From positions 1 to 64,000 of the forward strand of contig NZ_CP049074.1 in NCBI RefSeq assembly GCF_013343295.1: a stretch of 64,000 bases of DNA. Direction: 5' to 3'. A program made the position numbers and the translations under genes. This document shows, one piece after another, positions 1 to 64,000 of this stretch. The notes beneath the pieces were generated by a model. The model ran no database searches. It was not told the DNA's origin and saw nothing but the letters and a program-made list of their open reading frames with translations. The DNA comes from Metallosphaera tengchongensis (GTDB taxonomy: Archaea > Thermoproteota > Thermoprotei_A > Sulfolobales > Sulfolobaceae). Numbering within the stretch: the first letter of the stretch is position 1; each line of letters opens with the position of its first letter.

Positions 1-623
1 GTAGTCACTGAGGTGGAGGAAACTATTACACCCCACATACCGGCAGCTGCGTGGCCTTCAATTCCGCATACGAACCAGTATATGCCCGCAGGTAGGGTCG
101 CTGAGCCTGTAGCGCTCTGCCCGCTAGATAGGCCTGCATTGAGGTAGCTCGATGTTGTAGTCCCAACTGCTAGGACTATACTTCCGTCCTGACCCACGTC
201 GTCACCTGGAGTAGCAGTCGTGTTACTCACTATGAGGAAGTTGTGAGTCAGTCCCTCCTGATTGGTGAAGTGTACTAGAACTGTCCAACCAGCTGGGACG
301 TACACGTGTAGTTGACCGTTGCTCGTACCGTTGAAGTTGAAGGGTTGTCCTGAACTGGAAGCTACTATGTAGAGGAAGACAGTCTTGTTCGCTGAGTTAT
401 AGGGGAGCGCAGTTGCCCCTGATGGGAGAGAGGAGGTCGTAGTCATGTTTGAGGTAGAAGTGGACGTCGTGTTGGTAGTAGTGGAAGTTTTACTCAATAT
501 GACAGCGTTGTGCACGTGGGGAACGGGGTAATAGACTATGGAAAAATTATAAGCTAGAAAGCCAATCATGAACGCTGTCCCCACGAATATTAACACCAGA
601 ATGGCCACACCTATCCTGTTCAT
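1..623 (-). CDS. Sulfocyanin-like blue copper protein, copy 1 (C-terminus cut by window edge)
   Basis: The start codon is at 621-623 on the minus strand and the 3' end lies outside the window. The N-terminus reads [20 protein letters not shown], one membrane anchor, then a Thr/Ser/Asn-rich linker and the type-1 copper domain. From the linker onward the DNA (1-488) is base-for-base identical to 742-1229 in the neighbouring sulfocyanin gene, but the first 45 or so codons and the anchor are unrelated. It should face the outside and shuttle electrons to a terminal oxidase. A TATA-like stretch lies at about 651-664, roughly 30-40 bases upstream of the start, so the mRNA may be leaderless or nearly so. 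I am sure of the family; which oxidase it serves is not visible. Confidence 0.85.
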
Positions 624-719
624 GTGAGATCAACTAAACTGAAGCTTTATGGTATATATATTTTACCTTAAGGAAGAACAAATTTTTAAATATTAAACTA
701 AAAAAAATTGCTTTAGAAA
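624..719. promoter_or_regulatory. Promoter region of sulfocyanin copy 1
   Basis: This 96-base AT-rich gap separates the two sulfocyanin genes. Read on the minus strand it contains an AATATATATA-type TATA element at about 651-664, placed for transcription starting at or just before the ATG at 623. Because the gap has its own promoter, the two copies are probably transcribed separately rather than as one message. Confidence 0.5.
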
Positions 720-1397
720 TTATCCCATCAGGTAGTAGGGCGTAGTCACTGAGGTGGAGGAAACTATTACACCCCACATACCGGCAGCTGCGTGGCCTTC
801 AATTCCGCATACGAACCAGTATATGCCCGCAGGTAGGGTCGCTGAGCCTGTAGCGCTCTGCCCGCTAGATAGGCCTGCATTGAGGTAGCTCGATGTTGTA
901 GTCCCAACTGCTAGGACTATACTTCCGTCCTGACCCACGTCGTCACCTGGAGTAGCAGTCGTGTTACTCACTATGAGGAAGTTGTGAGTCAGTCCCTCCT
1001 GATTGGTGAAGTGTACTAGAACTGTCCAACCAGCTGGGACGTACACGTGTAGTTGACCGTTGCTCGTACCGTTGAAGTTGAAGGGTTGTCCTGAACTGGA
1101 AGCTACTATGTAGAGGAAGACAGTCTTGTTCGCTGAGTTATAGGGGAGCGCAGTTGCCCCTGATGGGAGAGAGGAGGTCGTAGTCATGTTTGAGGTAGAA
1201 GTGGACGTCGTGTTGGTAGTAGTGGAAGTATTGGTAGTGGGCATGGTAGTAGATGTAGTATTTACAGGTGGAAGGGTCTCGGTGACGTTACCAACGTTTA
1301 CGGGTGTAGATCTTACCGCTATGTAGTATCCAGCTACAGCAACCAATATCACAGCTATAACTATGGCTACGACCATTGGAGTATCTAGTTTAGCCAT
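720..1397 (-). CDS. soxE: Sulfocyanin, membrane-anchored blue copper protein
   Basis: 225 residues. An N-terminal membrane anchor (about 8-28) is followed by a Thr/Ser/Asn-rich linker (40-78), probably glycosylated, and a cupredoxin domain. Copper ligands are visible as H138 (THNFL), C197, H202 and M207 in the C-terminal [12 protein letters not shown] block, the sulfocyanin signature. Sulfocyanins carry electrons between membrane complexes and haem-copper oxidases on the outer face of Sulfolobales membranes; related proteins occur in iron-oxidising (Fox) systems. A TATA-like TTTTAAAAG lies at about 1418-1429, giving a very short leader. The copper domain is an exact DNA duplicate of the adjacent copy. 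The symbol is by similarity to soxE; a Fox-type role is equally possible. Confidence 0.88.
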
Positions 1398-1727
1398 TAA
1401 TCTACTACGATTGAACCACTTTTAAAAGCTTTTCATTAGAGTATTTTACAAATATGCGGACGCTGAAGACCCCTTCTGACCTACAATCATGTGAATTTCA
1501 TCCCACTGTGGAATTCTAATCATAAAACCCCAGGAAGAATGAGGGGTTATTTACCACGAGATACGAAATATCCATGGAGATCATATTACCCTCAATCATG
1601 AGGCACTGGGCATAACTCACCGATGATCCAAGCGCCAGTAGTGAAGATACAACGTTAAAAACTATAAGACCTAAAACTACGGAATAGGATGTAAAGTATT
1701 TAATATTTTAGGAAATCCAGATAATAC
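1398..1727. other. Intergenic region without recognised gene
   Basis: 330 bases between the divergent sulfocyanin gene and the first Cys-Cys membrane protein. Apart from the sulfocyanin TATA-like element (1418-1429) and an AT-rich stretch just before 1728 (about 1690-1712) that could be the promoter of the next gene, I see no coding potential, tRNA or repeat. Confidence 0.4.
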
Positions 1728-2537
1728 ATGGAAAAACATGAGAGAAAATCTGCCGATCTTCCAAGATTCCTTCTAATAGCCTTACTCCTTTCACTGAGTT
1801 TAATTTCCTATTTCTATGCCTTAGAAAAAGTAGGTTTAATCCCCCTTTCAATCATTTCATCTTTAACATTCTGGATTGGAGTTGGTCTTTCCGTCCCAAA
1901 ATCCTTTTGGAGACTTACCTTTTTTAAAGTTAAGAAAGGACATGCCTATTTTTTGTCGTCAATGTTATATCTGTCTTTTCATATTTTACTCTACGGTATC
2001 TTTTTTAATATAGTCCTAGCTGCAGGGTTGGGACAGAGCCTGGAGTTCTTCCCTTATTTATCATCGGGTTTCGGCGTCTCTATCCCACCTAAACCTTTGT
2101 TATTCCCCTATTGGGTGTCCACGAGCCCAGGGGTCTGGTTTTTCATAGGGCCCTTCGAAAGCGATACGACCCCCTACACTCTCTTCCTTGGTTTTATCCT
2201 AGCTCTCCTAATCGGGGCTAACGTTGAAAGTCTCCTACGCCTTAGAAAGGTAATAAAGGCATATAAGAGGACCCTTCTCCCTGCATCCATGATTCCGACA
2301 GTGGCGATAGTGTCAGGCGCGTCGTGTTGCCTTTCTCTACCTTCCATTATAATTTACGTAATAGGCGTAGCCTCGGGTACCATATACTCCCTCCTGGGAG
2401 TACTCGCTTCGCCCTGGTTTTTTGCTTTTTCTTATTTTGGGCTTCCCGTAGGTTCCTTGGGAATACTCTACCTCAATCTCAGGGACATGCAAGGGTGGAT
2501 AAACAGGATTGAGAGAAGTGTAAAGGATATAAAATAA
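1728..2537 (+). CDS. Multi-pass membrane protein with vicinal Cys-Cys motif (unrecognised family)
   Basis: 269 residues, mostly hydrophobic, with about six to seven membrane segments. The conspicuous motif is GASCCLSLP with adjacent cysteines C200-C201 at the start of a late membrane segment. A histidine lies in an earlier segment (LSFHILLYG). The protein encoded at 3632-4423 has the same length, layout, histidine motif and a GGSCCVSIP motif, so the two are paralogues flanking the Rieske gene. Paired cysteines in a membrane segment occur in metal transporters such as MerT, and the copper/Fe-S neighbours suggest a link to metal handling or cofactor supply, but that is inference. I do not recognise the family. 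Confidence 0.75.
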   Translation: MEKHERKSADLPRFLLIALLLSLSLISYFYALEKVGLIPLSIISSLTFWIGVGLSVPKSFWRLTFFKVKKGHAYFLSSMLYLSFHILLYGIFFNIVLAAGLGQSLEFFPYLSSGFGVSIPPKPLLFPYWVSTSPGVWFFIGPFESDTTPYTLFLGFILALLIGANVESLLRLRKVIKAYKRTLLPASMIPTVAIVSGASCCLSLPSIIIYVIGVASGTIYSLLGVLASPWFFAFSYFGLPVGSLGILYLNLRDMQGWINRIERSVKDIK

Positions 2538-2631
2538 CTTAATTAATTAAAAACAGAAAAAATTAATATGTATCCTAAGTCATATATGTATAATTTTATT
2601 TAATGCGAATCATCTTTTTTTATGAGATGGA

Positions 2632-3252
2632 ATGAGCAAGGACAAAGACAAGGGGTCGGTGGATCCGAACAGGAGGGCAGTTGTTATAGGTGGAGCCGCG
2701 GCTGTGGCAGGTGTTGCCGCGGGTATAGTTATAGGTGGAGAGGCATTCCCTAGACTTTTGAAACAAACAGTAATTGAGAAGCAACCTGAAGTTGTCACCA
2801 AGACAGTTACCCAGACGGTTACCCAACAAGTCCCTGTACAACAGACCTACGTTAAGCAGATGATAGCCAACTACAACTCCCTATCAGTGGGTCAGCCAAT
2901 GACTACCACATACATGGGTTACCCAATAACGGTAGTCAGGACTGGAGTTAAATCCGTTGGAGGAGTTGGACCCAACGGTGACGTGGTGGCCTTCAGTAAC
3001 GTGTGTGTACACATGGGTGGTCCTGTTCAGTATGACCCTAAGACCAACTGCGGAGTATGCCCGTACCACTACTCTCAATATGACTTCACCAGAGGAGGGA
3101 TCCAGGTCATGGGTCACCCCAACCAGTACTTACCACAAGTAATATTGGAATATGACAGCACTACCGGGAACATCTATGCGCTAGGGTTCAATAGGTTACT
3201 GTACGGAGTTTACGACAACATAGGTCAGGCTTCAACATCATCGTCATCATAA
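2632..3252 (+). CDS. Membrane-anchored Rieske [2Fe-2S] protein
   Basis: 206 residues. The N-terminus has a twin-arginine-like NRR followed by an alanine/glycine-rich hydrophobic stretch (about 16-37), typical of Tat-exported Rieske proteins kept as a membrane anchor. A valine/threonine-rich linker (50-72) precedes the Rieske fold. Ligands are C125-x-H127 and C143-x-x-H146 in CPYHYSQYD. The extra Cys after the first histidine, which forms a disulfide in bc1-type proteins, is absent (HMGG). The DPxxxCGxCPYH arrangement resembles arsenite-oxidase small subunits and archaeal SoxL-type proteins. No cytochrome b or molybdenum subunit is adjacent; its neighbours are two Cys-Cys membrane proteins and sulfocyanins. 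The natural partner is unknown. Confidence 0.85.
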
Positions 3253-3631
3253 ATTTGAATAGTGTAATAAAAAAATTACAGGATTTATTTTCCACTAGTA
3301 GTAATTTGGGGTATGGAACGGTGAGTGTTTTTATTTAACTAATGAAACTTTTTCCGGAGACCAATAGATCCGATCGAGTAAGGACGTATTTCGTTCATCC
3401 TAATCTTTAGTAAGGTTCCGGGAAAACCTTAGTTCCCAACATCTACTCTTTCACTCTGGCTCTCTTGGTAGGGAAGGTCTAAGAACCGTTGAAACCTTTG
3501 CACGAGGATTGACCTCTGAGCTCAAGGGTATTCATACCTAAGCGCCTAGATGAGCTAATAGGAAGTTGGTGACAGTTGACCTTAAAGAAATAAAAAACCT
3601 TTTTAATTTTTAGTTATTCTATTCTATTCTC
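3253..3631. other. Intergenic region without recognised gene
   Basis: About 380 bases. I see no ORF with family resemblance, no tRNA and no transposon end. The last 30 bases are AT-rich (TTTTTAATTTTTAG) and probably hold the promoter of the next gene, which would give a short leader. Confidence 0.35.
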
Positions 3632-4423
3632 ATGAAAAGCTACTACTACATCGCCGGGGCTATGCTTTCATTACCACTTCTCTACGAAGCGCCTACTTCG
3701 ACCCATTACTTTCTGTACTCTCTTTTGGGCAATTTGCTCTTTTGGTGGTCCCTTGTAGCATTGGTTTTGAAGACTGCCCTGCATAAACCCCTCTCCTACA
3801 TTAGGGGAAATATCTCAAAATTTACTTTAGGTGTTTTTATTGGATACCTCTCCTTACATTATTTAGTGTACAGCATCGCCCTAGAGAGGATCCTTACCGG
3901 ACTTTTCGGTAAACTGTTCTCTGTGAGCTCCCCGTTCTTAACCCTACAGGTAACTCCGTTTTACCCAATGGGACCATATTCCACTCTCGTAAACTTGATC
4001 TTTAATCCGTCCATAGTGATTGGATTTCCCCCAAACTACTACATTGAATTGTCGTTTTACGCTATATCCATGGGTCTCCTTATTGCTATTTTAGTTACGG
4101 CGAACCTCCTGAAGGTGAGGGAAATGACAAGGGTGGTTAAGGCTAAGGTAATAGTTCTCGCACCTCTTCTCGGAGTTTTAGGTGGAGGGAGCTGTTGCGT
4201 CTCTATACCCATATTGCTTGCCACTTCCATTCCCGCAGCCAACCTAATCCTGACGTCTCCCATAGGAGACAGTGGACTTCTCTTAGCCTACGTTGTACTC
4301 CCTCCCATCACTGCCCTGGCTCTAAAGCTGAACTACGATTCGTTGTCCCCAAGAGTTCCTAAGGATATGAGGATGGGTAAGGATATGAGGATGGGAGAGC
4401 TGAAGTTTAAAAAAAGAGATTGA
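3632..4423 (+). CDS. Multi-pass membrane protein with vicinal Cys-Cys motif, second paralogue
   Basis: 263 residues with about six to seven membrane segments. The GGSCCVSIP motif places adjacent cysteines C188-C189 at the same relative position as in the paralogue at 1728-2537, and the LSLHYLVYS histidine segment is also shared. The C-terminal tail carries an exact 18-bp tandem duplication (KDMRMG repeated, DNA about 4362-4397), a recent slippage event in a charged cytoplasmic tail. Location beside a Rieske protein and sulfocyanins suggests a role in assembly or metal supply of the respiratory chain, but there is no direct evidence for it. The family is not recognised. Confidence 0.72.
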
Positions 4424-4447
4424 CTTTCTGGACAGCTCCCCTTCTAG

Positions 4448-6022
4448 TTACTCCCCTGAGTCCTTTTTAGTATTCCCCTCAAGCTGTTCCTCTCTGACCA
4501 GGTTTATTCTAGTTCCAACTTTATTCATGATATGAGGCCTCTTCTTAGCTATCCAAATGGTGTAGAGGACTGAGAAAGCTAAGAAGGCGAAACCTGTAAT
4601 TACAGCCTGAGTTACTGGGAAAACTGGAGGGTAAACACTCTCGTAGAGCACGAAGGCGAAGATCAAGGTAGCTACGGTCGGGAGTACGTAGTGCTGTATT
4701 GGGTGGGCTATAACGTTAAGACCTCTATGTACCTCCTTTAACCTTCTAAAAAGTACGGTGACTGAGGTATTCATCATCACGTGGGCTATTACCAGCCCGA
4801 CCAAGGCAATTGTCGTCAAATAGTCGAACGCGTTCTCCAACGCGTTGACTACTTCATTGGAAGTCGCACTCAGTGTAAACATTTGTACTGGAGTCAGTCC
4901 AGAGAAGTAACCTACAACGAAACCTGTTGCGATTGCTATTACTGTGGACGTTATGCCTACGAAAGCTAAGGATTTAGTCGGAGTGATGAATCTCTTGCTC
5001 ACGTACGAGAAGAACTTTGGTATTACACCGTCTCTAGCCATGGCAAAGTAAACCCTCCCGGCGTTGGATTGCATTGCTACACTATCGGAGAAAGCAGAGT
5101 TGAAGGCGAAAAGCGCGAGCAGGAGTCCACCTATGATCCCCATATACTCAGTGTATACTATGATACCTGGGATGCCATTAGTCGCGAAACTTACCATGTT
5201 GTTGACTCCCCATCCCACTGTCAACGAATATGCTACCTCAGTGAGTACCACACCTACCACTAGCACGCCCATGACTAATGCTTTCCTTATGTCCCTAGTT
5301 CTTTTGGCCTCCTCCCCCAATGGTGCTGAACCGCCATATCCAATGAAGCTGGTTATTCCAAATATCATCCCCAGCCCAAGGGCTGCAAAGGGCCCACCAA
5401 GGGACTTGAACTGGGAGCCGTAAATGTTACCCCAAGCTAAAGGATTAAAGACCTGGAAAGTGTTGTCTGGTGCTTTTAGGATTATTATCAGACTCGTTAT
5501 TGCCAAGAAAATCAGTTCTGTTATTGCTGCATACCTTATATACTTCATCTGGGGTCTTATTCCGACCATGGCCAGACCTATTGGCGCCAGCACAAAGATG
5601 GCAATGAAGGGAATCCATATCCAACCTGGTAACTGAATCCCCCAAAAGTAGTTAAGTATCCCAGGGAGAAGTACACCAGCAACATAAATTGGTATTGCTG
5701 CAGTGCTTACAATTTGGTAAAGTGGGTATATTAGCCCTACCACTATTGCCGCTTTAGGACCGAAGGCTGTAGCTACGTACCCGTAATAGCCTCCCGCGCT
5801 AGCATGTCTCTTCGCCAAATGATATAGAGTGTTTACTTCAAGGTACATTACGACCATGGCCAAAAGGAACGCCAAGGGGAGGAGCACAAAGGCGAAGGCG
5901 GCGGCTGATGTCATAAAGGCAACGGTATCGCATGCCGGTGCCATTGCTGCTATCTCCTGAGCTATCGCCTCCAGGGTACCTACCACGCCTCTTTTCAGTC
6001 TGGGAACGGATTCTTGAGTCAT
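4448..6022 (-). CDS. APC-family amino acid permease
   Basis: 524 residues with about 12 to 14 membrane segments. The N-terminal part (LEAIAQEIAAMAPACDTVAF) and the GGYYGYVATAFGPKAAIV stretch are characteristic of the amino acid-polyamine-organocation superfamily, in which the first unwound helix and a glycine-rich segment bind the substrate. Archaeal relatives import amino acids or related amines with proton symport. It is convergent with the Cys-Cys membrane protein gene (24 bases between stops). The start is the first ATG after an AT-rich region at 6030-6060. Substrate specificity cannot be read from the sequence. Confidence 0.85.
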   Translation of the reverse strand: MTQESVPRLKRGVVGTLEAIAQEIAAMAPACDTVAFMTSAAAFAFVLLPLAFLLAMVVMYLEVNTLYHLAKRHASAGGYYGYVATAFGPKAAIVVGLIYPLYQIVSTAAIPIYVAGVLLPGILNYFWGIQLPGWIWIPFIAIFVLAPIGLAMVGIRPQMKYIRYAAITELIFLAITSLIIILKAPDNTFQVFNPLAWGNIYGSQFKSLGGPFAALGLGMIFGITSFIGYGGSAPLGEEAKRTRDIRKALVMGVLVVGVVLTEVAYSLTVGWGVNNMVSFATNGIPGIIVYTEYMGIIGGLLLALFAFNSAFSDSVAMQSNAGRVYFAMARDGVIPKFFSYVSKRFITPTKSLAFVGITSTVIAIATGFVVGYFSGLTPVQMFTLSATSNEVVNALENAFDYLTTIALVGLVIAHVMMNTSVTVLFRRLKEVHRGLNVIAHPIQHYVLPTVATLIFAFVLYESVYPPVFPVTQAVITGFAFLAFSVLYTIWIAKKRPHIMNKVGTRINLVREEQLEGNTKKDSGE

Positions 6023-6498
6023 GTCTTTAGGGTAACCCTAATATATTTAAAGTTATCTATACTGAAGCGTGGAAATGATGGGTAGCTCTACTCTATCCTC
6101 ACGGAATTGCTTTGTACGATCTACTCCCGTGAGAGAGGGAGTGAAACATCTAAGGAAAATCGCGGTAGAACAGTGCCCTTTTAAACAATTAAGAATTTTT
6201 GAAGTCAATAGTTGAAATAATAGATTAAAACTATTTATAGAGGATTGGAGATTTCAATAAATTATTTAATGGTAGTGTACGTAACTTAAAAGTAATATAT
6301 CATATAACGTTTTAAGAGTACTTATTAATAAAAAGCTTTTATGTTGATTAATTCCGAACTAAACGATACAAGTTCAGTGTTGACAACAGCTTCAATCAGC
6401 TTAACTGATCCATCTTCGTCTCAAAACAGGTTGTTCCAGATGGATATGACTACTCGACGTAACTCTCTAGGCACTTTACCATCCCCGGGTTAGACGAA
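6023..6498. other. AT-rich intergenic region without recognised gene
   Basis: About 475 bases, very AT-rich from 6180 to 6340. It includes the promoter side of the permease gene near 6030-6060. I found no convincing ORF, RNA gene or IS remnant. Confidence 0.35.
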
Positions 6499-6912
6499 CT
6501 ACAGTGGCATAACTTCTCCAGCTGGATATAGGACTGATCTAGGTATTCCTGGACCCGGACCGTTAAAAAACACTGGGAACGTCATGTTAGTCCAATAACC
6601 GTTGAACACGTCAACGTTTACGTATTTTCCCAGTGGTAGAGGTGAGTTGTTCTCAACCAGATAGACGTCACTGTAACCAGCCATAATGGGACCCCCGTGC
6701 ATGAAAGTCTGATTCCCTATCACTATCCTCCCAAAGCTCCCATTATAGACCAGGTAAACCGTGCGGTTATCCACGTAGACTCCGAAATGCCCTCCCCCAC
6801 TTGGGTAGGGTTCACTCTGATGGGATACTTCAAACACCCTCACCAAGTCAGGGTAGATATACAGGCTTAACACAACAGCCAAAATTAACGCTATCCCCAA
6901 CAACCATTTCAT
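6499..6912 (-). CDS. Small exported or membrane-anchored hypothetical protein
   Basis: 137 residues. A clear N-terminal signal or anchor (MKWLLGIALILAVVLSLYIY) is followed by a soluble part rich in Tyr, Asn and Gly with several N-glycosylation sequons (NRT, NGS, NQT, NMT), as expected for a protein on the outside of a Sulfolobales cell. There are no cysteines and no recognisable catalytic motif. It lies between treY and the permease with its own AT-rich upstream region at 6913-6960. Function unknown. Confidence 0.65.
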   Translation of the reverse strand: MKWLLGIALILAVVLSLYIYPDLVRVFEVSHQSEPYPSGGGHFGVYVDNRTVYLVYNGSFGRIVIGNQTFMHGGPIMAGYSDVYLVENNSPLPLGKYVNVDVFNGYWTNMTFPVFFNGPGPGIPRSVLYPAGEVMPL

Positions 6913-6969
6913 AATTCAGGATCCTCACGTTAAATAAATACTTTTTCCAAAGTTAGAGTATATTGAAGT

Positions 6970-9090
6970 TCAACTGGACTCCTCCCTCACTAGGACCATA
7001 AAACCCCACGTCTTCACCTCGTTGACGTCAACCTCCCTTCTCTCCTCACCTGATAGCAGGTCTTTGTATGTTCCTTCCAGTTTCAGGTCTCCCGTTGCGT
7101 TTGTGGATAGTATTACCATCACGTCTCCCCTCTCGTACCCAAAGGGTCTGCCCTTATATTTACCTAACTTTCCCTTTCTCCTCAGCCTAAGCCCTTCCCT
7201 TATTAAGAACATCTTAAGCCTCTCGTCCCTTATACTCCACCCCTTGGCACTTTGAGGTAGACTCTTCATGACCTCCCTCAGGTGTCTGAAATCGACTGGC
7301 ATCCTGTTATCGGGGTCCGTGAGGAGGTACCTCCAGACCTCAGTACCTTGGTATATGTCTGGAACCCCAGGGCTTGTGAGCTTTAGCACAACTGTTATTA
7401 AGGAGTTCCTGTAACCCGGATCCTTTACCATCTCAACGAACTCGAGGAAGTCCTTCCTAAACTGGGAGTTGTTGAACGCCTCTTCCACAACGTCCATGAC
7501 CTTCCCCTCATATTCAAGGTTTGGATCCTCCCAAGTCGTATAAACCTTAGCTTCCCTTGCCACCTTCAACATGTGATCCCTCAACCTCCTCTTATAATCT
7601 TCTGAGAATTCCTCGAAACTCCCCACGAGAGTCTGGTAAAACCTATACTCCAGGTTCCTGTCGACCTTAGGTTTAAGGATGTCATGCCACCTCAAGACCC
7701 TTTCCCTCCACTCCTCAGGAAACTGGGAAAGAGCGGATATCCTAGCCCTAACATCCTCACTGAACTTGGTATCGTGGGTCGAAGTCGCGTTCATTGTAGT
7801 CTCAGCTCTGGTAGTCATGAACCTGTGGTACTCCTCCATGGATAGGGAGAGCCTCCTGACGTCGCTCCCTACTTCGTTGATGGAGATCAGTGGGTTATAT
7901 CTAAAGAGGGCGGTGTCCTCATAGCCCTTGGCGAAGATTGCTGGCATATACTGCTCTAACCTGGGTAAGATCTCCTCTGGTATCTTCCCTCCCTTGTCGC
8001 ACCTCCTCACTTCGTCCATACCTCGAGGGTAATAGGTCCTGTAGACCTTCATGCAAGAGAGGAACTCCACCAGGTATTCCTGGTCAACTCCGGTGAGCTT
8101 GGACAAGTACTCAATATCGCTCTTGAAGAGTGTCCTAGCTACTAGCCTTTTGCATTCTTCTATTAACCTGTCTGGATCCAGCTCCTCCCCCGTGAACTCC
8201 CTGAATATCTCTAGAATCCTTCCAGGCTCTCTTACCAGGAGGAGGTTGGCGTAGTTAAGGAAATCGTAGCCTGTAGTACCTTCTACTCCCCAGTCCTCCA
8301 ACCTCTCGTCTAAGGAGAGGATCTTCTCAACGTATATCGTCCTGTCCCCCACCAGACCCCTTAACCTCCTCAGGTACTCTCCTGGATCGAGGAGACCGTC
8401 CACGTGATCTACCCTAAAACCTGAGACTGGGAACCTGCTGATGTACTCGTGGGACTCCTTGAAGACCTCCTCCCTTTCAGCCCTCAGGGCTATGAGCTCG
8501 TTGACTGCAAAGAACCTCCTGTAACTTGGACCTTCCCTCCAGAACCTGAGCTCATAATGCTGAGAGGATAGGACCTTCCTCAAGTCCCCCGTCTCAGACC
8601 ATATCCTCTTCCCCTCCTCGTTGATGGGAAACTTCATACCCTTATACACAATCCAGTCGCCCTCCACGGAGATCAGTCCTTTCCTCAAGACCTCGTCCAA
8701 TTTATCCTCAAGTACCGGAAGGGCTATCCGATCTTCACAGTAGTGGTCAAAGTAGTCGTAGTATTTGCTCTCCCTCCAGTTCCTGAGCAGGTCCTGGAAC
8801 CTCCAGTTGGTCTCATGAACGGACATGTGATTCGGGACTATGTCCTGTATTACACCGAGCCCGGCCTTCTTTGCTTTTCTGAGCAGGTTTAAGTACGCCT
8901 CCTCTCCCCCCAACTCGTCGTTTATGGCGCTGTGGTCCACTACGTCGTAGCCATGGGTGCTCCCAGGCCTTGCCTTCAACACAGGGGAGAGATAGAGATG
9001 GGAGACACCCAACGAGGAAAAGTAGTCCAGGAGGTCCTCCACGTCCTTAAAGGTAAACCTAGGGTTAAGCTGAAGCCTGTATGTACCCAC
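6970..9090 (-). CDS. treY: Maltooligosyl trehalose synthase
   Basis: 706 residues, close to the usual archaeal TreY length. The enzyme isomerises the reducing-end alpha-1,4 bond of maltodextrins to the alpha,alpha-1,1 bond of trehalose. The GH13 fold is seen in YRLQLNPRFTF and LYLSPVLKARPGSTHGYDVVD at the N-terminus, then FRVDHVDGL (catalytic Asp), VEKILSLDE (general acid Glu) and STHDTKFSEDVR (transition-state Asp). The start is a GTG at 9090, 2 bases after the treX stop, so the two are translationally coupled. The product is released as trehalose by TreZ. Confidence 0.95.
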   Translation of the reverse strand: MGTYRLQLNPRFTFKDVEDLLDYFSSLGVSHLYLSPVLKARPGSTHGYDVVDHSAINDELGGEEAYLNLLRKAKKAGLGVIQDIVPNHMSVHETNWRFQDLLRNWRESKYYDYFDHYCEDRIALPVLEDKLDEVLRKGLISVEGDWIVYKGMKFPINEEGKRIWSETGDLRKVLSSQHYELRFWREGPSYRRFFAVNELIALRAEREEVFKESHEYISRFPVSGFRVDHVDGLLDPGEYLRRLRGLVGDRTIYVEKILSLDERLEDWGVEGTTGYDFLNYANLLLVREPGRILEIFREFTGEELDPDRLIEECKRLVARTLFKSDIEYLSKLTGVDQEYLVEFLSCMKVYRTYYPRGMDEVRRCDKGGKIPEEILPRLEQYMPAIFAKGYEDTALFRYNPLISINEVGSDVRRLSLSMEEYHRFMTTRAETTMNATSTHDTKFSEDVRARISALSQFPEEWRERVLRWHDILKPKVDRNLEYRFYQTLVGSFEEFSEDYKRRLRDHMLKVAREAKVYTTWEDPNLEYEGKVMDVVEEAFNNSQFRKDFLEFVEMVKDPGYRNSLITVVLKLTSPGVPDIYQGTEVWRYLLTDPDNRMPVDFRHLREVMKSLPQSAKGWSIRDERLKMFLIREGLRLRRKGKLGKYKGRPFGYERGDVMVILSTNATGDLKLEGTYKDLLSGEERREVDVNEVKTWGFMVLVREESS

Positions 9091-9092
9091 GA

Positions 9093-11216
9093 TCAGAGTT
9101 CCACCCTCCTGTAAACTGTGGCTGTCCTCCCCTCAACCTCCACTTCCCTTCCTCCCTCCACATACCTTTCCTTCACGTCCGGGGAGGAGGTCACCACGAC
9201 CTCCCATCTCCCTTGGGGGAACTTGAACTTAACGTTGCTAGGATTAGCGTTAAGCAGAACGAGAAAGGTATCGTCCGCAACCCTTTCCCCTCTATCGTTG
9301 ATCTCGTCCATTGCGCTCCCCTCCAGAATTAGGGCAACTGTCTGAGTGGGAGAATTCCACTGGTTCTCATCAACCTCCCTTCCCTGGAGGTCTAGGAAGC
9401 TTACGTCCTTCAAGGGGAGACCGTGTAGCTTCCTCCCGAGGAAGTACCTAGCCCTCCTAAAGACTGGATGAGCTTTATAGAAAGAGATGAGCTTGCTTGA
9501 AAACTCTAGGAACTTTAGCTTCCTGTCGTCGAGGTTCCAGCTATACCAACTGATCTCATTGTCCTGACAGAAAGCGTTGTTGTTCCCCCTCTGGGTTCTA
9601 CTCAGCTCGTCGCCCCCGAGGATCATTGGGACACCTTGGCTGACCATGAGCGTTATCAGCAAATTCTTCTTCTGCCTCTCCCTACAGGACAGGACGTTAG
9701 GGTCGTTCGTCTCACCCTCCGCCCCGCAGTTCCAGCTGTAGTTCTCGTTCATACCGTCCTCGTTGTTGAGTCCGTTAGCTTCGTTATGTTTAACGTTGTA
9801 GCTTACCAGGTCTTCTAGGGTGAAACCGTCGTGAGAAGTGATGTAGTTAACGGAGGCGAAGGGCGTCTTGTTGTTCCCCAGGTATATGTCAGGGGAGCCC
9901 ATTATTCTGTTAGCTATCTCAGAGTAAGGTAGAGCCTCGCCCCTCCAGAACCTCCTGACGGCATCCCTGTACCTCCCGTTCCACTCTCCCCACATGTGTG
10001 GGAAGTTCCCCACTTGATATCCTCCAGGTCCCACATCCCAGGGCTCAGCAATTAGCTTCACTTGGGAAAGTATCGGGTCCTGCTGTATTGCAATAAAGAA
10101 GGTGCTGAGCATGTTCACGTTGTACAGCTCCCTCGCCAGAGCTGCAGCTAGGTCGAACCTAAAGCCGTCAACGTGCATCTCAGTCACCCAATACCTTAGG
10201 CTGTCCAGGACCATCTGCATCACCCTAGGGTGACTCATGTTTAGGGTATTGCCTGTTCCGGTGAAGTCAAGGTAAAACCTCCTGTTGTCAGGCTGGAGGG
10301 TGTAGTAGGATAGGTTATCTATACCCTTGAAACTAAGGGTAGGTCCTAGATGATTCCCCTCAGCTGTGTGGTTATATACAACGTCGATGATGACCTCCAG
10401 CCCGGCGTTGTGGAGTTCGTTTACCATCCTTTTGAACTCCTGAACTTGCTCCCCCATACAACCTGAGCTCGAGTACCTACACTCCGGGGAGAAGAAGTTG
10501 ATGGGATCATAGCCCCAATAATTTACCAGACCCTTCTCAACGAGGAACCTCTGGTCAATGAAGTGATAAACTGGCATCAGTTCCACGCTGGTGACATTTA
10601 AGTCCTTTAGGTAGTCTATCATCTGCTGTGAAGCTAAGCCCTGGTAAGTCCCCCTCACGTTCTCCGGAAGGTCAGGTCTAGTCTTGGTTATCCCCTTTAC
10701 GTGGGTCTCATATATGACCATGTCCTTGAAGGGGATCTTGACCCTGGTGTCGTCCCACTCAAAGTACGGGTCTACAATCACGCTCTTGGGCATGAACTCG
10801 TCTGATTCCCTCTCATCAAATGAGAGGTCCTGACCCTGGTCACCTATCCTGTAGCCGAAGAGGGAATCGTCCCACTTAACGTTTCCGTTTATGGCCTTAG
10901 CGTAAGGATCTAGTAAGAGCTTATGTGGGTTGAACCTCAGTCCGACCTCGGGCTTGTAGGGGCCGTGGACCTTGTAACCATAGAGCTGACCAGGCCTGAG
11001 ACCGGGGACGAAGGTGTGCCAGAGGTCTCCAGTCCTGTTCTTAAGTTCAATGGTTTCCTTAGGGTACCTCTGATTTATTGCCGAGTAAAGGTTGAGCTCT
11101 ATCTTCTCAGCGTTCTCTGAAAATATGGAGAAGTTAACCCCATCTTCAGTCCAAGTGGGCCCTAGAGGGTAGGGATCCCCAGGCCTTAATGGTCTATCGC
11201 GTTGTCTGAAGAACAT
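9093..11216 (-). CDS. treX: Glycogen debranching enzyme / isoamylase TreX
   Basis: About 707 residues from the ATG at 11216 (MFFRQRDRPLRPGDPYPLGP), which matches the start of known TreX proteins. An open frame extends to 11363, but the extra 49 residues are atypical and overlap the promoter. TreX hydrolyses alpha-1,6 branches in glycogen to supply linear maltodextrin for TreY and TreZ. Visible are the N-terminal CBM48-like domain (residues about 20-120), the GH13 motifs DVVYNHTAEGN, VDGFRFDLAAAL (nucleophile Asp), AEPWDVGPGGYQ (acid Glu) and YITSHDGFTLEDL (Asp), and a C-terminal beta domain. It lies 2 bases upstream of treY in the same transcript. Confidence 0.95.
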   Translation of the reverse strand: MFFRQRDRPLRPGDPYPLGPTWTEDGVNFSIFSENAEKIELNLYSAINQRYPKETIELKNRTGDLWHTFVPGLRPGQLYGYKVHGPYKPEVGLRFNPHKLLLDPYAKAINGNVKWDDSLFGYRIGDQGQDLSFDERESDEFMPKSVIVDPYFEWDDTRVKIPFKDMVIYETHVKGITKTRPDLPENVRGTYQGLASQQMIDYLKDLNVTSVELMPVYHFIDQRFLVEKGLVNYWGYDPINFFSPECRYSSSGCMGEQVQEFKRMVNELHNAGLEVIIDVVYNHTAEGNHLGPTLSFKGIDNLSYYTLQPDNRRFYLDFTGTGNTLNMSHPRVMQMVLDSLRYWVTEMHVDGFRFDLAAALARELYNVNMLSTFFIAIQQDPILSQVKLIAEPWDVGPGGYQVGNFPHMWGEWNGRYRDAVRRFWRGEALPYSEIANRIMGSPDIYLGNNKTPFASVNYITSHDGFTLEDLVSYNVKHNEANGLNNEDGMNENYSWNCGAEGETNDPNVLSCRERQKKNLLITLMVSQGVPMILGGDELSRTQRGNNNAFCQDNEISWYSWNLDDRKLKFLEFSSKLISFYKAHPVFRRARYFLGRKLHGLPLKDVSFLDLQGREVDENQWNSPTQTVALILEGSAMDEINDRGERVADDTFLVLLNANPSNVKFKFPQGRWEVVVTSSPDVKERYVEGGREVEVEGRTATVYRRVEL

Positions 11217-11220
11217 GGAT

Positions 11221-11266
11221 AGAGTATATGAAAAGCAGGCTGAAAAGAGTATATGAAAACCAGGCT
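11221..11266 (-). promoter_or_regulatory. 25-bp-spaced direct repeat at the treX promoter
   Basis: Two 21-base copies (11221-11241 and 11246-11266) of AGAGTATATGAAAAgCAGGCT differ at one base and sit just upstream of the treX ATG. On the minus strand each contains TTTTCATATACTC. The distal copy lies 30-50 bases before the start, the right place for a TATA box of a leaderless message; the proximal copy could be an operator or a slippage product. This is sequence observation plus inference. Confidence 0.4.
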
Positions 11267-11608
11267 CACTTCCTCCCCGCAATGGTAGGGTTCCCCTCAT
11301 GGATTCAGGTCTACATCTCTCATGTGGGGGCAATAGAGAGGGAGAACCTTCACGGAGGTTCATGATTTCAATGAGGTCACGGTCGTTCTCATAACCGCAT
11401 AGATCGGGAGTATCTACGAGCTAACTCTTTCATTTCTTTACCGCACTTAGGACAACTTTTTTGGTCTGGCCTCTCCTGACAAGAGGCAAGACGCCTACCT
11501 CATAACTTTAAGTTATGTTGAGTAGACAGTCGGTTTAAGATCTCATTAACTGTAGCCCTGACGTCTCCTCCCTTTAACCCTACATAACAGAGGAGTAGAG
11601 AAGGGCGT
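11267..11608. other. Intergenic region between treX and treZ
   Basis: About 340 bases separate treZ from treX, genes often adjacent in Sulfolobales. On the minus strand a short stretch reads CQERPDQKSCPKCGKEMKEL (about 11425-11487), a zinc-ribbon-like peptide with no start codon, probably a gene relic. A near-palindrome CATAACTTTAAGTTATG lies at about 11499-11515. Neither is assigned a function. Confidence 0.3.
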
Positions 11609-13318
11609 TTAAACGCTTTCAATCCCAGCCTTAAGGGCGAGGCTTTCCTCAATTTTGTAGACCCCTACTCCCCTTTTCAATTTCACGGTACCTGGCTCTA
11701 TAATCTCAGGGAATTTCACTGAGGATAGCAAAAGCTTTCCGGTGTAAGTTACATCGACAGAGTTCTCCGAGAACGTGAAGATCGACAGGACATTTCCCGT
11801 TTTAATCTGTAGCCAGCCATCACCCTTCCTTACTTCAGGACTCCCCTTTGGTCTGTAGATCTTCCTTATCCTAATGAGCTCTCGATAGAAGGATAGAATT
11901 TCCTGGTCAAAGCTCCAGCTGAGCTTAGATCGGAGGAAGGTATCCCTCGACTGGGGATCGGTGACCTGGGAGTTGTCCCTTCTCCTGCCTTCCCTTACTC
12001 CCTGCGCTATCTTCTGGTCGGAGAAGTCTGAGAAGTAGTAGAAGGGGTTCCTCTCGCCATATTCCTCCCCCATAAATATCATGGGGACGAATGGGGACAG
12101 TAGGTAAATGGCAGCAGCCACCTTGTACTTGTCCAGATCCACCAAGGTGGAGAGCCTCTCTCCTCCTCCCCTGTTTCCCACCTGGTCGTGGTTCTGAACG
12201 TAGACCACGAACCTGTTCCTATCTACCTGGGGCGGAATAGGTCTCCCGTGAGTTTTTCCCCTAAACTTTGAATATCTACCATCGTAGACGAAGACGTCCC
12301 TCAAGGCCTTTACCAGGTCCTCTAAACTCCCGAAGTCTGAGAAGTAGCCCTCCCTCTCCCCCGTGAGATAGGCGTGAACGGAGTGGTGGAAATCGTCTAC
12401 CCACTGTGCGTCCAAGTTGTAACCGCAGATGTCCTTAGGGCTCACGATCCTAGGGTCGTTAAGATCGCTTTCTGCTATGACCACCTTACCGCGGCTGTGG
12501 ACCAAGTCAGCTATGTCCTCCAAGATATGCTTAGGGGAGTTATCCACTATGGCGTGGACAGCATCGAGCCTGAATCCGTCGATGTGGAACTCCCCCATCC
12601 AGTACTCCAAGTTCTCGAGGACTAACGCCCTGACCTGGTCGCTGCCCATGTCGTCGAAGTTAAATGTCAGCCCCCAAGGGGTCTTATACTTGTCAGTTAA
12701 GTAAGGACCTAGGAGAGGCATGTAGTTACCCTCTGGACCCACGTGGTTGTAAACGACGTCTAGGACTACGGATATGCCCGCGCTATGTGCTTGGTTAACC
12801 AACTCCTTGAGATCCTGTGGTCTACCGTAAGAGTTCTGGACTGCAAAGGGGTAGACTCCATCGTACCCCCAACCCCAACTTCCCGGGAATTGAGCAACTG
12901 GCATAAGCTCTATGGCTGTAACCCCTAGGTCCTTAAGGTAACTGAGCTTATTGATAACTCCCTTGAAAGTCCCCTCCTCAGAGAATGTCCCGACGTGCAG
13001 CTCGTAGATCACCAGTTCGTCCTTGTTGACCCCTCTCCAGCCTTGATCTGTCCACGGGAAGTCCGGAGAGACAACCTGTGAGTATCCGTGGACGCCTTGG
13101 GGCTGGTACCTGGACGCTGGATCAGGGACTTTTCCCTCCTTGATCAAAAACTTGTAAAGTGAGTTAGGCTCAGTCGCAACCTCAACTGAGAAAAATCCCA
13201 TGTCGTCCTTTACCATATCGTAAATACCATTTCCTAATATTTCCACAGAGGCCCTCTCCTGATAGGGCGCCCAGAGGGAGAACTTGACTTTACCCGACGA
13301 AACTGTAGGACCGAACAT
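11609..13318 (-). CDS. treZ: Maltooligosyltrehalose trehalohydrolase
   Basis: 569 residues, the normal size. The enzyme cleaves the alpha-1,4 bond next to the terminal trehalosyl unit made by TreY and releases free trehalose. An N-terminal beta domain (FGPTVSSGKVKFSLWAPYQ) is followed by GH13 motifs DVVYNHVGPEGNY, FHIDGFRLDAVHAI (nucleophile Asp), VIAESDLNDPRI (acid Glu) and VYVQNHDQVGNRG (transition-state Asp). It lies upstream of treX-treY on the same strand, so all three enzymes of the glycogen-to-trehalose route are present. Trehalose is a compatible solute in these archaea. Confidence 0.95.
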   Translation of the reverse strand: MFGPTVSSGKVKFSLWAPYQERASVEILGNGIYDMVKDDMGFFSVEVATEPNSLYKFLIKEGKVPDPASRYQPQGVHGYSQVVSPDFPWTDQGWRGVNKDELVIYELHVGTFSEEGTFKGVINKLSYLKDLGVTAIELMPVAQFPGSWGWGYDGVYPFAVQNSYGRPQDLKELVNQAHSAGISVVLDVVYNHVGPEGNYMPLLGPYLTDKYKTPWGLTFNFDDMGSDQVRALVLENLEYWMGEFHIDGFRLDAVHAIVDNSPKHILEDIADLVHSRGKVVIAESDLNDPRIVSPKDICGYNLDAQWVDDFHHSVHAYLTGEREGYFSDFGSLEDLVKALRDVFVYDGRYSKFRGKTHGRPIPPQVDRNRFVVYVQNHDQVGNRGGGERLSTLVDLDKYKVAAAIYLLSPFVPMIFMGEEYGERNPFYYFSDFSDQKIAQGVREGRRRDNSQVTDPQSRDTFLRSKLSWSFDQEILSFYRELIRIRKIYRPKGSPEVRKGDGWLQIKTGNVLSIFTFSENSVDVTYTGKLLLSSVKFPEIIEPGTVKLKRGVGVYKIEESLALKAGIESV

Positions 13319-13363
13319 ACTTTAAGAAACGAGATTATCATTTATAATAGAACAGCAAACTCC

Positions 13364-13420
13364 TGTCTGGAGGTACCTGATCCTTATCCTTTCATTTCAC
13401 CGTGTGTGGACCTCCAGACA
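13364..13420. promoter_or_regulatory. 11-bp inverted repeat in the treZ / ECF divergent promoter region
   Basis: TGTCTGGAGGT at 13364-13374 is the exact reverse complement of ACCTCCAGACA at 13410-13420, with 35 bases between. It lies between the divergent treZ and ECF genes, about 46 bases upstream of treZ and 128 bases upstream of the ECF start. It could be a two-site operator or a hairpin. Only the symmetry is seen; the role is inferred. Confidence 0.4.
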
Positions 13421-13547
13421 TTTAGGAGCTTAACGTTCTCTCAACCCTTAGTCCCTATACCCTCACCTCAGTCTTTCCAAATATTCTATATAGTACTATA
13501 TTTTCTCTGTAGTCCAAATTTTTAAATTCTAACAAATAAGTAAATTC

Positions 13548-14288
13548 ATGAGTTTCAATGGTATAAATGGCGATCTGAATGTACCGGGAGAGGTGCCCTG
13601 GGAGTTCGTGGTAGGATACTTCACCGTAGCTATTCTGCTAGCCCTCACCCTTGGGCATAGGTATGGAGGTCTCAGGAGGTTCACCACCCTAGACCTGGTT
13701 TACATCGCGGTTGGCGGCGCTTTGGGAGTAGTGTGGGAGTTCTATATAGGCTCGTTCTTGAGTAGATTATTACCTAGTTCCCCTTTCATAGACATAGGTT
13801 TTTGGGGTAGAATTATAATAATACTTATATTCATAAGTTTAGTTAGAAAGGTAGGGGCAGGAATGCTCTCCCTCTTGATTTTCAACGTCTTGAGCGACCT
13901 ATTCCACTATGGCTTCGGTGGGGAGCCTATCTTCACAATATACGAAATGTTCACTTATGGACTCTTCATAGACCTCACGATCGCATTCACTAAGGGTAAG
14001 ATTTTCGGAATAGGTACGACTCTAAGTGACGATTCTCAGGAAGTGGTGAGGAAGTTACAGAGGAGGCAGAACCTAATGGCTGCAGTTCAAGGTACAATTC
14101 TGGGCGTCCTATTCGCTATGCCAGACCCCTTATTCTACCTAGCCTTCTTTAGGCCCTTCCTCTACGGTTCTGTAGTCAACTGGCAGACAGTGCAGTTTGA
14201 CCTGTTGGCAGCAATCCCAGGCAACGTAGTGTTTGTGACTATCGGTGCCCTCCTAGCGATAAGGGTAGCGAGGGCTGTGGGTCAATGA
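13548..14288 (+). CDS. ECF transporter substrate-binding membrane (S) component
   Basis: 246 residues with about six membrane segments. A short soluble N-terminus precedes FTTLDLVYIAVGGALGVVWEFYIG, a pattern seen in S components of energy-coupling factor transporters. The stop overlaps the start of the double-ATPase gene by 4 bases (ATGA), and the EcfT-like gene follows, so the whole importer is one operon. S components bind vitamins, their precursors or Ni/Co; which one here is not evident, although the fold resembles YkoE/thiamine-type components loosely. AT-rich promoter sequence precedes the ATG at about 13505-13535. Confidence 0.75.
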   Translation: MSFNGINGDLNVPGEVPWEFVVGYFTVAILLALTLGHRYGGLRRFTTLDLVYIAVGGALGVVWEFYIGSFLSRLLPSSPFIDIGFWGRIIIILIFISLVRKVGAGMLSLLIFNVLSDLFHYGFGGEPIFTIYEMFTYGLFIDLTIAFTKGKIFGIGTTLSDDSQEVVRKLQRRQNLMAAVQGTILGVLFAMPDPLFYLAFFRPFLYGSVVNWQTVQFDLLAAIPGNVVFVTIGALLAIRVARAVGQ

Positions 14289-15853
14289 AGTTTGTGGAGA
14301 TGGAGAACCTTTCCGTAACCTATCCGGGAAGAGGGAAGCCGAGCCTAAGAGTGGACAGGTTGGAGATCGAAGAGGGTGAGTCTGTACTGGTCGTGGGCAA
14401 GTCTGGATCTGGTAAGTCCACGTTAGTGAACGCTATAAACGGGGTCATCCCAAACCTGATTAGGGCGGAGGTGTCAGGGGAGGTGCTCGTATATGGACTG
14501 GACGTAGATAGGACACCTCTGCGGGAGATAAGCTCCGTAGTAGGTACACTGTTACAGGACCCGGAGTCTCAGGTATTCAACTTCAGGGTCGTAGACGAGG
14601 TGGCCTTCGGGCCTGAAAACCTCATGCTACCTAGGGATGAGATATCTAGGAGAGTACAAGACGCCATGAGGTTCACTGGGATATCCCACTTGGCTGAGAT
14701 GGACGTAAGAAGCCTATCTGGAGGGGAGTTGCAGAGAACCGCACTAGCCTCGATCTTATCCCTTAACCCTAAGGCGCTCATATTGGACGAGCCGACTTCA
14801 AATATAGACCCACTTGGCACAAGGCAGATCTTCACTCTCCTTAAGGCCTTTAGGGAAGAGAGGAGGAGCATGATTATCGTAGAGCACAAGGTAGAGAGGG
14901 TCCTTCCCTACGTGGATAGGGTCATCGTAGTGGATCAGGGCAGACTGGAGCTGGACTTGCACAGGGATGAGATCGTTGAGTTCTCTGAGGAGTTGCTGAA
15001 GAGGGGGGTTGACGTACCTGACCACTTCCTATACCTCAGGAGAGCTGGGGCTAAGAATATTGACCGTGAATTGTTGAAGGGTTACAGACCGCCCTCCACG
15101 ACTAGGAGAAGGGGGGACGAGGAAGTCCTGTACTCTAAGGTAAGGGTTGAAACACGGGAGGGGAGGACCCTTGTTGACGCTGAGCTCAGTCTGAGGAGAG
15201 GTGAAATCGTTGCACTTATGGGAATGAACGGTGCAGGGAAGAGCAGCCTTCTGAAGGCCATAGTCGGGGTTCTAGATAGGAAGCTGAGAGTTGAGGCAAG
15301 GGTTTTAGTAAACGGGAAGGACATAAGCAATTACCACATCGTGGACAGAGGAAGGTACGTGACCTACCTACCGCAGAACTTCGACCTAATGTTCGTGAAG
15401 GGGAAGGTGAGGGACGAAATTGCCTTCACCATGAAGAACCACAAGACCTTCTCTGAGGAGTCGTTGGGAAAGCTCCTGAAGCTTTTCCACCTGGAGGGGA
15501 TCAAGGAAGAGGACCCCATGACCCTATCCATGGGACAGAGGAGGAGGGTAGCAATGGCCTCCGTGCTTGCCTCAGGGGCTAAGATAGTATTAATGGATGA
15601 ACCGACCAGCGGTCAAGATTGGTACCACAAGTCCGCCCTTGGGGAGGAACTTCATAGTTTAAGGGAGTTGGGTTACTCCTTCCTCGTTGTCACTCACGAC
15701 TCCAGGTTCGTGGATAGGTTCTGCGACTATATCCAAGTGATGAGGGAAGGGAAGATTGTTAAGGGAGGTACCCCAGAAGAGATCTTTCTCTCCAAGGAGG
15801 AGCTGGGTATATACCCTCCCTCGGAGTATGAGGTGATGGAGGACGCTGATTGA
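14285..15853 (+). CDS. ECF transporter ATPase, two fused ABC domains
   Basis: 522 residues, two complete nucleotide-binding domains in one chain. Domain 1 (about 1-240) has GKSGSGKST, signature LSGGELQRT and LILDEPTSNID. Domain 2 (about 280-505) has GMNGAGKSS, LSMGQRRRV and LMDEPTSGQD. In other ECF importers these are separate EcfA1 and EcfA2 proteins, so the fusion fixes them as a pair. It drives import with the upstream S component and downstream EcfT homologue. ATP hydrolysis takes place on the cytoplasmic face. The signatures are intact, so it is probably active. Confidence 0.9.
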   Translation: MKFVEMENLSVTYPGRGKPSLRVDRLEIEEGESVLVVGKSGSGKSTLVNAINGVIPNLIRAEVSGEVLVYGLDVDRTPLREISSVVGTLLQDPESQVFNFRVVDEVAFGPENLMLPRDEISRRVQDAMRFTGISHLAEMDVRSLSGGELQRTALASILSLNPKALILDEPTSNIDPLGTRQIFTLLKAFREERRSMIIVEHKVERVLPYVDRVIVVDQGRLELDLHRDEIVEFSEELLKRGVDVPDHFLYLRRAGAKNIDRELLKGYRPPSTTRRRGDEEVLYSKVRVETREGRTLVDAELSLRRGEIVALMGMNGAGKSSLLKAIVGVLDRKLRVEARVLVNGKDISNYHIVDRGRYVTYLPQNFDLMFVKGKVRDEIAFTMKNHKTFSEESLGKLLKLFHLEGIKEEDPMTLSMGQRRRVAMASVLASGAKIVLMDEPTSGQDWYHKSALGEELHSLRELGYSFLVVTHDSRFVDRFCDYIQVMREGKIVKGGTPEEIFLSKEELGIYPPSEYEVMEDAD

Positions 15854-15884
15854 AAGCGTAATTGTAGAGCTAGTTAGTTGGGGT

Positions 15885-16808
15885 TTGTTCATATACGGCT
15901 CCCTGGTCCCAGCACTAGTTGTCCTATTGTTGATAGGAATTACAGGCTTTGTGGAAATAACGAGATACGAGCGGGGGACCTCGTTATATTATAGGCTGAA
16001 TCCCTTGACTAAGGTCTTGTTTGGGTTAACCATTACCGTGGTCGCGTCCACTACAGCGTGGTGGATAAGCGCCTTCATGGTGACAGGTTTGTTGCTGTCA
16101 TACCTATCCTTACATGACGGTCTGAGGAAGTTCAAATATGCGTCATACACAATGTTCTCTACTCTGGTAGGGGTAACGTGGTCCACGGCTCCTTTCACTC
16201 CATACTCTACGTTGGAGTTGGCGGGGTTTCATCAAAGCACAGTGTTGTGGACATGGCCTCCTTACTTTCAGTTCTTTGGATACGAACCTTACCTGACTTT
16301 ACAGCAAGTGATTTACGGAGTGCAAGTCTCCTTCAGGGTAGCATCTGTGATAATAGCTTCCTTCATTACGATCCTGACTACGACTCCCTCAGATCTCTTT
16401 AGGATGCTTAGCAAGCTGAAGGTACCCTTGGCTATTTCCTTTGCCCTGACTGTTGCCTTCACCTCTGTGCCTAAGATCTTCGACCTTCTGGACACGTCGG
16501 TGAAGATGCAGTTCTTGAGGGGGTTCGGTTACGGAAAACCAGGATTCGTTAGACCTTTCTACATGTTAGCTGCTCTATTCTTAGCAATTACCCCTACCGT
16601 AATTTACTTGGCAAGGGCAGCAAAGAACCTCGCTATTTCAGTTGACACTAGAGCGTTCATGGCTAAGGAGGGTAGAACCAGTCTCGTAGAGTTGGGTTTC
16701 AGTAGCCACGACTACATGATGTTTGGACTCATGATAGGGCTTGTTCTCCTTGCAGTCCTTGCAAACTTGTTTGGGTTTGGTAGGACAATTCCCTACACGG
16801 GCTTGTGA
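15885..16808 (+). CDS. ECF transporter transmembrane (T) component
   Basis: About 307 residues from a TTG at 15885. The frame stays open upstream across the end of the ATPase gene, so the true start could lie nearer 15849 at a non-ATG codon. The EcfT/CbiQ family is shown by RYERGTSLYYRLNPLTKVLFGL (an early coupling segment), several membrane helices and the RAFMAKEGRTSL region near the C-terminus, which fits the coupling-helix arginine motif. It connects the ATPases to the S component. Third gene of the operon. Confidence 0.8.
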   Translation: MFIYGSLVPALVVLLLIGITGFVEITRYERGTSLYYRLNPLTKVLFGLTITVVASTTAWWISAFMVTGLLLSYLSLHDGLRKFKYASYTMFSTLVGVTWSTAPFTPYSTLELAGFHQSTVLWTWPPYFQFFGYEPYLTLQQVIYGVQVSFRVASVIIASFITILTTTPSDLFRMLSKLKVPLAISFALTVAFTSVPKIFDLLDTSVKMQFLRGFGYGKPGFVRPFYMLAALFLAITPTVIYLARAAKNLAISVDTRAFMAKEGRTSLVELGFSSHDYMMFGLMIGLVLLAVLANLFGFGRTIPYTGL

Positions 16809-16969
16809 ACTTTATTCCAAGTCAGGTCTGGTTTTGGATTGTCTAGGGTAAGCGTGCAATCAGACTAGGGTATTTCACATCTCCTGTGAACAGGGACACG
16901 AAACTTTTGGGACTGTCAACTTCGTGGGATACCTCGGGGCTGTAATCAGTTGAGTTAAGCCCGTTTTCA

Positions 16970-17284
16970 CTACGCTACCCTCTCGAACTCCGGTCTCCCT
17001 TTGCCAGGGATGGCTTTTACCTTGTCACCTATTTTCACTTCTCCCCTGAAGTTAGTGTAGAGCCTAAATCCCTCCTTCATCTCCACTATACCATAAAATA
17101 CTCCGTTGAACTCAGTGATGGAATATACAGTGCCCTCCCCTGAACTCAGCTCAACGTTTAGCTTCCTCCCGTGGCACTTCGGACACCTATCCCTCACGTA
17201 GAAGAACCTGTGTCCGCAACCCTCGCATAGAATATATGGAACTCTACCTCGCTTGAACTCCTCCATGAAGTCCACTTCACTCAC
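16970..17284 (-). CDS. DUF35 OB-fold protein with zinc ribbon
   Basis: 104 residues. The N-terminal rubredoxin-like zinc ribbon has four cysteines (ILCEGCGHRF and RCPKCHGRKL), followed by an OB-fold that ends EFERVA. DUF35 proteins bind acyl-CoA and partner thiolase-fold enzymes; examples are the archaeal thiolase/HMG-CoA synthase complex and the Ltp2-ChsH2 aldolase. It overlaps the upstream thiolase-fold gene by 8 bases, which supports a two-subunit complex. Last gene of a three-gene operon. Confidence 0.9.
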   Translation of the reverse strand: MSEVDFMEEFKRGRVPYILCEGCGHRFFYVRDRCPKCHGRKLNVELSSGEGTVYSITEFNGVFYGIVEMKEGFRLYTNFRGEVKIGDKVKAIPGKGRPEFERVA

Positions 17285-18434
17285 CCAAAACTAAGGTTGT
17301 GGAATGAGCCCTGTTCCATCCCCCTATACCGTTCAACAGGACAGAGTCGACCCCCTTAACCTGTCTGCCTCCCCCTTCCCCGTTAAGCTGGATTAGGGCC
17401 TCCTCCAAAATGACCCCTCCGCTCATGTAGGCTGGCTGACCCACGTTCAGCGACCCCCCTCCAGTATTTATTGGCCTCTCTCCCTTATATGTAAAGTCCA
17501 CTTCCTCGGAAAACTTACCTCCTTTACCCTTTTCAGCGAGTCCTATGTCCTCGATCTGCAGGAGTACCGTTATGGTGAAGGAGTCATAGAGTTGAAAGCA
17601 GTCTACCCTATCCAGTTCGCCTCTCGCCCCCTTTGCGCTCTCCAGAGCAGGGGTTGTGGTGATGTCTGGGAGCTCTGGGGGCATCTCAGCCCAGTGTGCC
17701 TCCCCAAAGTACTTGATCCTCAAGGGCCTGAGGTCTGACTTTCCTCCGGACTTTCCTACCACAAAGACGTGGAACCCGTCAACGGGGTACACTATCTCAA
17801 GGAGCCTCAAGGGTGAGCTAACGACCCTCGAGGACAACACGTCCTCAACTCTTAGAGGTTCCCTGTAGATCGCCTTGGGGTTACCCATGGCGTTGAACCT
17901 CTGTTTAACAGCTATGCTAGCCCTTTGCTGGTCTGTGGTACCAAAGAGGTAGCTGTGCCTGTTAGCTACCAGTGCGTAATCCGTTACCGGGTTCATGTCG
18001 TCATATACCCGGAATACCGGATCGAAGGGTGACAAGGTCACGTGCTGGAAAGCCCTATCCACTGAGTCTGCTGTTACCTTCTTCTCCCTCAATGGGGAGG
18101 CCTTTCCTCCGACTATCAACACTACGTAATCTGCGTCTCCCGCAGATATTGCTTTCTCCGCCCTGTACAACATGGCCAATGCGGAGGCCCCTCCGAAATC
18201 TACGTAGTCCAGGAACCTAGGCCTTATTCCTAGGTACTGGGAGAGCTGGGCTGTGTAAAAGTGTAGGGATACGTTTCCGTCAAAAGTCCCAGGCAGGTGG
18301 GTTGCGATCAGTCCGTCCAACTTCTCCCTTCCTATTCCAGCCATATCCAAGGCGTTGTCGACTGCATCTGAGAGGAGGTTGAAGGCAGAGCCGTCGAACT
18401 TTTTGTATATCAAACCTGAGTAACCTAGTATCAC
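17277..18434 (-). CDS. Thiolase-fold protein of the SCP2/Ltp2 type, without thiolase catalytic residues
   Basis: 385 residues, full length for a non-specific lipid-transfer-protein (SCP2) thiolase. The position of the nucleophilic Cys reads VDFGGASALAML (no Cys), and the catalytic GHP motif reads NVGQPAYMSGG, with Gln for His. Two tyrosines, Y283 (QLYDSFT) and Y336 (PAYMSGG), sit where Ltp2 aldolases carry catalytic tyrosines. With its overlapping DUF35 partner it may therefore cleave or form a beta-hydroxyacyl-CoA bond as an aldolase, not a thiolase. The alignment to Ltp2 is from memory, so the catalytic claim is inference. The fold is secure. Confidence 0.8.
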   Translation of the reverse strand: MILGYSGLIYKKFDGSAFNLLSDAVDNALDMAGIGREKLDGLIATHLPGTFDGNVSLHFYTAQLSQYLGIRPRFLDYVDFGGASALAMLYRAEKAISAGDADYVVLIVGGKASPLREKKVTADSVDRAFQHVTLSPFDPVFRVYDDMNPVTDYALVANRHSYLFGTTDQQRASIAVKQRFNAMGNPKAIYREPLRVEDVLSSRVVSSPLRLLEIVYPVDGFHVFVVGKSGGKSDLRPLRIKYFGEAHWAEMPPELPDITTTPALESAKGARGELDRVDCFQLYDSFTITVLLQIEDIGLAEKGKGGKFSEEVDFTYKGERPINTGGGSLNVGQPAYMSGGVILEEALIQLNGEGGGRQVKGVDSVLLNGIGGWNRAHSTTLVLGE

Positions 18435-18444
18435 ACCTCATCCC

Positions 18445-19191
18445 TCAGAAGGTAAGCCCTCCGGTTATTCCTAACACTTCACCGGTAACGTAGGAGGCCC
18501 TGTCTGACGCTAGGAAAGCTATGACTTCTGCCACCTCCTGGGGAGATCCCTTTCTCTTCAACGGTATCCTCTCCATGAACTTCTCCATGACCTTGTCTGG
18601 GATCCCCTTGGTCATGGCGGTGTCTATTAAACCTGGAGCGACTGCGTTCACAGTGATGTTATATCTCCCCAGTTCCTTGGACAGAGCCTTGGTGAAACCT
18701 ACTAAGCCTGCCTTCGAGGCTGAATAGTTGGCCTGACCCACGTTCCCTGTCCAACTTAGGGAGGAGAGGTTTATTATCCTCCCGTGACCTACCCTCATCA
18801 TATCCTCAACCACTTGCTTTGTCATATTAAACGCTCCGTAGAGGTTTACCTTGATTACGAAGTCCCACTCCTCCCTTGTCATCTTCACGAAGAGGTTGTC
18901 CTTCAGGACACCAGCGTTGTTCACAAGGACATCCACGTGGTCACTATTGAAGACCGATTTTGCTTCGGAGACGAACGCCCTGCAGGAGTCCCAGTCGGTC
19001 ACGTCTAGTTTAAATCCTTTAACTGTAAGCCCCTTTTGGGATAACTCCTTAGCCTTCTCCTCATATCCCTTGATGTCCCCAATGGCAACGTTAAAACCTG
19101 CTTTGGATAGGACCTCAGCTGTGACCAACCCTATCCCGCTTGCCCCTCCTGTCACAAGGGCTAGACTTGAAGGATGGGATACGCTTGACAT
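18445..19191 (-). CDS. Short-chain dehydrogenase/reductase (FabG-like)
   Basis: 248 residues. NAD(P)-binding TGGASGIG (about 15-22), NNAG motif (VLVNNAGVL), catalytic Ser (NLSSLSW), YSASKAG Tyr-Lys pair and the C-terminal ASDRASYVTGEVLGITGG are all intact. Similar enzymes reduce 3-oxoacyl or oxidise 3-hydroxyacyl thioesters. It is first in an operon with the thiolase-fold/DUF35 pair (10-base gap), which fits a beta-hydroxy/keto acyl-CoA substrate, for instance in side-chain or fatty-acid metabolism. The exact substrate is unknown. Confidence 0.88.
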   Translation of the reverse strand: MSSVSHPSSLALVTGGASGIGLVTAEVLSKAGFNVAIGDIKGYEEKAKELSQKGLTVKGFKLDVTDWDSCRAFVSEAKSVFNSDHVDVLVNNAGVLKDNLFVKMTREEWDFVIKVNLYGAFNMTKQVVEDMMRVGHGRIINLSSLSWTGNVGQANYSASKAGLVGFTKALSKELGRYNITVNAVAPGLIDTAMTKGIPDKVMEKFMERIPLKRKGSPQEVAEVIAFLASDRASYVTGEVLGITGGLTF

Positions 19192-19542
19192 GACAGAGAT
19201 AGGATTATTGGATTAAAAAAGAAGCTTGTTAACTTGACGAGAGGATAATGCGCAGAACCTGTTGACCTTAAACCCTTGGGGCAGCGACGCTCTAAACTTG
19301 TGCGCTATACTTTCAATTGGACTGCCGTGTTATTTTTCACCGGTTCCGTACCACTCCGTAGCCTCTGATCTCCCCAGAGGCTCTCCATTCAAGGGTAAGC
19401 CTCCTCGTTCCTTTTTCAAATTGTGAAATCTGTGGAACTGCAGTGTCCATCCAAGACCGAGTTGAGTTAACAGGTCAGTTCACCCCATCGTCGAGAGGGT
19501 TCACAAGTGAAGACTTTTCTACCGCTAAGAGGATATCCTCTC
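19192..19542. other. Intergenic region between SDR and nucleoside hydrolase genes
   Basis: About 350 bases. On the minus strand a 37-codon frame (19337-19450, ATG to TGA) reads protein-like (QFEKGTRRLTLEWRASGEIR) but lacks other support and may be a gene relic. No RNA gene or transposon end was recognised. Confidence 0.3.
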
Positions 19543-20475
19543 ATGAGGCGCTTCATCATAGACTGCGATACAGCTGAGGACGACATATTCAGTTTTTTGT
19601 TTTTGTTACACAAGGGAGTCCAGGTGGAGGGCATAACCATAGTCGAGGGGAACGTTCCCTTCGACGTTGAAGTTCAGAACGCGCTCTGGGCCTCTGAATT
19701 TGGGTCGAAGTACTTCAATTCCACGGTAAAGGTATACCCTGGTACGACCAGACCCCTTGTCAAAGGTTTTAGGACTGTTGAAAACGTCCACGGGTCGGGA
19801 GGAGTCGGGAGCACTAAGCTGAGGCCAACGACAAAGCCTGAGAAAAAGCACGCTGTAGACTTCATCCTAGAGACGGCTGACAGGTACCCAGGGGAGCTGG
19901 AGTTTTTGGCCATATCACCCCTGACTAACCTGGCCTTGGCCTACCTTAAGGACAAGTCCCTGGTGGAAAAGGTGAAGGCGGTCTGGGTCATGGGAGGGAC
20001 AATCTACGGAAGGGGAAACATTACCCCTGCTGCAGAGTACAACTTCTGGGTCGACCCAGACTCGGCTAAAATCGTACTCAACGCCGGGTTTAACCTGACC
20101 ATGGTGAGCTGGGACCTTATAACCCAGTATACAGTTAACGAGGAGTGGGATAGGATAAAGGACATGAAAACTGTCATGAGCGAGCTTTACCTTGAGTTTT
20201 ACTCCCACTATAGAGGATTTGCAATGAGCAAGCAAAAGATGAAGGGGAACCCTCACCCGGACCTCATCACCACTGCGGTCGCCTTAAATCCTTCCATAGC
20301 CACTAGGGTCGAGAGACAGTCCGTTGATGTCGAGAACTGCGACTGTCTCACTAGGGGGGCTACAGTCATCGACTACCTGAACGTATTGGGTAGAGAACCT
20401 AACGTCAATGTAGTCTACGAAATAGACAGGGGCTTGTTCATTTCAGAGCTGATGTCCCTGCTCTCCAGGTTTTAG
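19543..20475 (+). CDS. Inosine/uridine-preferring nucleoside hydrolase family protein
   Basis: About 310 residues from the ATG at 19543 ([14 protein letters not shown]); a GTG at 19507 adds 12 residues unlike the family. The calcium-binding DCDTAEDD motif matches the DxDxxxDD signature, and the [12 protein letters not shown] and VWVMGG segments are typical. These enzymes hydrolyse the N-glycosidic bond of nucleosides to free base and ribose, usually for salvage in the cytoplasm. The 3' end overlaps the convergent ArsR gene by 4 bases. Substrate not predictable. Confidence 0.9.
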
Positions 20476-20849
20476 GGGTGGTTGGAGAGAGTCGGCTTGC
20501 TCTTCCCTTCCCTCTCCTGAACCTCCTCCCTTACAATCTCGCACGATAGAATAGACTTGCTGTGCTTGCTCACGTGTTCAATAGCCTCATTGAGGATCTT
20601 GTTCACACCCCCTCCGTTCAGTGCGTAAACTGAAAACTTACCCCTCCTCTCCACAGTCACTACACCACAGTTCCTCAGACAGGAGAGGTGATGCGAGACA
20701 AGGGACTGGGACTTGTTCAACGAGGATGAGATCTCCTGCACGGTAGCACCATCCCTGGACATAAGGTAGAGCACGATCTCGAGTCTGGTCTCATCTGAGA
20801 GCGCTGAGAAGAAAGATTCAAGCTCCAGTACTAATGGTCTGTTGGACAT
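20472..20849 (-). CDS. ArsR-family winged-helix regulator
   Basis: 125 residues. The HTH is visible as [48 protein letters not shown], followed by the wing [12 protein letters not shown]. ArsR proteins repress metal, redox or metabolic genes. C-terminal Cys occurs (SILSCEIV), and there is a Cys in the recognition area (SCLRNCGVV), so metal or thiol sensing is possible but unproven. It is divergent from the sulredoxin gene at 21036, sharing a 186-base promoter region, and so is a candidate regulator of it. Confidence 0.88.
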
Positions 20850-21035
20850 TGATTATTTATACAGCGTCCAGGTTAAAAAACCATTAGATGCCCAGTAAGC
20901 GAAACCTAGAACCCAGTGATTTACACCTAAACGTTAACTACTGCGAAATTATAAATGAATGATTCGCTAGGTATCAAGTACGTTTATAACTGTATTAATT
21001 GAAAGCTTAAAGGGTTTAGCTGACAAGGGGACCGC

Positions 21036-21365
21036 ATGGTGTGGAAAAGAACCATCAGTTCAAAAGCCCTGGAAAAGGCGGGCTATGCACCGGTAAAAGT
21101 GGACGACAAGGTTGTTTTTATCGCAAATATAAACGGAAACCTGTATGGTATGGACGCGGTCTGCTCCCACGCCAGATGCATCCTAGGAATTTTAGATCCG
21201 GAGAACTTGAAAGTTAAATGCAGGTGCCACGATGCTGTGTTCGACCTCAAGACTGGCGCTATGCTGGAACCACCTTATGTAGCAAAGGATGCCCCTAAGG
21301 AGAAGCTCGGGTTAAAGACCTACCAAGTTAGGGACAACGGTGGATGGATAGAGGTGGACGTTTGA
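21036..21365 (+). CDS. Sulredoxin-like soluble Rieske [2Fe-2S] protein
   Basis: 109 residues, no membrane anchor. Ligands are C43-S-H45 and C62-R-C-H65; the extra cysteines C48 and C64 correspond to the disulfide pair of high-potential Rieske proteins. Length and the sequence MVWKRTIS and KLGLKTYQVRDNGGWIEVDV resemble sulredoxin of Sulfolobus, a cytosolic high-potential Rieske protein. It may pass electrons to an oxygenase; the nearby aromatic-degradation genes make this attractive, but no Rieske oxygenase alpha subunit is in the window. Its own promoter lies in the AT-rich 20940-21000 stretch, shared with the divergent ArsR gene. Confidence 0.85.
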   Translation: MVWKRTISSKALEKAGYAPVKVDDKVVFIANINGNLYGMDAVCSHARCILGILDPENLKVKCRCHDAVFDLKTGAMLEPPYVAKDAPKEKLGLKTYQVRDNGGWIEVDV

Positions 21366-21531
21366 GCTTGAAAAGTTAACTATTTTGCTACGTCTCGGTA
21401 TTCTGATTTCGAATGTTATTTTGTTAGGTTAACCTTGAGTGCCTCGAAAAGTTCTAAAAAACTTCTCAAAGGTTGTTATTTGGATTAAAGACCAAAATGG
21501 TCTAGCTTGAGATACATTCACGTTAAAACTA

Positions 21532-23013
21532 TCACGCCTTAGGGTTGGGCATCTGATCCAGTATTTCCTTGACTAGTTTGACGAACTGCTCCTTCCTGTC
21601 CCTGAACACTTCAGTATAGGTTTGAGCCCAGCGGATGGTTGGGTCTCCCCTGCTAAACCTGTCGTACTGTTCATACCTCATTCCTGCCTCAGACCCAATG
21701 ACGTCCCATAGCAGGTTGAAAGTCTTCGCCCTCTCCAGCGCATCCAGTCCCTTCATGGCCATGTACTTTTCAAGGTAAGCCCTCTCCTCGGGGTTTGTGA
21801 AGTCCTTGGCACCAGCAGGTATGGGTATTGAAGCTCCAGCAGTGATCAGCCTGAGTATCTCGTTGGCCCTAGGCACAGCCTTCATATTGAAGTGGCTCGC
21901 TGAGATCGACATGTATGGGTCTGGTCTTACGATGTTGGGGAGCTCCTGTGCCCTCGCTATGGAACCGTAGAAAGCTGCCTCGTTAAGCGCTACATACAGG
22001 AGGATCTCTCCTATCTTCTCCTGGACGTTAATAAACGAGCTCGTCCCTGCAGCCTCAGTGACTGTCATGGCCAGACCTGCCAGGAACTTCAGCCTTGAAT
22101 AGTGCTGTATCATGAAGTGCCAGTTAAACCATCCCCTAAGGCTCACCGTGTGCCACATCAGGTCCTCTATGAGCTCTGGTTTTCTGTAAAATATTATCCT
22201 GTCCCAAGGGACTAGGACGTTGTCCAGGACTAGGATCGCGTCGCCTTCGTCCAGCCTTGAAGATATTGGGTACTCGAACTCACCCCCCTCCCTAGGCTGG
22301 AAGCCCCTCCTGGCTATGAACCTAACTCCCTTGGTGTCAGTGGGGATGGAGAAGTATATGGCATATTTAGGGTCAGAATCCCTTCTCATGTTGGGTAGGT
22401 ACCAGAGCATCTCAGCGTAAGGCCCTGCCGTACATATCATGGCCGCCCCTCTCACGACGACCCCTTCAGGTCTCTCCTCAGTTACCCCAATTTGGATAAA
22501 TGGATCCTCCCACTGGGAGGGAGGCCTACTCCTATCGTACATTGGAGCCACAATAGCATGGGTGTAAAAGTGATCTCGCTTGGTGGACTCCTTGTAGACC
22601 TCCACTGCGTTCTCCATGAACCTGGAGCCGAAGTGTTTCCCGAAGTAGTCCTCCGCGTGTGCATAGAACACCATTGTCCATAGGTTCATGTAATCCGGGC
22701 TCCTCCCGAAGTATCCCCTATAATAGTCGTAGATCTTGATCAGACCTTCGCCTAACCTCTGCAGCTCTTCCTTGCTCTTGGGCCTCACGAGAGTTACGCT
22801 TGTCTCCTCTCCTACGTCTCTATTGTAGACCCTAAGATCCTTGTATTCCTCCCTCCAATGAAGGTCGTAATAGCTAGCGACCGTGTTTACAGGAATTTTG
22901 AAAGCGGGGTGCTCCGTGACGTCCTTAACCACCTCTCCCTCGTAGTAAGTCACGGGCTGGTGTTCCCTTATGTTCCTTAGGTAATCTAAACCCTTCCTGA
23001 TCATTGCTCCCAC
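21532..23013 (-). CDS. 4-hydroxyphenylacetate 3-hydroxylase (HpaB) family flavin monooxygenase
   Basis: 493 residues, full length. HpaB-type enzymes ortho-hydroxylate phenols to catechols with reduced FAD. Family features include [14 protein letters not shown], the [40 protein letters not shown] block and [22 protein letters not shown]. The start overlaps the extradiol dioxygenase gene by 13 bases, and a flavin reductase is encoded 2.6 kb further upstream, which together supply ring hydroxylation and cleavage. An internal ATG at 23004 is an alternative start. The exact phenol is unknown. Confidence 0.92.
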
Positions 23014-23933
23014 CCCTTAATCTCTCCGTCCATACCTTCGACTGGTTGCCATTCGTTGAGCCAGCTCTGAGGTATAGGTCTAGCCCAATAGTCGCTCCTG
23101 TACTTGAACTGCTCGTGGGTCCACTCAACAGGCTTCCACTTGTCCGGGTCTTGGACTTGGTAGTCCTGGCTGAAGAACTCGAACCTGTTCTTGTCCATAT
23201 CCCTCAAGTAGATGTAGTACCCCTCAGTCGCACCGTGTCTTCCAGGACCCCTCTCTATATTATCCCAATACCCCATTGATGCGAACAGGTCTGCCGCCCT
23301 TATTACGTCCCTCACGTCGTGAACGTAATACGTCTCGTGGTGGAATCCAGGGACGTTCCTGTTGGACCTAGCTATGGCTATCTCATGAGAGTAACCTATC
23401 CTTGTGAGCCAAACCACTGACTTCTTCCTATCTTGGTCCAGGTAACGCTCAGTCTCCACAAAGCCGAGGTTCTCGAAAAACAACTGCTCCCTGTCAAGGT
23501 CCTTCACCACAAAGTTAACGTGGGCTAGCCTTACTGGGGACACTCCCCTGTGCATGTAGAACTTTAGCCTTACGTCACCGACGTATTCCATGTCCCTGTA
23601 CATTAAGAGGGGAACTCCACCTGGAGTTTCCGTCATGATCGCGTCCTCCACTCCTTTCTCCTTGACCCTCACAGACCTGTTGGGTAGGATCTCCCTAACT
23701 TTATCTAGATCATCTTTCACCCTAAGCGCTACGTAACAGAGCCCAGGGGTCTTGGCTCTCTTCAGGACTAAGCTGTGGTGTTGTCCTTCCTCTATACCCC
23801 TTAGGTAAAGGAAATCGCCATCCCTCTCGGTCTTTACGAAGCCGAGAAGATTTACGTACAGATCCTCTGCCTTTTCAAGATCTGTTACCCTTACACACAC
23901 GTGAGAGAGCCTTAGTACGTTTATGATGTTCAT
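23001..23933 (-). CDS. Extradiol ring-cleavage dioxygenase (VOC superfamily, catechol 2,3-dioxygenase-like)
   Basis: 310 residues with two VOC modules (about 1-120 and 135-270). Probable Fe(II) ligands are H140 in [11 protein letters not shown]214 in [11 protein letters not shown] and a Glu near the C-terminus ([10 protein letters not shown]). The [25 protein letters not shown] stretch is typical of catechol 2,3-dioxygenases. It cleaves catechols next to the hydroxyls. The overlap with HpaB indicates co-translation, so it probably acts on the catechol that HpaB makes. Residue numbers are approximate. Confidence 0.9.
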
Positions 23934-24004
23934 GCAATTAAAGTAATATTATATTTTAATTAACCTTCCATCAAACTAGTTAGAGTTCGCCCTAGTCCGT
24001 CCAG

Positions 24005-24409
24005 CTAGATCTTCCTCCTAATCCTTTCAATTCGTATATCTTCATCTAGGTTCTTCAGGAAGTTATCCACCCATTTGGACGCTGAGAAAAGACGCAAATT
24101 TCTCTCCATATAACCCTCGTATTCCAGGGTAAATTTAAGGAGACTCCCTGGGCTGATCACTATCCTTCCGTTTCCAGTGCCATTCCCCTTAATGGAGAAG
24201 ACGTAAGTTATGTCCACTCCCCTGTAGACGGTCCCAGATATCCCAAACAGGTAGACAAAGTGCTGACCTGAACCTTTAAACGAGTTACCGGTAACCTCGA
24301 TGACTTTAACTGGAGGGAGCACTCTAGGTATCACGAAGGCTGGGTCCGATAATATGGTGTGCACTGGACCTATTTCATGGGACACCTTAGCTTCCCTTTG
24401 TATTAGCAT
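24005..24409 (-). CDS. DUF3211 / SRPBCC-fold protein
   Basis: 134 residues. Its START/SRPBCC-like character shows in HTILSDPAFVIPRVLPPVKVIEVTGNSFKG and the beta-rich middle ending SGSLLKFTLEYEGYMERNLRLFSASKWVDNFLKNL, with a C-terminal helix. It resembles the DUF3211 family known from Sulfolobales. SRPBCC proteins bind hydrophobic ligands, and the neighbours are aromatic catabolism genes, so binding of an aromatic or ring-cleavage intermediate is plausible. There is no direct evidence of catalysis. Confidence 0.7.
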   Translation of the reverse strand: MLIQREAKVSHEIGPVHTILSDPAFVIPRVLPPVKVIEVTGNSFKGSGQHFVYLFGISGTVYRGVDITYVFSIKGNGTGNGRIVISPGSLLKFTLEYEGYMERNLRLFSASKWVDNFLKNLDEDIRIERIRRKI

Positions 24410-24618
24410 TAAACGGGGAGTTTATAGCCCAATTTTAAAGTTAACTCTCCTATTTTATAAGAATTGATCATTTAACGTAATTAATACGAGATATTGAACT
24501 AGCTTATTACGACCCATATGAAAAATAAGGTACATAAATTCCAAGGCTCCGTAGGAAAGAGAGGGGGAGTTTACCGATGAAATCCCTTCACTTTACCTTT
24601 TTTAAGACCTTAATACTA

Positions 24619-25419
24619 TTAGGACTGAACCTGGACCTTTTCTACTCTCTTCAACAAGATTGTCTTAGAGACCCTAAAGTACAAGGGATAATAATATCCG
24701 CCGTAGACCTGCTGTACTGAAACGTTTTCGAGCTCGTCATTTACATATCCTTCAAGGGTGACCTTAGCATCTCCCTTCCAGATTTCGCCGTATTTGCTCT
24801 CGTCCCTTTGCCTGCTCACCACTTCATATACGTCCTTCTCACCATCACCTCTAGTAGGATATCTCCTTATGTTTATCAAGGGCCCAAAGTCCTTTAATGG
24901 GAGGGAGTCAGTTTTTTCCTTCAACTGGACCTCCATTCTTACCATTACACCCCCTCCCCTCGTAGCGTATCCTCCCAACCTCAGTCCAGGTTCTACCTTG
25001 TTGTACTTGGGAAGTAGAGGATGCAGCCTGGTCATCCTAATGTTGGCTAGTTTTTTGGGGTATCCGTCCAACCAACCTCTCACAAGGGCCCAATCCTTGT
25101 CCACCCACATAAAGGGAAAATAGAGATAGTTCCGCCCCTCATACTCGACCTTTAGACCGATGGCAGCTTCCATATACTGCACCAGGTCTGGCTCCTTGTA
25201 CATGAAATCCCAGTTGTGCTCCGACGTGGAGATGAATTCAGCTATGTAGACCCAACCTTCACCGTCTGCCCTAAAAAATTCAGGGATGAGGTTGCCAACT
25301 CCTGCTAACTTTACGTGCGCTGCGATATACGTAACTCCATAGTACCAAGGTGGTGGGAAGACTGTCTGGGACTTCCCTGTTTTAGTTAGGGGAAGGGTGA
25401 AATCAGGTTCGAATTGCAT
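24619..25419 (-). CDS. Acetoacetate decarboxylase family protein
   Basis: 266 residues, usual length. The family motif [13 protein letters not shown] contains the Lys-Lys pair, of which the first or second Lys forms the Schiff base in acetoacetate decarboxylase; the Glu-rich upstream motif YMEAAIG matches as well. Relatives decarboxylate beta-keto acids or act as aldolases/dehydratases on ring-fission products. Located in the aromatic cluster, it may process a ring-cleavage product. A separate AT-rich promoter is likely at 25425-25450. Confidence 0.85.
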
Positions 25420-25661
25420 GAATGTAGTAAGTAGTGTGGATATTAAATACTGACTCTAACTTGTTTTACGCCGCCTTAGTAGGAAGTGACTCCCTCGCAG
25501 GTCTGCTCACCTCTTGATTTCAGCTCCTCTCCTTTTAGGATGTGTTATCTCGTCATTTTGTATCATTTTGCTTAAAAGATCTGGATCCCATAATCGTGTT
25601 CCCAGAAAGACCAAGGACCTTACCTTTACTAGAAATAATAAAGCCTACTTTAAAAATAAAA

Positions 25662-26141
25662 CTAAATATCTTTCATAAGCCTCCAATAGTCCCTCTTGAA
25701 GTAAACGATTGGCTCAGGTTCCCTCAGCACCTTCGCCTGAATCACTTCACCTATTACTAGGGAATGGTCCCCAATGTCAACAACCTCTCTTTTGTCGGCG
25801 ACGACGTAGGCGTAACTGTTCTCCAGCAAAGGAATATCTTGAAATCTGAAGAACTTGACGTCGTTGAACCTCTTGTCTACTGGTTGGTAAGCGAACCTAT
25901 CTAGAAGCTCTTTCTTATCAAGTAAGTTCACCCCAAAGTTCTTCGTCTCTCTAAAGGGGACATCGTTTCCCTTAGTCCTGTCGGCGGAGAAAAGAACAAG
26001 GGGAGGATTCATGGAAAGGGAGTTGAAAGTGTTTACTGTCATACCTACGAGTTTCCCGTTCCAGTTTGTGGTAACTACTGCAACGCCCAATGGGAAGTTC
26101 CTCATCACCTCCTTAAGGAGTTCCTGGATGTTTAATTCCAT
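25662..26141 (-). CDS. Flavin reductase (HpaC-like, FMN-binding split barrel)
   Basis: 159 residues. The family motifs are MRNFPLGVAVVTTNWNGKLVGMTVNTFNSLSMNPPLVLFSADRTKGNDVPF, then FGVNLLDKKELLDRFA and GDHSLVIGEVIQAKV. These proteins reduce free FAD or FMN with NAD(P)H for a two-component monooxygenase. The natural partner is the HpaB-type hydroxylase at 21532-23013. It lies 9 bases after the MFS gene on the same strand, so the two are co-transcribed. Confidence 0.9.
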   Translation of the reverse strand: MELNIQELLKEVMRNFPLGVAVVTTNWNGKLVGMTVNTFNSLSMNPPLVLFSADRTKGNDVPFRETKNFGVNLLDKKELLDRFAYQPVDKRFNDVKFFRFQDIPLLENSYAYVVADKREVVDIGDHSLVIGEVIQAKVLREPEPIVYFKRDYWRLMKDI

Positions 26142-26150
26142 TCCGGACCA

Positions 26151-27626
26151 CTATGGAGATATTTCGTCCAACCTCTTATTGCTTGTGTTGTGTCCCAAAC
26201 CCACTGCTATCCCTGCTGATATGACTTGGAATAGGGCGATGAGCAGGAACACCTCAACTGCCAACCCCGTGGATATTCCACCAGCTACAAGGGAGGCAAT
26301 CAGGGAGGCTATAACTACTGTTCCTATCCCACCTCCTATATGACCTAAACCATCGGTTAAGGCGAAACCTGTAGCCCTTGCCCTCGTGGGGAAACTCTCC
26401 GCACTCCATGCGTAGGAGACTGGAACCCATAGGTTAAATCCGTAGAACAGCACCATAGATCCGATGAAAGATAATGGAAGGTCAGTTTTAGCCAGGGCTA
26501 TTATGAGACCTCCTATTATGGTAAACAACACCGAGATGACAGTCCACCTCTTCCTCTCCATCTTGTCCCCTACTGCTATTATGGTCAAGGCACATAGTAT
26601 GAAACCGATGTCACCGAAGGAGGCTATTATTCCTGCCTCAGGTGGAGGATAGCCTAAGGAAGCTAATATGGTGGTGAGCCCAGCTGCTAGTACATAAACC
26701 GTCATGTAGCCGAAGAACCACATTGGGACCAATACAGCTAACCTTCTGAGGTATCTCGAGTTTCCAAATATGGCCTTTAACGACTCCTTGTAGGAGAGCC
26801 TTTCAATCACTAGCGGTGGAATTACAGATGGGAGTGGTGGGAGCTCTCTTATCTTCCTCTTAGCTGTCGCCTCCATGTATCTCACTACGTTTTCTGCGTC
26901 CTCGAGCCTACCTCTGGAGATTAACCATCTGGGAGATTCAGGAAGGTTGAACCTTAGGATCAGACCTATGAGAGCCAAAAGTGCACCAATACCGTACATT
27001 ACCCTCCATCCGTTTACGGCCAGGAAGCCTGAACCGCCCAAGGCGAAGGGCAATCCAAGAGGGAAAGGTGCAGGGGGTGTAGTTAGGAGCAACCCTAGCC
27101 AAAGACCTAGACCGGCTCCTATCGTTGAGAAGAGGAAAACAAAACTAGTGTATTTCGCCCTTCCGTTTACTGGGGCTACCTCTCCTATGTAGGTGTTTAC
27201 AATTGCTAGGTCGGCCCCGACCCCTATCCCGGTAATGGTTCTGGCTAAGATAAAGTTGAGGTAATCGTTTGACAGAGCGTTATACAAGCTACCTAAACCC
27301 GTGATTGCCATAGTTATCATTAACATGTTCCTTCTCCCTATTCTATCAGACATTGGAGACAGGAAAAGGGAACCTATGATATAACCTACCAAGTTTAGCA
27401 GGACTGCAGGACCTAGCAAGACGCCTATCTCAGGAGATGAAGGAGAAGTTACGTGAAATATTGTCAATGCGGTCTGAATGAACGAGACGTTGATATCGAA
27501 GATGTCAAAAAAGGTAAACAGAAACCCCATCCCTAATATTCCTATAAAAATGTAGGAGAGAGACCAGATGGGTATTCTATCCATTCTAGCAATTATTTCC
27601 CCCGCTTTAACGGACTTTTCAGCCAT
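26151..27626 (-). CDS. Major facilitator superfamily transporter (aromatic acid / sugar porter-like)
   Basis: 491 residues, 12 predicted membrane segments. The MFS signature between helices 2 and 3 is SPMSDRIGRRNMLM, and there is an R-x-x-x-G motif TITGIGVGADLAIVNTYIGEVAP; a second loop motif NLPESPRWLISRGRLEDAENVV is typical of sugar-porter-like/AAHS proteins. Given flanking aromatic genes, it may import aromatic acids. It starts the MFS-flavin reductase transcript and is divergent from the HTH_10 regulator (71 bases). Confidence 0.85.
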   Translation of the reverse strand: MAEKSVKAGEIIARMDRIPIWSLSYIFIGILGMGFLFTFFDIFDINVSFIQTALTIFHVTSPSSPEIGVLLGPAVLLNLVGYIIGSLFLSPMSDRIGRRNMLMITMAITGLGSLYNALSNDYLNFILARTITGIGVGADLAIVNTYIGEVAPVNGRAKYTSFVFLFSTIGAGLGLWLGLLLTTPPAPFPLGLPFALGGSGFLAVNGWRVMYGIGALLALIGLILRFNLPESPRWLISRGRLEDAENVVRYMEATAKRKIRELPPLPSVIPPLVIERLSYKESLKAIFGNSRYLRRLAVLVPMWFFGYMTVYVLAAGLTTILASLGYPPPEAGIIASFGDIGFILCALTIIAVGDKMERKRWTVISVLFTIIGGLIIALAKTDLPLSFIGSMVLFYGFNLWVPVSYAWSAESFPTRARATGFALTDGLGHIGGGIGTVVIASLIASLVAGGISTGLAVEVFLLIALFQVISAGIAVGLGHNTSNKRLDEISP

Positions 27627-27697
27627 GACCTGAGCTCTTCCCTAAGCAATTAATCCATTATATTAAACTAGTTTCATATTGAAAGGTATAAAGGATA

Positions 27698-28345
27698 ATG
27701 ATAAAAAGGGAGACTACGATGATATATAAAATGCAGTTAAAGAAAGTTACAATAACTTTGAAACATGAGGACTGTTGGACATCAGATATAGAAGATAGAA
27801 CAGTTACTCTGAACCTGGAGGTCTACCCGGAAAAGGGCTACCTGAGGAGCTGGCTCCTTGCGCCATCAGGGAAATTTGGAAGGGAATTCAGAGGGCACAA
27901 CTCAGTCAAGAAAGTGAACAGGGTTCTGGAAGCTAAGGAGTACAGCCTCATAGACTTCTTAAATATTTATGAAGGGTCGGTAGCAGGGATCCTTTACAAC
28001 ATGGAAGTACTAATCTTGGGAAATTACAATGTTGCAGGGGAGGAGACGTGGAGCTTTGTGACCGGAAAGACGACCTTAAACGAGGTCAGGGGCATGCTTT
28101 CATCCATAGGTGAAGTGTCGGCTTTCCTGGTAGAGGATTACTTACCGAAATTCCCCTTCCTCACTGATATGGAGAGGAGGGCCTTCAGCTTAGCCCTGAA
28201 CAGGGGTTACCTTGAGTACCCCAGGGAAGTGGAGGCAGAGGATTTGGCAAGAATACTGGGGGTCAGTAAGGTAACGTTTCTTTACCATTGGAGGAACGCC
28301 CAGCGGAAGATCATGAAATTCTTTGCAGAACATTATAGACCGTAA
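27698..28345 (+). CDS. HTH_10 (bacterio-opsin activator type) transcription regulator
   Basis: 215 residues. The C-terminal HTH is clear: AFSLALNRGYLEYPREVEAEDLARILGVSKVTFLYHWRNAQRKIMKFF. The N-terminal half (MQLKKVTITLKHEDCW onward) is a beta-rich ligand-binding-like domain common in archaeal members. Start codons at 27698 and 27719 (preceded by GGGAG) and 27731 are all possible. It is divergent from the MFS/flavin reductase genes and is a good candidate for their regulator, probably responding to an aromatic compound. Confidence 0.85.
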   Translation: MIKRETTMIYKMQLKKVTITLKHEDCWTSDIEDRTVTLNLEVYPEKGYLRSWLLAPSGKFGREFRGHNSVKKVNRVLEAKEYSLIDFLNIYEGSVAGILYNMEVLILGNYNVAGEETWSFVTGKTTLNEVRGMLSSIGEVSAFLVEDYLPKFPFLTDMERRAFSLALNRGYLEYPREVEAEDLARILGVSKVTFLYHWRNAQRKIMKFFAEHYRP

Positions 28346-28789
28346 CTCAATTTATCGAAGAGAGCTACACTACGACCTACATGTAAGAATTGACTGGTTT
28401 GAGCATAGTACACCTGAGAATGAAAAGGTAAGCCTCGCCTTTTAACGCTGGGTAACATTTTTGAACAATTTCTGAATACTCTAAAGTGTAGAATACAAGT
28501 CAAGTAGACACGTAAAATACCTCTGCAACTACCACTTTGTATGGAACACCGAAGTATAGGAGTATTTTAACGGCGTAAACCATAAACCCGTGAGCTGACT
28601 TAGGAGAACCCTCTAGGGCGGGGAGGAGGTAAGTAAAGACTACATCATCATCTGTTCCTATCGAAAACGTCACCCGGATCAGCTGAGTGGGGTGAGGGTT
28701 TAATTGAACTCGCGTTTTGGTTTAAGGATGAATCACTGATCTGTTTTGCCTTACAGTTCCATTTTTGAACGTGTGTGATCAGGGTTCCA
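28346..28789. other. Intergenic region holding two plus-strand TnpB-type right-end relics
   Basis: About 440 bases without a gene. Two degenerate copies of the hairpin repeat lie here in plus orientation: 28421-28452 (AAGCCTCGCCTTTTAACGC) and 28603-28634 (CTCTAGGGCGGGGAGGAGGT). The rest is AT-rich with no recognisable ORF. Confidence 0.5.
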
Positions 28790-29191
28790 TCAAGAGGTTC
28801 TACCCTTGAGGACGAAGTATCCCATTGAAAAGGCCAATACGTGAGCGGAGGTGCAGAATATGCATATTGAATGGATCAAAAAAATCTCAGTGTACATCAA
28901 GTAGACAACGAATGTAATCCCCAATATCCAAATGTACAGTAACAGATCCCTCCTGAATAGCCCAGAGATTAACATCAAAACAAACCAGGAAACTCCCAGT
29001 ACAGCGTCTGGGATACCGAAAAACCTCGAGTAAACGCTTGAAGCCACATTACCGCAATTTATGTAGCTATTTATGTTGCAATATCCATTGTCAATGGACC
29101 CGGAATAAGTTTCATAGGTCAAATATGAAGAGATGATCATGCCGAGTATACATAGGACAGCGAGGCCTAACTTTAGAGAGTTTGAACGCAT
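28790..29191 (-). CDS. Vitamin K epoxide reductase (VKOR) family disulfide-forming membrane protein
   Basis: 133 residues, four membrane helices. The active-site CxxC is CIFC near the C-terminal end of a helix (HSICIFCTSAHVLA), and the loop cysteine pair is CNINSYINC (two Cys, C38 and C46). A Ser/Thr before the CxxC matches the family. Archaeal VKOR reoxidises thioredoxin-like disulfide carriers with a quinone on the outside of the membrane. A DUF929 thioredoxin-like protein is encoded 18 kb away. Small and complete. Confidence 0.88.
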   Translation of the reverse strand: MRSNSLKLGLAVLCILGMIISSYLTYETYSGSIDNGYCNINSYINCGNVASSVYSRFFGIPDAVLGVSWFVLMLISGLFRRDLLLYIWILGITFVVYLMYTEIFLIHSICIFCTSAHVLAFSMGYFVLKGRTS

Positions 29192-29287
29192 ATAATCCTA
29201 ACACGAAAGGAGATATTTAAGGACCTTGAAGAAAATTTTTATGCGCTTGATTGGTTGTGGGCAAAGAAGTACTAGGTACACTGGTTT

Positions 29288-29324
29288 CTGACCTCCTTCA
29301 CACCAAAAGGACGAGGGTTCTACC
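29288..29324 (-). repeat. TnpB right-end / omega-RNA scaffold relic (adjacent to tnpB remnant)
   Basis: CTGACCTCCTTCACACCAAA followed by AGGACGAGGGTTC. A decayed copy of the dispersed hairpin family. It lies directly 3' of the decayed tnpB at 29340-30110, the normal place for the IS200/IS605 right end, and its stem has lost base pairs. Confidence 0.6.
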
Positions 29325-29339
29325 GAGGCCTTAAGCGTT

Positions 29340-30110
29340 ACTCCCCGTTGAGGGGTTAGCCCTTTGAAGAGACCAGGAAAGAGGGGCCTCCTCAACAAGT
29401 CAACAACCTTCTTTATCCATGTCTTACCGTGTTGGGAGCATGTTGAAGTCCCTGTGTGGTCTGTGACCTTAAGGGCACTTAAGCACTCCCCTGGGCTTCC
29501 TCCCCTCCTCAACCTCATGATAAGCTCGAAGCCTAGAAGTGTTGTGCACGACCACTAAGTACGCTTTTGTGCCACTCGTAAAGCTTGAACCCGATAGCCT
29601 CCATTAGCTTTGCATGAGAATATGTTTGAAGCTAATTTATTACCCATATCCTGAGAGGTGGAGTAAGGGTAGCCCAGGTAGACCGTTGGGATACCTATTT
29701 CCCATAACGTTTTGGCTAAACGATAACGTGAACCTTTAGCCTACCTTGTGTACCAGAGCGTCCAGTCTCCATGAGACTTGCATCTCCAACACAGTCCCTG
29801 AGTGCTAAGACACCCCTTTCCTCATCAACCTAATAACGACCTTGTCTAAAGACTAGGACTTCCTCTTTCCAGTAACCTGGTAGTGAAATTTGCATGATGA
29901 AGGGTGGAAAAACCTTTCCTTTTCTTCATCTAGGAAAAGGAGGACGACCAACCCTCGTTATCCTTCTGCAGAAGGCTTGTTGATCAACGTCAAACTCCCC
30001 TTTACACTTCTTATAGTACTTGTCCCAGGTACCCCTGAAGTCTACTCCTTCCGTTTAAAGAGCTGTTTTCTCCTCCCTTAGTTAAACTTCAATTCATGAC
30101 AGAGAGAACA
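29340..30110 (-). pseudogene. tnpB: Decayed IS200/IS605-type tnpB (OrfB)
   Basis: Several frames on the minus strand carry TnpB-like peptides in correct order: LHHANFTTRL and VDEERGVLALRDC mid-gene (about 29770-29960), YLVVVHNTSRLRAYHEVEEG (about 29515-29577), KPRGVLKCP-stop-GHRPHRDFN (about 29440-29510). The RuvC-II stretch should read E-x-N-T-S but has V-H-N-T-S, so the catalytic Glu is gone. Frameshifts and stops break it. The right-end hairpin lies downstream at 29288. This is a dead copy. Confidence 0.75.
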
Positions 30111-30116
30111 GACCAG

Positions 30117-30282
30117 AGAAGTTGTTAAAAATACACACAAGGGTACTTATGAATTACTAAGGCAAAAGTTCAACCTACCGTCTAAAGTCGCTCAGGACTG
30201 CCATAGAGATGCCATAGCAAAGTACAAGTCGTGGTCAAACAACCCTGAACTCGGTAGGCCTAGATTATTTCAACCTACTTAA
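30117..30282 (+). pseudogene. tnpB: N-terminal tnpB fragment in opposite orientation
   Basis: In plus frame the DNA reads VVKNTHKGTYELLRQKFN then LPSKVAQDCHRDAIAKYKSW and NNPELGRPRLF, the N-terminal region of OrfB/TnpB, then a stop. It points the opposite way from the decayed tnpB just to its left. Either two elements landed head to head or one was broken by an inversion. Not functional. Confidence 0.7.
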
Positions 30283-30306
30283 AGGTCTCCCCTTATCCTC
30301 ATTTTA

Positions 30307-31110
30307 TTACTCACGTATTGAGAGTATCTTCCTCGCGTTGGAGTTCAAAATTTTTTCACTCTTCACGTACTGATAAACTTCCCACGCATATCTGGCCAGA
30401 TCTTGCCCCTTAAAGGCTGGAAAGTCACTTCCGTATAATACCTTATCCTCAATTTCCATGAGTCTAGGGAGAACCTTAAGCACGTTCCTCGGCGGAATGG
30501 AAGATATCTCGAGATAAACGTTGGAGTAGTTCCTGGCGAGGTAGAACGCCGTATCGTACCAGAGCGGTCTACCTGCGTGTGCAAGTATAAGTTTTACGTC
30601 AAAGTCCTTGATAACGTCGTCTAAGAGGATCGGGTTGCCATACTTATTTCTGCTTCCCACCCCTATACTGGTCCCGGTGTGAACGAGGAGTGGAAGCTTC
30701 TTCTCTTCTGCGAACCTGTAAATGAGGCCTAACTTCTCGTTTGCACCCTCCTCTGGTCTATAGGAGTTTGGACTGAAGGCGTGATGGACTGGGTGAAGCT
30801 TAATTCCCACTATCCCCTTGGAGTACTGCCTCTCCAGTTCCCTCTCCACGTCACACGTTATTGGGTTAACTTCTCCCCACTGCATGAAGAGGTCGCTTGT
30901 CTTCCTGACCTCATAATCAACATCGAATCCGTCAGAGCAGTCCATGCTCCAGCACGGATGAGATGGGACTAACAAGACCTTAGATATTTCCACATTGTCA
31001 TGTCTCAGGTTAAACGACGTTCCTTCAGTGTTCCTAAGGAACTCTCTGCAATGAGGGGGGATCGTCTTTAGATAAATGTGGTAATGCACATGGACATCCA
31101 CTACTTGCAT
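30307..31110 (-). CDS. Amidohydrolase (amidohydro-rel_2, metal-dependent TIM barrel)
   Basis: 267 residues. The N-terminal metal motif is VVDVHVHYHIY. Later motifs GIKLHPVHHAF, PLLVHTGTS, KLILAHAGRP and VLYGSDFPAFKG fit the family (His ligands and a catalytic Asp). Family members hydrolyse or decarboxylate small carboxylated compounds. It lies in the IS-rich region between tnpB remnants, without obvious operon partners, so the substrate is open. Confidence 0.85.
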   Translation of the reverse strand: MQVVDVHVHYHIYLKTIPPHCREFLRNTEGTSFNLRHDNVEISKVLLVPSHPCWSMDCSDGFDVDYEVRKTSDLFMQWGEVNPITCDVERELERQYSKGIVGIKLHPVHHAFSPNSYRPEEGANEKLGLIYRFAEEKKLPLLVHTGTSIGVGSRNKYGNPILLDDVIKDFDVKLILAHAGRPLWYDTAFYLARNYSNVYLEISSIPPRNVLKVLPRLMEIEDKVLYGSDFPAFKGQDLARYAWEVYQYVKSEKILNSNARKILSIRE

Positions 31111-31154
31111 GCAAGCCCTTAATCATCAAAGTAATTAAGGTTACTCGGACTTCT

Positions 31155-31198
31155 CTGACTTCCTCCCTGCACAAAGGGTGAGGCCTTCCTTAACTTTG
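31155..31198 (-). repeat. TnpB right-end hairpin relic
   Basis: CTGACTTCCTCCCTGCACAA, AGGGTGAGGCCTTCC. Right end of the tnpB remnant at 31210-31470, in the expected 3' position. Stem pairs are partly lost. Confidence 0.6.
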
Positions 31199-31209
31199 TA
31201 ACCCCCTAA

Positions 31210-31470
31210 CGTTCGGAGCTCATAGTTAACTTTTCTCTACCATCCTCGGGGTTTGGGTTTCATAGGATCTCATATAGCTTGATATCAACCCTCAATCCTT
31301 GTCACGGGAGTCGAGCGAATTCTTCGCTTTCATCCTCCTCCACCCCATTAGCGGGGTAACCCCAACCCACCTTGATGGGATATCACCTAAGTGGGGGAAC
31401 CCGCACATCTCAAGTTATCTTACCCCCTTTCGAGATACATACCCACATCTGGGGTAAGACCATTTCTGTC
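31210..31470 (-). pseudogene. tnpB: C-terminal tnpB remnant (zinc ribbon and tail)
   Basis: On the minus strand the zinc-ribbon peptide YPRCGYVSRKGVR-stop-LEMCGFPHLGDIPS is followed by VGVTPLMGWRRMK, LDSRDKD and, after a frameshift, LRVDIKLYE. The same C-terminal peptides recur at 34930-35125, where the tail reads LDSPEAQGLRIDIKLYETR-stop. It has stops and frameshifts and no N-terminal part. It lies just downstream of the MinD-like gene on the same strand. Confidence 0.65.
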
Positions 31471-31545
31471 GTGTAGAATGTCAATATGGAGTTACGTAAA
31501 CTTAATTCTCTCACTGAAACTGCTTATCACGGCTCCCCAATATCC

Positions 31546-32334
31546 TCATCTAATGATGATCCTCTCGTCCTTCCTGAACTTTCTCTCCAACAAATTTGGA
31601 ACGGATCTCAGTTGAGGAAGAATGGGAAACTCTGTTAATTCGCCGTTATATTGAAACAAAGGATCGTAGAAAGGTGTGATGACTCCTACTGGGATATCAA
31701 TCTTTTCTAAGGCTTCCCTCACTTCCCTCTCCTTTGCCTCCTCCATCATTGGCGGGACCATGTTAACTACTAGCCCTAGGGCACTCCCAATACGAAAGCC
31801 TTCTTCTGCTAACTTAGCGTATTTGACTGTCTGCCATATGGAAAGAGTGGATGAGTCTGAGACGTAAACTCTCTTAATCTCCACGTTAGGGTACAAGGAG
31901 AGAAAAACGTCGAGATCTAATTTAACTATACTATCCTGGAATTGCAGCATGCTCGGATTATCGACCACGAAATAATCGAATTCAGTTGACCTGAGTATCT
32001 GACTGTACTTAAGATTAAAGGCCCTTTTCAGACTGTCATCCCTTAATATCTCTTGGATGTACTGTTCATATCGTGGCCCATCGCCCAACATTTTGATTAC
32101 AGTAACCCTACCCTTTCCAACCTTCACGGTTAATGTGGGATCAGACTCTGATTTTTCCACTATACTTTTTACTAAACCTTTATCCTCTATTCCTGAGATC
32201 CTAGAAGCAAATCCTATATTATCCCTGTCCAGAAGAACTACTTTTCCACCTCTCTCAGCCAAAATTAACGCTAGCGTTATGGAGATCGTTGTCTTTCCCA
32301 CTCCTCCTTTAGCGCCATGTATAGAAATCCTCAT
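31546..32334 (-). CDS. MinD/ParA-like P-loop ATPase
   Basis: 262 residues. The deviant Walker A motif KGGVGKTT begins at residue 9-10 of MRISIHGAKGGVGKTT. The later FDYFVVDNPSM is the Walker B-like region (Asp at the hydrophobic strand end), and VVNMVPP matches a nucleotide-binding loop. MinD/ParA ATPases place proteins or DNA in the cell. No partner (parB, minE or CopG-like) is adjacent, and the neighbourhood is IS-rich. Function in partition, division-site placement or protein loading cannot be decided. Confidence 0.82.
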   Translation of the reverse strand: MRISIHGAKGGVGKTTISITLALILAERGGKVVLLDRDNIGFASRISGIEDKGLVKSIVEKSESDPTLTVKVGKGRVTVIKMLGDGPRYEQYIQEILRDDSLKRAFNLKYSQILRSTEFDYFVVDNPSMLQFQDSIVKLDLDVFLSLYPNVEIKRVYVSDSSTLSIWQTVKYAKLAEEGFRIGSALGLVVNMVPPMMEEAKEREVREALEKIDIPVGVITPFYDPLFQYNGELTEFPILPQLRSVPNLLERKFRKDERIIIR

Positions 32335-32834
32335 CTTCCATTAATTTATTGGTTAATGAGTTTAAAAAATCTTGTATTATTTCAAGGAAATTGGGTTAAG
32401 ATCTATTTTATCTTTAGGACAAAATAGAGCACTACTACAATAAAATATCTTGGTAAAAGCTGAACTTTTTTTAGGTCTTTATCTGAGACGTAATATACTA
32501 AAACTACCCTCCAGGACCGTCGAAAATCCCTAGCCTTTGAGTCTTATGATCATACAAAATGATAGTAAATAGTGTAAAGAAGGTATTAGTTAACTTTAAA
32601 GAACATATTGGTGAAGACTCATGCTCATCGAGAAAGGCCTAGCCCCTAAAGATGTCTAACTCCTCAACATAAATTTAGTAACTATTTCTAATCATTATAA
32701 ATAATAAAGATAGAAATTAGTATAGCTTAAGCCACGTACGCTAATTCAGTGTATTAGAATTCTCTAGGAAACTTCTACATGGACTGATATACAAACCCTT
32801 ATTATCCCTTGAATCGATATCAAAATAGATATCA
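32335..32834. other. AT-rich divergent intergenic region
   Basis: 500 bases, strongly AT-rich in parts (32340-32480, 32670-32720), between the divergent MinD-like and PadR genes. It should hold both promoters. No convincing ORF, tRNA or IS piece was found. Confidence 0.35.
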
Positions 32835-32835
32835 A
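32816..32835 (+). promoter_or_regulatory. Paired GATATCAA sites abutting the padR start
   Basis: Two copies of GATATCAA (32816-32823 and 32828-32835) sit 12 bases apart, the second running into the ATG at 32835. Each is built on the palindrome GATATC. A related TGATATAC occurs further upstream at about 32785-32792. They may be an autoregulatory operator of the PadR-ABC operon. PadR operators are usually palindromic, so binding is plausible but only inferred. Confidence 0.35.
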
Positions 32836-33227
32836 TGTCTTATCACTGGCACAAGAGAAGGGGGCTCTCCAACCTGATTCTAACAGTCCTGGAAAAGAGG
32901 AGTCATATGACGGGGGCCCAAATCATAAGGGAAATCGAAAAGATAACCCAGGGGCTGTGGAGACCCTCACCGGGGGCAGTTTACCCTGCACTGGATAAGA
33001 TGGAATCTGAAGGACTAATCAAGGTGGCTAAGGTTGAGGGGGCACAAAAGTTCTATGAGATAACCGATGAGGGGAGGAAACTGTTGACACCTCTGGGGAG
33101 CGTCGAGGTCTCTCTCAAAGACCTGGAATATAACGTCAGGTTCATTTTAGACAACTGGGACATCCTCACCCCAGACCTTAAGGAGAGGCTAAGACAAATC
33201 CATAGGGAGTTGGGGGAGAGGCTGTGA
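32835..33227 (+). CDS. PadR-family winged-helix regulator
   Basis: 130 residues. The PadR winged HTH is recognisable from SNLILTVLEKRSHMTGAQIIREIEKITQGLWRPSPGAVYPALDKMESEGLIKVAKVE, followed by the wing and a C-terminal dimerisation helix (about 95-130). PadR proteins often repress adjacent multidrug exporters and respond to the exported compound. The stop overlaps the ABC ATPase start by 4 bases (GTGA), so regulator and exporter are co-expressed. Confidence 0.9.
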   Translation: MSYHWHKRRGLSNLILTVLEKRSHMTGAQIIREIEKITQGLWRPSPGAVYPALDKMESEGLIKVAKVEGAQKFYEITDEGRKLLTPLGSVEVSLKDLEYNVRFILDNWDILTPDLKERLRQIHRELGERL

Positions 33228-34132
33228 TCTCTGTAGAGAGCTTGAGCAAAACTTTCGTAGTTGGCAATAAGATAATACCGGCAGTTGATGACGTCACATT
33301 CAAAGTGGAGAGAGGGCAGATACAGGCTATAGTGGGTCACAACGGGGCTGGGAAGACAACAGTTCTCAAGATAATATCCACTCTCATAGTTCCAGATTCT
33401 GGAACGGTTTCGGTGAATGGCTTCGATGTAGTCAAGAACCCTAAAGAAGTGAGGAAGATTCTGGGAGTGATGACGGTAAGCGAAAGGGCGTTTTATTACA
33501 GACTCTCAGGTTTGGAGAACCTAGTGTTTTTCGGTACAATTAGGGGACTCTCCGTCTTTCAGGCCAAACTTGCCGCAAAGGAGCTCATGGAGTTAGTTGG
33601 GCTATGGGAGTGGAGGGACGTAGCATACATGAAGTACAGTACAGGTATGGCCAGGAAACTTGCCCTGGCGAGGGCACTGCTAACTGATCCTCAAGTTATC
33701 CTAATGGACGAACCAACTCTGGGAATGGACCCCATATCTTCAAGGGAATTTAGGAGGTTGGTGCAGACCCTGAGCAAGGAGAAGACGATCCTGTTAACCT
33801 CACACAACATGGTTGAGGTGGAAGACTTAGCGAAAGGAGTGGTTATCCTAAATAGGGGTAAGGTCGTTGCTAAAGGATCATCAGATGAACTGAAGAGGGC
33901 TGTCGGATTAATAAAAGTCATCAAAGCCAAGAGCCCTGCACCGGACTTAAGGAAGTATGTAGTAGCCTCCTTGGGAGATTATTTCCTATTAAGGGTTCCC
34001 CATCAAATGGAAGTGGAAGGTGAGGAGATAGGAAGGGAGCAGGCGACCCTAGAGGATGCCTTCGTGTATCTAACTGATGAGTGGGACTCTTACAGGGACA
34101 GAAGGAGAGGAGGGAGGAAATGGGCCTTTTAG
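33224..34132 (+). CDS. ABC exporter ATPase (DrrA/CcmA-like)
   Basis: 302 residues, starting with GTG at 33224. Walker A GHNGAGKTT, Q-loop region, signature YSTGMARKLAL, Walker B VILMDEPTLGMD and H-loop LTSHNMVEVE are intact. A C-terminal extension (about 215-300) is typical of DrrA-type proteins. It forms an exporter with the overlapping permease and is encoded after a PadR regulator, so drug, lipid or antibiotic-like substrate export is likely. The substrate is unknown. Confidence 0.92.
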   Translation: MISVESLSKTFVVGNKIIPAVDDVTFKVERGQIQAIVGHNGAGKTTVLKIISTLIVPDSGTVSVNGFDVVKNPKEVRKILGVMTVSERAFYYRLSGLENLVFFGTIRGLSVFQAKLAAKELMELVGLWEWRDVAYMKYSTGMARKLALARALLTDPQVILMDEPTLGMDPISSREFRRLVQTLSKEKTILLTSHNMVEVEDLAKGVVILNRGKVVAKGSSDELKRAVGLIKVIKAKSPAPDLRKYVVASLGDYFLLRVPHQMEVEGEEIGREQATLEDAFVYLTDEWDSYRDRRRGGRKWAF

Positions 34133-34923
34133 ACAAAATTTACGCTTACGTTTACCTCAGGGGTTTCAGGATCTGGAGCAGTTATAAGACCCAAATGGTG
34201 CTTAACGTCCTGTCCTGGGTGCTACCTGTATTCACGTACTACTTCGTGGGTACCTCTCTAGGGGGTAGCTTGGTGAGGTCAGTGGGAGTAGCAAACTACA
34301 CTGCGTTCATAGTGATAGGGTTAGCTTTTCAAGGGTACGTTTCCTCTACCGTAACAACAATTAGCCAGAGGCTAAGGAACGAACAGGTGTACGGCACTGT
34401 GGAGTACTACGTGCTGTCTGATGGGGGCGTCCTCTCTTTTCTGTTGTATTCTGCACTATGGGGTTTCACCATAAACTCGGTCACTGCCGGAGTCACTCTA
34501 GGGATTGGGTATCTCCTCGGTGTAGACTACAAGGTAAATTGGATAGCGACCCTCTTGATTTTGTTCCTGCTACTGACCTCAACCCTAGGGCTCTCCATGA
34601 TATCTGCAGGGTTTACCATGCTGGTGAAGCAGGGAAATCCTATATCCTTCTTCTTCTCAGCCTTCACTACATTAATGACGGGTACTGTATTTCCCGTTTC
34701 CATTTTACCGTCTTGGATTAAGGACTTGACCTTAGCGATACCACTGACCTGGGCCCTTCAGGGACTAAGGATGAGCATGTTAGACGGATACGGGATGATG
34801 GACGTCAAGGGAGTAATAGAAGTTCTTTTGATGTTTAACGTAGTTCTATTGACCCTCGGGATATGGTTTTACACGTTTTCCTTTGACAGGTCTAGGAAAA
34901 AGGGTACTCTTAGCGAGTATTAG
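34120..34923 (+). CDS. ABC-2 type exporter permease
   Basis: About 267 residues from the ATG at 34120 (MGLLDKIYAYVYLRGFRIW); a GTG at 34081 would add 13 charged residues and overlap the ATPase gene more. Six membrane segments and a conserved ABC-2 region (FPVSILPSWIKDLTLAIPLTWALQGLRMSM) fit the ABC2_membrane family. It overlaps the ATPase gene by 13 bases and completes the PadR-regulated exporter. Confidence 0.88.
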   Translation: MGLLDKIYAYVYLRGFRIWSSYKTQMVLNVLSWVLPVFTYYFVGTSLGGSLVRSVGVANYTAFIVIGLAFQGYVSSTVTTISQRLRNEQVYGTVEYYVLSDGGVLSFLLYSALWGFTINSVTAGVTLGIGYLLGVDYKVNWIATLLILFLLLTSTLGLSMISAGFTMLVKQGNPISFFFSAFTTLMTGTVFPVSILPSWIKDLTLAIPLTWALQGLRMSMLDGYGMMDVKGVIEVLLMFNVVLLTLGIWFYTFSFDRSRKKGTLSEY

Positions 34924-34929
34924 ACAGTT

Positions 34930-35125
34930 TCATGGGGGTTTGGGTTTTATCGGGTCTCATATAACTTGATATCAATCCTCAACCCTTGGGCTTCAGGGGA
35001 ATCAAGCGGGTCTTCCTTCATCCTCCGCCCCTTAAAGTAACCCCGACCTACTAGTTGGAAAACGCACACGTCTCTGGTCTGAGCTTGCCCCTCTCAGGAT
35101 ATAATCCGCGTCTGTCACAGGTGAT
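34930..35125 (-). pseudogene. tnpB: C-terminal tnpB remnant, second copy
   Basis: Reading from the minus strand: CDRRGLYPERGKLRPETCAF, then after a frameshift GRRMKEDPLDSPEAQG and LRIDIKLYETR-stop. It is the same family as the remnant at 31210-31470, in the same orientation, and the C-terminal tail is more intact here. There is no hairpin between it and the permease stop at 34923, so its right end was lost. The two remnants flank the MinD/PadR/ABC block. Confidence 0.6.
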
Positions 35126-35279
35126 TACACTTAGGTGCTATCATATAAATAGTATTAAATGAATTCATATATCCCAGCGAGTTCACCAATGACTACGGTG
35201 TGAGCCCAGTCCTAAAGGTAGGAGGAATGGATGTTATGGTAACTTCCACCCGTGATAAACAAGGTCAGCCGCTCTTTTA

Positions 35280-35819
35280 TCATTGGGGTAAGGGTAGAAA
35301 GGACACGGCAATAACCATGAGAAGGACCGTTGCGGTGAGGAATACCATCCCAACTAGGGAGTAGAACCTGAGTTTAACCTTAAGTGCCTTCAGATCATCG
35401 GCCTTCCTAGGGTCGGAGGACCTGTATGCTTTGAACATTGACTCAAATGTTGACGCTATCTTTACTCCAACAAGAAAGCCAATTAGTCCTGTTATCGCCC
35501 CTGTGAAGATGCTGGCTCCCCATGGAGTTCCAAATATTACTTGGTACACCTTCCCCATTCCGCCCTCAAGATAGTAACCTATCATGTAGTGTATAAACTC
35601 CCCTGCACCGAAAACCATAGTCAACAACCCCACTGCTTCGGCGAAGCTTAACACAGATGGGAAGACGTCCCTCATTAACTCAAACAGAGTGGACTCTGAA
35701 AGTTTGGACAACTTCGGAGCGAAAACAGCACCGAATAACATTACAGCACCGAAGTAAATAAGGGATGAAAAGCCGTGAACGACGTTTAGGAGGATTGAAA
35801 TAGGGACAGATTGAATCAT
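35280..35819 (-). CDS. Four-helix membrane protein, CopD/DUF2269-like
   Basis: 179 residues, four membrane segments (about 7-33, 55-80, 100-125, 148-172). A His in the first helix (LNVVHGFSSLIYFGAVMLFGAVFAP) and a second in helix 2 (GAGEFIHYMIG) resemble copper-resistance-D or DUF2269-type haem/copper membrane proteins. The gene at 43717 encodes a similar His-in-helix-1 protein. Role unknown; it stands alone downstream of the tnpB remnant. Confidence 0.6.
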   Translation of the reverse strand: MIQSVPISILLNVVHGFSSLIYFGAVMLFGAVFAPKLSKLSESTLFELMRDVFPSVLSFAEAVGLLTMVFGAGEFIHYMIGYYLEGGMGKVYQVIFGTPWGASIFTGAITGLIGFLVGVKIASTFESMFKAYRSSDPRKADDLKALKVKLRFYSLVGMVFLTATVLLMVIAVSFLPLPQ

Positions 35820-36222
35820 CTACGCGTCACCATGTCCATGAGACAACCCACTATAGCCGTGGGGAATTCCCGCATAAAAACTTTGTTTTAAAGTTTATAG
35901 TACTTTAGAACTAAAGTTAAGTTAAACCAATATTCCTCTAGATTAGGGTAAAAGTTGATTTCATCCCAAAGAGCTGAAACAATACTGATAAGTGTTGGGA
36001 AGTAAACACTCTTTCTTGAAAATTTACCTGAATAAAGATGGAAACATGCGTCTCAACCTGTTCTCCACTGTTTACCGAAGTTTGTCCTAAATAGTTGATA
36101 GTTTTGTATAGTAACCTTTAACTGACCTCCTCCCCGCCCTAAAGGGCCAGGCTTGTCCTTCCTTTGTCATGGACAAGTTAAATGAAATGCTGTTCAAGCT
36201 AAAAGACAAAAAGGAATAGACG
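35820..36222. other. Intergenic region with one TnpB-type hairpin
   Basis: About 400 bases. A well-preserved hairpin copy lies at 36122-36169 (minus orientation), next to the 3' end of malA. The remainder is AT-rich, and the 35820-35910 part is the upstream region of the 35280-35819 gene. No ORF supported. Confidence 0.4.
36122..36169 (-). repeat. TnpB-type right-end hairpin, solo copy
   Basis: CTGACCTCCT, core CCCGCCCTAAAGGGCCAGG, then CTTGTCCTTC and TTTGTCA. The best-conserved class, with a stem of GCCCT/AGGGC. No tnpB is adjacent. It sits downstream of malA and could also act as a terminator-like hairpin for that transcript. Confidence 0.65.
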
Positions 36223-38202
36223 TTACAACTTGACTTCGTTTACTTCCCTTCCGACCTCGAGGACCTCTCCTTTACCCAATACCCTTATAGACCTAACTAA
36301 CGTTGGGGCGCTGAACCTCAGCGTTCCACCAGTGTATTCCACCAGAACGTTGTCCACCTTGGTCCTCCCCTCTCCGAACAGGACAATTTCCCCATCTGAG
36401 AGCAGTAACACTGAACCCTCCCTCACATATATTGGAAGTTCGTCCCTTGTCTTCACCCAGCCTTGCATAACCTCTCCGGACCAGAAGTCAGCCCACCTTC
36501 CTGGCGGGAGATAAACGTATCTCTCCTCTGAAGGTGATATGTTGGGAGCGTAAAGTACGTGACTCCCGACCATATATTCATCCTCCACCTTGTAGCTGTC
36601 TTCGTCTTCTTGAAAATCATAAAATAGAGGTCTGATTATAGGGTGACCTGTACGATGCGCCTCCTCGGCCAAGGAGTAAATATAGGGAAGGAAACTGTAT
36701 CTAGTTTCAAAGACCTTCCTAACCCTCTCCTTGTGGAAGGAAGGGAGGTAAATTGGCTCAGTATCCACTCCATCCTTGTTCTTATGAGTTCTAAAGAAAG
36801 GGAAGAACAACGCCAGTTGAAATTGCCTCACAAGTATCTCAGGCGAATTCTCTATCTCCGGGAACTCTCTTCCTTGAAATCCCCCTATGTCGATCCCGAC
36901 GTAAGGTACTCCAGAGATTGAGATTCCCAATACCAACTGGAGTTGAAGCCTGAGCTGGTTCCAGGATGAGGTGTTGTCCCCTGTCCACACACCTGCATAC
37001 CTTTGTATTCCCGCGAAACCTGATCTGCTCAGGATAAACGGCTTAGAGCTTACTTTGGTCATACCCTCGTAGGTTGCCATTGCCTCATAGTAGGGATAAG
37101 CGTTTCTCAACTTGTCATGTTTCACCTTCTTTCCCTTAAAGGTGTGAACTACATCGTGTGGGAAGACGTAATGGAAAGGGCTCTCCTTAAAGCAGTCCTT
37201 AATCTCCCTCAACGCAAACAACTTGGTGAAGTCCGTGGGCTCATTCATGTCCAACCATATTCCGTCTATGCCCTGAGACGTCCACTTTGCTATCAAATTC
37301 TCCCACCATTTCCTAGCCTTCTCCTGAAAGAAGTCTGGGTAGACACAGTTCCCTGCCCAGAGCTTGCCCACGAAGAGGTCTTCCCTCTCGGTCTCGCAGA
37401 AGACGCCCTCCTGCAGCCCTGATAGGAACACGTCGTATCCCTGGTCCGCCCTCACGCTGTGGTCCACTATGGTGATTACCTTGACATCCCTCAAGTGAAG
37501 TTCCTCTATCAACTTATTGGGATTGGGGAACCTCTCTGGGTGCCAAGTGAATAGTTTGAAGTTATCCATGAAGTCGATATCCAGGAAAACCCCTGTTACC
37601 TTGAAACCGTCCTTGTTGAGGGCGTCTACCATCTCAATGATCCTTTCCTGTGGGAAGTAAGAGAACCGGGAGATCATGTAACCTAAGGCCCACTTTGGTG
37701 GTAAGTAAGGTAAGCCTGTCAGTTTTGAGTACCTCTCTAGGACATCTTTAATCTTAGGTCCTTGGAAGACGAAGAGCTCCAGCTCCCCCTCTGGCACTTC
37801 AACCTTTACTTTGTCATATTCGCTCTGCCCAACATCAATGACTAGTTTAGAGGCTGAGTTGAAGAAGTATCCCGTAGCCTCGCCACCATAAATTGTAATA
37901 AAAAATGGGATATTGAGGTACAGCGGGTCGCTGTACTTGTTGTAAGCTCCAGCATCAACGTTGTACATTACGTACTTTCTTCTCCTCCTGTCAAGCTCAA
38001 ACGCCTTCTCTCCAAGACCTACCACGTGCTCCTTCAGGTGGAGGGGTTTAATTAAGGTAAGAGGGTTGCCTTCTTTAATACTTAAACCCAGGGACTCCAA
38101 GGGCATGGATGACCTGGTCCCTGAGAAAGGGAAATCCACAGGTGTCAGAGGTTGGTTTATTCTAATTCTGTATATACCCTGACTTTCCTCGATTTCTATC
38201 AT
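36223..38202 (-). CDS. malA: Alpha-glucosidase, GH31
   Basis: 659 residues. GH31 enzymes remove alpha-glucose from the non-reducing end of maltodextrins with retention. The catalytic nucleophile is the Asp in GIDGIWLDMNEPTDF and the acid/base is the Asp in YAGVWTGDNTSSWNQL. The GDN motif, YPYYEAMATYEGM and the C-terminal beta domain with LYAPNISPSEERYVYLPPG agree with MalA of Sulfolobus. No signal peptide is visible, so it is intracellular. It acts on maltodextrins from glycogen or starch, linking to the tre genes and the glucoamylase in this window. Confidence 0.93.
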   Translation of the reverse strand: MIEIEESQGIYRIRINQPLTPVDFPFSGTRSSMPLESLGLSIKEGNPLTLIKPLHLKEHVVGLGEKAFELDRRRRKYVMYNVDAGAYNKYSDPLYLNIPFFITIYGGEATGYFFNSASKLVIDVGQSEYDKVKVEVPEGELELFVFQGPKIKDVLERYSKLTGLPYLPPKWALGYMISRFSYFPQERIIEMVDALNKDGFKVTGVFLDIDFMDNFKLFTWHPERFPNPNKLIEELHLRDVKVITIVDHSVRADQGYDVFLSGLQEGVFCETEREDLFVGKLWAGNCVYPDFFQEKARKWWENLIAKWTSQGIDGIWLDMNEPTDFTKLFALREIKDCFKESPFHYVFPHDVVHTFKGKKVKHDKLRNAYPYYEAMATYEGMTKVSSKPFILSRSGFAGIQRYAGVWTGDNTSSWNQLRLQLQLVLGISISGVPYVGIDIGGFQGREFPEIENSPEILVRQFQLALFFPFFRTHKNKDGVDTEPIYLPSFHKERVRKVFETRYSFLPYIYSLAEEAHRTGHPIIRPLFYDFQEDEDSYKVEDEYMVGSHVLYAPNISPSEERYVYLPPGRWADFWSGEVMQGWVKTRDELPIYVREGSVLLLSDGEIVLFGEGRTKVDNVLVEYTGGTLRFSAPTLVRSIRVLGKGEVLEVGREVNEVKL

Positions 38203-38701
38203 GGAAGTATTGATGATAGGAAAGTTATAAGGTTCAGTGAAGTCCCCGAATCCAGGGTGATAGTGGCCGAAGATCAGGCCTTAGGTCTACCGCTGGACGA
38301 ATAGAGTAGGGTGGGTTTTAAAGGCACCCACCAACTATGTAGTGGTGGGAGTGAAGGTGGTAAACCATAGATTAGTGAACCCTATAGGAACCCCGCCTTT
38401 TGGGGGAAGAGGTCAGAAAGTTAACTAGCCTCACATACCCCTATTCCTTTGGTGAGAGCTCCCACTAGGAATCAGGGATATGTATTAAGGAGGATGGACA
38501 GCCTGATTTTTATTTTCCCTTTTGGGTCTCCTTTCCCTCTCTCTTAGTAATAGTACCCCATTGAAAAATAGAAAGCTTTTACCTGACCCTAAAGGGAGAG
38601 GCTTGTCCTTCTTTTGTCAGGTTCCCTCTCTATTTTAACCTGTTGTCAACCGACATGGATCTACACCTAGAGGGAGGTCCAGTTCAAGGTATTCAGAGAA
38701 T
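38203..38701. other. Intergenic region with two opposite hairpin relics
   Basis: About 500 bases between malA and proC. A plus-oriented relic lies at 38387-38415 (CCCCGCCTTTTGGGGGAAG) and a minus-oriented one at 38583-38620 (CTGACCCTAAAGGGAGAGG). The pair are in opposite orientation about 170 bases apart, which looks like the two ends of an excised or deleted element, but no tnpB peptide remains between them. No ORF supported. Confidence 0.5.
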
Positions 38702-39514
38702 TTACCATCTCTCCGTATCTTCTTTAATTCTCCCATCTATAACTCTCCCCAACTCGCTAGCTCTCTTGCTAGCGCTTTCAACGGTCTCAATTAACGCAGC
38801 CTTAACCCCCTTCTCCTCCATTACCTTCAGTCCCCTAATCGTAGTACCTGCAGGAGTAATTACGTTATCCCTAACCTCAGCGGGGTGGCCCTTATGGGAC
38901 CTCAAGTTCCTCGCCGTTCCCTCCAGCATGTCCAATACCGCTGAATACGCCAGTTCTCTTGGCATACCAGACGCTACTGCACCAAGAACTAAGCTATCAA
39001 TTATCTCTGAAACGAAGGCTGGACCGCTTCCTATAAGCGCTGTCCAAACATCCATAAAATCTTCGTTTATCCAATAGGTTGATCCTAAGCCCTTAAAGAA
39101 CGTCTCAACGAGCTCCTTCCCTCTACCATCTCCAGTCAAAGCCGTCGTGGACATCTTTACCGTGGCGTTAATGTTGGGCATAGCTCTGAACACCGACGCG
39201 CCTTCCATGATTCTTTTGAGCGTCTCTAGCCTAACCCCGGCCATAACTGAAACTACTACCTTATCCCTCCAGATGTTTCTCGTAGTCCCCCTCACTAAGT
39301 CAGGGAAATGCTGTGGCTTTACGCTTATGAGAATCAGGTCGGAAGTCGAAATGGCCTCCTGGTTATTGGATGTGGCTTTAGCTCCCAACTCCAATACTCT
39401 CCGCAAGGTTACGTCAGTCCTACCTGTGCCTATTACCTCGTATCCTCTGGATATTGCAGATGATATCAAGGAAGAACCAATGTTTCCTGAGCCCAAAATG
39501 GCGACCTTAACCAT
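38702..39514 (-). CDS. proC: Pyrroline-5-carboxylate reductase
   Basis: 270 residues, the usual length. It reduces 1-pyrroline-5-carboxylate to L-proline with NAD(P)H, the last step of proline synthesis. The Rossmann motif is VAILGSGNIGSSLISSAISRGYEV at the N-terminus; IISVKPQHFPD and SVMAGVRLETL are typical, and the substrate-binding GSGPAFVSEIIDSLVLGAV and PAEVRDNVITPAGTTIRGL blocks are intact. It stands alone here, downstream of two hairpin relics. Confidence 0.95.
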   Translation of the reverse strand: MVKVAILGSGNIGSSLISSAISRGYEVIGTGRTDVTLRRVLELGAKATSNNQEAISTSDLILISVKPQHFPDLVRGTTRNIWRDKVVVSVMAGVRLETLKRIMEGASVFRAMPNINATVKMSTTALTGDGRGKELVETFFKGLGSTYWINEDFMDVWTALIGSGPAFVSEIIDSLVLGAVASGMPRELAYSAVLDMLEGTARNLRSHKGHPAEVRDNVITPAGTTIRGLKVMEEKGVKAALIETVESASKRASELGRVIDGRIKEDTERW

Positions 39515-39835
39515 GATGTTCTCTCGGAAATTTTGGATTTATGTTTAAAAACTTGTGAGAGCGTCCTAGGAAACTCCACACTGGTGGTGAAGAACGGATC
39601 TGACCTCCTCCCCGCCCTGAAGGGCGAGGGTTGTCCTCACTTTGTCAACAAACACATCGGATCTCTTTGTCTCTCGAGATAACTGAGCAGTTAAACCTCA
39701 GTTTCCACTGTCGCGTCGTTAGGTTAGCAACCAGTTCTCAAGATGAGAAAAAGATTCAATTTCTTAATCTTTCAGATCTCCGCCCAGCCCAAAAGGGAAA
39801 TGCCCGTCCTTCCTCGTAAAGAACCTCTTAGATCC
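39515..39835. other. Intergenic region with two minus-strand hairpin relics
   Basis: About 320 bases. A well-preserved copy lies at 39600-39647 and a weak copy at 39777-39814. No ORF supported; the left part is the upstream region of proC. Confidence 0.45.
39600..39647 (-). repeat. TnpB-type right-end hairpin, solo copy
   Basis: CTGACCTCCT then CCCGCCCTGAAGGGCGAGG and GTTGTCCTCAC, TTTGTCA. The stem GCCCT/AGGGC is intact. It lies about 86 bases upstream of proC, with no tnpB nearby. Confidence 0.65.
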
Positions 39836-40495
39836 TCAGCCTCTAGGATTTAAAATTCTAGCCTTTATATGGTGAAACTCGTGGTCTGACAACAGGAGTT
39901 CTCTTACAGCTGACACTCCCCTTTCCTTCAGACTCTCATCAAATTGAAGACTGGACTGAACGCCTTCACACAAGCTCCTCCTTACGTTGTCCCTCATTTC
40001 CCCCATCTCCTTCACTACCTCCTTGAGGGAGTAAGCCTCAATGCCCAAACTCTCCGACAAGAATCTAGCCTCCCTTAACACTTTCCTCAATTGGTGGAAG
40101 TCCGTCGCTTCCCTAGCCTGGAAAAAGGCGCTCAAAAGGTTCTGAGCCACTAGGTATCTTGATCCGTAAAGTTTGGGAAGACGGGTTAGGAAACCGGATA
40201 ATCTCAAGGTCTTAGCGACGACTTTGTCCCTATCTATTTTAGGACATCCGTGGACATCCATGTCCCTCACCTTGCCTAAATCTTTCAGCAACCCCCTTGT
40301 AAGATCAATGAGCCCGTAGTCTCCATGCAGGGGGTAAAGAGCTTTAGCCACAACGTAGAACCTCCTTAGCTCAACCCTAGCGTCATGAACGCTCTCTTGG
40401 GAGAACCCAATGATCTCCAAGAAATTTCCCAAGTGCTCATTGGCGTAGTCCTCGGGCCTAATCAATTCTATCCCCAATAATTTTAACGATCTCAC
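39836..40495 (-). CDS. CHAD domain protein (polyphosphate-associated)
   Basis: 219 residues from a GTG at 40495, or fewer from a TTG at 40465. The CHAD histidine-helix signature is in SVHDARVELRRFYVVAKALYPL and LGKVRDMDVHG. CHAD proteins bind polyphosphate and often accompany polyphosphate enzymes. It is last in the operon below SixA, PPX and two kinase-like proteins, and overlaps the previous gene by 38 bases if the GTG is used. Probably cytosolic and positively charged enough to hold polyphosphate. Confidence 0.85.
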   Translation of the reverse strand: MRSLKLLGIELIRPEDYANEHLGNFLEIIGFSQESVHDARVELRRFYVVAKALYPLHGDYGLIDLTRGLLKDLGKVRDMDVHGCPKIDRDKVVAKTLRLSGFLTRLPKLYGSRYLVAQNLLSAFFQAREATDFHQLRKVLREARFLSESLGIEAYSLKEVVKEMGEMRDNVRRSLCEGVQSSLQFDESLKERGVSAVRELLLSDHEFHHIKARILNPRG

Positions 40496-41084
40496 TCCTA
40501 ACCACCTCGTAGTTCCTGGTGGTGTCCACCATGAAGGAATTAGTCATCAACGTCTTAAGGTGGTTCTGGAACTGCTCTAGATACTGTCTGTAGGACGAGA
40601 ACAGCTCCTCATTGATACAGATATCTATCCCAGAACTTAAGGGGTCCAAGCTCCCTTTTTTACGCAATATCCTCCTGATAACTTCCTCAGGCGTCGAGGT
40701 TAAACCTATGCTAATATCTGCCTTAGGGAGGGAGCTCAGGACGTCCTTCATCCAATCTATCTCCAGCCCCCTAGTTAGTCCCCATGCAATGAGGGTAGAA
40801 GTGTACCCGTCCGCTAAGGCAAGGAAACCGGCCTTTATCATTGGTTTCACCAAATTCTCGACCTGATCCGCCAGGTCAGTAACGTAAGAGAGGAATAGAG
40901 TCCTCCTTTGGAAAACTATGTCCCTCTTCTTCTTGGCTAACGGTTCTCCCATGAGCTTCGATAAGCCCAGTCCGAACGTCACTACCCCATAGCCCTGTTC
41001 CTCTAGGTACATCCTCAACGCATTAGCGTGAAAGGTCCTACCGGACCCCTCTGAACCCTCGAGTGCTATGATCTTACCTTCCAC
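40458..41084 (-). CDS. Thymidylate-kinase-like P-loop protein with altered Walker A
   Basis: 208 residues from a GTG at 41084. The fold is TMK-like: [20 protein letters not shown] corresponds to the P-loop, but the invariant Lys is Arg (G-S-G-R-T). The canonical dTMP motif (TREPGGT) is missing, while the DRY-like region reads LADGYTSTL. It overlaps the upstream TMK-like gene by 19 bases. It may be a non-catalytic partner, or use Arg; loss of Lys usually cripples phosphate transfer. The tmk annotation many pipelines would give is doubtful. Confidence 0.75.
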
Positions 41085-41704
41085 AGCTCGCTCACCCTTT
41101 TCCTTATCTCAACCTGGATTTCCCTAGGGGATCTGTTCCCATCAATCATGACAAAGCCTTCCTCCATGGCAATCTTATCGTAGAGCTCCAATACTTTTCC
41201 CTGATATGTAAGGAAACCCTCCTCAGGGTCAAGTCCAGGGAAAACGTCAGCTCCAGCCTCCTGCGGCTTAATTCCACGCTTATTTTCCTTTATTCTCTCA
41301 AGGGCTATCTCAGGGGTGACCCTGATGAAGAAGGTGATGTCCGGCTTTATGGCGAAGGAGTAAAGCCTTTTGACCCAATTCAGATCCACACCCCTAACGG
41401 AGTCCCTAGCGTAAGCCGTGTAAACGTACCTATCAGATACAATGGTGAAACCGCTCCTATACATGGGGAGGATAAGCTTCTCGTATCTATCAGCGAAGTC
41501 AGTGGCGTGTATTAGGCTAAAGGTCAGTGGGGTAAGGAGGTTCTTCTTCTTAGCCTCCTTTATTACCTCATGTATCCAGTCCGAAGAGTTCCACTCTGTG
41601 AGATAAGTATCAACCTTTGTCTCCAACCAGTCCTTTAGGAGCTTAGCTTGACTGGATTTCCCTGAGCCGTCTATTCCCTCAAAGGCTATCACTTTCCCTG
41701 ACAT
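41066..41704 (-). CDS. Thymidylate-kinase-like kinase, possibly archaeal polyphosphate kinase (PPK3-like)
   Basis: 212 residues from the ATG at 41704, which overlaps the ppx stop (TGATG). P-loop IDGSGKSSQ is intact, and [16 protein letters not shown] carries a DRY motif. In place of the dTMP-binding TREPGGT it has [10 protein letters not shown], so thymidylate kinase activity is not assured. A TMK-like polyphosphate kinase (PPK3) has been reported near ppx in Sulfolobales, and this operon matches that context. Either reading is possible, but the polyphosphate one fits better. Confidence 0.8.
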
Positions 41705-42966
41705 CAATAGACACCCAATGGAAACTTCTTCACTACAGTCTTCACGACCTTTGACATGGCCTCTATCTTTTCCAACTTAGAGTCCACCCCCAGCCTTTGA
41801 AGGTCCTTTTTCCTCACCTTAGAAGAAGCCCCCTTACACACAAGGGAAACGATGCCTAGGTCCCTCTTCTGAAATCCTGGGAAAAGGGAATAGGTCAGGT
41901 ACCTATAACACGCATCAAAGGGGTCGTCCCAGCCTACTTCCATAAAAATGTGGGAGACGTAAGCGGAAATCCCTGCAATCTCAGATCCGGTCAGCTTCTC
42001 AGCCTCCAGCCTTATCTCTCTGGGAGGCCTCACATTCATGAAGTAAGCCATGGACTCTAACCATCCGTCCCTCATTTCTGCGACCGACTGTTCCTCACCC
42101 CTCATCACCTTACCCTCCCTCATCCCAAACTCCGAAACTAGAAGGGAAGGAGCATCAAATAGACTCATCAGTTCTTCAATGACAACGATGGCTGCCTTTA
42201 CCGTGGGTGCCCTTTCCTTCCCTATCCCGGGGAGTGAGGAGATCTCCTGGAGGTTCATGGACCATAGGGTCTTGCTTATGCTCTTGACCTTCTCATGGGT
42301 CACTTTGTAGCCATGAACGTGGGAAAACTTCATACCATCCATCCTCATCAGCAATCTGCCTATGGATCTGACGTTACCGCCAGAGCCCACCATGTTTGGA
42401 ACTACCCAGCTTGGTAAGGAGAAGAGGTAATTCCTCACTTCCTTTCTCATCCCATCCTCGGATCCAAAGGTCTTTGTAAGCTTCAGTGCCCCTAGTGGGA
42501 AGTGGAATATCTTCCCCAGAGACCTATTCTCCACGTAGATCACCTCTAGGGATCCTCCCCCTAGCTCAAAGACCACCCCATCAGTAAAGGGTAGGGAGTT
42601 TAGGGCCCCCAATGCTGCCAGCCTTCCCTCCTCCTCTCCTGGTACTATTTGAATTTCCCAGCCCAACGCCTTAGAGAGCCTCTTGGAGACTTCCTCCCCA
42701 TTCCTAGCCAACCTGAACGCGCTTGTCCCTAACGGGTGGACAGTTTCCACACCCCTCCTCTCCAACACGGATCTGAACTTTATCATCACCCTCTCCGCTT
42801 CCTCTATTTTTTCCTGTCTGATCTCACCTCCTTCGTCAACGCCTTCCCCAAGCCTGGTAAACTCCTTCATGCTACCCAATGTCCTGAAGGTGTTCCTTTC
42901 ACCCCTTTGGAATAGGGATAGACGAATGGAGTTGTACCCTAGGTCTATTACCGCGACCTCGTCCAT
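41704..42966 (-). CDS. ppx: Exopolyphosphatase (Ppx/GppA family)
   Basis: 420 residues, the length of the Sulfolobales PPX. ASKHA fold: [19 protein letters not shown] (phosphate-1 loop) and [19 protein letters not shown] (phosphate-2 loop with catalytic Glu upstream). It hydrolyses terminal phosphates of polyphosphate. It is coupled to the neighbouring kinase (TGATG) and begins immediately after the SixA stop. With CHAD and kinase-like genes it forms a polyphosphate operon. Confidence 0.92.
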
Positions 42967-43437
42967 CTAAATCAGCTTCATTACCTTTTGGGTTAGAAGT
43001 AGCTCAAGTCTAGTCTTCTTCTCCACTTGGTCTACCTCAACCACCGCCAATCCTCCTCTCTTGAGCTCTACCTCACTGTTGGTCAAAGTCTTCACTAACC
43101 TGGAGAGGGACGGCTCGTGACCGACAACGAGTACCGTACCCTGCCTCTCCTTAAGCTTCTCGGCCAGAGCCGTGGGGTCCATATTCGGGCTGAGCTCTTC
43201 AGTGACCTCAGGTCTAAGGTCTAGACCTAGCTCCTCTAGTATAACCTCGGCCGACTGCGCAGCTCTCAAAAGCGGACTAGTGATTACTTGTTCAACCTCG
43301 TATCCCATCTCCTCAATGAAGTTGGCTACTCTCCTCATTTGCTTTATTCCCTTCTTCACCAGTTTTCTGTTCTCGTCAGCTATTCCCTCTGTGTTGGGTT
43401 CGCTCTCACCATGTCTTACAATTAGAATTGTCGTCAT
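42967..43437 (-). CDS. Histidine phosphatase superfamily protein (SixA-like)
   Basis: 156 residues. The RHG motif is ILIVRHGESEPN, and the second His motif is VLVVGHEPSLSRLVK. SixA-like proteins dephosphorylate histidine phosphate or other phosphoesters. It is first in the polyphosphate operon, with its stop immediately adjacent to the ppx ATG. Its substrate here may be related to polyphosphate or to a phosphorylated protein, but this cannot be read from the sequence. Confidence 0.88.
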   Translation of the reverse strand: MTTILIVRHGESEPNTEGIADENRKLVKKGIKQMRRVANFIEEMGYEVEQVITSPLLRAAQSAEVILEELGLDLRPEVTEELSPNMDPTALAEKLKERQGTVLVVGHEPSLSRLVKTLTNSEVELKRGGLAVVEVDQVEKKTRLELLLTQKVMKLI

Positions 43438-43716
43438 GTGATATATTAGATAGGTAGATATATAAGATTTATCGGAAACCTGGGCTTGAATGTCTAGCCC
43501 TCATCTGTGGATCATGGGTTCGAACTTGTTAGGATTAGACCCGCGATCACACCAGGGCTAGGGAATTTCAATGAGGTTTCTCCACGCATGGGTTAGTCGT
43601 TCAAGATTAGCATCACGATTAGTTTCCTCTGAGGGAAATCGTGAGATGAACATCTGGCAAGAAATTTTAACGTCCTGAACAAAAGTAGAAGAACATGTTC
43701 ATCTCTTCAATAACTA

Positions 43717-44103
43717 ATGCTGTATCAAATAGCCTTTGCTGTCCACATGATAGGTTTAATAGGATGGGGAGGGTTAACTACGGGAGCTTATTACGTTCTC
43801 CAATGGGGCAAGTCTGACGACTCGAGGTTGCTCCTAGCGTATAGGAAATTAGTATATGTGGAGATCGCCTCCTTGGTCGCTATGACCGTTACAGGTCTCT
43901 TCATGTGGATGGAATTGGGATTCCCTTCTTGGGTGTATCCTGCATTTGCCATGGCCCCAGTCTTGGGGGTGGGAGAGCTCATCCACTGGAGGCTAACTTA
44001 CGTTGGAGATTTAGCGATTTTCTTAAGGAGAATGAGGTACCTCTCTGCATTTTATACAGTTATAGCCCTTCTTCTGATTTACGACATGGTGTTCAAGCCT
44101 TGA
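43717..44103 (+). CDS. Four-helix membrane protein with histidine in helix 1
   Basis: 128 residues, four membrane segments (about 1-25, 42-65, 72-90, 105-125). His10 (FAVHMIGLIGWGG) is in the first helix, and EIASLVAMTVTGLFMWMELG and GVGELIHWRL contain further possible ligands. It resembles the 179-residue protein at 35280-35819 and CopD/DUF2269-type proteins in general. Divergent from the polyphosphate operon (279 bases). Function unknown. Confidence 0.6.
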   Translation: MLYQIAFAVHMIGLIGWGGLTTGAYYVLQWGKSDDSRLLLAYRKLVYVEIASLVAMTVTGLFMWMELGFPSWVYPAFAMAPVLGVGELIHWRLTYVGDLAIFLRRMRYLSAFYTVIALLLIYDMVFKP

Positions 44104-44248
44104 TTGAAGGGCTGCTGGTTTACAAAGTTGGGAAAAGATTCACCCTTCATGGGGGAGTAGAAGTCAGGTTAAAACGAATGACGTCTCTATAGTCAGCTCA
44201 ACCTACTCAAGCCCCCTTAGGTTATAGATGTAGTCTAATAACAACGGA

Positions 44249-44295
44249 CTGACCGCCTCCCCGACTTGAAGGCTAGGTTTGTCCTTCCTTTATCA
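44249..44295 (-). repeat. TnpB-type right-end hairpin, solo copy
   Basis: CTGACCGCCTCCCCGACTTG, AAGGCTAGGTTTGTCCTTCC, then TTTATCA. Stem partly decayed. It lies between the four-helix protein and the zinc-ribbon repeat gene, about 70 bases upstream of the latter. Confidence 0.55.
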
Positions 44296-44365
44296 CTATA
44301 ATGACGAAGACCCAAATTAAACTATTTTGAATAGATTTATTTAGGAATATAGTGCATTTCATGAC

Positions 44366-45097
44366 ATGAACAAAACTTTCCAAGGGGTAAATGTAGACCT
44401 CCAGTATTTAGGTCAACAGTTGTATCAATGGTTTATATCTAAAGGTTATCAGGCGCAGTACTTTCCGTCGGGTAACCAGGTTGTGGTTCAAGCTAAGAAG
44501 ACGGGTTTCCTGAGACACTTATTTGCGGCTGATAGAGCTTTCACCGTAAAAATAACTCAGTTTCCTGGGTACTTGGACGTAAACACGGGAATGGCGAACT
44601 GGATCAAGGCTGAGGGCGCAATAGACGCGGTCATAGGAGATCTAATCTTAGGACCGGTTGGTCTCGCGATTGAAGGTGCTGAAAGCCTGTGGAACCTTGA
44701 AATAGAGAGAGACATTATGAAGGAGATTGAAAGAATTTTGAGTATGGGTCAGTACCCTCAGTCGAATCCAAACCAGTACCAGTACCCTCAGTCGAATCCA
44801 AACCAGTACCAGTACCCTCAGTCGAATCCAAACCAGTACCAGTACCCTCAGTCGAATCCAAACCAGTACCAGTACCCTCAGTCGAATCCAAACCAGTACC
44901 AGTACCCTCAGTCGAATCCAAACCAGTACCAGTACCCTCAGTCGAATCCAAACCAGTACCAGTACCCTCAGTCGAATCCAAACCAGTACCAGTACCCTCA
45001 GTCGAATCCAAACCAGCAAAAGACATGCAATAACTGTGGGTACTCTAACCCAAGTAACGCTAGGTTCTGCATGGGCTGTGGGTCACCTCTGAACTAA
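44366..45097 (+). CDS. Zinc-ribbon protein with perfect decapeptide tandem repeat
   Basis: 243 residues. An N-terminal domain (1-127), no clear signal, contains [22 protein letters not shown], a DUF-like fold with amphipathic [19 protein letters not shown]. Then [10 protein letters not shown] repeats about nine times (residues about 130-217). The C-terminal zinc ribbon is [21 protein letters not shown] with four cysteines. The repeat is coded by a 30-bp unit without variation. The Pro/Gln/Asn/Tyr-rich linker is likely disordered. Function unknown; it may bring the N-terminal domain to a membrane or protein partner. Confidence 0.8.
44751..45016 (+). repeat. 30-bp minisatellite, 8 full copies plus one partial
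   Basis: The unit AGTACCCTCAGTCGAATCCA plus AACCAGTACC recurs without a single base difference from 44751 to 45016 (about 266 bases). There are no spacers and the reading frame is kept. It codes [10 protein letters not shown]. The lack of synonymous variation points to very recent expansion or ongoing slippage. Confidence 0.95.
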
Positions 45098-45123
45098 TTA
45101 ACTAATTAATTTTATAATTTTTC

Positions 45124-46062
45124 TTATAACCAGTTCAATTCAAATAGTTTTTTAGCATTTTGGTAGAAGACCTTCTCCTTTTCTTTCGGTAGGGTTTCCT
45201 CCACAATTCTGGCGAACAGGGCTGGCCTAGAGATTGGGAATGGATGATCAGTCCCGTACAACATTTTATCTACTCCAAACCTCCTATATAATAGTTCCAA
45301 CTCCATCTTATGGTACACTACGACATCAAAGAACACGTTATTCAATTCCTCGCTGAGTTTAAACTTTGATCTCCCCGTCTCATATAGCATGTCAAACCTA
45401 CCGAGCTGATATGGTAGATATCCTCCTCCATGGGGCACTATAAGCTTAAGGTTAAACTCCCTCAATATACCCCTTATACCTAGTTTAGCCAGAACGAATG
45501 TAGTTTCAAAAGGATAACTTACAGTGGAGCTCATGGCCCCCTCGTCTAGGCCTAAGATTAAGGTCCCTGGATGAAGGAATACGGGTTTCCCTAGATTTGC
45601 CAGCTTTCTTAACAAGGGTTCGAACCTGTCATCGGCTATGGTCTCCACGTTAAGACCTGTTCCCACTATGAACCCGTCCATCCCAAGATCCTTTATGGCT
45701 CTCTCTGCCTCTCCCATGGCCTCGTTCACGTCTGTCATAGGCAACGTGGCTAGGGTCCTGATCCTATCACTCGCCATCTTGGCAAGCTCGTCATTAACCT
45801 CCTTAACCAACCTCACCTCTTCCTCCTTGGGTAAGAAATAGGTCCATGGTGGAGGAATTGAGAGAAAGGGAATTACCTCACCCCCTAAACTCTTCAGGTC
45901 CTTTAATTTTTCGTCGAGATCCAGGAGAAATTTATTCACTGGATAGTTTCTACCCCAGACGGTTAGACCTGAAGGTTTCAAGTAGCCGCGCTTGCTCATG
46001 AAATCTATGTAGCTTTTGGTTAAAATGTGTGAGTGAACGTCTAGGATTAGACCCCTTTCCAT
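45124..46062 (-). CDS. Amidohydrolase (ACMSD-like, amidohydro-rel_2)
   Basis: 312 residues. LILDVHSHILTKSY supplies the HxH metal motif; FLHPGTLILG, LIVPHGGGYLPYQLGR and MLYGTDHPFPISRP are typical of decarboxylating amidohydrolases such as aminocarboxymuconate semialdehyde decarboxylase. Such enzymes decarboxylate aromatic-derived acids, and this one may relate to the aromatic cluster, though 17 kb away. A solo hairpin lies 35 bases upstream of the start. Confidence 0.88.
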   Translation of the reverse strand: MERGLILDVHSHILTKSYIDFMSKRGYLKPSGLTVWGRNYPVNKFLLDLDEKLKDLKSLGGEVIPFLSIPPPWTYFLPKEEEVRLVKEVNDELAKMASDRIRTLATLPMTDVNEAMGEAERAIKDLGMDGFIVGTGLNVETIADDRFEPLLRKLANLGKPVFLHPGTLILGLDEGAMSSTVSYPFETTFVLAKLGIRGILREFNLKLIVPHGGGYLPYQLGRFDMLYETGRSKFKLSEELNNVFFDVVVYHKMELELLYRRFGVDKMLYGTDHPFPISRPALFARIVEETLPKEKEKVFYQNAKKLFELNWL

Positions 46063-46404
46063 GCGGGAATGTTTGAAGTTGATACTTTAATTATTTCTGA
46101 CCTCCTCCCCGCCCTGCGAGGCTTGTCCTTCCTTTGTCAGTTACGCATAAGGGATGACGCCTCTATGAAATTTATAATTAACCAGAGTCTCCATAATTTG
46201 GGATTTCAAATACATGGTCACAGCTTTAAGATGCCCCAAAGATTTGGTGCATTTTCTTCTAGAGTATGTTTAGTCAACAAGTTGCCTTAAACCCCTCGTC
46301 CCTTCAGAGGACAATTCTTTCACTACTCTAGGTTGAACCTTACGGATAGGTTTTAATCAAAACAGACAAAAATTAGAGTAAATATTTTCTCTATATAGTC
46401 AGAG
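46063..46404. other. Intergenic region with one hairpin
   Basis: About 340 bases. The hairpin copy is at 46097-46139. A plus frame 46069-46290 is open but starts inside the hairpin, so it is not credible. The 46310-46390 stretch is AT-rich. Confidence 0.4.
46097..46139 (-). repeat. TnpB-type right-end hairpin, solo copy (shortened stem)
   Basis: CTGACCTCCTCCCCGCCCTG followed directly by CGAGGCTTGTCCTTCC and TTTGTCA. The loop and part of the 3' stem arm are deleted compared with the consensus, so it cannot form the full hairpin. Confidence 0.6.
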
Positions 46405-47247
46405 CTATCTCTTCCTCCACTCTAAGACAACTAGGGGTGGAAATAACAAGTCCGAAGAATTTCCCCATCCTTTTTGAGACACCTGAACCCCATAGACCAT
46501 GGGGTCCATTGTGGTGTTGGGGTCAAAATGGTCGCAAACGCTAGCTGGATTATTTCCGTCAACCTTACAGATGTACATCGTAATTAGATTTGCCTGGGCA
46601 TACACTTCTTTGTAAATAGGGCTGTTAGGGTCATGGAGTTGTAGTATGACGTAACTCCAGTTCCTCCCAGAGAGTAAACCAGGGTTTATGGGAGTCCCTA
46701 CCTGGTAATAGTAACCTATGATAACAAATGGGATATTGAAGTTTGCATAGGTTTTCCACATCTGATAAACGGCCGAAGGAACGCTCTCCAACTGCTGATG
46801 TTGCCTATTTTGATACTCTATTGGGTAAAAAGTTACGTATTTGCTCGTGTACGTGGAATTTACGAAAGTAAAAGTGGGAGTGTTTGGGTACTCATCTGAT
46901 GAACTGGAAAGCATGTACTCTAGGTTGGTGAAGTTCCCAAACCTCAAAAGAGCCAATATCAGGGCCCATCTCTCCGCCCCGCAGAAGGGGCACCATTCAG
47001 CCCCTACATATATAACTGCTGGCTTACCATTGACGGAGGAAAAATTATATTGAAGAGTGTTCAGATTGGACTGAGCGGTAACGTTGTACCCTTGGTCGCT
47101 CAGAGAGACCAACTGCTCATAGACATTGCCTGACACTTGAGCTCCTATTAAGGTCGATCCTGTCGTATTATTTAGAAAAGAAACAAGGATACCAATTACT
47201 AATAATACTATAATTAGTAGAAATCCTACTTTTACTAGGTTATTCAT
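46405..47247 (-). CDS. DUF929 thioredoxin-like membrane-anchored protein
   Basis: 280 residues. An N-terminal anchor (about 5-27) precedes a thioredoxin-like domain with [20 protein letters not shown] (CPFC active site) and [30 protein letters not shown], a pattern of the DUF929 family of Sulfolobales. A second Cys pair ([17 protein letters not shown]) is near the C-terminus. It probably works as a thiol-disulfide protein outside the cell and may be a partner of the VKOR at 28790. It is divergent from the secreted protein gene at 47392 (144 bases). Confidence 0.85.
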
Positions 47248-47391
47248 AGTGTGTCAACTATCATAATAAAGATAATAGGTTACGTTAAAATTCTTTTAAC
47301 TATTATAGGAGATCTATGACCTATAGTAATTAGAAGTTTTCTAATATTTGTTTTAATCAAACTTTTCGATCTTATCTTAGCGTGAAATGAA

Positions 47392-48423
47392 ATGAAAAAG
47401 AAGAATAGGTCAAAGGGCGTATCAAACTTAATATTCGCAGGTGTAACTATTCTTTTAATTGTTATAGCTGCAGTCGGCTTCGCCCTATACCTGACCAAAC
47501 CTACCACAACCACAGTCGTTAGTAATACCACAACAACTCCTCCTCCACCTCAAATAATCAATAAAACAATAGTAGTAAATAGGACAGTAACAGTAGTCAG
47601 ACCTGTTACAGTCAACTCCAGCGGAGCTTTCTATAACGGGAATGTAATATCATTCCTGTACACCTCCCAGTTCATGTGCACGCCGAGCGCTACTCAGTTC
47701 TTCCCTAACGCGGTGAACCAAAGCAATGTTGCTATGGGATGCGAAGTCGGGGCTAGTAACATGTCTGCATTCCCCAAGAACGCAGCTCCAGTGTTCGTAT
47801 TAGTACCTGCCTTTGCGGGACTTTCGATCTTCGGGGTCACCAAACTTGGAGCAACTGCACAAGGGTTCCCAACATTTACCTACAATAACACGACGTACAC
47901 CATATTGACCCAATGTGGTGCCGCGTTGACCCAAACCGCTTGCCCAGATCACATGAGCCTTATATACTCGCCAGCTTTCACTGCAGTGGAACAACACCTT
48001 GGAATACAGAACGGAGTCTTCGGACTACCTGAAGGAGTTTTGCCCACTCCAGCCCACAGTCACCTAGTAACCTTCACCACCAATCAGTCAATACCTTGGT
48101 ATATAGTGGTAGTGTTAGTGTTCGATCCCAACATATTCCCCAACCCCATAACAGGGCAGTGCCAGGCCATAGTTCCATCGAACCTGACTGATCCTACAGC
48201 CAACTGTCTCAACAACATCCAAGCTCTAGAGAACGCCATGACTACCCAATCCAGCTCGGTGGTGTTAGCAAACGGTAACAATCCGATATGGCAGACCCTC
48301 GGAAAGCCTGGAGTCCAGGTGGTAGTTCCAGGTATTACCTCACCTTCTCAGTTACTCACCTCTGCGAACTCCAACATGCTGCTATACTTCAGCGACCCCA
48401 ACGTCTATCCATATCCGATTTAA
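47392..48423 (+). CDS. Secreted or membrane-anchored protein, function unknown
   Basis: 343 residues. An N-terminal anchor (about 11-33) is followed by a Thr-rich linker and a soluble domain with six cysteines (in MCTPS, MGCEV, TQCGA, TACPD, GQCQA and ANCLN), likely three disulfides, and several NxT/NxS sequons. A His-containing patch LPTPAHSHLVTF could bind a metal. It is followed after 16 bases by a membrane iron-sulfur protein, so the two probably work together. I do not recognise the family; Sulfolobales Fox/Sox clusters contain proteins of similar layout. Confidence 0.65.
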   Translation: MKKKNRSKGVSNLIFAGVTILLIVIAAVGFALYLTKPTTTTVVSNTTTTPPPPQIINKTIVVNRTVTVVRPVTVNSSGAFYNGNVISFLYTSQFMCTPSATQFFPNAVNQSNVAMGCEVGASNMSAFPKNAAPVFVLVPAFAGLSIFGVTKLGATAQGFPTFTYNNTTYTILTQCGAALTQTACPDHMSLIYSPAFTAVEQHLGIQNGVFGLPEGVLPTPAHSHLVTFTTNQSIPWYIVVVLVFDPNIFPNPITGQCQAIVPSNLTDPTANCLNNIQALENAMTTQSSSVVLANGNNPIWQTLGKPGVQVVVPGITSPSQLLTSANSNMLLYFSDPNVYPYPI

Positions 48424-48439
48424 ATGAGATGGGGAAGAA

Positions 48440-49897
48440 ATGGATAAGAAGTCAAATTTTTTAAGATTTATTCAAGACAAATTATTCTTGATACTTAGAT
48501 ATTACAACTTTGAACTAATCTTTGTAGAACTTATGTTGATCCTTCAGCCTCTATTGGCAGATTTGATCTCCACAATAACCATAGGGTTGGGCTTTCAGAG
48601 AGTTTATTATAGCAGAAATAACCCATCAACGAACCCGGTTTACTTACTGCAATATCTCATTTTTACTACCCTTTCCTTCTCTGTTTACCTTTTATGCGAG
48701 ACCCTTGGACTGCCAGTTTACGTAATCCTATCTGTGGGAGTGATCTCCTTAGTTTTCAGGAGGCTCTACACAACAAGGAAAACAAGCTATCTAAATAACC
48801 GAAGATTGGCTTTCCTCCTCCTATTCACAGCCTTCACATCTTCTTGGGTAGAAAGCGCAACTATCTTAGGTCCTGCATCGGTATTTGTAGGACTGAGTTT
48901 AACAAACTTTGAAGTTACACTCTCTAACCTTGTGTTGACCTTTGCTAGCGTAACAGCAAGTCCATGGTTTATGATAAATATGGGAATTTGGTTAGGAGTT
49001 CTTGGTATTTTTAGAATATTGGAGTTAAGAAGTAGGGAGAACGTACTGAGGTTCGCACTAATGATGCTCTCTTACACGTTTTACAGCATCTGGTTACCCA
49101 CTTTCTCCCCAATTTCCGGTGAAGTACAGTACATCCCGTATATGTGGTTTAACGGTATTGGAACGTACGGACCCGTTGAACCTTCCTATCTACTAACAGG
49201 TATTATTGGTACTTATGCGGTAACTGCGGTTCTTTCCTTTCTCTTCGGTGGTAGGCAGATATGTTCAGTGACCTGTGCGGCTCCTTATATGTTGCAAGGC
49301 ACCTTCATGGATTCCATGAAGAAATACAACAGAAGCTCAAAACTAGGAAGGAAAACGCTAACGTCAAAGATTAAAAGGTGGTACAAAGTTGTCATGTTGT
49401 TGACTTGGTTATCTCTAATATCATTCTCTGCGCTCTCCTTTCTTAACTACGAAAAAGTAATCTCGTTCTCCATTCTAGGCCAGGACCCGACAATGCTGTA
49501 TGTTACCCTTTACTTCAACCTCATTTGGTACGTCCAGTTTATACTAATGCCCTTTCTGGGTAACTACTCCTGTGTAAACACTGGGATTTGCGCCTGGGGA
49601 AGTTTCAATCAGGTGATGGGGTACTTAGGCTTCTTTAAATTAAGGGTTAAAGACCCAAATAAATGTCTTAACTGTAAGACTGTGGACTGCGCTTTAGCGT
49701 GCCCTGTAGGTCTTACGGACATGAGATCCTCCTTTATAAAGAGAGGAGAGTTTAAGTCCTTGAGGTGCGTAGGTTCTGGAGACTGCGTTGAGGAGTGTCC
49801 TCATCATAATATAGAGTTTTATGACATTAGAAGTTACCTCCGTGAGAGGATAAGCTATAGAAGAGGAGTTAAGGGGGATTTACATTCCGGTGTATGA
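48440..49897 (+). CDS. Membrane iron-sulfur protein (polyferredoxin-like, NapH/FoxG-type)
   Basis: 485 residues with about ten membrane helices. Cys pair C275 and C279 (GGRQICSVTCAAP) follows the second half of the membrane part. The C-terminal ferredoxin region has C409-x2-C412-x4-C417-x3-C421-P and C443-V-G-S-G-D-C449-x3-C453-P. In the second motif the usual second Cys is Ser446, so it may hold a 3Fe or serine-ligated cluster. Such proteins move electrons between a quinone pool and periplasmic partners. The start at 48440 follows a GGGGAAG ribosome-binding site. Confidence 0.75.
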   Translation: MDKKSNFLRFIQDKLFLILRYYNFELIFVELMLILQPLLADLISTITIGLGFQRVYYSRNNPSTNPVYLLQYLIFTTLSFSVYLLCETLGLPVYVILSVGVISLVFRRLYTTRKTSYLNNRRLAFLLLFTAFTSSWVESATILGPASVFVGLSLTNFEVTLSNLVLTFASVTASPWFMINMGIWLGVLGIFRILELRSRENVLRFALMMLSYTFYSIWLPTFSPISGEVQYIPYMWFNGIGTYGPVEPSYLLTGIIGTYAVTAVLSFLFGGRQICSVTCAAPYMLQGTFMDSMKKYNRSSKLGRKTLTSKIKRWYKVVMLLTWLSLISFSALSFLNYEKVISFSILGQDPTMLYVTLYFNLIWYVQFILMPFLGNYSCVNTGICAWGSFNQVMGYLGFFKLRVKDPNKCLNCKTVDCALACPVGLTDMRSSFIKRGEFKSLRCVGSGDCVEECPHHNIEFYDIRSYLRERISYRRGVKGDLHSGV

Positions 49898-50514
49898 CCT
49901 CAATAAATATCTACTATTTACGTTTAACGTGACTAATTTATGAAAATTGATAAGTAGAGGACTTTAGTTAATCCGACTTTTTCTTGCCCCAAAGGGAGTG
50001 ACTTCGCCGATTTCAACCCTTGTCTTCTCCCATCCCTAAGGAGATAGGCATATCCTGGCCTTTTAAACATGTCCATGATTATCTAGATCTAAAGTGCAGA
50101 CGGTTTCCCATCAAAAGTATCCTCTGATTAACATTTAGGGTCTAATTCTTAAGACCTGAAAGGAGACAAAGGGCCTTAACGTAAGGACTGAGATAACATG
50201 ACGCTCAGAACTCTCTTTTTGAAGAGAACAAGTATTTTATTGACAAAAAATGTCCTAATCCAGCTAGATTTGCTATCTTTCTTTATATGAAAACTAAATC
50301 AAAATAAAAAATTTATACATAAGATAAATAGTTTTTAAATTTATTCCCATTTCCTCGTTCATCTTTTAAGTAAAAGATGTTCTTAGTGTACACTTTTCAG
50401 GAATGTTATGTAATAATCAGTTATACTTAAAAATTTTAATTTATATTGGTCAGGAAAACATTGAGAATAGAAGTTTATTAGCTAGATCTTCTATATTATC
50501 ATTTTGAAGGCTAA
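49898..50514. other. AT-rich intergenic region, 617 bases
   Basis: The longest plain gap in the window. It is AT-rich, especially 50270-50480. A very weak similarity to the hairpin family at 49985-50030 is not convincing. No ORF, RNA or repeat supported; the right part holds the promoter of the next gene (about 50470-50500). Confidence 0.35.
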
Positions 50515-50910
50515 ATGGATCTGAAATCCCTCAACAGGGCGGTTTTAATATCTTCTTCAGTTCTATATTCAGTGAACGTAATTTTATCCATATCACTATT
50601 CTCCATTCTCCTCATTAAACAGCTTCCCATAGCTAACCCTGACATCAAGGCAATACTTACTGCTGTCCCCCTAATCTCAGGTGTTTTCAACGCGCTTATC
50701 TTGGGCATGATAAGTATGAGCCTAAAATATGCGGAATATTACGGACTGATTAAGAGCATTTTAGCGTTAATAATATACTCTGCTTATTGGATAGCTTTCT
50801 CTCCACCTTTAGACATCTTGATCTTCATAATCTCCATCATGGCCCTCTGCGTGATGCAGATAGGAGTACTCTACCTTTACGCAAGGATTCAGAAGGAGAT
50901 GTTCGGTTAA
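50515..50910 (+). CDS. Small four-helix membrane protein (unrecognised)
   Basis: 131 residues with four membrane helices (about 8-35, 43-63, 75-95, 100-122). No cysteine or histidine cluster and no known motif. The stop overlaps the next ATG by one base (TAATG). It starts a tight three-gene set that I could not match to any family. Confidence 0.6.
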   Translation: MDLKSLNRAVLISSSVLYSVNVILSISLFSILLIKQLPIANPDIKAILTAVPLISGVFNALILGMISMSLKYAEYYGLIKSILALIIYSAYWIAFSPPLDILIFIISIMALCVMQIGVLYLYARIQKEMFG

Positions 50911-51239
50911 TGTTAGTGAAGGTGAAGAGGAGGGGAGAGTTATTCTACCCCTCTCAAATTAAAGGAAAATTGGCATTTGAAAAAAACATAATTCTTTTGT
51001 TTAAGACCCAGGGAAATACGCTTTATGTGGACTATGTGGATTCCAAGTCAAACTTAGGCTCATATGAGCCTCCCCTATTTCTTTCAGGAAAGATGTACTT
51101 CCTGGAAATTATTCATATACCTGAAGAATATGATAAGTACATCAGCTGTATAGCAAAACAGATTCAGGACTCTGTATCCCCGCTGTACAAGAACAAGAAG
51201 TTGGAGTGCAAGGACGACCTAACGGTGTTGATAGAATGA
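50910..51239 (+). CDS. Hypothetical soluble protein, middle gene of three
   Basis: 109 residues from the ATG at 50910, which overlaps the membrane protein stop (TAATG). A longer frame to 50787 exists but would overlap that gene by 124 bases. The sequence MLVKVKRRGELFYPSQIKGKLAFEKNII is mixed alpha/beta without a known motif. Two cysteines lie near the C-terminus. Start and stop overlap both neighbours, so co-expression is certain; function unknown. Confidence 0.6.
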   Translation: MLVKVKRRGELFYPSQIKGKLAFEKNIILLFKTQGNTLYVDYVDSKSNLGSYEPPLFLSGKMYFLEIIHIPEEYDKYISCIAKQIQDSVSPLYKNKKLECKDDLTVLIE

Positions 51240-51526
51240 ACCTAGACGAGATATTCTCGTGCGCCTTTGTAAAGACTACAAAAGCGGGAGATATTTTGGT
51301 TATAGTGGACGGAATTAAGGTTATCTTTAGTGTTAACGTAAAATTTTCAATTGTTTCTGATATTGAGCTAAAATCCACCAACTACAAGCTGGTGTGCAAC
51401 ATTTCCTTTGACACTAGGTATGGAAAAGTTATCTCCACGACTTGCACGGGGTTTAAGGCCGATAAGGTGAGGGATTACCTACAGGAATGCTTTAGGGAAA
51501 GAGGAGTCCTTTACTCTCCACGTTAA
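51236..51526 (+). CDS. Hypothetical soluble protein, last gene of three
   Basis: 96 residues from the ATG at 51236, overlapping the previous stop by 4 bases (ATGA). A frame beginning at 51206 adds 10 unlikely residues. MNLDEIFSCAFVKTTKAGDILVIVDGIKVIFSVNVKFSI looks like a beta-rich fold, with cysteines near 9, 55 and 71. No family recognised. It may be related to the preceding protein, as both are about 100 residues with a similar strand pattern. Confidence 0.6.
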   Translation: MNLDEIFSCAFVKTTKAGDILVIVDGIKVIFSVNVKFSIVSDIELKSTNYKLVCNISFDTRYGKVISTTCTGFKADKVRDYLQECFRERGVLYSPR

Positions 51527-51588
51527 TAGGCCCTAAAAAGTTAGGTGTAGGATATTTAAACGTCTTAGTCTATTTATTATGATAAATC

Positions 51589-51948
51589 TTGACTATTAAA
51601 GTTAAGAGGGTTTACGAGAGCCCGTCCCCAGATGACGGTATAAGGATACTTGTGGACAGGTTATGGCCGAGGGGACTCAGTAAAGAGAAGGCGAATGTTG
51701 ATATCTGGCTTAAGGAAATTGCACCGTCGGACGAGCTTAGGAGGTTTTTCTCCCACGATCCGAATAAATGGGAGGAGTTTAAGGCCAAATACTTTGGCGA
51801 ACTGAAGACTAATCCTGCCTTGAAAGAGTTAATTGACGTTGTGAAGAAGGAGAAAATGGTCACTTTGCTTTTCTCAGCCAGGGACGAGAAGAGGAATAAC
51901 GCAGTTGCATTAAAGCAGTACCTGGAGTTCATAATACCTGAGAATTAG
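51589..51948 (+). CDS. DUF488 family protein
   Basis: 119 residues starting with TTG at 51589. The family signature [52 protein letters not shown] is complete. The function of DUF488 proteins is not established, although they are widespread. It is alone, 62 bases after the three-gene set. AT-rich sequence at 51540-51575 serves as promoter. Confidence 0.85.
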
Positions 51949-52006
51949 CCTGGACCACCTTACTGATTAGGTTAAGGGATTAAAAGGAACGTGTCGTATT
52001 GAACTT

Positions 52007-52972
52007 ATGCCCGAGAAGATTGAGGCAATAGAGCCATGGGGAGTTAACATCCCGTTCATCTTAGTGGGTCTTCTTTACTGGTTTCTAGGAGGAGTTTCCC
52101 TTAACTTAAGCCAAGGATATCATCCATATTTCATGATGATAGGGAGCTACTCCCTCTACTTCGGTATGATCATGAGGCTGTTCTTCCCTGCCAAGAAGTA
52201 CCTACCCCTCCAGGTCATGGCCTTGTTCTTACTTGGCCTGCCAATGTACCCCTCTCAAGCTTTGGCCTCCCTGGCTCTGCTCGCTGTGGAGATATGGGGT
52301 ATCAGGGATGTGAGATCTTATGGTGGGAGGTTCCCCGTGAACGCTTTAGTCCTGTCTTCTCCTGCGGCGTCCATAGTATCGTGGTTGTTATATCCCATCT
52401 ACGGTTACTGGCTACTAGTAGTTTCCCTTCTTCTTTACCTTTTGGGGGTAAACATGGGTGTATTTTCAGCTAATTTGGGGGTGAAGGCTAAGTTTGGCGT
52501 TGAGCAGACCCCAATCTTCGTGCTAGTCCTCTTAACCCTGCTATCCCATAAGTTATTACCCGTAGTAGTTTTAGGCTATCTCCTCTGGCTCCTCTGGAAG
52601 ACTAAGAAGATGAAATTCAACTTGTCCTCCGTCTCGACTATTTTAGCCTCATTGGTAGTGACCTCTTTGTCACCCCTTTTAGGGGAGACGGTTCACTCAT
52701 TTGCCTTAGGGGTAATGGCACCGTACTTCTTCGGGTGTATAGTGTACTCCACCTCCAGGTATAACTACCAAAAGGTAACGCCCATACCCCTTATAACTGG
52801 GGCGTCTTACTTTTTACGCTTCGTCAACCTGGAGGCCTCCGCTGCATTATTTGGTTTAACTGTTTTATACTTTCTATATCTATTCAAGGATAACCTAACC
52901 TTCACATCAGTAAGGCTAGGAATGTCATCAAGGTACCTTAAAGGGGAACCCTCCGCGAGAGAAGTTCCCTAG
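52007..52972 (+). CDS. Multi-pass membrane protein, function unknown
   Basis: 321 residues with about nine to ten membrane helices. Two short basic loops (KTKKMKF and RDVRSYGGR) lie between helices. No ligand residues or transporter signature are visible. It lies 58 bases after DUF488 on the same strand and has an upstream AT-rich stretch. The family is not recognised. Confidence 0.55.
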   Translation: MPEKIEAIEPWGVNIPFILVGLLYWFLGGVSLNLSQGYHPYFMMIGSYSLYFGMIMRLFFPAKKYLPLQVMALFLLGLPMYPSQALASLALLAVEIWGIRDVRSYGGRFPVNALVLSSPAASIVSWLLYPIYGYWLLVVSLLLYLLGVNMGVFSANLGVKAKFGVEQTPIFVLVLLTLLSHKLLPVVVLGYLLWLLWKTKKMKFNLSSVSTILASLVVTSLSPLLGETVHSFALGVMAPYFFGCIVYSTSRYNYQKVTPIPLITGASYFLRFVNLEASAALFGLTVLYFLYLFKDNLTFTSVRLGMSSRYLKGEPSAREVP

Positions 52973-52987
52973 TAAACCTAGACAATA

Positions 52988-53030
52988 CTGACCTCCTCAC
53001 AACCTTAGAGAACTAGGTTAGTTGTTCTTT
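52988..53030 (-). repeat. TnpB-type right-end relic (weak)
   Basis: CTGACCTCCTCACAACCTTA followed by GAGAACTAGGTTAG. Only the CTGACCTCCTC start and general layout match the family, so this copy is doubtful. Confidence 0.35.
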
Positions 53031-53162
53031 TATCATTCAGGCGTCGCTTATCATAAATTTAAACTAGAACTAAATTGTATTCAAAAAAGTAAGCTTTAGA
53101 AGAGTTTAATTATTGATTAGTTAACTAATACTTAAATACTTAAGTTTCCATATATCTAAGGT

Positions 53163-54746
53163 ATGCCCAGCTGGAGTGTGGTGTTAACCTCAGATAGGGG
53201 GTCCTTCACCAGGTTTGGTCCATCCAGTGTAATGGGGTATGTAGCGTGCATGCCGTCAAGGTTAGTCCCCAGGGTTTTCATGGATACCCTTTTCACCCCG
53301 CCTATAAAGGAGGTTGACCAAAGGGGAGGAGCACTTTACGCTCCTTACGCCTTAAGAAAGGTGGAATCAACCTTGATAACCCACGGGATCAAGGACGTCA
53401 TTGTAGTCCAACCGGAGAGGCTTAGAAAGGTTGTCTCCAATACTACAAAGGTAGTAGGAATTTCAGTCCACGACCCTTACGGTCTTGATCCAGTCACCTA
53501 CAAACTGTCCCTGCTTTTTGGGGGAGGGAAATCGTGGCTTGAGGTCTTCTTTGAGGAGCTGGGAGATGAAATTTCTGAGCTCAAAAAACAGTACAGTTTC
53601 AAGGTGATCGCTGGAGGACCTGGAGCATGGGAGCTAACTAAGAGAAGGCCGGTCTGGTTAGATGTCTTGGTCATGGGAGAGAGCGAGGTTGTTCTCCCCC
53701 AAATAGTGGGTTCCATCATGAAGGGAGAGAACCCCCCACCAATTGTAAAGGGAAGAGACCCTAAGATTGAGGAAATTCCGCCCGTCATAGGAGCTACAAG
53801 GTGGGGTGAAGTTCAGATCACCAGGGGTTGCCCAAGGGGGTGTAGCTTTTGTTCCATAACTCCAGAAACTTTCAGATCCATACCGTTGGATGTAATTACG
53901 GAGGAGGTAAAAGTGAACTTAAGTGCTGGAATAAGAGACGTGGACCTCATTACAGATGACGTTTTGCTTTATGGTTCAACAAAATTAAGGGTTAATCATG
54001 AGGCCATGGTAAAGCTATTTACAGAGGTTAAGAAAACGGGTGCCAAAGGTATATTTTGGCCACACGTGTCAGCCCCAGCTGTCAGGTCTAGCCCTAAGAC
54101 CTTGAGGGCAATGGCGGAGATAGCTGAGTACAACTTCGACCGCTCTGTTATGCCCGTTGTTGGTATGGAGAGTGGGAGTATAAAGATCTTGAAAAAGTAC
54201 ATGCCAGCGAAGGCTTTCCCCTGGTCCGTAGAGGAGTGGACTGACGTTATCCTTGATGCGACCGCCATCATGAACGAGAACTATATCTACCCGTGCTACA
54301 CCATGACCATCGGTTATAGGGAAGAAACTGACGATGACGTTCAACAGAGTATTGACCTAGTGCAGAAGGTCATAGACCACGATTTTACTGCCTGGGTCTT
54401 TCCCCTCCCCGTTATACCCATGAGTGTAACGAGGGTGAAGGATAACCCATTTCCCGATTTGGAGAGGCTACCTTCGAAGTATTGGGACCTTCTCTACATC
54501 TCATGGAACTACAATATGAAGGTGACCCGGAAGCTTGCGCCTAGGTTAGCCGGGAAGGGAATGACCGGGAGGTTAGTGAGGTTAATGATAGATAGAGTTT
54601 TCTCTTCAATAGAGTGGTTCTTTAGGGAACTGAAGGACAGTAATGGGAGGAAGTCCATAGAGTTCTCTAGTATCAATCTAAATAACAGCCTTGGAACCAT
54701 AAGGTCAATAGTAGAGCTAGGTAAGCTAAGCTTTAGGAAAAGTTAA
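53163..54746 (+). CDS. B12-binding-domain radical SAM protein
   Basis: 527 residues. The N-terminal half (about 60-190) has a cobalamin-binding-like Rossmann region with VVGISVHDPYGLDP and AGGPGAWEL. The radical SAM cluster is in TRGCPRGCSFCSITP (CxxxCxxC). The rest is a TIM-barrel-type radical SAM fold and a C-terminal helical part. Such enzymes carry out methyl transfers or other radical chemistry on unknown substrates in archaea. It has its own promoter in the AT-rich 53090-53150 sequence. Confidence 0.85.
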   Translation: MPSWSVVLTSDRGSFTRFGPSSVMGYVACMPSRLVPRVFMDTLFTPPIKEVDQRGGALYAPYALRKVESTLITHGIKDVIVVQPERLRKVVSNTTKVVGISVHDPYGLDPVTYKLSLLFGGGKSWLEVFFEELGDEISELKKQYSFKVIAGGPGAWELTKRRPVWLDVLVMGESEVVLPQIVGSIMKGENPPPIVKGRDPKIEEIPPVIGATRWGEVQITRGCPRGCSFCSITPETFRSIPLDVITEEVKVNLSAGIRDVDLITDDVLLYGSTKLRVNHEAMVKLFTEVKKTGAKGIFWPHVSAPAVRSSPKTLRAMAEIAEYNFDRSVMPVVGMESGSIKILKKYMPAKAFPWSVEEWTDVILDATAIMNENYIYPCYTMTIGYREETDDDVQQSIDLVQKVIDHDFTAWVFPLPVIPMSVTRVKDNPFPDLERLPSKYWDLLYISWNYNMKVTRKLAPRLAGKGMTGRLVRLMIDRVFSSIEWFFRELKDSNGRKSIEFSSINLNNSLGTIRSIVELGKLSFRKS

Positions 54747-54775
54747 ATTTTTTAATATCAGCTATTAAAGGTTGT

Positions 54776-55546
54776 ATGAGTCTGGTAAAATACACAAGTT
54801 TTGATGGGAAAGAAGTGGAAGCTTATCTGGTAAGAGGAGGGGGGAAAGCAGGGATTATAGTGGTCTCAGAGATTTGGGGGCTTACGGACTACATTAGGAA
54901 GGTCGCAGAGAGGCTAGCTGGTCTCGGCTATACTGCAGTAGCTCCAAATCTCTACTCCAGGAGCTCTGACATATTCAGTCAAGAGAACATATCCTCTGTG
55001 ATGAGGAGGTTTTTCACACTACCCCCAGAGAAGAGGAACGATCCTGATACCGTGTCTAAGATCCTAAGCAGTCTCGGAGAGAAGGAGAGAGCCATATACA
55101 GAGAGCTAGTTGAGGAGAGGGTAGCCACTGAGGACAGGATGATCAAAGACCTTGAATACGCTTACGAGTACCTCAGATCCCTTGGACTGAACAAGATGGG
55201 GGTCATTGGTTTCTGTATGGGTGGGGGTCTGTCTTTCCAGCTGTCCACACAAAAGCCAATGGATGCCACTGTGGTCTATTACGGAAGGAACCCGAGAGAC
55301 CTGGAAGACATTTCAAAGCTTAAGGGACCTGTTCTTGCCCACTATGCTGGCGAGGATTCAGCTATTAACCAGGGGATCCCGGACATGGTAAGGGCAATGG
55401 TTAAGTACAAGAAGGAGCTTGAAATGAAGATCTACCCTGGAACCTACCACGCCTTTGCCACCGAGGGTGGTCAAGTCTACAATGAGAGGGCTGCTAAGGA
55501 CGCGTGGGAGAGAACCGTGAAGTTCTTCAACGTCAACTTAGGATAG
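54776..55546 (+). CDS. Dienelactone hydrolase family alpha/beta hydrolase
   Basis: 256 residues. The nucleophile elbow GFCMGG carries the Cys of dienelactone hydrolases. The Asp (YAGEDSAI region) and His (GTYHAFAT) complete the triad. It may hydrolyse lactones or ester side products of aromatic breakdown, or act more generally. It starts 29 bases after the radical SAM gene. A 42-codon frame follows at once (55546-55674) but is doubtful. Confidence 0.9.
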   Translation: MSLVKYTSFDGKEVEAYLVRGGGKAGIIVVSEIWGLTDYIRKVAERLAGLGYTAVAPNLYSRSSDIFSQENISSVMRRFFTLPPEKRNDPDTVSKILSSLGEKERAIYRELVEERVATEDRMIKDLEYAYEYLRSLGLNKMGVIGFCMGGGLSFQLSTQKPMDATVVYYGRNPRDLEDISKLKGPVLAHYAGEDSAINQGIPDMVRAMVKYKKELEMKIYPGTYHAFATEGGQVYNERAAKDAWERTVKFFNVNLG

Positions 55547-55670
55547 TGAGGTGTGGTGAGTTGAAGGAGAGCCAAGAGAAGGGGAAGATAATAGAAGACT
55601 GCTTTATGACGTGGGTAAGAATCCTAGAGATGACGGAGGGAGAGAAGAAGGAAAAGGAGGAGAGATCTAG

Positions 55671-55709
55671 CTGACTTCCTCCCAGCTCAAAAGGACTAGG
55701 CTTTTGTCA
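55671..55709 (-). repeat. TnpB-type right-end hairpin, solo copy (decayed)
   Basis: CTGACTTCCTCCCAGCTCAA followed by AAGGACTAGGCTTTTGTCA. A decayed copy downstream of the dienelactone hydrolase gene and at the 3' side of the GH15 gene. Confidence 0.5.
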
Positions 55710-55806
55710 ACTGTAAAAGATTTTCAAGAGAATATTTTGGAAAGACCTTCTCCGACCTTTTTTGTCATCGTTTAAAACTCACGACTTTCATAGCTGCTTC
55801 TTCTCA

Positions 55807-57567
55807 TTACGACAAAAAGTTTGAAAATCCGTTCCTCAAGTAGTAGAGGGTCTTTACCATCTCAGCGTGACTCCACACTAACGGGCACACTGATGAATAC
55901 CTACCCGAGGATGTAATCTGCTCCGGTATCAGTCCCGTCCACAAGGAATTCTTTCTCACCCAGTCAACGTAACCCATCGCCCTATCCTTGTCCCCCTCAG
56001 CTATCAACTCCTGGGCCACCCAAAGGGTAGTTATGAACCAAGGGTTCGGATCCTTCCCTTCCCTCATATACATATCTCCCTCATATCTACATATACCACC
56101 GTTAACCTTGAGTTTCCTTTCAACAGTTCCTCTGTTGACCTTGATCCTAGGGTCACCTAAGGGGTATGCGAGCAGTGAGCCTAAAACAGTGCTGGAGTCC
56201 ACAGTGGGATCCACCTTTCCTTCAGTTCTACTCCGAGCGAAGTGGTCGCTCACCCACATTTCGTCCATGTTTTTCCTGATCTGCTCCGCCACAGAGGTGT
56301 ACTTAACAGCTAAGTTGTCCTCACCGAAGAAAGAGGAGAACTTAGACGCTGAAATTAGACCAGCGTAAACTGCTGCAGCTGTGAAGAAGTGAACCCCGAA
56401 TCTCTCCTCCCACAGGTCATAGGAAGGTAAAATTTCCCCTTCATCGTCGATATAGCTACAAAGGAAGTCGGCAGCAGCCTTGATACCGGGTCTATACAAG
56501 TCCTTTATGAAGTCCACGTTCCTGAAAGTTTTGAAGTGAACCCAGAGGGCGTAAATCATGAGGGCAGTCTCGTCCTCCTGGATGGGGAGATACTTTTCAG
56601 TCCAAGGATGCCACGTACTTCCCCAATGGCCATCCACAGTATACTTCTGGAACAGGAATCCATTATATAAGAGCGGTCTGGAGAACTGGAAAAGCCTCCT
56701 ACCCTCCTCCTCGAAACCAAGGAGAGTGAAGGCTATGGAAGCCATGGAGGCGTCCCTATGCCAGACGTAATTATAGCTATCTCTGTTGAACCTCATTATA
56801 TCAGTGTCCAAGGAAGCTGGGAGGGCTCCGTTTTCCTGCCAATGGGCAGCTATGACCAGGGCGTCCCTCCTAGATTCACCCGTGCTCTGAGACCAAGCTC
56901 TCCAATACTTGTCTGTTCTGTCCAGGATCGTTTCAGCTCCCCTCTCTAGGACGTAGCGGTTGAGAGAGACCACGTCCTTGTAGCTCCTCCCTGCAACGAG
57001 CCAGCAAGTTATGGACCCCGACACCTGATAGGACACTGCGGAATCTACAGCCCCCTGAGCGATTGGGTTGCCGGAGAGCTCCCCGTCCTCGCAGTCTTTC
57101 CAAGTACCTATTAAGGACCCTGTCTCCTTGTAACCTGTAGCGTATTGAAAGGGAGTCACTCCGCATGAAAACAAGAACCACTTATCCCGTTTGTAATGAA
57201 CCATACCAAGAGTGGATGGATCGTAGAGAGCAGTATCACCATACTCGGTACCGTTAATATGGAAATCCCAGGTGAAGAACACCCTACCATTGGCCTTCAC
57301 TCTCCTGACTAGTATAGGATAGGCCATGTCGACTGCGTCTTCCACGACAATATTGTTGGCTGATGCGATTGAAACGAGAGTATCATCCTTATACTTGACC
57401 ACGGGGTTCATGTCATGAAGCCAATTGAAACCTGAGGAAAACAGCCCAATTCTACCTGCGTGGAGGTGGTTGTCCACCGACAAGGGAAAATAGAGTTCCC
57501 TCATCATGTACTTACCGTCAAGTAGAGCTGTCAATTTACCGTTACCTAGGATAATGCTTCTTGTCAT
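55807..57567 (-). CDS. Glucoamylase-type glycoside hydrolase, GH15
   Basis: 586 residues. The N-terminal beta-sandwich domain (SIILGNGKLTALLDGKYMMRELYFP) is followed by an alpha/alpha barrel. The WHRDASMASIAFTLLGF block, the EDETALMIYALW region (a catalytic-type Glu), and LWEERFGVHFFTAAAVYAGL agree with archaeal glucoamylase. It removes glucose from maltooligosaccharides. No signal peptide, so probably cytoplasmic. Together with MalA, TreX, TreY and TreZ it forms a glycogen and maltodextrin pathway, spread over the window. Confidence 0.9.
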   Translation of the reverse strand: MTRSIILGNGKLTALLDGKYMMRELYFPLSVDNHLHAGRIGLFSSGFNWLHDMNPVVKYKDDTLVSIASANNIVVEDAVDMAYPILVRRVKANGRVFFTWDFHINGTEYGDTALYDPSTLGMVHYKRDKWFLFSCGVTPFQYATGYKETGSLIGTWKDCEDGELSGNPIAQGAVDSAVSYQVSGSITCWLVAGRSYKDVVSLNRYVLERGAETILDRTDKYWRAWSQSTGESRRDALVIAAHWQENGALPASLDTDIMRFNRDSYNYVWHRDASMASIAFTLLGFEEEGRRLFQFSRPLLYNGFLFQKYTVDGHWGSTWHPWTEKYLPIQEDETALMIYALWVHFKTFRNVDFIKDLYRPGIKAAADFLCSYIDDEGEILPSYDLWEERFGVHFFTAAAVYAGLISASKFSSFFGEDNLAVKYTSVAEQIRKNMDEMWVSDHFARSRTEGKVDPTVDSSTVLGSLLAYPLGDPRIKVNRGTVERKLKVNGGICRYEGDMYMREGKDPNPWFITTLWVAQELIAEGDKDRAMGYVDWVRKNSLWTGLIPEQITSSGRYSSVCPLVWSHAEMVKTLYYLRNGFSNFLS

Positions 57568-57655
57568 ATAGGAATTACGCGTATCTCAATAATAATGCTA
57601 ATTTCAGTTGAGTATATGGTATTAACTCCCCGGTTAAACGCCCGTCCCTCATAGT

Positions 57656-57692
57656 TGACGAAAGCCTCGCCTTTAGGGTTGGGAGGGAGTTA
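57656..57692 (+). repeat. TnpB-type right-end hairpin, solo copy, plus orientation
   Basis: TGACGAAAGCCTCGCCTTTA followed by GGGTTGGGAGGGAGTTAG. One of the few copies on the plus strand. It lies between the GH15 and ADH genes, with no tnpB nearby. Confidence 0.55.
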
Positions 57693-57734
57693 GATAAAAA
57701 TGATAGATCTTTATTAAAATTTTTATTAGTTTAT

Positions 57735-58721
57735 TTAAACTTTTATCATAATTCTTCCATCCCTATCTCCTGACATTAGGGCCTTTAATGCCTCAGCAGC
57801 TTCCTCGAGTGGGTACTTCTTATAAACCTTTACCTTACAGTCCTTGCAGAGCTCAGCTAGCTCAGCGATCTCAGCCCTAGTGCCTCCTGTTGTACCGACT
57901 ATCTGAGAGTGAAGACTGTACACCTTCGAGAGATCCAGTTTGACCTCACCTCCAGTCAAAGTACCGAAAAGTACCAACTTACCTCTAGGCCCCAAAACGT
58001 TCATGGAAATGTCCCACACAGATGCTCCCACGGAGTTAATTACTATATCTGCCATCTTACCGTTGGTCATCTGTCTCACGGTGTCCACAACTTTAGAAGA
58101 TTCCACTACCGCATCAGCTCCGAAGTCCTTGACCCACGACTTCCTGCTCACCGCAATTACCTTAGAACCCATTTTCTTAGCCAACTGCACAGCGAACATC
58201 CCCGTGTTCCCTGAAGCTCCGAACACAACTACGGTCTTCCCTAAGGATGCCCCTGCCTCCTTCAAGGCGTGATAGGAAGTTAACCCTGCTACGGGAAGGC
58301 TAGCAGCAAGCGAAGGCTCAAGGTCAACCTTCACCACGTTCTTCTCCGGAACTATCATCTTCTCCGCCCAACCTCCCTGCGTTATCAGGCTCATGATTCC
58401 TCCATTTCTGCAGAGCTCTTCGTTACCCCTAAGGCACATGTCGCAGTTCCCATCAAAAACTCTGTTGTAAACTACGACTTTATCCCCTGGTTTGACAGAC
58501 TTAACGTGTTCCCCTACCTTCACTACTTCTCCGTAAATTTCAGCACCGGGAATGTGGGGCATGGGCTGAACCGGGATAAAGGACACCACAAAATAGTCAA
58601 TTGGGTTTACACCGGACTCTATGACCCTTAAAACCACGTCGTGGTGACCCGGCTCAGGGTCTTTTACTTCACTTATCTTGAGATTTTCTAAACCAGATTT
58701 CTCAAATATAACTGCTTTCAT
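57735..58721 (-). CDS. Zinc-containing alcohol dehydrogenase / quinone reductase family (MDR)
   Basis: 328 residues. GroES-like N-domain (about 1-125) with structural-zinc cysteines CDMCLRGNEELC (three of the usual four). The usual catalytic-zinc Cys is replaced (SGVNPIDYFVV), which suggests a quinone or enoyl reductase rather than a true alcohol dehydrogenase. NAD(P)-binding VVVFGASGNTGMFAVQLAKKMGSKVI is intact. Substrate unknown; archaeal members include acryloyl-CoA reductases. Confidence 0.85.
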   Translation of the reverse strand: MKAVIFEKSGLENLKISEVKDPEPGHHDVVLRVIESGVNPIDYFVVSFIPVQPMPHIPGAEIYGEVVKVGEHVKSVKPGDKVVVYNRVFDGNCDMCLRGNEELCRNGGIMSLITQGGWAEKMIVPEKNVVKVDLEPSLAASLPVAGLTSYHALKEAGASLGKTVVVFGASGNTGMFAVQLAKKMGSKVIAVSRKSWVKDFGADAVVESSKVVDTVRQMTNGKMADIVINSVGASVWDISMNVLGPRGKLVLFGTLTGGEVKLDLSKVYSLHSQIVGTTGGTRAEIAELAELCKDCKVKVYKKYPLEEAAEALKALMSGDRDGRIMIKV

Positions 58722-58769
58722 TAGTAAAGTATAAACTAAACTTCCTTTTAAAATTATCTCATATGAGGA

Positions 58770-58883
58770 ATGAAGGTTGGAGAGATTTTAACGACAAGTT
58801 CAACAAATAGTAGGCACAAGGTGAGGACCATGGAGCAAAGAGACAAAACCGGGTCTAAAAAGGAGTCCAAGAAAATGAGATAG
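58770..58883 (+). CDS. Possible small basic protein (37 residues)
   Basis: ATG at 58770 is preceded by GAGG. The peptide begins MKVGEILTTSSTNSRHKVRT and ends KKESKKMR. An AT-rich stretch (TTTTAAAATTAT at about 58747-58758) provides a promoter, in divergent arrangement with the ADH gene. It is convergent with the 47-residue frame at 58903-59046. Highly charged; no family recognised. Evidence is limited to context and codon pattern. Confidence 0.4.
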   Translation: MKVGEILTTSSTNSRHKVRTMEQRDKTGSKKESKKMR

Positions 58884-58902
58884 TCGAAATAACCCCTAAC
58901 TT

Positions 58903-59046
58903 TTAGGAGAGGTACATTAGAGGATCCTTGAACTTGTTCCTTCTCACGGTATCGTAATACTCAGGGTACTCAAGTCTTACGAAATCCTCAGGGAGCTTTG
59001 CCAGATCATATTCCTGGTTTCTTGATCTTCTTTGCAGTTTTATCAT
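58903..59046 (-). CDS. Possible small protein (47 residues)
   Basis: An open frame from ATG at 59046 to TAA at 58903. It reads MIKLQRRSRNQEYDLAKLPE then DFVRLEYPEYYDTVRRNKFK and ends DPLMYLS. The composition is protein-like, with aromatic and charged residues evenly spread, and AT-rich promoter-like DNA lies at 59060-59080. No family recognised. It may be a small conserved archaeal protein, but I cannot confirm this. Confidence 0.45.
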   Translation of the reverse strand: MIKLQRRSRNQEYDLAKLPEDFVRLEYPEYYDTVRRNKFKDPLMYLS

Positions 59047-59484
59047 ACTTACCATCTAACTTATATTATACTAGAACGGTTAAAAGATTATCCCGTGGTG
59101 TATAAGTATACTTTTACCTAAAGTCGAGAGTACGGAATACTAGAAGGAAATTAAGAATTTTTAATTGATTGTCCACGAACCAAATAAGAAACTAAGTTAG
59201 GACGGGACTTTTTTGAATGGTCTCCCTAACTGCCAGAATGATTGAGACCTTTCTACCGTCAAGGGGACATTCTGACCTACTCCCCGCCCTAAAGAGTAAG
59301 GCTTGTCCTCACTTCCTCAAAGGGAGTTCAGCGTAGCTCCACCTATGAAAGGAGGTAGTCCTCAAGATTATAAGTTATGACTCCCTGTAGAGTTGACCAG
59401 TGTAAAACCAACTCTTCCCTAAAAAGTGCCCTTGAATAGACCTTCTCCTCCTTCAGTAATGAAATGTTTTATGTGTGTTGAGTC
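59047..59484. other. Intergenic region with one hairpin
   Basis: About 440 bases. A good hairpin copy lies at 59272-59320 (minus orientation). The rest is AT-rich at 59060-59220 and without supported ORFs. Confidence 0.4.
59272..59320 (-). repeat. TnpB-type right-end hairpin, solo copy
   Basis: CTGACCTACTCCCCGCCCTA followed by AAGAGTAAGGCTTGTCCTCAC and TTCCTCA. The 5' arm is intact and the 3' arm mutated, so only part of the stem would pair. It has no neighbouring tnpB. Confidence 0.6.
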
Positions 59485-59847
59485 TTAAACGGAAGTAATG
59501 TTTTCCATGAACTCGTCCATTTTCTTCAATATTTCATTGTTTAAACCGTATTCTTGGGCAACATGGCTCGGCTTTCTGTACCCTATCTGAACTCTTCCAG
59601 ACGACTCCCATATGACCAACCTCAAAGGTAACTCATATGAGATCTCCCTCTTTTCACGCATCAGTATAGTCCCCACCCTCGGGTTTCCAAATATGAGTAC
59701 TTTAGTTGGCTCTAACTCCATTCCCACCTCCTTAGCGTTCTTAGAGTGATCTATTTCGGCAAAAATTACTGAACCGGCTTTGACTATCCTTTCCTTTACC
59801 CTTTGGACGCAGGAATCAAATGAGTCCTTACACTCCTTTATTATCAT
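59485..59847 (-). CDS. DUF302 family protein
   Basis: 120 residues. The family pattern is clear: AEIDHSKNAKEVGMELEPTKVLIFGNPRVGTILMREKREISYELPLRLVIWESSGRVQIGYRKPSHVAQEYGL. DUF302 proteins are small and widespread; one proposed role is in sulfur or metal stress, but this is not established. It stands alone upstream of the TDT transporter gene in the reverse direction. Confidence 0.85.
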   Translation of the reverse strand: MIIKECKDSFDSCVQRVKERIVKAGSVIFAEIDHSKNAKEVGMELEPTKVLIFGNPRVGTILMREKREISYELPLRLVIWESSGRVQIGYRKPSHVAQEYGLNNEILKKMDEFMENITSV

Positions 59848-60036
59848 ACTGTGTCCACAGGATATAATTTAATTAAGCTTTTTCCCGAATTTCTAGTAAA
59901 ATAGCGTATAACTAGAGCTATTTTGAAATTTGAGTTAATATTTATTATGAATATGAAAACTTAAGTGGAACAGGCTCAGCCTAAATCAAGTTCATGACCC
60001 GCTAACCCTTGCAACCAAGTTAAAGCTCACGACGTT

Positions 60037-61035
60037 TTAGCTCCTCAGAACCTCCACTAAATTGTATAGAAATCCACCCATCTGATAGATCCATAGGACA
60101 AGGGTGATGAAAAAGAAAATGTGAGATATCAGTAGAATTCCTGGTATCCTAGAGACTTTAGCTAGAAAGTAGGTTCCGACTCCATACACTGCTACTGGAA
60201 AAACTGCACTCCAGAACTGGAAGTCATACCTAAGGAGACTGACCCGCCTGACCAGGTGCTTCCAAAGGAAAGCTAGGAAAAGTATTGGGATCCACCAAGT
60301 CCCATAAGACCATATAAGGAGGGAAGTCCCAAGGAGTACCCCAGTCAAAGACCCGAGGGAGTTCCCGAAGTTCAAGAGTAGGAGGGAAGATGAGAGGGAA
60401 GCCAATGCAGGGAAACCTCCGTTAATCCAGAGGCTCGGTATCAAGTCCTCCTCCGTTACCTTATGGAGGAAGAGCCTAACGCCCAGGAGGAAAGTAAAGA
60501 GGAAATAGACCGCCCAGCCCATAAAGTATGAGATCAGAGAGACGTAAACCAGGGAGTCGTTAAACTTGCCCAAATCGGCGCTGAGCACGGAAACTGTCAT
60601 GGTCGAAACAGGGATGAGTAACCAGTTAGCGCTTACGTTTCCCTCCCCTATCAATAGGAGGAAAACAAGGGGATATTGGAGGATCACCCATGAAACGAAG
60701 CCAATAAACCATAGGACATAACCCAGGAATGGGTTGTGAAGGATTAACACAGCCTGATCCCCAAGGACATCAGTCCCAGCCACAAAAGTGAAAAAACCTG
60801 GTCCCCTGTCCGCACTCCTTAGATCAGCTTTCATGTTGGGCCAGAATTTTAGTATTCTAATGAAATTCATGACAACTAGTACCAAGTACACGAAGAAATT
60901 CAGAAAAGTGAAAATCAAGGGTAGATATCTTATTCCTAATAGATGCATAGCGATGACAGTGGTACCAGTAGCCATTACCATGCCGAAGTAAGATGGGGAT
61001 AGTATAGAGACCTTGAGTTCAAGCTTATTCAACAT
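60037..61035 (-). CDS. TDT/SLAC1-family transporter (tellurite resistance/dicarboxylate type)
   Basis: 332 residues with ten membrane helices. The N-terminal SPSYFGMVMATGTTVIAMHLLG and PGFFTFVAGTDVLGDQAVLI are typical of the C4-dicarboxylate/TehA/SLAC1 family, and GNVSANWLLIPVSTMTVS supports it. Family members export sulfite or carry dicarboxylates or anions. In a sulfur-metabolising archaeon a sulfite or anion exporter is plausible, but this is inference. Confidence 0.82.
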   Translation of the reverse strand: MLNKLELKVSILSPSYFGMVMATGTTVIAMHLLGIRYLPLIFTFLNFFVYLVLVVMNFIRILKFWPNMKADLRSADRGPGFFTFVAGTDVLGDQAVLILHNPFLGYVLWFIGFVSWVILQYPLVFLLLIGEGNVSANWLLIPVSTMTVSVLSADLGKFNDSLVYVSLISYFMGWAVYFLFTFLLGVRLFLHKVTEEDLIPSLWINGGFPALASLSSSLLLLNFGNSLGSLTGVLLGTSLLIWSYGTWWIPILFLAFLWKHLVRRVSLLRYDFQFWSAVFPVAVYGVGTYFLAKVSRIPGILLISHIFFFITLVLWIYQMGGFLYNLVEVLRS

Positions 61036-61186
61036 GGTTTACTAAACATCCATCCTAAAATAAATCCTGTTAGGTTCACAATTTAACACGAAGTTAAGAA
61101 AAACTATTTTTGGATTTATGACGTAAACCCGGAGAAAGCTTAGAGAGTCCTGGATGTCAAGGTCGTACTATTAACCTCCCCGAGTA

Positions 61187-63244
61187 CTACAAATACCTTT
61201 GGGGGAGGAATGGGGTACCCTTTAACTTCTTCCCAAGTCCCTTTTCAAGAGCTATGAACACGGCAGGTAATGCTCCAGTGGTACCAGCCTCACCTACTCC
61301 CCTAGCTTGGCTCAAGGTATGGGAAGGCGTGTTAAAGGTCTCCATGTATACTTTCCTCACAGCCTCTACCGCAGAGGGCACTCCGCTCTCAGCTATAGAA
61401 CTGTAAACTGGGTTACCCGATTCGTCGTAAATAGCTCCCTCAAGTAAGACTTGAGACGAACCCTGCAGGACTCCACCTATTATCTGCCCCTCTACCTCAG
61501 AGGGTATTATTGCCCTACCTACGTCATCTATTGCCCAATACTCCAACACCCTTGCCATGCCAGTCTCCTTATCTACATCCAGGACTGCCATGTGCACTCC
61601 AGGTGTGTACAGGTCTGAGGTCTTTGAAAACACTTCCGCCTCTGTAACCTCTTGGGAATTTATTGCCTCCTCCACTGTCATACCCTTACTTTTAATTTTC
61701 TCCAAGACCGCCAATGTAGCTTCAATGACTGCAGATCCTCCGGCTGCAGCAGACCTACTTCCAAAACTACCTATCCCCTCCTTGATTAAGGAGGTGTTGT
61801 TGGGCTCCACCCTAACCCTGTTAACGTCAACGCCAAGCCTCTCAGCTACAAGAAGCGCAAAGGTGGAACGGTGGGCTTGTCCGTGGGGTCCGCTTCCCAC
61901 TGCCACGAAGATCTCGCCTTTCCCCACCCTTACCTTAGCCCCCTCTCCAGGAGAGCTCCTCACGACCTCAGTAAACGCTATAAAGGAGACGGCCTTATCC
62001 TTATATTTCTCCTTTAATGAACGGTAAATCATCTCTCCCCTATCGATCATTTCCTTATATGCTGCCCTATCGATCTTGACCCCAAGGGGAGTGGTAAACT
62101 CACCGTCCAAAAAGTTCTTCTTTCTGACCTCCACAGGGTCCATGCCGAGCTCTTGGGAGAGGTCCTCAACTAAGGTCTCTAGTATGAGCGCCGCTTCAGG
62201 TCTACCTGCACCTCTATACGGTCCTGTTGGGGGCTTGTTAGTGTAAACCCCCATCGCCCTCAGCTTAGCGAACCTCATTCTGTATGGACCGTTAAGGAGG
62301 GAGGCTATGAATGAGGGTGTTGTGGTGTTAAGTGTGAAGGCGTATGCCCCGAGGTCAACTACAACGTCCCCTTCTATACCGAGGATAGTCCCGTCTCTCC
62401 TGGCGTGAAGCCTCACCTTGGAGTAGACTCCTCTACCCTGGGTAGGGTTGGTTAGGTGTTCCCTCCTGGTCTCTATCCACTTCACAGGTCTCTTAAGCCT
62501 CATGGAAGCTATGGAAGTTAAGACGTATTCGGGGTACGCAGGTACCTTGTTCCCGAAACCCCCTCCTACGTTTTGTGGTGCGTAGACCACGATCTTCTCC
62601 GGTGGGATCCCAAGGGCCTCCTGTAGGTCAGCCCTTATCCTAAAGGCTGACTGGAAAGAGCCTATGACGGTTAGGGTCTCGCCATTGAAGTAGGAGATTA
62701 CGCCTTTAGGTTCCATTGGGTGCTGAACTATCCTATCCTGTAGGAGCTCTCTCTCCACAGTTACCTCAGAGTTGGCCACCTGCTCTAGATCACCCCCGGA
62801 GAGGCTGAGGTCTATAGCGACATTCCCCTTCTCGTGGATCTTCACCTCCTCCTTCAATGACTCCTTTATGGTGGTCACTGGAGGGAGCTGGTCGTAATCA
62901 GCCCCCACTTCGTCCAGGATGTCCTCAACCTCATACTTGTCCTCGACTACGAAAGCCGAGACTGGTTGACCCACAAAATTTACCATTCCGTCACTAACTA
63001 CTGGCATCTTTACCAAGTTCTTGGTCCTAGGATCGGGGCGGACAGGCATGTAGACTCCTACGTTCTTCCAGTCTAGGAATAGGAGGGCTTTATCGCTCCT
63101 CGCTACGTCCTTTACTTCAGCCCTAGCATAGGGAGACCTAAGAACTCCCAGGTAAACTGTACCCTCTAAAGATACATCGTCTACATACTTTCCCATTCCT
63201 GTTAAAGAGTCTAAATGTTCTCTTAGTCTGACCGTGTTGGACAT
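61187..63244 (-). CDS. Molybdenum hydroxylase large subunit (xanthine dehydrogenase / CoxL family)
   Basis: 685 residues, slightly shorter than usual for the family (about 700-780). Domain a/b pattern: [29 protein letters not shown] at the N-terminus, [35 protein letters not shown], and the C-terminal [21 protein letters not shown], which contains the Mo-site Glu (GVGEAG). Substrate may be aldehyde, CO or a heterocycle. The FAD and 2Fe-2S subunits that normally accompany it are not in the window; upstream are only tnpB remains. It may be assembled with subunits encoded elsewhere. Confidence 0.88.
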
Positions 63245-63320
63245 AGCTAAAAGTTCTCTCGAGTGTCATTAAAAGCATTTCTCGAATCAGTTTCAGCCCT
63301 GAACGTGGAGAAAGCTTAAC

Positions 63321-63357
63321 CGACCTATCTGCCTAAAGGGAGAGGTTTCCGTCTTTC
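63321..63357 (-). repeat. TnpB-type right-end relic (weak)
   Basis: CGACCTATCTGCCTAAAGGG followed by AGAGGTTTCCGTC. A weak relic next to the better copy at 63402. The two may be the overlapping ends of successive insertions. Confidence 0.35.
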
Positions 63358-63401
63358 TAGAGTGGTTGTTCTACCAGTTGGACTTTTACCAATACACGGT
63401 T

Positions 63402-63440
63402 CTCACTCCTCCCGCCCTAAAGGGCGAAGGTTTAGCTGAG
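63402..63440 (-). repeat. TnpB-type right-end hairpin adjoining a tnpB remnant
   Basis: CTCACTCCTCCCGCCCTAAA followed by GGGCGAAGG. The stem CGCCCT/AGGGCG is intact. It lies 3' of the tnpB remnant on the minus strand, as expected for the right end. Confidence 0.65.
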
Positions 63441-63449
63441 GTCTAAAGG

Positions 63450-63960
63450 GTTACTCCCCTTGTGGGAGTTAGTCCATTGGAGGAGACGAAAAAAGAGAGG
63501 GGCTTTATCATCAGACTACTATTTTCTTTATCCTTAACTTCACAATGATGAGGACACTGCTAGCGTCCCTCTGTCATCTGTGGCGTTGTGGACTAATGAC
63601 TACTACCCTGGGCCTCCTCTAAACCTTAACGCTGTAGAAAGTGCAGAGTCTAGAAGTGTTGTACTCAACTACTAAGTACGTTTTTCCCCATACTCGTGGA
63701 GCTTAAACGTTATAGTATGGACGAGTTTACGGTAAGACCAGATGTTTGAAGTGAACTTATTGCCCTTCTTCCGGGAGATGGAGAGTTGGTATCCCGGGAA
63801 GATCGTTGATGCTCCAGATCCCAATACCAAGTTCATCAACATTCTTAATACCTCCCTAACGTTCCTCATCTTCACACTGGGTGTCCATAGAACGGTGTAA
63901 AACATGCCCTTACAAACCTTACTCCTCAGTCCTTGTCATTTAGATAAGCTCTCTGAACAC
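63450..63960 (-). pseudogene. tnpB: Decayed tnpB (OrfB), C-terminal two thirds
   Basis: Minus-strand peptides in order: GNKFTSNIWSYRKLVHTITF and KLHEYGEKR (about 63675-63760), then after a frameshift YLVVEYNTSRLCTFYSVKV (about 63622-63680), then GLTPTRGVTL near 63440-63470. The RuvC-II Glu (VVEYNTS) is kept here, unlike the copy at 29340. Frame shifts and stops break the gene. The N-terminal part may lie beyond the window. Confidence 0.7.
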
Positions 63961-64000
63961 CTTGCTTATCAACTTTTCCGCAGGGCAATATAGATCCCCT

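Follow-up and report, generated by a model that had tools for sequence, protein, structure and literature searches.

Two paralogous thymidylate kinase-like proteins in a probable polyphosphate operon of Metallosphaera tengchongensis

The window analysed here, a stretch of 64,000 nucleotides of the Metallosphaera tengchongensis genome, contains five contiguous genes which probably (we estimate at about 70%) form a polyphosphate (polyP) operon, where kinase A is a catalytic polyP kinase of the PPK3 type, kinase B its obligate paralogous partner, PPX degrades polyP and a CHAD protein binds the chain. A broader proposal, to which we give even odds, is that this pair typifies a widespread family of two-subunit polyP kinases, which occurs in many Nitrososphaeria and about 13 phyla of bacteria and is hidden under the label of dTMP kinase: one subunit would be catalytic, and the other would bind phosphate or polyP without transferring it and would have carried an arginine in its P-loop since early in the history of its clade.

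How Crenarchaeota synthesise polyP was an open question over two decades, and it has been taken up only recently, in a single species. If a paired family of this kind exists, many proteins now called dTMP kinase carry the wrong name, the polyP metabolism of soil bacteria and ammonia oxidisers is greater than assumed, and direct tests become possible of what a conserved subunit with a Lys to Arg change in the P-loop does. Many organisms which have polyP but neither PPK1 nor PPK2 would then have their missing polyP-making enzyme in this pair. Some ammonia-oxidising archaea contain polyP-like granules and have no known polyP genes (PMC11082331); the A–B pair is a candidate enzyme for such archaea.

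The five-gene locus

The genes lie on the minus strand at positions 39836–43437, in the order SixA, PPX, kinase A, kinase B and CHAD (Table 1). All five genes described by the first-pass annotation are thus present, and Pfam agrees with it for SixA, PPX, A and B. SixA and PPX abut, and the next genes overlap by 4 nt (PPX/A), 19 nt (A/B) and 38 nt (B/CHAD). The TATA-like box upstream of SixA is a candidate for the single promoter of the operon. The SixA-like protein, which has the RHGE motif (RHGES), and PPX score above the cut-offs of PF00300 and PF02541, respectively. The five-gene order is kept in 26 of the 31 Sulfolobaceae genomes; since the block recurs in this way, it is not a product of chance. 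Its earlier reading as a polyphosphate operon is supported. Overexpression of ppx leads to strains of S. solfataricus and S. acidocaldarius that are devoid of polyP (PMC7831078, PMC11677633).

Table 1. Features of the locus, with positions in the window
Feature	Coordinates	Strand	Basis
SixA-like phosphohistidine phosphatase (histidine phosphatase branch 1), first gene of the operon	42967..43437	-	Pfam PF00300 (His_Phos_1) 57.4 bits; same place in 26 Sulfolobaceae loci
PPX, exopolyphosphatase (Ppx/GppA)	41704..42966	-	Pfam PF02541 145.6 bits; orthologues in 28/31 Sulfolobaceae
Kinase A, Walker A GIDGSGKSS intact, probable PPK3-type catalytic polyphosphate kinase	41066..41707	-	Thymidylate_kin match; sequence comparison
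Kinase-like B, Walker A GSEGSGRTF (Lys to Arg), DRY to DGY, probable non-catalytic partner of A	40458..41084	-	Thymidylate_kin match; sequence comparison
Short CHAD-domain protein, probable polyP-binding module	39836..40495	-	HDARVELRR motif, KVRDMD; orthologues in 27/31 genomes; Pfam below cut-off
TATA-like box CTTATATAT (minus strand)	43459..43467	-	read from sequence; about 26 nt upstream of the SixA start

The CHAD protein differs from the characterised polyP-binding domain (PMC6537752) in scoring below the Pfam cut-off (PF05235, 19.6 bits against 25.6). It is called CHAD-like because it is orthologous to the CHAD protein of Sulfolobus and keeps the His-x2-Arg-x3-Arg motif that contacts polyP, whose columns are conserved in 24 orthologues. 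The same His/Arg motif occurs in the short CHAD protein of S. solfataricus (SsCHAD), which binds polyP with a KD of 45 nM (PMC6537752). This binding supports the proposed function of CHAD as a polyP-binding module.

Kinase A

Kinase A matches the Thymidylate_kin family of Pfam with 95.6 bits (cut-off 27) and passes the dTMP kinase model TIGR00041 (106.3 bits, cut-off 83.25); the bacterial and Nitrososphaeria A proteins score 84–90 bits, just above this cut-off. Its orthologue in S. tokodaii, ST1543 (PDB 2plr, 4nzy, 4rzx and 5h70), was deposited as a dTMP kinase and has ADP bound in one of the entries. Together with the membership of B in Thymidylate_kin, these data would fit a second dTMP kinase, or a general nucleoside monophosphate kinase, that is merely sited in a polyP operon and has B as its decayed copy. 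This is improbable in view of the dTMP pocket. The Sulfolobaceae tmk proteins (30/30) retain residues E40, F74, R78, Y108 and Q109 (E. coli numbering), whereas effectively all of the 106 A proteins compared have S, H, F, R and D at these positions, together with a WNS insert. The replaced pocket is found as well in 19/19 further A proteins from Nitrososphaeria, retrieved by profile and not by motif. The linkage to PPX, CHAD and SixA across phyla also speaks against this reading, and B is not a recent pseudogene but an old clade kept beside A over many phyla.

The first-pass annotation proposed to search for the true tmk elsewhere in the genome. It is found at G000:C1:687367 in the host, and a separate tmk is present in 31/31 Sulfolobaceae genomes. 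The same annotation pointed out that neither A nor B has the TREPGGT motif. The observation is correct, but as an argument it is invalid in this lineage: the genuine tmk of the host also lacks the motif and has TSEPFT, so that the absence of TREPGGT alone is not diagnostic. It was therefore discarded as proof against a dTMP kinase identity of A, and the pocket residues were used instead.

Searches for PPK1 (PF02503) and PPK2 (PF03976), in which the controls worked, found neither in the 31 Sulfolobaceae genomes. The separate tmk, the replaced pocket and the absence of PPK1 and PPK2 support the earlier assignment of A as a PPK3-type kinase and not a dTMP kinase. A is most likely the catalytic polyphosphate kinase. 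Alternatively, A and B might mainly consume polyP made by another enzyme, regenerating ATP or ADP as a polyP-dependent nucleotide kinase, considering that polyP-driven ATP synthesis is the favoured direction in PPK2 enzymes, which belong to the same superfamily (PMC4748334). This is improbable: polyP is present in Sulfolobaceae (PMC7831078), yet their genomes contain no other known polyP-making enzyme, and PMC11677633 names the characterised S. acidocaldarius enzyme as the one responsible for polyP synthesis.

Kinase B and the distribution of the pair

Kinase B also matches Thymidylate_kin (42.3 bits, cut-off 27). Its P-loop reads GSGRT, as had been noticed, in place of GSGKT. The Arg does not hold across the Sulfolobales as a strict trait: at this position, the Sulfolobaceae B proteins have 16 Arg and 9 Lys. 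Outside Sulfolobaceae, the counts are 67 Arg and 11 Lys (78 loci), with Lys in 11 of 12 Gastranaerophilales-like B, and the further Nitrososphaeria proteins have 19 Arg and no Lys. The Lys to Arg change thus marks the B clade across many phyla, though it is not fixed in Sulfolobaceae. In the latter, the stronger predicted loss is that of the acceptor site rather than that of the P-loop: DRY is replaced by DGY in 25/25 Sulfolobaceae B, including that of the window, and the Arg is kept in nearly all other B. The A-type residues Arg74 and Arg101 are replaced by Gln and Trp, respectively, each in 25/25 sequences.

In the B proteins from outside Sulfolobaceae, the P-loop Asp (78/79), the Arg of DRY (78/79) and the Glu and Arg of the lid are retained. 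These residues, and the Lys present in 9/25 Sulfolobaceae and most Gastranaerophilales-like B, would be expected if B were not a silent partner but an enzyme in its own right, active with an Arg P-loop on another substrate. This is unlikely, given the three arginines lost from every Sulfolobaceae B and the faster divergence of B (58% mean pairwise identity, compared to 71% for A). Most plausibly, B is a partner subunit that is either non-catalytic or modified; its altered P-loop and acceptor residues support the earlier description of a catalytically altered partner of A. As the first-pass annotation proposed, B may have a regulatory or scaffold role, and the products of the locus may form a physical unit for polyP synthesis, degradation and sensing.

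In the tree, A and B are sister clades (UFBoot support 94 and 95) set apart from tmk (100), and they descend from one old duplication. The tandem occurs in Nitrososphaeria and in about 13 phyla of bacteria, and both kinases are present at 79/80 loci outside Sulfolobaceae, which goes beyond what the first-pass annotation described. A scan of genome contigs found the pair in other phyla and led to rejection of the idea that it is confined to Sulfolobaceae or Sulfolobales. Within the archaeal class of the host, A is found only in Sulfolobaceae, and the weak matches in other families (1e-26 to 1e-28) score like ordinary tmk. A and B co-occur in the same 26/31 Sulfolobaceae genomes, and in one of the Sulfolobaceae genomes (G042) their orthologues adjoin ppx. 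In another (G120), a 2.8 kb insertion (approximate length) disrupts B and PPX carries a frameshift, whereas A has stayed intact. This suggests that A may not always need B. In Nitrososphaeria, B is present in 49/49 genomes which have A.

PPX, SixA or CHAD lie within about 5 kb of the pair at 51/79 loci outside Sulfolobaceae and at 19/20 further Nitrososphaeria loci, as counted by profile and confirmed by Pfam on samples. At the other 28/79 loci (12 of which are Gastranaerophilales-like), no PPX, CHAD or SixA is found nearby. In a Phycisphaerae genome, a CHAD–PPX fusion is located between B and A. Gene order and strand vary outside Sulfolobaceae, and in one genome of the Nitrososphaeria (G398) a distance of 200 kb separates A from B, as if the locus were a loose neighbourhood of phosphate metabolism whose five products have no physical or regulatory coupling. 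This is unlikely, since five abutting or overlapping genes follow the same order in 26 genomes, and A and B are adjacent in 47/49 Nitrososphaeria genomes. PPK1 is present in 10/50 genomes that carry A and B; the count covers genomes with the pair only, and no mutual exclusion is claimed from it.

For the preferred reading, that of a coupled polyP operon, we infer the reaction of A, the A–B complex and the role of B as follows. A would bind ATP at its intact P-loop and transfer phosphate to a polyP chain, which would occupy the acceptor site in place of dTMP; the reaction would be reversible, so that ADP could be recharged. B, the obligate paralogous partner, would most likely pair with A via a dimer surface of the thymidylate kinase type and supply a non-catalytic, phosphate-binding half. 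PPX would degrade polyP, CHAD would bind it and SixA would have some phosphatase role.

Comparison with known systems

The best structural matches of A and B are dTMP kinases, and the features in common with Tmk (TIGR00041/PF02223) are the fold, the length, the P-loop, the DRY motif and the lid. A differs from Tmk by the WNS insert and by Ser42, His67, Phe71, Arg101 and Asp102 (A numbering), which replace the residues of the dTMP pocket, and the Sulfolobaceae genomes with A have their true tmk elsewhere. PPK2 enzymes are P-loop polyP kinases of the thymidylate kinase superfamily, as the A–B pair would be, but A and B have no match to the PPK2 profile, and the family has DRY where PPK2 has DRS. 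In the Dali comparison of F. tularensis PPK2 (PMC4748334), the first structure listed from outside PPK2 was the A orthologue (4NZY/2PLR).

Two elements were already known from the literature: a polyP kinase from Sulfolobus that belongs to a distinct family (Hofmann et al. 2026), and a SixA–PPX–kinase–CHAD locus, the same as that described here, noted as conserved in Metallosphaera and Sulfolobus among biomining archaea (PMC10892726, Figure 2). In the available text of the latter paper, the kinases are named dTMP kinase, and neither a polyP kinase role, nor the alteration of the second kinase, nor counterparts in other phyla are discussed.

The polyP kinase of S. acidocaldarius, PPK3, comes from the same archaeal family as the host and represents a distinct polyP kinase family in organisms that lack PPK1 or PPK2. 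It is reportedly a member of the thymidylate kinase superfamily and encoded beside ppx (Saci_2018). This is the enzyme characterised by Hofmann et al. (2026, J Biol Chem 302:111283, as cited in PMC13318637; the 2024 preprint is cited in PMC11677633). Judging from the locus and the title of the paper, it would correspond to A, to B or to both.

A probable polyphosphate operon and its decay in Sulfolobaceae

The window is the beginning of a genome made of a single 2.18-Mb contig. The first-pass annotation described five overlapping or abutting genes, and these are indeed present, all on the minus strand at 39836-43437, where adjacent genes abut or share 4 to 38 nt. A TATA-like sequence, CTTATATAT, can be read about 26 nt upstream of the SixA start. 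The main interpretation, a polyphosphate (polyP) operon which includes an altered kinase partner, corresponds to a real finding and is probably right.

Genes of the polyP operon (A and B, TMK-like kinases with an intact and an altered Walker A motif, respectively)
Gene	Positions	Strand	Order	Pfam
SixA	43437-42967	minus	1st	support
PPX	42966-41704	minus	2nd	support
Kinase A	41707-41066	minus	3rd	support
Kinase B	41084-40458	minus	4th	support
CHAD	40495-39836	minus	5th	score under cut-off

Beside the operon start, a small membrane-like protein is encoded at 43717-44103 (+), and occupies the same place in several congeneric genomes. The protein encoded at 44366-45097 (+) has nine near-identical decapeptide repeats and a C-terminal zinc-ribbon-like tail. 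The underlying array (44750-45016) consists of 8.9 copies of a 30-bp unit, and their perfect identity (100%) suggests a recent expansion.

A and B are present in the same 26 of the 31 Sulfolobaceae genomes compared, in the order SixA-PPX-A-B-CHAD, and both are missing from the other five. In genome G059 (C21:10212-11133), a truncated PPX, with its start and an internal stop, directly adjoins a truncated CHAD, of which the second half is left; this is the arrangement that a deletion of A and B from the operon would give. Genome G119, which has neither A nor B, retains PPX alone. In G120 (locus L065, G120:C1:1129500-1143500), an insertion of about 2.8 kb (about 5320-8085) splits B, and its open frames are reminiscent of mobile-element genes; PPX is frameshifted and A is intact. 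Since genes are lost, truncated, frameshifted or split in these three genomes, the polyP module can decay.

Kinase A and the thymidylate kinase

The true dTMP kinase gene (tmk), which the earlier annotation proposed to look for elsewhere in the genome, does exist: a separate tmk is found besides A and B in the window genome and in all Sulfolobaceae (31/31). In the window genome, tmk reaches 129 bits, A 94 and B 42. We take E40, F74, R78, Y108 and Q109 of E. coli Tmk as the reference residues. The equivalent positions are unchanged in 30/30 Sulfolobaceae tmk; effectively all of the 106 A sequences instead carry Ser, His, Phe, Arg and Asp there, and have a Trp-Asn-Ser insertion as well. All the A-type residues also occur in 19/19 additional Nitrososphaeria A proteins, which were retrieved by profile. 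The 80 loci of the A scan were retrieved with the patterns EGIDGSGK and TEWNSS[ED]W, and the Lys and WNS of the bacterial A proteins are partly obtained by construction, because these patterns contain them; the remaining positions of A, and all of B, are independent of the patterns. A is a different gene from the tmk of its genome.

A-family proteins pass the cut-off of the NCBIfam dTMP kinase equivalog TIGR00041 with 1 to 23 bits to spare, and outside Sulfolobaceae the pass is narrow (84-90 bits vs 83.25). This is a likely source of wrong names in the A family, and the misnaming is likely wide. The A orthologue from S. tokodaii (2plr, 4nzy, 4rzx and 5h70, the last with bound ADP; E 7e-109) is deposited as a dTMP kinase. 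The AlphaFold model of A has a pLDDT of 94.4.

Kinase B and the distribution of the pair

In the B protein of the window, the Walker A Lys is replaced by Arg. This Arg is not fixed in Sulfolobaceae: it is found in 16/25 B proteins, and the other nine have Lys. In all 25, the Arg of the DRY motif is replaced by Gly, Arg74 by Gln and Arg101 by Trp, and the P-loop Asp is missing throughout. Outside Sulfolobaceae, B retains most other catalytic residues, and the Walker A residue is Arg in 67/78 loci of the best-80 set described below and in 19/19 additional Nitrososphaeria; it is Lys in 11/12 Gastranaerophilales-like loci. At least four changes between Arg and Lys are required on the B tree, whose arrangement suggests two reversions to Lys within Sulfolobaceae. 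The AlphaFold model of B (pLDDT 89.8) has a thymidylate-kinase fold, and its nearest structure is the S. tokodaii A orthologue (TM 0.88).

When the A alignment was searched against about 85,000 prokaryote genomes, at least 535 relatives were retrieved. Of these, the 80 best were examined (loci L130-L209, L130 itself being from Sulfolobaceae); they match A over its full length with at least 43% identity. As labelled, they belong to Nitrososphaerota and 13 or 14 bacterial phyla: Acidobacteriota, Nitrospirota, Melainabacteria (Gastranaerophilales), Planctomycetota, Verrucomicrobiota, Chloroflexota, Myxococcota, Armatimonadota, Actinomycetota, Ignavibacteriota, Hydrogenedentota, Eiseniibacteriota, Pseudomonadota and one doubtful Bacillota record. 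The pair of L149, labelled Clostridiaceae bacterium, groups with Gastranaerophilales, and the label may be wrong. A second TMK-like gene lies near A in 79/80 loci; in L185, the sole exception, there is none within 3.5 kb after A. A is present in 49 of 200 Nitrososphaeria genomes, and B accompanies it in every one of the 49; in 47 of these, the two lie about 0.5 kb apart or less on one contig. In one Nitrososphaeria genome (G398, loci L252 and L253), A is alone, and the B gene, which has PPX, SixA and CHAD next to it, is 200 kb distant. A, B and tmk fall into separate clades in a tree of 122 proteins (UFBoot 94, 95 and 100, respectively), indicating one duplication that preceded the spread over Archaea and Bacteria.

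Linkage was assessed up to about 5 kb on either side of the pair, in windows where many contigs end. PPX, SixA and CHAD are found in 39, 29 and 26 of 79 non-Sulfolobaceae loci (at least one in 51), and in 13, 17 and 17 of 20 Nitrososphaeria loci (at least one in 19). For PPX, we estimate that chance would give less than one match in 79 such windows, assuming one or two PPX per several megabases. Pfam confirms the linked genes on sampled loci, and PhoU adjoins one Anaerolineaceae pair. In a Phycisphaerae genome, CHAD and PPX form a single reading frame between B and A (L206:1907-4972, +). Next to a Chloroflexota A-B pair, one open frame (L187:6137-8089, +) combines a helix-turn-helix with CHAD and Ppx/GppA domain III.

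PolyP synthesis and known kinases

PolyP is present in Sulfolobaceae without a known bacterial PPK (PMC7831078). Searches of the 31 genomes found neither PPK1 (0/31) nor PPK2 (0/31), and the positive controls were detected. Besides the A/B candidate, Sulfolobaceae have no known polyP-making enzyme. PPK1 occurs in 10/50 pair-bearing genomes, a count that covers genomes with the pair only and has no baseline.

In the proposed mechanism, polyP would be broken down by PPX and bound by CHAD; SsCHAD binds polyP with a KD of 45 nM (PMC6537752). A would move phosphate from ATP to polyP and back; the polyP chain would occupy the place of dTMP and possibly contact the basic IKEAKKK stretch. B would complete a TMK-like dimer with A, and would hold phosphate rather than transfer it. 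The unit might further have a regulatory, scaffold or sensing role.

A polyP kinase that represents a distinct family has been characterised from S. acidocaldarius (Hofmann et al. 2026, cited in PMC13318637; its preprint is cited in PMC11677633). It is presumably A, or A plus B, judging from the title of the report, the organism and the reported membership of the thymidylate kinase superfamily. The locus is already known, and so, very likely, is the catalytic activity. The paired A/B family, with its many phyla and clade-marking Arg P-loop, is undescribed as far as the accessible literature goes, and the S. acidocaldarius report may already cover part of this picture. The name PPK3, the type proposed for A, is also applied to a Ruegeria enzyme which is listed under PPK2. 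In a structure comparison of the PPK2 from F. tularensis, the A orthologue was the first non-PPK2 structure retrieved (PMC4748334), which fits a polyP-kinase-like site in A.
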